A stretch of 17,981 nt of DNA from Deltaproteobacteria bacterium (GTDB lineage Bacteria; Desulfobacterota; Syntrophia; Syntrophales; JAAYKM01): the NCBI GenBank assembly GCA_019136935.1, contig JAGVTI010000260.1, positions 1 through 17,981 on the forward strand. The letters are read 5' to 3'. Positions within the stretch are counted from its first letter, which is position 1. Each line of letters opens with the position of its first letter. This document shows, in pieces, positions 1 through 17,981 of this stretch. Under the pieces are notes generated by a model. That model did no database searches. It was given only the letters and a program-made list of their open reading frames with translations, and had not been told where the DNA came from. The position numbers and the translations under genes were made by a program.

Positions 1-124
1 AAAAGAAACGATCCGGCATCGTTTTCTGCTGGCGGAGTTGGGGGCCCAAAAACCGGGTGACAGGACCTCCCTCAGCTTTCAGTGAGATGAAGCTTACCGG
101 GAGCCGCTTCTGAGCTGTGACCGG

Positions 125-1141
125 ATGCTCACGGAACTCAAGGGAGATGCCCTGTCGGAGGAGGTGCTGTATCTGAAGGGGAACATCCTGGCGGCCATGA
201 ATCATTTTCGCGAGGCCTTCTACGCGTACGCCAAGATCTTGCGCCTCTATCCAAAAAGCCGTTACCGGGCGTCCTGCCGCAAAAGCCTGGAGGAGACCCG
301 GAACGCCCTGATCAACGACTATTACGGGAAGGGAGATCATCTTGCCGTAGCCGATCTATATTTTACCGGCAAAGGTTTGGAATACAACCGGGACGTAAAC
401 GTCCTGTTTAAAGTCGCCGACAGTCTTAAAAATCTGGGGCTGTACGAACAGGCGGCCAAAATCTTCCAGGACCTCGGAAACACGCAGGCATGGCCTGATT
501 CCACGGGGCTGGACCTGGCCATCGCCGAAGCGGAGATAAAAAGCGGCAGAACGAGGGAGGGGCAGGCGAGGCTGGTGGTGCTGCTGTCTCAGAAAGGTGC
601 CGGGGGCGCTGTGGCGAAGCAGGCCAGGCGGATACTGGCCGATTCGTATTATGAGGAAAAAAATTATGATGGGGCCGTTGAATCCTATGCCGCGGCGATG
701 CCCATCGAGCGGGAACAGGGTGCCGCCCTGAGCCTTTACCGCTATGCCGATGCGCTCAAACGAAGGGGACGGGGGGCTCTTGCCCTCCAGTATTATCAGG
801 AAGCACTCGACCGTGCAGCCCCAATACCCGGGGCCTTGTCCGAATCGTTGAAGGGGGAAATATACCTGAGCCGGGGAGAGTGCTATTTTGAGGCCAGGCA
901 GTATGATCAGGGAATCCCCCTGGTGACGCAGTCCCTTTCCTCCCTGCCGGAAGGCTCCGGGCGGCGATGGGCCCTGTTCCGCCTGGCCGGTGGGTATATC
1001 AGGTCGAACAATCCGGTCCTGGCAGAAAAATCTTCCAGCCGGGTAAGAGAAAATACGGAAGATCCCTTCTGGGCCGCGGTGGCTGACTACGGCTTGCGTG
1101 ACGGGACCTGGTTTGCCGCTTACGAAGACTATTTGAAGTGA
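125..1141 (+). CDS. TPR-repeat protein, C-terminal part of a probably longer gene
   Basis: The product is a helical protein with several tetratricopeptide-like repeats, for example the segment around residues 10-45 with the AFYAYAKILRLYP pattern, and further A-x-x-Y/F-x-x-A repeats near residues 95-120, 175-190, 205-235 and 245-270. Such repeats usually mediate protein-protein contacts. No signal peptide, membrane segment or catalytic motif is visible. The start at 125 is only the first ATG after an in-frame TGA at 83-85, and it has no convincing Shine-Dalgarno. The same frame reads on protein-like upstream of that TGA to the window edge, so the gene probably begins outside the window and is interrupted, or the TGA is a sequencing error. 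It precedes the flagellar regulators by about 110 bases. A flagellar role is suggested by position only. Confidence 0.7.
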   Translation: MLTELKGDALSEEVLYLKGNILAAMNHFREAFYAYAKILRLYPKSRYRASCRKSLEETRNALINDYYGKGDHLAVADLYFTGKGLEYNRDVNVLFKVADSLKNLGLYEQAAKIFQDLGNTQAWPDSTGLDLAIAEAEIKSGRTREGQARLVVLLSQKGAGGAVAKQARRILADSYYEEKNYDGAVESYAAAMPIEREQGAALSLYRYADALKRRGRGALALQYYQEALDRAAPIPGALSESLKGEIYLSRGECYFEARQYDQGIPLVTQSLSSLPEGSGRRWALFRLAGGYIRSNNPVLAEKSSSRVRENTEDPFWAAVADYGLRDGTWFAAYEDYLK

Positions 1142-1252
1142 AGGATCCGATGCCCGGGGTGACGACTTGAATGTAAGCGCTCGCCTGGGGGGGATAAATC
1201 GAACATTTCGGGGACTTTTGCGGGTTCATCGAGTTTGCTGCCGGGATAATAT

Positions 1253-2449
1253 ATGGAAGACATCCACCTCTTAAAAGCATCTTTTGACGCATTTCAGCAG
1301 TCTTCCGCCCGTCTGCAGGAAGTTTACGGCCGGTTGCAGGAAAAAATCGTTCAGGTCGGCCTGGAGCTGGAGGAGAAAAACGCCGAGCTGTCACGGATCA
1401 ATGCGGAGCGGGAAAATATGAAAAACTATCTCCGCGGCATTCTCGAGAACCTGACGGCGGGGATCCTGGTTACGGACGGCGACGGGGGCGTGAAGATCGC
1501 CAACCGTGCCGCGCAGAATATTCTCTCGGCCCGTGAAGAAGATCTTCAGGGAGTTCATATCCGTCAAATATTTGACGGAATGGAGCCCGGCAAGGTCGAT
1601 CACATCCTGAACGGCCATTCCAGCGGGCATGCCGGTCATCGCATCACCCTGAACGGCCGGGTGCTGGAAATATTCTCTTCCCGCATTACGACGGTCGATG
1701 GAAAGCCGGGCGACACGGCCTGGGTCATGTACGACATGACCGGAACCTTGAAGCTGGAAAAACAGGCGCGCTACATGGAAAAAAACGCCGCCATGCTCGA
1801 AATGGCCGCCCGGATCGCCCATGAAGTGCGCAATCCCCTGGGAAGCATCGAGCTTTTTTCGTCCCTTTTGATGCGCAGTGTACGGGAAGCGAAGCAACGG
1901 GACTGGGTCGACCGGATCATTCAGTCGGTCAAGAACATCGATCAGAAAATCGAGGAGCTTCTGCGGCATGCCAAAACGGTGGAACCCCTTATGGAAATGA
2001 TGAACGTCCATGATCTCCTGAAAGAGGTTCTCTTGTATTCCGACCAGATTTCCGATCAGGGACACGTATTTCTCTCCGTGGAATATGACCCGGCGGAGCC
2101 CGTTATCCGGGGAAATCCGGTGATGATCCGCCAGATTTTCATGGGCCTTATCCTGAATGCCCTCAAGTCGCTTCCCGAGGAGGGGCGGATTCATATCCGC
2201 ACGAAGATCGAAGACGGCAAAGCGAAAGGGCCGGCCCTCCGGATCAGCTTTACGGACAACCGCCCGGGAGATTCGGGCGATCACATCCAGCGGTTTTTCA
2301 GTCCCGAGGAAGGCGACGAACGGATGGCGGGTTTTCATTTTGCCGTGATCCGGAACATCGTTTCCATGCATAACGGTGCCTTGTCCGCCGAGAGCGGAGC
2401 CGACGGGACGACGTCATTCAGCATAGTTTTCCCCTTGGTCGAACCATAA
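1253..2449 (+). CDS. flrB: Flagellar two-component sensor histidine kinase, FlrB/FleS type
   Basis: This is a soluble sensor kinase, predicted to control the response regulator encoded 40 bases downstream. Residues 1-60 look coiled-coil, including the FxxFxxSxxLxxxYxxLxxK pattern typical of FlrB/FleS proteins. A PAS domain follows at about 60-165, then HisKA with the phospho-acceptor in AHEVRNPLGS (His190), then a HATPase domain at about 280-395. There is no transmembrane segment, so it acts in the cytoplasm. The start is the first ATG after an in-frame TAA at 1247-1249; the Shine-Dalgarno is weak. The N-box Asn is present (LILNALKS), but the G1 box reads DNRPG (335-339) instead of DxGxG, and the G2 box reads AGFHFA (359-364) instead of GxGLGL. 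ATP binding may therefore be impaired. The pairing with FlrC is inferred from adjacency and family. Confidence 0.88.
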   Translation: MEDIHLLKASFDAFQQSSARLQEVYGRLQEKIVQVGLELEEKNAELSRINAERENMKNYLRGILENLTAGILVTDGDGGVKIANRAAQNILSAREEDLQGVHIRQIFDGMEPGKVDHILNGHSSGHAGHRITLNGRVLEIFSSRITTVDGKPGDTAWVMYDMTGTLKLEKQARYMEKNAAMLEMAARIAHEVRNPLGSIELFSSLLMRSVREAKQRDWVDRIIQSVKNIDQKIEELLRHAKTVEPLMEMMNVHDLLKEVLLYSDQISDQGHVFLSVEYDPAEPVIRGNPVMIRQIFMGLILNALKSLPEEGRIHIRTKIEDGKAKGPALRISFTDNRPGDSGDHIQRFFSPEEGDERMAGFHFAVIRNIVSMHNGALSAESGADGTTSFSIVFPLVEP

Positions 2450-2489
2450 GCGTGACGGGAAACGAGCCGACAGAAACGAGTGTAAAAAA

Positions 2490-3902
2490 ATGACAGACAA
2501 AACGAGAAGAATTCTCATTGTGGATGACGATCCGTCCATGCGGTATGCCCTGTCCGAGTCCCTGGAGGCGTGCGGCTATGAAGTGGAATCTGCGGATAAC
2601 GGATCCGAAGCCCTGCAGAAATTCCAGGCTCGGCCCTTCGGGATCGTAGTGACCGATATGAGAATGCCCCGCCTGGGAGGAATGGATGTCCTGAAAGGCG
2701 TCAAAAAAATATCGCCACAGACGCCGGTTATTCTCATCACCGCCTACGGAACCGTCAGCACGGCCGTCGAGGCCATGAAAGAAGGGGCCTCGGAGTTTAT
2801 CATGAAGCCTTTTTCCCTGGATGATCTGCAGGCCGTGGTGAAGAAAGTCCTTGTCTCAAGCGTTGCGCCGGAAGAAGAAATCCTTCCGGAGACGCCCGTA
2901 TCGACGGCGGTGGAAATCATCAGCCAGGCCGCCAATGTCCGATCTCTGCTGGCCCTGATGAGAAATGTCGCCAAAAGCAAATCCAGCATTCTGATCCAGG
3001 GCGAAAGCGGGACGGGCAAGGAACTGTTTGCCCGTTATATCTATCGCCACAGCAGCCGGGAGGATCGTCCCTTTGTCGCGATCAACTGCGCCGCCATTCC
3101 CCATCACCTGCTGGAAAGCGAAATGTTCGGTTACGAAAAGGGAGCCTTCACCGGCGCCGTTCAGAGAAAACCGGGCAAGTTCGAACTGGCCGACGGGGGG
3201 ACTCTTCTGTTGGACGAGATCGGCGAGATGGATATCCAGCTTCAGGCCAAGCTCCTACGGGTGCTTCAGGAGTCGGAAGTGGATCGCCTGGGCGGTAGGG
3301 AACCGGTTTCCATCGATGTCCGGATCATCGCCACGACGAATGCGGATCTGAAAAAAAGCACCGAGGAGAAGAAATTTCGGGAAGACCTGTTCTACCGTCT
3401 GAACGTCATTCCCATCCATATCCCTCCCCTGCGGGACCGAAAAGGGGACGTGGTTCTGCTCGGCGATTATTTTTTGAAGAAATACAGCCGGATCAACGGG
3501 AAGAAGAAACCCGTTATTTCTCCGGAAGCATTCCGGATTCTGGAAGACTATTCCTGGCCGGGCAACGTCAGGGAATTGGAGCATGTCATAGAACGGTCGG
3601 TTTTGATCTGTGACGGGGATGTCATTTTCCCGGAGCATCTGTACCTGGAAAACCCCATCCGGTATGTGCCAAAGGAGACCCCGGCCGGGGGGGGGACGGA
3701 ACCGGACCTTTCGGTCCAGGCCGCAACGGGGGAACCGGTTACGCTGAAGGAAATGGAAAAGACGATGATTTTCGATGCCTTGAGACGGGTTAAGGGAAAC
3801 CGGACGCAGGCCTCCAAAATCCTGGGGATCAGTGTAAGGACGATGCGTAACAAACTGCAGGAGTACGAATCGGAAGGCGAAGCGATTCCTTCCGATTCGT
3901 AA
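2490..3902 (+). CDS. flrC: Sigma-54-dependent flagellar response regulator, FlrC/FleR type
   Basis: This NtrC-family activator opens sigma-54 promoters of mid/late flagellar genes. A receiver domain spans residues 6-122, with the acidic pocket D12-D14, phospho-acceptor Asp56, Thr84 and Lys106. The AAA+ domain follows, with Walker A GESGTGKE (171-178), the sigma-54 contact loop GAFTGA (218-223) and Walker B in GTLLLDE (237-243). A Fis-type helix-turn-helix lies near the C terminus (GNRTQASKILGISVRTMRNKL). All catalytic motifs are intact. The linker before the HTH contains Gly400-402, encoded by nine consecutive G bases. The last codons lie inside a perfect inverted repeat. The start ATG overlaps a run of seven A bases and has only a weak Shine-Dalgarno. 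Three sigma-54 promoters downstream are the probable targets. Confidence 0.95.
   Translation: MTDKTRRILIVDDDPSMRYALSESLEACGYEVESADNGSEALQKFQARPFGIVVTDMRMPRLGGMDVLKGVKKISPQTPVILITAYGTVSTAVEAMKEGASEFIMKPFSLDDLQAVVKKVLVSSVAPEEEILPETPVSTAVEIISQAANVRSLLALMRNVAKSKSSILIQGESGTGKELFARYIYRHSSREDRPFVAINCAAIPHHLLESEMFGYEKGAFTGAVQRKPGKFELADGGTLLLDEIGEMDIQLQAKLLRVLQESEVDRLGGREPVSIDVRIIATTNADLKKSTEEKKFREDLFYRLNVIPIHIPPLRDRKGDVVLLGDYFLKKYSRINGKKKPVISPEAFRILEDYSWPGNVRELEHVIERSVLICDGDVIFPEHLYLENPIRYVPKETPAGGGTEPDLSVQAATGEPVTLKEMEKTMIFDALRRVKGNRTQASKILGISVRTMRNKLQEYESEGEAIPSDS
3864..3901. repeat. Perfect 14-bp inverted repeat over the 3' end of flrC
   Basis: The left arm at 3864-3877 (TACGAATCGGAAGG) is the exact reverse complement of the right arm at 3888-3901, with a 10-base loop. 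It covers the last codons of flrC and its stop codon region. No T-tract follows, so it is not a standard intrinsic terminator. It could be an mRNA-stabilising stem-loop, or a DNA operator, because it ends about 30 bases upstream of the -24 element of the flgB promoter. Confidence 0.8.
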
Positions 3903-3928
3903 GATTGAATCCCTTGCGTTAATCGGGG

Positions 3929-3945
3929 TTGGTATGTTGCTTGCA
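3929..3945 (+). promoter_or_regulatory. Sigma-54 promoter of the flgB operon
   Basis: The sequence TTGGTATGTTGCTTGCA has the invariant GG (3931-3932) and GC (3943-3944) separated by exactly 10 bases, matching the sigma-54 consensus TGGCAC-N5-TTGC. Transcription should start about 12 bases after the GC, near 3956, leaving a leader of about 30 bases before flgB. An adjacent flrC-type activator gene supports the assignment. Confidence 0.85.
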
Positions 3946-3972
3946 AAATAATTTGCGACTTCATTTTCAACA

Positions 3973-3980
3973 AGAGGAGG
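3973..3980 (+). promoter_or_regulatory. Ribosome binding site for the GTG start of flgB
   Basis: AGAGGAGG lies seven bases upstream of the GTG at 3988 and supports that non-ATG start. The protein begins MDFLFGKTIPMLSSVLSYRS, as expected for FlgB. Confidence 0.8.
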
Positions 3981-3987
3981 ACGGAAA

Positions 3988-4368
3988 GTGGATTTCCTGT
4001 TCGGCAAGACGATACCCATGTTGTCTTCCGTGCTGAGCTACCGTTCGGAGAGGCAGAAGCTGATCAGCGGTAACGTGACCAACATCGATACGGAAGGCTA
4101 TCAGCCCCGGGAACTGTCGTTTAAAAACCGCCTTCTGGAGGCCATGGCGAAGGATCAAACCGTCCAGGTCGTCCGCACCCATGGGAAACATTTGCCCATG
4201 CCGGATCCATCGGGCAATACCTACAAGGTGGAGGCGTCGGGTGAGAAGGTGTCTCTGGACAAGGAAATGACCAATCTTGCGGAAAATCACCTCATGTACA
4301 ATGTCACGGCGGATATTCTGGCAAGAAAATTCAAGAGCATCAGCATATTTTTAAAGGATGTGAGATAA
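3988..4368 (+). CDS. flgB: Flagellar basal-body rod protein FlgB
   Basis: FlgB is a proximal rod subunit exported through the flagellar type III system and assembled on the MS ring in the periplasm. The 126-residue length is normal for the family. The N-terminal rod/hook motif is visible as SGNVTNIDTEGYQPRELSFK (about residues 28-47), and the C-terminal amphipathic helix (NVTADILARKFKSISIFLKDV) is typical of axial proteins. Translation starts at GTG with a strong Shine-Dalgarno. It is the first gene after a sigma-54 promoter and is followed after one base by flgC, so it heads the basal-body operon. Confidence 0.96.
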   Translation: MDFLFGKTIPMLSSVLSYRSERQKLISGNVTNIDTEGYQPRELSFKNRLLEAMAKDQTVQVVRTHGKHLPMPDPSGNTYKVEASGEKVSLDKEMTNLAENHLMYNVTADILARKFKSISIFLKDVR

Positions 4369-4369
4369 C

Positions 4370-4795
4370 ATGGATTTTTCGACGAATTTCAAAATCTGCG
4401 GCTCCGGTTTGGCGGCCCAGCGGGCAAAAATGGATGTCGTGTCCAGCAATCTTGCCAATGCGGGGACGACGAAAACGGAAGAAGGCGGCCCTTACCGGAG
4501 AAAAATGGTGGTGCTGAAAGCGGAACCCGTCAGAGAGCGGTTTGACCGGACCTTGAAAGATGCGCTGGCGGAGGTGAAAGTGGATCAAGTCACGGAAGAT
4601 CCGACGCCCATGAGGAGCGTTTATGATCCGGCTCATCCCGATGCGGATGAAAAAGGTTTTGTGCTCATGCCGAACGTCAACGCCATCCAGGAAATGGCCG
4701 ATATGATCAACGTGGGCAGAAACTACGAAGCCGTCGTGACGGCCTTTGACGCCGTGAAGAGCATGGCTCTGAAAACACTGGAAATCGGCAAGTAA
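4370..4795 (+). CDS. flgC: Flagellar basal-body rod protein FlgC
   Basis: FlgC is the second proximal rod protein. The 141-residue product has the conserved N-terminal motif SGLAAQRAKMDVVSSNLANA followed by the T-x-T-x-x-G-GPYRRK segment (about residues 36-45), and a C-terminal helix (NYEAVVTAFDAVKSMALKTLEIGK). The sequence VLMPNVNAIQEMADMI is the usual FlgC signature before that helix. It starts one base after flgB ends and is probably translationally coupled to it. Confidence 0.96.
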   Translation: MDFSTNFKICGSGLAAQRAKMDVVSSNLANAGTTKTEEGGPYRRKMVVLKAEPVRERFDRTLKDALAEVKVDQVTEDPTPMRSVYDPAHPDADEKGFVLMPNVNAIQEMADMINVGRNYEAVVTAFDAVKSMALKTLEIGK

Positions 4796-4822
4796 GGGAG
4801 CCCTTTAAGAAGGAGGAGGAAC

Positions 4823-5122
4823 ATGGCCGACATGATCATCGGGAGTCAACCGGTCCGGGTTCCGGGCGGTGCCATGCCGTCAGGCGCGGCATCCGGCGCC
4901 GGAGACGGCGGTTTCAAAAACATTCTGAAAAACGCCATCGAGGATGTCAATACGTTGCAGTCCCAGGCGGACGACGCCGTCGCGAAGCTGCAGATGAACA
5001 AGGGGAGCATGCATGAAGCCCTGATCGCGATGGAGAAGGCGAGCCTTTCCTTTCAGACCATGCTGCAGGTGAGGAATAAAATCGTCGACGCGTATCAGGA
5101 AGTGATGAGGATGCAGGTGTAA
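4823..5122 (+). CDS. fliE: Flagellar hook-basal body protein FliE
   Basis: FliE is the small protein that joins the MS ring/export gate to the rod. The 99 residues fit the family, with a disordered Gly-rich N terminus and the conserved C-terminal helices (NTLQSQADDAVAKLQMNKGS, then EKASLSFQTMLQVRNKIVDAYQEVMRMQV). An AGGAGGAGG Shine-Dalgarno lies just upstream of the ATG. It sits in the standard flgB-flgC-fliE-fliF order; the 53 bases to fliF contain a small TCCGG/CCGGA hairpin at 5130-5143 of doubtful meaning. Confidence 0.95.
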   Translation: MADMIIGSQPVRVPGGAMPSGAASGAGDGGFKNILKNAIEDVNTLQSQADDAVAKLQMNKGSMHEALIAMEKASLSFQTMLQVRNKIVDAYQEVMRMQV

Positions 5123-5175
5123 CGAAAAATCCGGGCACCCGGAAGGCTGTCTTCAAGAAATAAAAAGGAAATTAA

Positions 5176-6705
5176 ATGGATACGCTCCCCCAATTCTTTG
5201 CGAATGTCTGGAAAGGCTTTTCCGTTCTGCCGCCTTCCCGCAGGCTTTCGATTCTGGCTGTGGCCTTGGCGACCATTGCCGCCATATGGGGTCTCGTATA
5301 TTGGACAAACCAGACGGACTACAAGGTCCTGTTTTCCAACCTTTCGACGGAAGATGCATCGGGTATCGTCGCCAAGCTTCAGGAAAAAAAGATCCCCTAC
5401 GAACTGTCCGGCGGCGGGGACACCATTTCCGTTCCTTCGGAGAAAGTGACGGAGATCCGTCTGGAGATGGCCTCTCTGGGATTGCCCCAGGGCGGCGGGG
5501 TCGGTTTCGAAATCTTCGATCAGAAGAATCTGGGCGCCACGGAGTTTGAACAGCAACTGAATTATCGGCGTGCCCTCCAGGGGGAGTTGGCCCGCACGAT
5601 CAACAGCCTCGATGAAATTCAGCAATGCCGGGTTCACTTGGCGCTGCCCAAGGATTCGCTGTTCGTCGAAGAGCAGAAAAAACCGACGGCATCCGTGACC
5701 CTGAAACTGAAAAGCGGCCGGACCCTCCGGCCGGACCAGATCGAGGGGATCGGACACCTCGTGGCGAGCAGCGTCGAAGGATTGAACCCCGCCGATGTCA
5801 TGGTGGTGGACAGCCGTGGAAACATCCTTTCCCGTAAGCAGGATGATTCGCGGTTGGGGAAGATGACCGCCTCCCAGGTCGAATATCAAGCCAACATCGA
5901 AAAGGATATGACGAACCGGATCCAGACGATGCTGGAAAAGGTTGTGGGCCAGGGCAAGGCTGTCGTCCGCGTTGCGGCGGATCTGGATTTCAGCGTGATG
6001 GAAAAAACGGAAGAGGTCTATGATCCCGATTCCCCCGTCATCCGCAGCACCCAGAAGCAGACGGAAAAAATCACCCCTTCCGCCGGGGCGACGAATGCGA
6101 AGGCCGCGGAGGAAAAACTGGACGAGGTCATCAACTATGAAATCAACAAAATCGTCAGCAAGACCGTCATGCCCGTGGGAGAAATCCGGAAGTTGTCGAT
6201 CGCCGTTTTAGTGGATGGAAGTTACGTGAAGGATAAGAAAGGCGTCGAGGTGTACCAGGCCCGGGAAAAGAAAGAACTGGACAGCATCGAAGAACTCGTG
6301 AGGAAATCGGCTGGTTTCAACGCGAGCCGCGGGGATCAGGTCGTCGTGACCAACATGCCCTTCCGGGCCTCCCCGGATGATGATCTCAATGCGCCGATAC
6401 CCTGGACGGAGCACGTTTCCAACTTCGCCCCTTATATGAAATACGTCTTTGTCCTTGCCGTGTTGATTTCTCTCTTCCTGTTCGTTCTGAAACCCATGGT
6501 CGGCCTGTTGTCGGAACTGGGCCGCAGGATTCAGCCGGCCGAGGCCAGGCAACCTGAACCGCCTCCTGAAATTGAAGAACCGACGACACCGATGTTGATG
6601 AATCTTTTGGAACAAAAAGCGTTGACGGAAACCGAGGTGACCAAACATCTGGCCGATGCCGATGCCAAGAAATTTGCGGAACTCCTGCGGAATTGGCTCC
6701 GCTAG
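5176..6705 (+). CDS. fliF: Flagellar MS-ring protein FliF
   Basis: FliF builds the MS ring in the inner membrane and is the platform for the rotor, rod and export gate. The N-terminal membrane segment is at about residues 24-43 and the second at about 420-440 (YMKYVFVLAVLISLFLFVLK). Between them lie the periplasmic ring-building domains, including the YscJ/FliF motif NYRRALQGELARTINSLDEI and the LP.DSLF.EEQKKPTASVTLKL strand region. The cytoplasmic C terminus ends in KHLADADAKKFAELLRNWL, the conserved FliG-binding helix. The length of 509 residues is normal. An AAAGGA Shine-Dalgarno precedes the ATG. No oddities are seen. Confidence 0.97.
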   Translation: MDTLPQFFANVWKGFSVLPPSRRLSILAVALATIAAIWGLVYWTNQTDYKVLFSNLSTEDASGIVAKLQEKKIPYELSGGGDTISVPSEKVTEIRLEMASLGLPQGGGVGFEIFDQKNLGATEFEQQLNYRRALQGELARTINSLDEIQQCRVHLALPKDSLFVEEQKKPTASVTLKLKSGRTLRPDQIEGIGHLVASSVEGLNPADVMVVDSRGNILSRKQDDSRLGKMTASQVEYQANIEKDMTNRIQTMLEKVVGQGKAVVRVAADLDFSVMEKTEEVYDPDSPVIRSTQKQTEKITPSAGATNAKAAEEKLDEVINYEINKIVSKTVMPVGEIRKLSIAVLVDGSYVKDKKGVEVYQAREKKELDSIEELVRKSAGFNASRGDQVVVTNMPFRASPDDDLNAPIPWTEHVSNFAPYMKYVFVLAVLISLFLFVLKPMVGLLSELGRRIQPAEARQPEPPPEIEEPTTPMLMNLLEQKALTETEVTKHLADADAKKFAELLRNWLR

Positions 6706-6759
6706 GCAGGGAAATCGTAACAGGACCCCTTGATAAGCATAAAATAAGAACAGCCCGCC

Positions 6760-7755
6760 ATGAACAGTGAAGAAAAAGCCGCCATCCTGCTCTTATCGCT
6801 GAGTGAAGACACGGCGGCGCAGGTGATGAAGAACCTGCGTCCTTCGGAGATCCGGCGCGTCGGGAAATATATGAATCGGATTTCCGATATTCCGTCGGAA
6901 ACGCTCAATGCCGTGGCAAGGGAATTCTGCACCCTGGCCCGGGAGAAGGGCGGAACGATTTTGGTCGGACATGAACAGCCGAAAAACATCGTGATCAAGG
7001 CCCTGGGCGAAAAAGCCGCCCATGATATCATGTCCGAGGTGGACAGTACCAAAAGAACCGACAACCCCATTATCGACAAGCTTCAGGACATCGATCCCAA
7101 GGTGCTCGTCGATTTTACGAAAACCGAACACCCCCAGACGATCGCCCTGATTCTTGCCCACCTCAAACCCGAACAGGCCGCCCAGATTCTGAATGATTTT
7201 TCGCCGGCGATGCAGTTTGAAATCACCAAGAGAATGGCAACCCTGAAAAGCGTTCCCTATGAATTCATCGAAGACGTGGCCAAAACCCTGGAGCAGGAAA
7301 TCGTGATCGGACAGGGGGGGGAGCAGCAAGTCGGGGGACCGCAATTGGCGGCGGAAGTGTTGAACCGCCTGAACCGCGCCAGTGAGAACTCGATCATGAT
7401 CTCCCTGGAGGAGACGGATCCTGAACTGGCCATGCAAATCCGGAATTTCATGTTCACCTTCGAAGATGTTCTGAAACTGGATGACAGGAGTCTCCAGGAA
7501 CTCCTCAGGGAGATCAGCAGCGAAGATCTGGCGAGAGCCCTTAAGCTCGTCGATGTGGGGCTGCGGGAAAAAATTTTCAAGAACATGTCCAAGCGTGGCG
7601 CGGAAATGCTCAAGGAAGACATTGAAATGATGCCTCCTATCCGTCTGTCCGAGGTCGAGACAAGCCAGAGGACCATCCTTGAAATCACAAAACGACTGGA
7701 AACGGAAGGAAAAATCACCATTTCCAGGGGAGACGAACAGGATGAGTTCATCTAA
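6760..7755 (+). CDS. fliG: Flagellar motor switch protein FliG
   Basis: FliG sits on the cytoplasmic face of the MS ring and transmits stator torque to the rotor. The 331-residue protein starts at the normal place (NSEEKAAILLLSLSEDTAAQVM), has the middle-domain EHPQTIALILAHL motif (about residues 125-137) and the C-terminal torque helix with charged residues (FMFTFEDVLKLDDRSLQELLREI and the MKRGAEMLKEDIEMMPPIRLSEVE-type ending). The start at 6760 has no clear Shine-Dalgarno, although the protein alignment argues for it. A run of eight G bases at 7314-7321 encodes the linker QGGEQQVGG. Its 3' end overlaps fliH by 14 bases. Confidence 0.97.
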   Translation: MNSEEKAAILLLSLSEDTAAQVMKNLRPSEIRRVGKYMNRISDIPSETLNAVAREFCTLAREKGGTILVGHEQPKNIVIKALGEKAAHDIMSEVDSTKRTDNPIIDKLQDIDPKVLVDFTKTEHPQTIALILAHLKPEQAAQILNDFSPAMQFEITKRMATLKSVPYEFIEDVAKTLEQEIVIGQGGEQQVGGPQLAAEVLNRLNRASENSIMISLEETDPELAMQIRNFMFTFEDVLKLDDRSLQELLREISSEDLARALKLVDVGLREKIFKNMSKRGAEMLKEDIEMMPPIRLSEVETSQRTILEITKRLETEGKITISRGDEQDEFI

Positions 7756-8419
7756 GGGCATCATCAAATCTTCCAGCGTCAAGGTTGTGGAAAAAGTTCT
7801 CCACGATGGGCCTGTACGGGCCAGAAAAACGGCTTTTCAGATCAATCCCCTGGTTCGGGACGCCCGGGGTGACGGAGCGGAACCGGCCCGGTTGCAGGAG
7901 GTGGAATGGAATGAAAAACTCCGGCAGGCGAAAAAGACGTCTTATGATCAGGGTTTTGCCGAAGGGCTGAATCAAGGGACGGTGCTTCAGAAAGAGGAGG
8001 CCGGTCGTGCCATTGCAGCCGTGAACGACCTGATGAACCAGTTGACGGGCCTGCGCCGGGAGATCGTAGAAAAAGCGGAACAGCAGATTCTGCAGCTGGC
8101 CTTTGCCATTGCGGAGAAGGTCATTCACCAGGAAGTCGGACGGAACGAAACGGTTGTGGCGTCGGTCCTGAGGGAAGCCGTGAAGAGCGTGACGGATCGT
8201 GACGGCATGAAAGTCCGTCTCAATCCCCGGGATTTCCGCTATATCATGGAAGTCAAGGAAGAAATTTTCAAAGAAGTGAACGGAGTGAAAAATATCGCTT
8301 TCGAAGAGGACCCGGGAATCCAACCGGGAGGAGTCGTTGTGGAAACCCTGTTCGGCGAAGTGGATGCGCGCCTGGAACAGCAGTTTCAGGAAATCAAGGC
8401 GGGCTTCGGTCTGGCCTGA
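7742..8419 (+). CDS. fliH: Flagellar export ATPase regulator FliH
   Basis: FliH binds and regulates the FliI ATPase and tethers it to the C ring. The 225-residue product has an N-terminal variable part, a helical middle with spaced Gly/Gln (QGFAEGLNQGTVLQKEEAGR) and a C-terminal V-ATPase E-subunit-like domain (AFAIAEKVIHQEVGRNE through GGVVVETLFGEVDARLEQQFQEI). The ATG at 7742 is chosen because MSSSKGIIKSSSVKV matches family N termini and an AGGGGAG sits upstream. A longer in-frame start at 7679 would add sequence entirely inside fliG. The 14-base overlap with fliG suggests translational coupling. Confidence 0.93.
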   Translation: MSSSKGIIKSSSVKVVEKVLHDGPVRARKTAFQINPLVRDARGDGAEPARLQEVEWNEKLRQAKKTSYDQGFAEGLNQGTVLQKEEAGRAIAAVNDLMNQLTGLRREIVEKAEQQILQLAFAIAEKVIHQEVGRNETVVASVLREAVKSVTDRDGMKVRLNPRDFRYIMEVKEEIFKEVNGVKNIAFEEDPGIQPGGVVVETLFGEVDARLEQQFQEIKAGFGLA

Positions 8420-8438
8420 CCGGGATGAAGAGGCCCCG

Positions 8439-9755
8439 ATGTTCACGGATTTTGAGAAATATCACCGCGTCCTGGGACGGATCAATCCGATCCGGGTGAA
8501 CGGCAAGGTAAGCGAAATTATCGGCCTGGTAGTGGAAGGACACGGTCCGGCGGCATCGATCGGCGAGGTCTGCGGTATCTACCCGACGGGAAGCGACAAG
8601 CCCGTCAATGCCGAAGTGGTCGGGTTCCGAAAGGGGAAAGTACTGCTGATGCCCCTGGAAAATATCCGGGGACTGGGACCGGGATGCCGCATCGTGGCCA
8701 TCCACCGGAAGGCCGGGATTCACGTTGGGGAGGGCCTTTTGGGCCGGGTGATTGACGGCCTCGGCAATCCGATCGACAATCGGGGGCCGATTCAATGCGA
8801 TGAAGAATATCCGATCTACGCCGACCCCGTCAATCCGTTGAAAAGAGGCCGTATCCGGGAACCGATGGATTTGGGGGTGCGGTCCGTCAACAGCCTGCTG
8901 ACCTGCGGAAAAGGTCAGAGAATGGGCATCTTTGCCGGCTCCGGTGTCGGGAAAAGTGTCCTTTTGGGAATGTTCGCCCGTCACACCAAGGCCGATGTCA
9001 ATGTCATCGGCCTGATCGGCGAGCGGGGGCGTGAAGTCCGGGATTTCCTGGAGAAGAATCTCGGCCCTGAGGGGCTGGCGCGGTCCGTCGTGGTGGTGGC
9101 CGCTTCGGATATGCATCCCCTGGTCAGAATGCGGGCGGCTTACGTGGCCACCAGCATTTCCGAGTATTTCCGGGACCGGGGACAAAATGTCCTGCTCATG
9201 ATCGATTCTTTGACACGCTTCGCCATGGCGCAGCGGGAAATCGGCCTGTCCGTCGGCGAACCGCCGACGACGAAGGGGTACACCCCCTCCGTGTTCAGCC
9301 TCCTGCCGAAGCTGTTGGAGCGGGCCGGCAGCCTTGAAGACGGGGGCAGCATCACCGGGTTGTATACGATCCTGGTGGAGGGAGACGATTTCAACGAACC
9401 CGTTTCGGATGCGGCCCGGTCCATCCTGGACGGCCATATCATGCTGTCCCGGGACCTGGCCGGCAAGCATCACTATCCGGCGGTGGATGTCTTAAACAGC
9501 ATCAGCCGGGTGATGATCGACGTGGTCACGGAAGATCACCGAAAGAAGGCGGCCGAACTCCTGAATATCATGTCGGTTTACCGGAAAGCCGAGGATATGA
9601 TCAATATCGGGGCCTACGCGAAGGGCAGCAACCGGGAGATCGACCGGGCCATCGAGATGATCGACCGGATCAACGCCTTTCTCTGCCAGGACATCGAGGC
9701 CAAAATCACCTTCCAGGATTCCGTGCAGGGACTGAATGCCCTGCTGAGGTCGTAA
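8439..9755 (+). CDS. fliI: Flagellum-specific ATPase FliI
   Basis: FliI hydrolyses ATP to help feed substrates into the flagellar type III export gate. It is related to the F1-ATPase beta subunit. The 438 residues contain Walker A GSGVGKS (167-173, Lys172), the GERGREVRDFLE motif, Walker B VLLMIDSLTRFAMAQREI and the following GEPPTTKGYTPSVFSLLPKL signature. The ATG at 8439 gives MFTDFEKYHRVLGRI, a usual FliI N terminus, with a GAAGAGG Shine-Dalgarno. An in-frame upstream ATG inside fliH is rejected because the extra 34 residues are out-of-frame fliH sequence. The gap to fliJ is three bases. Confidence 0.97.
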   Translation: MFTDFEKYHRVLGRINPIRVNGKVSEIIGLVVEGHGPAASIGEVCGIYPTGSDKPVNAEVVGFRKGKVLLMPLENIRGLGPGCRIVAIHRKAGIHVGEGLLGRVIDGLGNPIDNRGPIQCDEEYPIYADPVNPLKRGRIREPMDLGVRSVNSLLTCGKGQRMGIFAGSGVGKSVLLGMFARHTKADVNVIGLIGERGREVRDFLEKNLGPEGLARSVVVVAASDMHPLVRMRAAYVATSISEYFRDRGQNVLLMIDSLTRFAMAQREIGLSVGEPPTTKGYTPSVFSLLPKLLERAGSLEDGGSITGLYTILVEGDDFNEPVSDAARSILDGHIMLSRDLAGKHHYPAVDVLNSISRVMIDVVTEDHRKKAAELLNIMSVYRKAEDMINIGAYAKGSNREIDRAIEMIDRINAFLCQDIEAKITFQDSVQGLNALLRS

Positions 9756-9758
9756 GGC

Positions 9759-10199
9759 ATGTTCAACTATAATCTCCAATCCGTTCTGGAATACCGGCAA
9801 AACGTGGAAGAAAAGAAACTTACGGAATTTTCCGGGCAGGAACGGATTCTGCGAAGAGAAAAAGAGGTATTGAAGGGAATCAGGGAAGAGCAGCAGAGAT
9901 TGGTCGAAGACCTGAGGGCCCTGAAAGACAAGGAGTGCGACAGCCGGGATGTTGCCCTGATTCTAACCTACGTGGAGGAACTCCAAAAACGGGAATACCG
10001 GCAGATCGGCGTGATCCGCGAGGCGACGGCCATTTTCGAGGAGAAGCGAAAGGAATTGATGGAAGCGGTAAAGAAGAGGAAAATGATGGAAATTCACAAG
10101 GAACACCGGTTCCGGGAATACAGGGCCGACCTGATCCTGTCGGAGCGCCGGGAAACGGATGACCTGTCGATCCAGCGCTTTGTCAGGAGGGAGAGATGA
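9759..10199 (+). CDS. fliJ: Flagellar export chaperone FliJ
   Basis: FliJ is the coiled-coil stalk of the FliH-FliI export ATPase complex. The 146-residue product starts with the typical FNYNLQSVLEYRQNVEEKKLTEFS and is almost entirely charged heptad-type helix. Position three bases after fliI supports the call. Its TGA overlaps the next start codon (ATGA at 10196-10199), implying coupled translation with the MotE-like gene. Confidence 0.93.
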   Translation: MFNYNLQSVLEYRQNVEEKKLTEFSGQERILRREKEVLKGIREEQQRLVEDLRALKDKECDSRDVALILTYVEELQKREYRQIGVIREATAIFEEKRKELMEAVKKRKMMEIHKEHRFREYRADLILSERRETDDLSIQRFVRRER

Positions 10200-10804
10200 A
10201 AAGAAACAAAATCGTCATAATCCTTTTCATTGTCGTGATCCTCTGCGTTAAACTTTTCGTCGCGGGCGAATTGTTCCAGCAGTTTCCCGGGAGTGAGGAA
10301 CCGTCCGTGCTGCTGGTGAAGAAGGCTCTGGCGGAAGTGCCGAAAAACGGTTCCATGGCCGTGCCGGTAAGGGATGTGCTGGAAGACCCGCTGTCGCGGG
10401 AAAGGGCGCTCATGAAAACCCTCGAACAGAAAGAACAGGAACTGAATGACCGGGAAAGCCGCCTGTCGGCGGAAGAACAACGGACCCAGGCCTTGAAACA
10501 GGAGATCGTTGCGAAGATTGAGACCTTGAAGGCCCTGGAGGAGCGCCTGGGCGCATCCCTCGAGGAGGAGAAGACTTCGGAAAACAAGAGGTACAAAGAT
10601 TTGGCGAAAGTCTATGACGCGGCGCCGCCCGACAAGGTCGGATCGATGCTGGAGAAAATGGATACCAAGACCGCCGCGGGGATCACGATGAACATGAAAC
10701 GAGACAAGGCCGGCGCCGTCCTGGGGTACCTGAGCCCTCAGAAGGCAATCGAAATCACGCGGGAAATTACCCGTGTTTCCGGAAAAACGCCATCCGTTCC
10801 ATAA
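10196..10804 (+). CDS. motE: MotE-like membrane-anchored coiled-coil protein with MgtE-N-type domain
   Basis: The 202-residue product has an N-terminal membrane anchor (IVIILFIVVILCVKLFVAG, residues 6-24), a long charged coiled coil (about 60-130, REKALMKTLEQKEQELNDRE-like heptads) and a C-terminal helical repeat domain (YDAAPPDKVGSMLEKMDTKTAAGITMNM). That last domain resembles the intracellular MgtE N domain found in MotE. Its periplasmic C terminus is inferred from the anchor. In other bacteria MotE-family proteins serve as a periplasmic motor chaperone or as part of a stator scaffold ring. A similar motor role is likely here, but which one is not shown by the sequence. Overlap with fliJ and a terminator after it mark it as the last gene of the flgB operon. 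Confidence 0.78.
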   Translation: MKRNKIVIILFIVVILCVKLFVAGELFQQFPGSEEPSVLLVKKALAEVPKNGSMAVPVRDVLEDPLSRERALMKTLEQKEQELNDRESRLSAEEQRTQALKQEIVAKIETLKALEERLGASLEEEKTSENKRYKDLAKVYDAAPPDKVGSMLEKMDTKTAAGITMNMKRDKAGAVLGYLSPQKAIEITREITRVSGKTPSVP

Positions 10805-10861
10805 GCTGAAACGAATTTGAAAAATAGATACCGGGCATCGATACCGTTGCGATCCGTCCAG

Positions 10862-10897
10862 ACCGGGAGCGCCTGATAGGGCTCCCGGTTTCTTTTT
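10862..10897 (+). terminator. Intrinsic terminator after the flgB-motE operon
   Basis: The arms ACCGGGAGC (10862-10870) and GCTCCCGGT (10881-10889) are perfectly complementary. A bulged G and two further C-G pairs close a five-base loop. A T-rich tract TTTCTTTTT follows at 10889-10897. This is a textbook Rho-independent terminator, 58 bases after the motE stop. Confidence 0.92.
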
Positions 10898-11062
10898 GCC
10901 TGCCGGCATGACAAACAGGACCCCGGAAACGACAGGCATCCGCCGTTGCGGCACATCCTTCCAGGGGGGCTCCCGGTACACTTTTCTTGCGGCCGCCGGG
11001 TTCCCGTCCGGCTTCCGGCACACCGGGCAAGCGGCATATCTTTCCCGCTTCCGGGGGTGCGT
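10898..11062. other. Non-coding or unrecognised gap between two terminators
   Basis: About 165 GC-rich bases separate the two terminators, within the 418-base space between motE and fliK. A short open frame on the + strand (10896-11138) runs through the second terminator and has no Shine-Dalgarno or family resemblance. Minus-strand frames give cysteine-rich peptides (for example CPVCRKP) without a clear start. A small hairpin (GCTTCCGG/CCGGGCAAGC) is present around 11010-11031. I recognise no gene. A small RNA ending at the second terminator is possible. Confidence 0.4.
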
Positions 11063-11099
11063 TTCCTTTTTCCCCGGGTGGGGGAAAGGGAATTTTTTT
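11063..11099 (+). terminator. Second intrinsic terminator upstream of fliK
   Basis: A 13-pair stem (11063-11075 with 11080-11092, two G-T wobbles) closes the four-base loop GGGT and is followed immediately by seven T bases at 11093-11099. Structure and T-tract fit a strong Rho-independent terminator. It lies 165 bases beyond the first one, so it may end a separate transcript or act as a backup. Confidence 0.8.
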
Positions 11100-11177
11100 C
11101 CCGTCCGGATCGGTCTGGAAAAGGATGCCTGTCGGTAACATTTTGAAATTACAAGATAATAATTTTGATAAGGGGAC

Positions 11178-11193
11178 TGGCACACCCCTTGCT
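11178..11193 (+). promoter_or_regulatory. Sigma-54 promoter of the fliK-flgD-flgE operon
   Basis: TGGCACACCCCTTGCT is an almost perfect sigma-54 promoter: GG at 11179-11180 and GC at 11191-11192 with a 10-base interval, and exact TGGCAC and TTGC boxes. The predicted start near 11204 leaves a leader of only about 20 bases before fliK. It lies just after two terminators, so it should set hook gene expression independently of the basal-body operon. Confidence 0.93.
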
Positions 11194-11222
11194 TCTTTAG
11201 GGCAAAGAACAAACGTGCAAGG

Positions 11223-12881
11223 ATGAAAGAGATGATGCAAATTGCCCTGCCCAATCAAGGAAAAGTCGATGCCGGGGATCTTTTCCCGGCAACCGAAACA
11301 GGAACCAGTCGGGGCGGTTCTTCCGATTTTGCGCCGTATCCCCGGGGAGAAGGGGAGGGAACTTTCCCGGATCTCTTTGCGAAGATGGTCAACAAAGCCT
11401 CTCAGACGGAGGATGCTGCGGCGTCTTCCAACGTGCGGAACACCGATGGCGCAGAAAATATCGATGCCGGGCCGGATCTTTCCGAAGAGCAAAGACAATC
11501 GGACTTGCTGATAAAAGGGGAAGAATGTTCTCCAGGAGATAAGCAAGACGCGGAACCGTCCACGGTCATCGGGGAAAACCCGGACGGGCATGCCGGATCG
11601 CGGGAAACCGCACAGAGCCTTCCGTCCTATCTGCCGGGGATGGCATCGGCCTTGGAAAAACAGGGATTGAAACTCGGCGTATCCGGCACGGAGGCGAACG
11701 GTCCGGAAACGATTTCCACGGGAGGGCATGGAGAAATTGAGACGATCCCACAGGCAGTGGATCAACCGGTTTCCGTGGGGGGAAACCCTTCCCGCGATGG
11801 AACGGACAAGGGGAATAAAATTCTTCTGACCCTGCCGCAGGATTTCCTGAAAGGGTATGTCGTCAACGAAAACGGCCAACCCCATTTTTCGCCGAACGGT
11901 TCCTTGGATGGCCGGAATCTTTCCGCTGAAGCGACCGGCCTGGATGGGGAGAGCAATATGCCGCAACTGGTCCGGCTGAATACACAGGCCTCTTCATCGT
12001 CTCCTCAGGGAATTCTTCTGGCGGCGGCTATGGGGGTACAGAAGACGCAGTCGTCACATCAGGCAGGAGCAAAAGCCGGTCCCGAAAACATGGACGCCGG
12101 CGAGGCGGTTCCGGGGAACCCTGCCTCCGGCGAAGCGGTGTTGAAGGCAAATGGGGAACACCGGGTCAGGGAGACGCTTCTTTACCCGGAAGCGGGTCAT
12201 GAACCGGACGGAACGGCTGTAAAGACCGGAACGGACCCCCGGATGGAGCTTTTATCGTCCGAAGCGGAATTGGAAGAGCAAGCGCGGATTACCGCCGAGC
12301 TGGCTCTCGAGGAGGGAAAGGCATCCGTTGCGGTTCGTGAGGATGCGATGAAAGGAGCCCGGTTGATCGCAGGAAAGGAATCCGTTCAGTGGGTTCCCTA
12401 TGCCGGCGCGTCTTCCCCGCAGGTCCCCCCGGGCGCAGCCGCACCTGCGAAAGGTGTGTTCATTCCCATGAACGAGGTTGTCAGCAAGGCGGGAACAGTC
12501 CTGGAAAAGGGGGGAAAAGTGCAGATGACCCTGCAGCCCCCGAGTCTGGGAACGATCGGCATGGAAGTCGTTGTTCAGAACAACCGGGTGGAGTTGGTGC
12601 TGACGACCGGGCATACCGACGTGCAGCAGATGCTCCAGGCCGGTACGGACCAGCTCAAAAACGCCCTTCAGAGCCAGGGATTTCAGGTCGATCAGATGTC
12701 GGTGCTCCTGAGGCAGGAAAACTTCGGTTTTAATCCGGGGGAAAATCCCCTTTGGCAAAACGGTTCCGGACAGAAGCAGGACAACGGGAACGGATCTTCC
12801 GCCTTGCCTGAGACTCCGGATACAGGGCCTGTAATACCCCGGAACGACGGCGGAACGGGGACCATCAGCATATTTGCCTGA
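11223..12881 (+). CDS. fliK: Flagellar hook-length control protein FliK
   Basis: FliK is the secreted ruler that measures hook length and switches export from hook to filament substrates. The 552-residue product has a long, low-complexity Gly/Ser/Glu-rich N-terminal part without recognised folds, as is usual, and a conserved C-terminal hook domain near residues 415-510: KVQMTLQPPSLGTIGMEVVV, then VELVLTTGHTDVQQML and LKNALQSQGFQVDQMSVLL. The exact start is uncertain. The ATG at 11223 has an AAGG too close to it, and ATGs at 11232 and 11235 are better spaced from that element. It is the first gene after the sigma-54 promoter at 11178. Confidence 0.9.
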   Translation: MKEMMQIALPNQGKVDAGDLFPATETGTSRGGSSDFAPYPRGEGEGTFPDLFAKMVNKASQTEDAAASSNVRNTDGAENIDAGPDLSEEQRQSDLLIKGEECSPGDKQDAEPSTVIGENPDGHAGSRETAQSLPSYLPGMASALEKQGLKLGVSGTEANGPETISTGGHGEIETIPQAVDQPVSVGGNPSRDGTDKGNKILLTLPQDFLKGYVVNENGQPHFSPNGSLDGRNLSAEATGLDGESNMPQLVRLNTQASSSSPQGILLAAAMGVQKTQSSHQAGAKAGPENMDAGEAVPGNPASGEAVLKANGEHRVRETLLYPEAGHEPDGTAVKTGTDPRMELLSSEAELEEQARITAELALEEGKASVAVREDAMKGARLIAGKESVQWVPYAGASSPQVPPGAAAPAKGVFIPMNEVVSKAGTVLEKGGKVQMTLQPPSLGTIGMEVVVQNNRVELVLTTGHTDVQQMLQAGTDQLKNALQSQGFQVDQMSVLLRQENFGFNPGENPLWQNGSGQKQDNGNGSSALPETPDTGPVIPRNDGGTGTISIFA

Positions 12882-12909
12882 TTCGGGCGGGGAAAGGAAG
12901 GGAAAAGCC

Positions 12910-13572
12910 ATGACGACGACCGACAATACAATCACCAATGTCACTGCGCAGCAGACAGCCAGCCAGGTCAGTTCGACCACGTCGAAGACCAAGAGCCTGG
13001 GGAAGGATGATTTCCTGAAGATGCTGGTGGCTCAGCTCAAAAACCAGGATCCCCTGAAGCCGATGGACGGAACGGAATTCGCTTCCCAGCTGGCCCAGTT
13101 TTCCAGTCTCGAGCAGTTGACCAACATGAATACGCAATTGGAAAACCTGGGTCTTTATCAGACGACGATGAACAATACCCAGGCGGTTAATCTGCTTGGC
13201 AAGGTCGTATCGGTGAACCAGGGGAATCAGTTCCAGGTTGACGGCGCCACCGCCGAATTCGGTTACAACCTGCCGGCCGATGCGGCACAGGTGTCCATCC
13301 GCATTCTGGATGCCTCGGGCAGGGAAGTCGACCGCATCGACGCGGGGAAACAGACCGCCGGCCTGCAGAACGTGACGTGGAACAGGGGGAACAACGGCAC
13401 GGGCATGTATTCATATCAAGTCAATGCCTTCGATGCGGGAGGAAATGCCGTTGAGGTGGAAACCAGGATGACGGGAAAGGTGACGGCGGTACAGTACAAG
13501 GACAATGCCATTTACCTGACGGTCAACAACCAGGAGGTCGCCTTCAGCGACGTGGTTGCCGTGAAAGGTTGA
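12910..13572 (+). CDS. flgD: Flagellar hook capping protein FlgD
   Basis: FlgD forms the temporary cap under which hook subunits polymerise. The 220 residues contain the conserved N-terminal block LGKDDFLKMLVAQLKNQDPL followed by FASQLAQFSSLEQLTNMN, then a Tudor/FnIII-like C-terminal half (LLGKVVSVNQGN through GKVTAVQYKDNAIYLTVN). The ATG at 12910 is preferred over an in-frame ATG at 12874 because GGAAAGGAAGG precedes it and the earlier start overlaps the fliK end. It is co-transcribed with fliK and flgE. Confidence 0.95.
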   Translation: MTTTDNTITNVTAQQTASQVSSTTSKTKSLGKDDFLKMLVAQLKNQDPLKPMDGTEFASQLAQFSSLEQLTNMNTQLENLGLYQTTMNNTQAVNLLGKVVSVNQGNQFQVDGATAEFGYNLPADAAQVSIRILDASGREVDRIDAGKQTAGLQNVTWNRGNNGTGMYSYQVNAFDAGGNAVEVETRMTGKVTAVQYKDNAIYLTVNNQEVAFSDVVAVKG

Positions 13573-13628
13573 TGAAAGCGAATTAAACAGCAGAAATCAG
13601 GAAGATTATAAAAGACGGGAGGTCTAGC

Positions 13629-15164
13629 ATGTCGAGCGCACTTTGGATCGGAACAACGGGGTTGACGGCAAGTTCAAAACAGATGGACGTGATTGGAAAT
13701 AACCTGGCCAACTCCAACACCCTCGGATTTAAGGCCGGAAATACCTATTTCGCCAGCATGCTCAATCAGAGCCTCTCCGGTGGTGCGGGGGGAACCATGC
13801 AGATCGGCCAGGGCGTGGCGATTTCCCAGGTGGCGACCCGGTTCGATCAGGGCTCTTTCGAGTCGACGGGCAGCGCCCTGGATCTGGCCGTCGACGGCGA
13901 AGGATTCTTCATCGTCGAAGATCAGGAAGGGGCCCAGTACTTTACCCGGGCGGGGGCGTTCCATATCAACACCGACGGTTATCTCGTCGATATGAACAAT
14001 TTCCGGGTTCAGGGATTCAACTTCTCCGTGCCGGGCCAGGAAGACCAGGAGACCGATATCAGCCTGAAGAATGTCCAGTCCGTTCCGAGGGCGACGACGG
14101 AAATCGGGGTCGGGGCGAACCTCAACGACGCCGCCGCGGCGGGGGAGAAGTTCAACGTCATCCAGACCGTTTTCGATTCGAAGGGGCAGGCCCACAACCT
14201 GGGTATCCGGTTCATGAAAACGGAAGGCAACGGAATGTGGGGATTCGACGCCACCCTGGACGGGACCAGTGCCGTCACGGGGATGGCCGCCAACGGCCTC
14301 AAGTTCGATGGGAACGGCATCCTGGAGAAAATGTACACGTCGGCCCTCGATTCCCTGGCAGGGAGCGGGAGCGGGACCGTGACGGCCACGGTTAACCGTG
14401 CGGGCCAGCTGTACAAGGCGGCCGCCGGCATCGAATTGACCCGGGGCGCGACCGACCAGGCATGGGAAATTACGGATAAGGGCGGCTACGCGAACGCCTC
14501 CATTACCAGCGCCTCGGCGGATGCCGTATCGATTGACCTGGACGGGGTGGGCGGGGCCGACATCACGTTCAATCTGGCCGGTGCCTGGGCTGAAAATGAC
14601 ACCATTTCCTTCGGCATCACGGTGACCGAATCCGACGTCAGCGACATTCCCATGACCTTCGGCGCTCTCGCCAACGGGGCCACCATCGGGGCTACCACCG
14701 GCGGCAGCAACCAGATCAACTGGAATATCGCCGGGACGGATGCGCCCACCATCACCGGCTACGCCAACACGTCGGTCATCAAATCCCTGACCGACGACGG
14801 TTACAGTTCCGGTGTCCTGAAGTCCCTTTCCGTCGGGAAAGACGGGATCATCAACGGCTACTTCACCAACGGCCAGAGCGCGGAACTCGGTCAGATCATG
14901 ATGGCGGCGTTTCCCGACATGTCGGGACTGAAAAAAGACGGGAACTATTTCGTCGAGACCGTTGCTTCCGGCGAGCCCATTAAAAACCGGGCGAACTCGA
15001 GCGGCCTGGGGGAAATCAAGTCGAATTATCTCGAAATTTCCAACACCGACGTGGCCAGGGAGTTCATCAATATGATCACCGCCCAGCGGGCTTACCAGGC
15101 CAATGCCAAAGTCATTACGACGGCGGATACGCTTCTCAGCGTTCTGATGGACATCAAGCGTTAA
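13629..15164 (+). CDS. flgE: Flagellar hook protein FlgE
   Basis: FlgE is the main subunit of the hook, the flexible joint outside the cell. The 511-residue product has the axial-protein N terminus (LWIGTTGLTASSKQMDVIGN, then NLANSNTLGFKAGNTYF), an extended variable middle region (about residues 145-390, rich in Gly, Ala, Thr and Asp) forming surface domains, and the conserved C terminus (NYLEISNTDVAREFINMITA, then QRAYQANAKVITTADTLLSV). A GGGAGG Shine-Dalgarno lies upstream. The gap from flgD is only 56 bases, so the small extra gene sometimes found between flgD and flgE in related bacteria is absent. A hairpin follows the stop. Confidence 0.96.
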   Translation: MSSALWIGTTGLTASSKQMDVIGNNLANSNTLGFKAGNTYFASMLNQSLSGGAGGTMQIGQGVAISQVATRFDQGSFESTGSALDLAVDGEGFFIVEDQEGAQYFTRAGAFHINTDGYLVDMNNFRVQGFNFSVPGQEDQETDISLKNVQSVPRATTEIGVGANLNDAAAAGEKFNVIQTVFDSKGQAHNLGIRFMKTEGNGMWGFDATLDGTSAVTGMAANGLKFDGNGILEKMYTSALDSLAGSGSGTVTATVNRAGQLYKAAAGIELTRGATDQAWEITDKGGYANASITSASADAVSIDLDGVGGADITFNLAGAWAENDTISFGITVTESDVSDIPMTFGALANGATIGATTGGSNQINWNIAGTDAPTITGYANTSVIKSLTDDGYSSGVLKSLSVGKDGIINGYFTNGQSAELGQIMMAAFPDMSGLKKDGNYFVETVASGEPIKNRANSSGLGEIKSNYLEISNTDVAREFINMITAQRAYQANAKVITTADTLLSVLMDIKR

Positions 15165-15177
15165 TAAACGCCCCTTC

Positions 15178-15204
15178 CGGAGAGTCCCCCCAAGGGACTC
15201 TCCG
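15178..15204 (+). terminator. Hairpin terminator after flgE
   Basis: The arms CGGAGAGTCCC (15178-15188) and GGGACTCTCCG (15194-15204) form a perfect 11-bp stem with a five-base loop, 13 bases after the flgE stop. The following sequence is AT-rich (TCAAATAATTGACTTTTG) but lacks a clean T-run, so termination may be partial. Confidence 0.75.
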
Positions 15205-15398
15205 TCAAATAATTGACTTTTGCCGTCTCTCTCTTTCCCCATTTCAGGGAAATCGCTTTTCTCGCATATTCCCTTTCCGTTTCCGGGATCGTTATCTTTC
15301 CGAAGAGCGTCTGAAGCGCCGTCTGCGAACCCGGAAAAACAGGGCGACCGGTGCGGAAAATCCGTCCCGTCCCCTCCGGGATTGCTTCCGCATGCCGT
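15205..15398. other. Intergenic region upstream of motA
   Basis: This is the larger part of a 304-base gap between flgE and motA. The first half is rich in pyrimidines (TCTCTCTCTTTCCCC). No convincing gene is present; a 72-codon open frame at 15220-15438 crosses the promoter and has no Shine-Dalgarno. The region is a plausible place for activator binding sites for the promoter at 15398, but I see no clear dyad. Confidence 0.5.
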
Positions 15399-15413
15399 GG
15401 TATGTTCCTTGCT
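15398..15413 (+). promoter_or_regulatory. Sigma-54 promoter of the motA-motB operon
   Basis: TGGTATGTTCCTTGCT has GG at 15399-15400 and GC at 15411-15412 with a 10-base interval. It differs from the flgB promoter core by a single base in the spacer. Predicted transcription start is near 15424, giving a leader of about 45 bases to motA. Confidence 0.85.
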
Positions 15414-15457
15414 AGAAATTGCCTGTCATCATAAATGAGAAAAACCTGTCAGGGTTT

Positions 15458-15463
15458 GGGGAG
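15458..15463 (+). promoter_or_regulatory. Ribosome binding site for the TTG start of motA
   Basis: GGGGAG lies five bases before the TTG at 15469. It decides the start, since the resulting MDIATIIGIIGGF is the standard N terminus of PomA/MotA proteins. Confidence 0.75.
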
Positions 15464-15468
15464 TCGGT

Positions 15469-16230
15469 TTGGACATCGCAACCATCATCGGAATCATCGG
15501 CGGCTTTACGCTGGTCATTACGGCCATGGGCTGGGGGGGAGGATTGTCCTGGTTCTTGGATCTGCCTTCGATGATGATTGTTCTGGGGGGAACATTCGGT
15601 GCGGTCCTGATCAACTATCCCCTGTCGACGGTTGTCAAGGTCATTCCCGCGGCGAAAAACATCTTCTTCAAACGGGAAACGGAAGTCCAGGAAGTGATCG
15701 AACTGTTTGTCGAAATGGCCGGCATTACCCGGCGGGAGGGGCTTCTGTCCCTGGAGCGGATGGAAGCGAAAATCGAGGATCCCTTCCTGTCCAAGGCGGT
15801 GGGGCTGGTTCTGGACGGTGTCGATCCGACGGATGTGGAAATCATCCTGGAGACGGAAATCCAGTCGGTTGCGGAACGGCACAGGATCGGAGCGGAGATC
15901 TTCACGACCATGGGGAATTTCGCGCCGGCGATGGGTCTCATGGGCACTCTGATCGGCCTGGTGAAAATGCTGATGCAGATGAGCGATCCCGCCATGATCG
16001 GCCCTTCCATGTCCCTGGCCCTGATCACTACCTTTTACGGTGTCATCCTGTCCAATCTCGTCTTCCTGCCCATTGCGGGCAAGTTGAAGACTCAGAGCAG
16101 TCATGAGCTCTTTATCAAGTACCTGATGCTGAACGGCACTTTGGCCATGCAGTCGGGGGACCATCCCCGGATGGTGAAGCAGAAACTGCTTTCATTCGTG
16201 GCCCCGCGGGAAAGGGGGGCAGCCTATTGA
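15469..16230 (+). CDS. motA: Flagellar stator subunit MotA (PomA-like)
   Basis: MotA forms the pentameric inner-membrane ring of the ion-driven stator. The 253 residues match the short PomA-type form: membrane segments near 3-20 and 30-50, a cytoplasmic domain with the charged torque patch ITRREGLLSLE (Arg88/Arg89, Glu96), then segments near 150-170 and 180-203. The pore-lining Pro153 (GNFAPAMG) is present. Thr160, Thr187 and Thr188 align with PomA Thr158, Thr185 and Thr186, which coordinate sodium. Sodium coupling is therefore possible but unproven. Translation starts at TTG. The stop overlaps the TTG start of the next gene, implying coupling. Confidence 0.95.
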   Translation: MDIATIIGIIGGFTLVITAMGWGGGLSWFLDLPSMMIVLGGTFGAVLINYPLSTVVKVIPAAKNIFFKRETEVQEVIELFVEMAGITRREGLLSLERMEAKIEDPFLSKAVGLVLDGVDPTDVEIILETEIQSVAERHRIGAEIFTTMGNFAPAMGLMGTLIGLVKMLMQMSDPAMIGPSMSLALITTFYGVILSNLVFLPIAGKLKTQSSHELFIKYLMLNGTLAMQSGDHPRMVKQKLLSFVAPRERGAAY

Positions 16231-16898
16231 GACCGAAAATTCCGTGGCAGCGTCCAATGACCGACGTTCCCGTTGCCGGCTGGCAGACGGTTTACTGCTC
16301 GTTCGCCCTCATTCTCGTGGTCTTTTTCGTCATGATGGTTTCCTACTCCGTCGTTTCCGGGAGGGGAATGAAAACCGTCCGGAAGCATTTTGCCCGGGGT
16401 TCTTCCCTGCACGCCCCCGGGTCATCCGTGCAGCCCCTGTCGGGAATCAAGTCGGCGGAGCCGGGGGAGGCCCTCTCCGTTGTCATCCAGGACGCCACAA
16501 CCCGGTTCGGCCTGGGTAACACCGTGAGGGTCAGGATGGAATCCGGGGGCATCGATATTCTCATGCAGGATCGTGCTCTTTTCCCCGAAGGTGCGGTCGA
16601 TGTCGATAAGCGAATCCATCCCTATCTGAATGTCATCGGGGATGTCGCCGCCAGGAACGGCCTGCACGTTCAGGTGAAATCCTATGCCGGATACGAGGGT
16701 TCATCAGGCACGGATCCCCGATCGTCCTGGCAGTTGTCGGCCCAACGGGCCGTGAATGTCATGAGGTACTTTCTGGCTTACGGGCGCCTCGCCGCCGGCC
16801 AGGTGAGCGCATCCGGGTTCGTGGATGCGGCTTCCGCCGTGCCGGATACGACAAATGGCGGCAGCCGGATTGAACTGCATTTGAGCGTGAAGGAATGA
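16227..16898 (+). CDS. Divergent MotB-like protein lacking the ion-binding aspartate
   Basis: The 223-residue product has the MotB plan: a single N-terminal membrane segment (about residues 19-41) and a periplasmic OmpA-like domain (about 115-220). In the membrane segment WQTVYCSFALILVVFF aligns residue by residue with the MotB pattern W-x-x-x-Y-A-D-F. The essential Asp is replaced by Ser25. The OmpA core is also altered: VKSYAGYEG (150-158) replaces the usual VEGHTDNRP, while the later SSWQLSAQRAVNVMRYFL helix and GSRIELHLSV ending are retained. It is thus unlikely to conduct ions alone and may pair with the following MotB or act as a scaffold. The TTG start overlaps the motA stop and has AAAGGGGGG upstream; an alternative ATG is at 16257. 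Confidence 0.85.
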   Translation: MRPKIPWQRPMTDVPVAGWQTVYCSFALILVVFFVMMVSYSVVSGRGMKTVRKHFARGSSLHAPGSSVQPLSGIKSAEPGEALSVVIQDATTRFGLGNTVRVRMESGGIDILMQDRALFPEGAVDVDKRIHPYLNVIGDVAARNGLHVQVKSYAGYEGSSGTDPRSSWQLSAQRAVNVMRYFLAYGRLAAGQVSASGFVDAASAVPDTTNGGSRIELHLSVKE

Positions 16899-16911
16899 TC
16901 GGGGTACGGCG

Positions 16912-17622
16912 ATGCACAGAAGGCGTTTCAAATACAAAAAAACGGCCGTCGTCACCGAGCCGACAGGAATCGGCGGGAGATGGATTGTAACCTTCAACGA
17001 CATGATTACGCTCATTCTGACGTTCCTTGTTTTGATTCTCTCCATGTCCGATATGGATAAGGCCAGTATCGACCAGGTCTCCCAGTCGGTCAGCGAAGCC
17101 TTCGGCATCGGAGGGGTCCGGGCGCCGCTGGTTCTTCCGAGAACGGTCCAGCCTTCCGTCGACCGGGGACAGATCCAGGCGGACCGCAACGCCGAGATCT
17201 CCGGGATGGCGGTCAAGATTGCATCGCTCCCGGGCATGGAGGCCCGCATGAGTCCGGGGGGAATTCAGGTTACGTTGAGCGAGAAGGTCCTGTTTGATCC
17301 CGGATCGGATGTGCTGGCGGCGGACAGCGGGCGGGTGCTGATGTCGCTGGTTCCCTTTCTGCTGAAGGCCGGTGCGTTCATTACCGTGGAAGGCCATACG
17401 GATAACCGGCCGGTTGACAAGGGGCGATTCCCCTCGAATTGGGAGTTGTCGACCGCCCGGGCGGTCAGTGTCGTCAGCTTCCTGGAGAAGGAGGGGGGAA
17501 TTCCTCCGGAGCGCCTGTCCGCCGTCGGTTACGGCGATACGAGGCCCCGGATCGGAAACGATCATGCGCGGGCGCGCCAGATCAATCGAAGAGTGGAAAT
17601 GAATTTAAAATTTCAAAAATAG
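16912..17622 (+). CDS. motB: Flagellar stator subunit MotB (canonical)
   Basis: MotB anchors the stator to peptidoglycan and carries the ion through the channel. The 236-residue protein has a basic N terminus, a membrane segment with the ion-binding Asp30 in WIVTFNDMITLILTFLVLIL (24-43), then the SMSDMD plug-proximal sequence. The OmpA-like domain has VEGHTDNRPV (about 159-168), SNWELSTARAVSVV and a C-terminal NRRVEMNLKF, all intact. It starts 13 bases after the divergent MotB-like gene. The SMSDMD sequence resembles PomB/MotS (sodium-type) stators. Function as the working MotB of this operon is well supported. Confidence 0.95.
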   Translation: MHRRRFKYKKTAVVTEPTGIGGRWIVTFNDMITLILTFLVLILSMSDMDKASIDQVSQSVSEAFGIGGVRAPLVLPRTVQPSVDRGQIQADRNAEISGMAVKIASLPGMEARMSPGGIQVTLSEKVLFDPGSDVLAADSGRVLMSLVPFLLKAGAFITVEGHTDNRPVDKGRFPSNWELSTARAVSVVSFLEKEGGIPPERLSAVGYGDTRPRIGNDHARARQINRRVEMNLKFQK

Positions 17623-17636
17623 CGCGAGGGGTAACC

Positions 17637-17981
17637 ATGGCAAAGGAAGAAAAAAGTGAAGAGGCCTTAGAGCCTGTCGAGGAGGTAAAGGGGAAAAAGG
17701 GGGTGATGAAATGGATCGTCATCGGCCTGATGGTGTTCGTCATCGCAGGGGCGGCTGTGGGAGGGGGGCTTTACGTTTTCAATAACGTTCTGGGAGCGAA
17801 AAAAGACAACGCCCAGGCCCCGCCGATCATCGGCAGCATCTGGAGTCTCGACCCGTTTATCGTCAATCTCCTGGATAACAACGGCGAACGGTATTTGAAG
17901 GTCGTCATTGAATTCGAGGTGGCGGATCCATCGATCATCCAGGAACTGGATCAGGTCAAGCCCAGAGTCAGGGACGGCATT
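17637..17981 (+). CDS. fliL: Flagellar basal-body associated protein FliL, 3' end missing
   Basis: FliL is a single-pass inner-membrane protein that rings the stator and supports torque. The visible 115 codons encode a charged cytoplasmic tail (MAKEEKSEEALEPVEEVKGK), a membrane segment at about 24-46 (MKWIVIGLMVFVIAGAAVGG) and the start of the periplasmic SPFH-like domain with the conserved DPFIVNLLDNNGERYLKVVI segment. The gene runs off the window in frame. A GAGGGG element precedes the ATG. Position after motB is standard. Confidence 0.93.
   Translation, partial: MAKEEKSEEALEPVEEVKGKKGVMKWIVIGLMVFVIAGAAVGGGLYVFNNVLGAKKDNAQAPPIIGSIWSLDPFIVNLLDNNGERYLKVVIEFEVADPSIIQELDQVKPRVRDGI

Follow-up and report, generated by a model that had tools for sequence, protein, structure and literature searches.

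A flagellar operon with one motA and two motB-like genes was found to encode, in its first MotB-like protein (hereafter MotB'), a serine at the site of the ion-binding Asp of MotB, and the same arrangement recurs in related genomes, with the Asp nearly always absent from the first protein and always present in the second. On the basis of sequence comparisons, the reading that we favor, with a probability of roughly 0.57, is that the operon makes a MotA5-MotB-MotB' stator having one ion path, in which MotB' would be the non-conducting half of the axle.

Organization of the motA-motB'-motB locus

The window (the whole stretch of 17,981 nt that was analyzed) carries motA, motB', motB and fliL in this order on the plus strand, at the 3' end of a flagellar gene cluster (Table 1), and the same cluster is present in the sister genome G006. 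The first-pass annotation of this DNA had described one motA followed by two MotB-like genes, and we found the open reading frames, coordinates and motifs exactly as it gave them. Because the start codon of motB' overlaps the motA stop, translational coupling is likely; motB' could also begin at the ATG of codon 11, and the spacing between motB' and motB is 13 bases. The motA product matched PF01618 with 100.7 bits (Pfam), and its top NCBIfam models were PomA (253.1 bits) and MotP (245.2 bits), both under the respective cut-offs (341 and 394).

Table 1. Positions of the stator genes, their diagnostic sites and fliL in the window
Feature	Positions	Strand	Description
motA	15469-16230	+	253 aa, TTG start, PomA/MotP-like MotA
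motB'	16227-16898	+	223 aa, MotB paralogue without ion-binding Asp, TTG start overlapping motA stop
Ser25 codon TCG of motB'	16299-16301	+	Site of MotB Asp
VKSYAGYEG of motB'	16674-16700	+	Residues 150-158, altered peptidoglycan-binding motif
motB	16912-17622	+	236 aa, canonical
Asp30 codon GAC of motB	16999-17001	+	Ion-binding residue
VEGHTDNRP of motB	17387-17413	+	Intact peptidoglycan-binding motif
fliL	17637-17981	+	Truncated by end of window; fourth gene of conserved order; named by eye and common gene order

Sequence motifs and predicted fold of MotB'

The aligned membrane helices are GWQTVYCSFALILVVFFVMMV in MotB' and RWIVTFNDMITLILTFLVLIL in MotB, which places Ser25 opposite Asp30 and bears out the substitution read at first pass. 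The altered periplasmic motif of MotB' is likewise present as first described: GHTD of MotB is replaced by SYAG, with the peptidoglycan-contact Asp lost and the Arg retained. In structures of the OmpA family, that Asp contacts peptidoglycan.

Pfam searches of MotB' (E up to 1) returned the OmpA domain PF00691 (30.4 bits, passing the cut-off of 27.2) and MotB_plug PF13677 (18.3 bits, under the cut-off of 24) alone, with no match to ExbD/TolR PF02472. Certain other first B proteins exceed the PF13677 cut-off (e.g. those of genomes G097, G099, G140 and G142), and the MotB of the window matched both domains strongly (OmpA, 62.0 bits; MotB_plug, 50.5 bits). A single-chain AlphaFold2 model of MotB' built from 48 sequences (mean pLDDT 78) comprised a single long N-terminal helix (residues 18-43) and an OmpA-like domain, the latter mostly with pLDDT > 90; accordingly modeled, the periplasmic domain is predicted to be folded and to lack the peptidoglycan-contacting Asp. 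When the model was compared with the PDB using Foldseek, the top match was 3khn (DVU_2228 of Desulfovibrio vulgaris, E 7.5e-11), followed by MotS of Bacillus; MotB, MotS and PomB were all among the matches, and the top ones were MotB-type periplasmic domains. The 3khn domain therefore resembles the MotB' model, and differs from the MotB' of the window in that the latter is without the GHTD Asp. A sequence profile of MotB' also found full-length MotB chains, including 6ysf and 6ysl, as its nearest PDB relatives. MotY is another PDB relative, via its OmpA-like domain. In database records, relatives of MotB' are named chemotaxis or flagellar motor protein MotB, OmpA family protein or hypothetical protein, and such generic names hide the missing Asp.

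Absence of the ion-binding Asp from the first B protein of tandem operons

A protein search with MotB' gave 28 relatives, of which 26 were aligned (two fragments were excluded), and the segment YCSFALI was invariant in 26/26. We combined the 28 relatives with the 120 matches listed among the 4433 that a profile search gave, and in the resulting 148 homologues the site of the MotB Asp was occupied by Ser in 144 and Ala in 2, with 2 lacking coverage. Among 120 more distant homologues (120 matches listed of 3371, with more distant first-B proteins as queries), the same site was Ser in 65, Gly in 32, Ala in 14, Asn in 2, Thr in 1 and Asp in 5, with 1 uncovered. The first-pass annotation had proposed that Ser25 be checked in orthologues; nearly all of them are without the Asp, which speaks against a local mutation or error.

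The first-pass annotation had also asked whether motA plus two motB genes is a conserved arrangement. We read 75 distinct motA-B-B operons in Desulfobacterota; these are the part of the listed matches that was read, and the phylum holds at least 75. The second B protein has the Asp in 75/75 operons. The first B protein has Ser in 54, Ala in 14, Gly in 4, Asn in 1 and Asp in 2; in other words, 73/75 are without it. MotB' sequences or profiles served as queries for 60 of the 75 operons, and a second-B profile, built on proteins with the Asp, for the other 15. In the latter group, the first B was without Asp in 15/15, and since the second-B profile does not favor Asp-less first copies, this result counts for the rule. 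Sixty stretches taken mostly from MotB' helix- and second-B-profile matches (a few from genomes already sampled) contained 15 motA-B-B operons, 2 B-B pairs without motA, 1 B-B pair cut by the contig end and 42 single B genes. The count of 75 leaves out duplicates, the incomplete L029, L032 and L178, L033 (a MotB of a different kind), and L054 and L067, which were classed as single and break off behind the first B gene. Among single motA-B loci of the first set, 43/45 have the Asp; the other two are L054 and L067, which have Ala and are probably first B proteins whose stretch ends after that gene.

In the order Syntrophales, the tandem operons read came from 12 families, and 36/155 genomes matched MotB' at E <= 1e-5 (a few of these being ordinary MotB). 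Among 395 genomes of Desulfobacterota, 121 matched the MotB' helix profile at E 1e-5, a number that includes ordinary MotB, and 209 matched the second-B profile at E 1e-8. One scan of genome contigs with a MotB' profile gave 21 loci from metagenome-assembled genomes named Deltaproteobacteria, Syntrophobacterales, Syntrophales, Syntrophaceae, Desulfobacterales, Desulfobacula and, twice, 'Pseudomonadota'. The homologues among the matches listed bear names of the same or nearby groups, including Desulfomonilia, Desulfofervidaceae and Thermodesulfobacteriota; one 'Pseudomonadota bacterium' homologue among them (P0263) carries Asp. A plasmid search with MotA gave no useful match.

Ion-facing side of the helix and the peptidoglycan motif

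We compared the residue at position +3 from the Asp site, which is polar (Thr, Ser, Cys or Asn) in 184/196 Asp-bearing proteins versus 3/75 Asp-less proteins. Since the polar residue is gone along with the Asp, the ion-facing side appears to be altered as a whole. According to the excerpts of PMC6677748 used here, the position corresponds to S27 of Vibrio PomB, which had a high water affinity in simulation together with D24 and with PomA T158 and T186; the PomB carboxylate is described there as essential, and PomB-D24N is non-motile. Other positions of the first B helix are conserved, with Phe at +9 in 60/60, Phe at +8 in 50/60 and Trp at -6 in 43/60. MotB' may thus be viewed as a MotB helix with an inert ion-facing side and a preserved packing side. 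The two helices of one operon share a mean identity of 29%, and helix identity is lower among first B proteins (0.45) than among second B proteins (0.67).

The altered peptidoglycan motif had been presented at first pass as part of the same phenomenon as the missing Asp, and this part did not hold. In 61/74 first B proteins (one of the 75 is gapped there), the Arg is retained together with the GHTD Asp or an Asn in its place, so that the altered motif does not define the MotB' family; it is a separate event in the lineage of the window and a few others. Reciprocal loss of the motif, considered as a sign of a shared dimer, was dropped, because the counts were not beyond chance (first B 13/74, second B 8/74, both 4, with about 1.4 expected under independence).

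Selection on motB' and history of the paralogue

In four close pairs, the dN/dS values of the first B gene were 0.14, 0.17, 0.21 and 0.38, those of the second B gene were 0.17, 0.24, 0.19 and 0.34, and those of motA were lower (0.01 to 0.11); two of the four pairs share L121, and the frames were taken from stop to stop, including some bases before the start. Three wider pairs gave first-B values of 0.15, 0.09 and 0.21 with dS above 1, near saturation, and motB' of the window compared with the sister genome gave 0.15 with dS 1.65, also near saturation. No in-frame stop was reported in any listed MotB' match of the Syntrophales search. The gene is under purifying selection and is no pseudogene; the decay for which the first-pass annotation suggested looking is not seen. 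A local mutation, a sequencing error or a pseudogene is ruled out by this result and by the orthologues without Asp.

Two trees were built, a rapid one with 188 B proteins and a more thorough one with a selection of 84. First B and second B proteins form largely separate lineages. We also found 14 B-B pairs without an adjoining motA, in which both members have the Asp and the first members group with MotB'. In both trees, the first B proteins and these Asp-bearing first members lie on one side of a branch, the support for which was 89/93.7 in the 84-protein tree (not starred). Together with the Asp kept by two first B proteins of the 75 operons, this grouping indicates that the lineage is not defined by loss of the Asp. 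Rather than a recent duplicate, MotB' is probably a single old lineage of paralogues, to which some relatives with the Asp also belong.

A single loss of the Asp uniting all Asp-less proteins was rejected by the AU test (84 rows, 28 Asp-less versus 56; p 1.7e-34, a value weakened by the group having been named after inspection of the first tree). Without any regain of the Asp, the 188-protein tree, for which one single MotB with the Asp served as root, calls for 8 losses; with regain allowed, both trees require at least 4 changes. One protein with Asp (L103) lies among Ala and Ser relatives in the 188-protein tree. These patterns suggest that the Asp was either lost several times in the first gene or lost and then regained, the second gene keeping it throughout the sample.

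Probable flagellar function and the MotA partner

The tandem pair was the only PF13677 stator found in 13/26 tandem genomes examined (nine of the 15 genomes in the second batch had been chosen as tandem-only in the first batch); a further MotB was present in the other 13, including the genome of the window itself (contig C340). Flagellin was detected in 16/16 genomes tested, including all 13 tandem-only genomes, and the tandem operon, being the only stator found there, should therefore power the flagellum in those 13.

Thr occupies the positions equivalent to PomA T158, T185 and T186 in 60, 59 and 60, respectively, of the 60 tandem MotA proteins of the first set; in MotA of the window, these are Thr160, Thr187 and Thr188, as assigned by motif. 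In the regions that we take to correspond to E. coli R90 and E98, tandem MotA proteins have Arg in 60/60 and Glu, Gln or Asp in 42, 17 and 1, respectively. The partner of the B-B pair is thus probably a normal flagellar MotA of the sodium type. Stators of the PomAB/MotPS type use one B protein twice, and hence have the Asp in both copies. The MotA of the window is nearest to the models of this type (TGI4 group in the excerpts of PMC12505986) and keeps the Thr equivalents.

Proposed mechanism and alternative explanations

In the rotary model, as set out in the parts of PMC9389320 drawn on here, five MotA subunits surround two B chains that take turns, giving 36-degree steps, one per ion, and 10 ions per turn. 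With MotB' in one of the two B positions, a single ion path would be left, and MotA would turn by ~72 degrees per ion, using 5 ions per turn. We propose that MotB' would take up one of the two places in the central axle within the MotA ring and pack there via its conserved Trp/Tyr/Phe-Phe helix, and that it could also anchor to peptidoglycan in most of the species sampled. It would carry no ion, and the Asp of MotB alone would take up and release the ion, which is probably Na+. Because a MotB' homodimer would be dead and wasteful of MotA, an obligate or preferred mixed dimer appears to be the simplest arrangement. A MotB/MotB' heterodimer with one active channel was among the roles suggested at first pass, and it fits the results best; a dominant-negative subunit or a scaffold, also suggested there, is less likely. 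The heterodimeric complex itself, its stoichiometry, the ion type and the step size are what we infer.

Several observations were counted against the heterodimer: the low identity between the two helices of an operon, the lower conservation of first B proteins, the further MotB in half of the genomes, the Asp kept by 2/75 first B proteins and by the pairs lacking motA, and the non-reciprocal loss of the peptidoglycan motif. In E. coli, MotB D32N is dominant negative. Taken with the non-motile PomB-D24N, this suggests that other stators may function poorly when just one B chain of the dimer has the Asp.

We considered four other explanations. It is unlikely, if worth keeping in mind, that MotB' lies outside the MotA pore as a scaffold or anchor that recruits stators or holds them around the rotor, a task for which MotX/MotY and FlgX represent known classes of factors. 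The peptidoglycan Asp (or Asn)/Arg pair of most first B proteins, the lower identity of their helices and the relationship to MotY through the OmpA-like domain would suit this role; however, the helix aligns with that of MotB and keeps the Phe at +9 and, in 43/60, the Trp at -6, hydrophobic replacements concentrate where the ion path would run, and the lineage of the window has itself lost the peptidoglycan motif. About equally unlikely is the formation of separate, non-conducting MotA5-MotB'2 units acting as a brake, as a reserve or by titrating MotA, so that the output would be set by the MotB/MotB' ratio. Such units are suggested by the MotB-like helix, by the absent carboxylate with a +3 residue that is almost never polar, and by the position of the Asp-less copy next to motA (73/75, among operons picked for the motA-B-B order). 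The same position and the equal gene dosage would nevertheless produce many dead units, also in the 13/26 genomes where another stator was not found, and in our judgement repeated loss (or loss and regain) in one gene suits a permanent half-axle better than a regulator.

We regard it as very unlikely that the operon makes two interchangeable stators, MotA with MotB and MotA with MotB', used according to conditions, with MotB' binding the ion through a different group, for instance the Ser hydroxyl. There is a precedent in Aquifex, whose one motA is accompanied by two motB genes, both of them functional in E. coli as chimeras (PMC4525482, in excerpt), but Ala or Gly replaces Ser in 18/75 first B proteins, the polar +3 residue is lost in nearly all Asp-less proteins, and the PomB carboxylate is reported to be essential (PMC6677748, in excerpt). 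Least probable of all, to the point of being nearly negligible, is a decaying duplicate without a role: the Asp is gone, as is the peptidoglycan motif in the lineage of the window, but this explanation is difficult to reconcile with the invariant YCSFALI, with dN/dS values of 0.14-0.38, with listed matches free of stops and with tandems in 12 families.

Comparison with known two-B systems and implications

In Aquifex aeolicus, motA, motB1 and motB2 likewise lie in a row in a single operon; MotB1 and MotB2 are 97% identical over their N-terminal and membrane regions, with only Gly20/Ser20 differing, and chimeras of both gave some motility in E. coli (excerpts of PMC4525482). From this identity and motility, both Aquifex proteins should keep the ion-binding Asp, unlike the pair described here, in which the first B is without Asp and the two helices are far more divergent. 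AglR/AglQ/AglS of Myxococcus xanthus similarly combine one MotA-type with two different B-type subunits, and a mixed AglQ-AglS dimer is left there as an undecided question; AglQ and AglS differ from MotB/MotB' in that they are of the ExbD/TolR type, both have the conserved Asp and are non-flagellar (PMC9389320 and PMC3169522, as excerpted). In the open-licence literature searched, covering titles, abstracts and excerpts, we came across no MotB lacking the Asp that is encoded together with an ordinary MotB. Ion-driven 5:2 stators and motors with two B proteins are thus known, and what is new is an asymmetric pair with an Asp-less partner.

If the MotA5-MotB-MotB' stator exists, it would provide a natural stator with one ion path and hence a direct test of the rotary 5:2 model, which predicts 36-degree steps for two paths (PMC9389320, in excerpt). 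Steps of 72 degrees would be expected, with approximately half the torque per unit at equal ion-motive force and half the ion cost. It would also mean that a dimeric axle need not be symmetric, a question raised by AglRQS as well. At even odds, in our estimation from the sequences compared, much of Desulfobacterota may drive its flagella with MotA5-MotB-MotB' stators that have one ion path, advance by 72 degrees per step and need half as many ions for each turn of the MotA ring. On this reading, the carboxylate of the other half-axle disappeared on several occasions, or disappeared and came back, in the gene beside motA, and in our sample never from the second gene.

Residues at the ion-binding and peptidoglycan-contact sites

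The aspartate that binds the ion in MotB was retained in the first-position MotB-type (B) protein of two loci, L103 and L065, both of which also carried Thr at the third residue after it (+3). Because the first B protein of L103 was placed in the tree among relatives with Ala and Ser at this position, its Asp may have been regained. Gly replaced Asp in a subgroup of first B proteins (L060, L062, L063 and L068), in which the motif read YTGF, YSGF or YAGF, and in the wider search Gly occupied the position in 32 of the 120 proteins among the matches listed.

The GHTD aspartate, which pairs with an Arg in peptidoglycan contact, was lost from the first B protein in the window's genus (16227–16898 in the window, and the sister locus L005), as well as in L012, L019, L023, L031, L058, L064 and L204; in L020, L022, L069 and L149, the second B protein alone lacked an intact Asp/Arg pair. 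Gln was the residue near the position of E. coli MotA E98 in 17/60 MotA proteins of the first set of tandem motA-B-B operons, compared with 1/45 other MotA proteins.

Gene pairs without motA and other genes

Pairs of adjacent MotB-type genes with Asp in both products, and with motA absent from the stretch examined, were found in L070, L073, L079, L082, L084, L086, L089, L090, L095, L100, L118, L125, L132, L133, L172 and L198. The first members of the 14 pairs placed in the tree clustered with MotB', the window's Asp-less paralogue. Of the three pairs read completely, L086 and L090 had a flgI-like gene, assigned by eye, directly upstream, and none was found by eye at that place in L118.

The window's own genome (G000) encodes a second stator pair, the MotB helix of which is GGSWKVAYADFVTALMAFF. 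The putative two-component genes listed below probably control the flagellar cluster.

Coordinates of the features discussed
Feature	Location	Remark
First-position B, Asp retained	L103, 2433–3176	
First-position B, Asp retained	L065, 1444–2247	
MotA homologue and MotB, second stator pair	G000 contig C340 (L145), 246–404 and 440–1342, − strand	
Putative PAS-type sensor histidine kinase and sigma-54 response regulator	Window, 1253–3902	Upstream of flagellar genes; by eye from sequence
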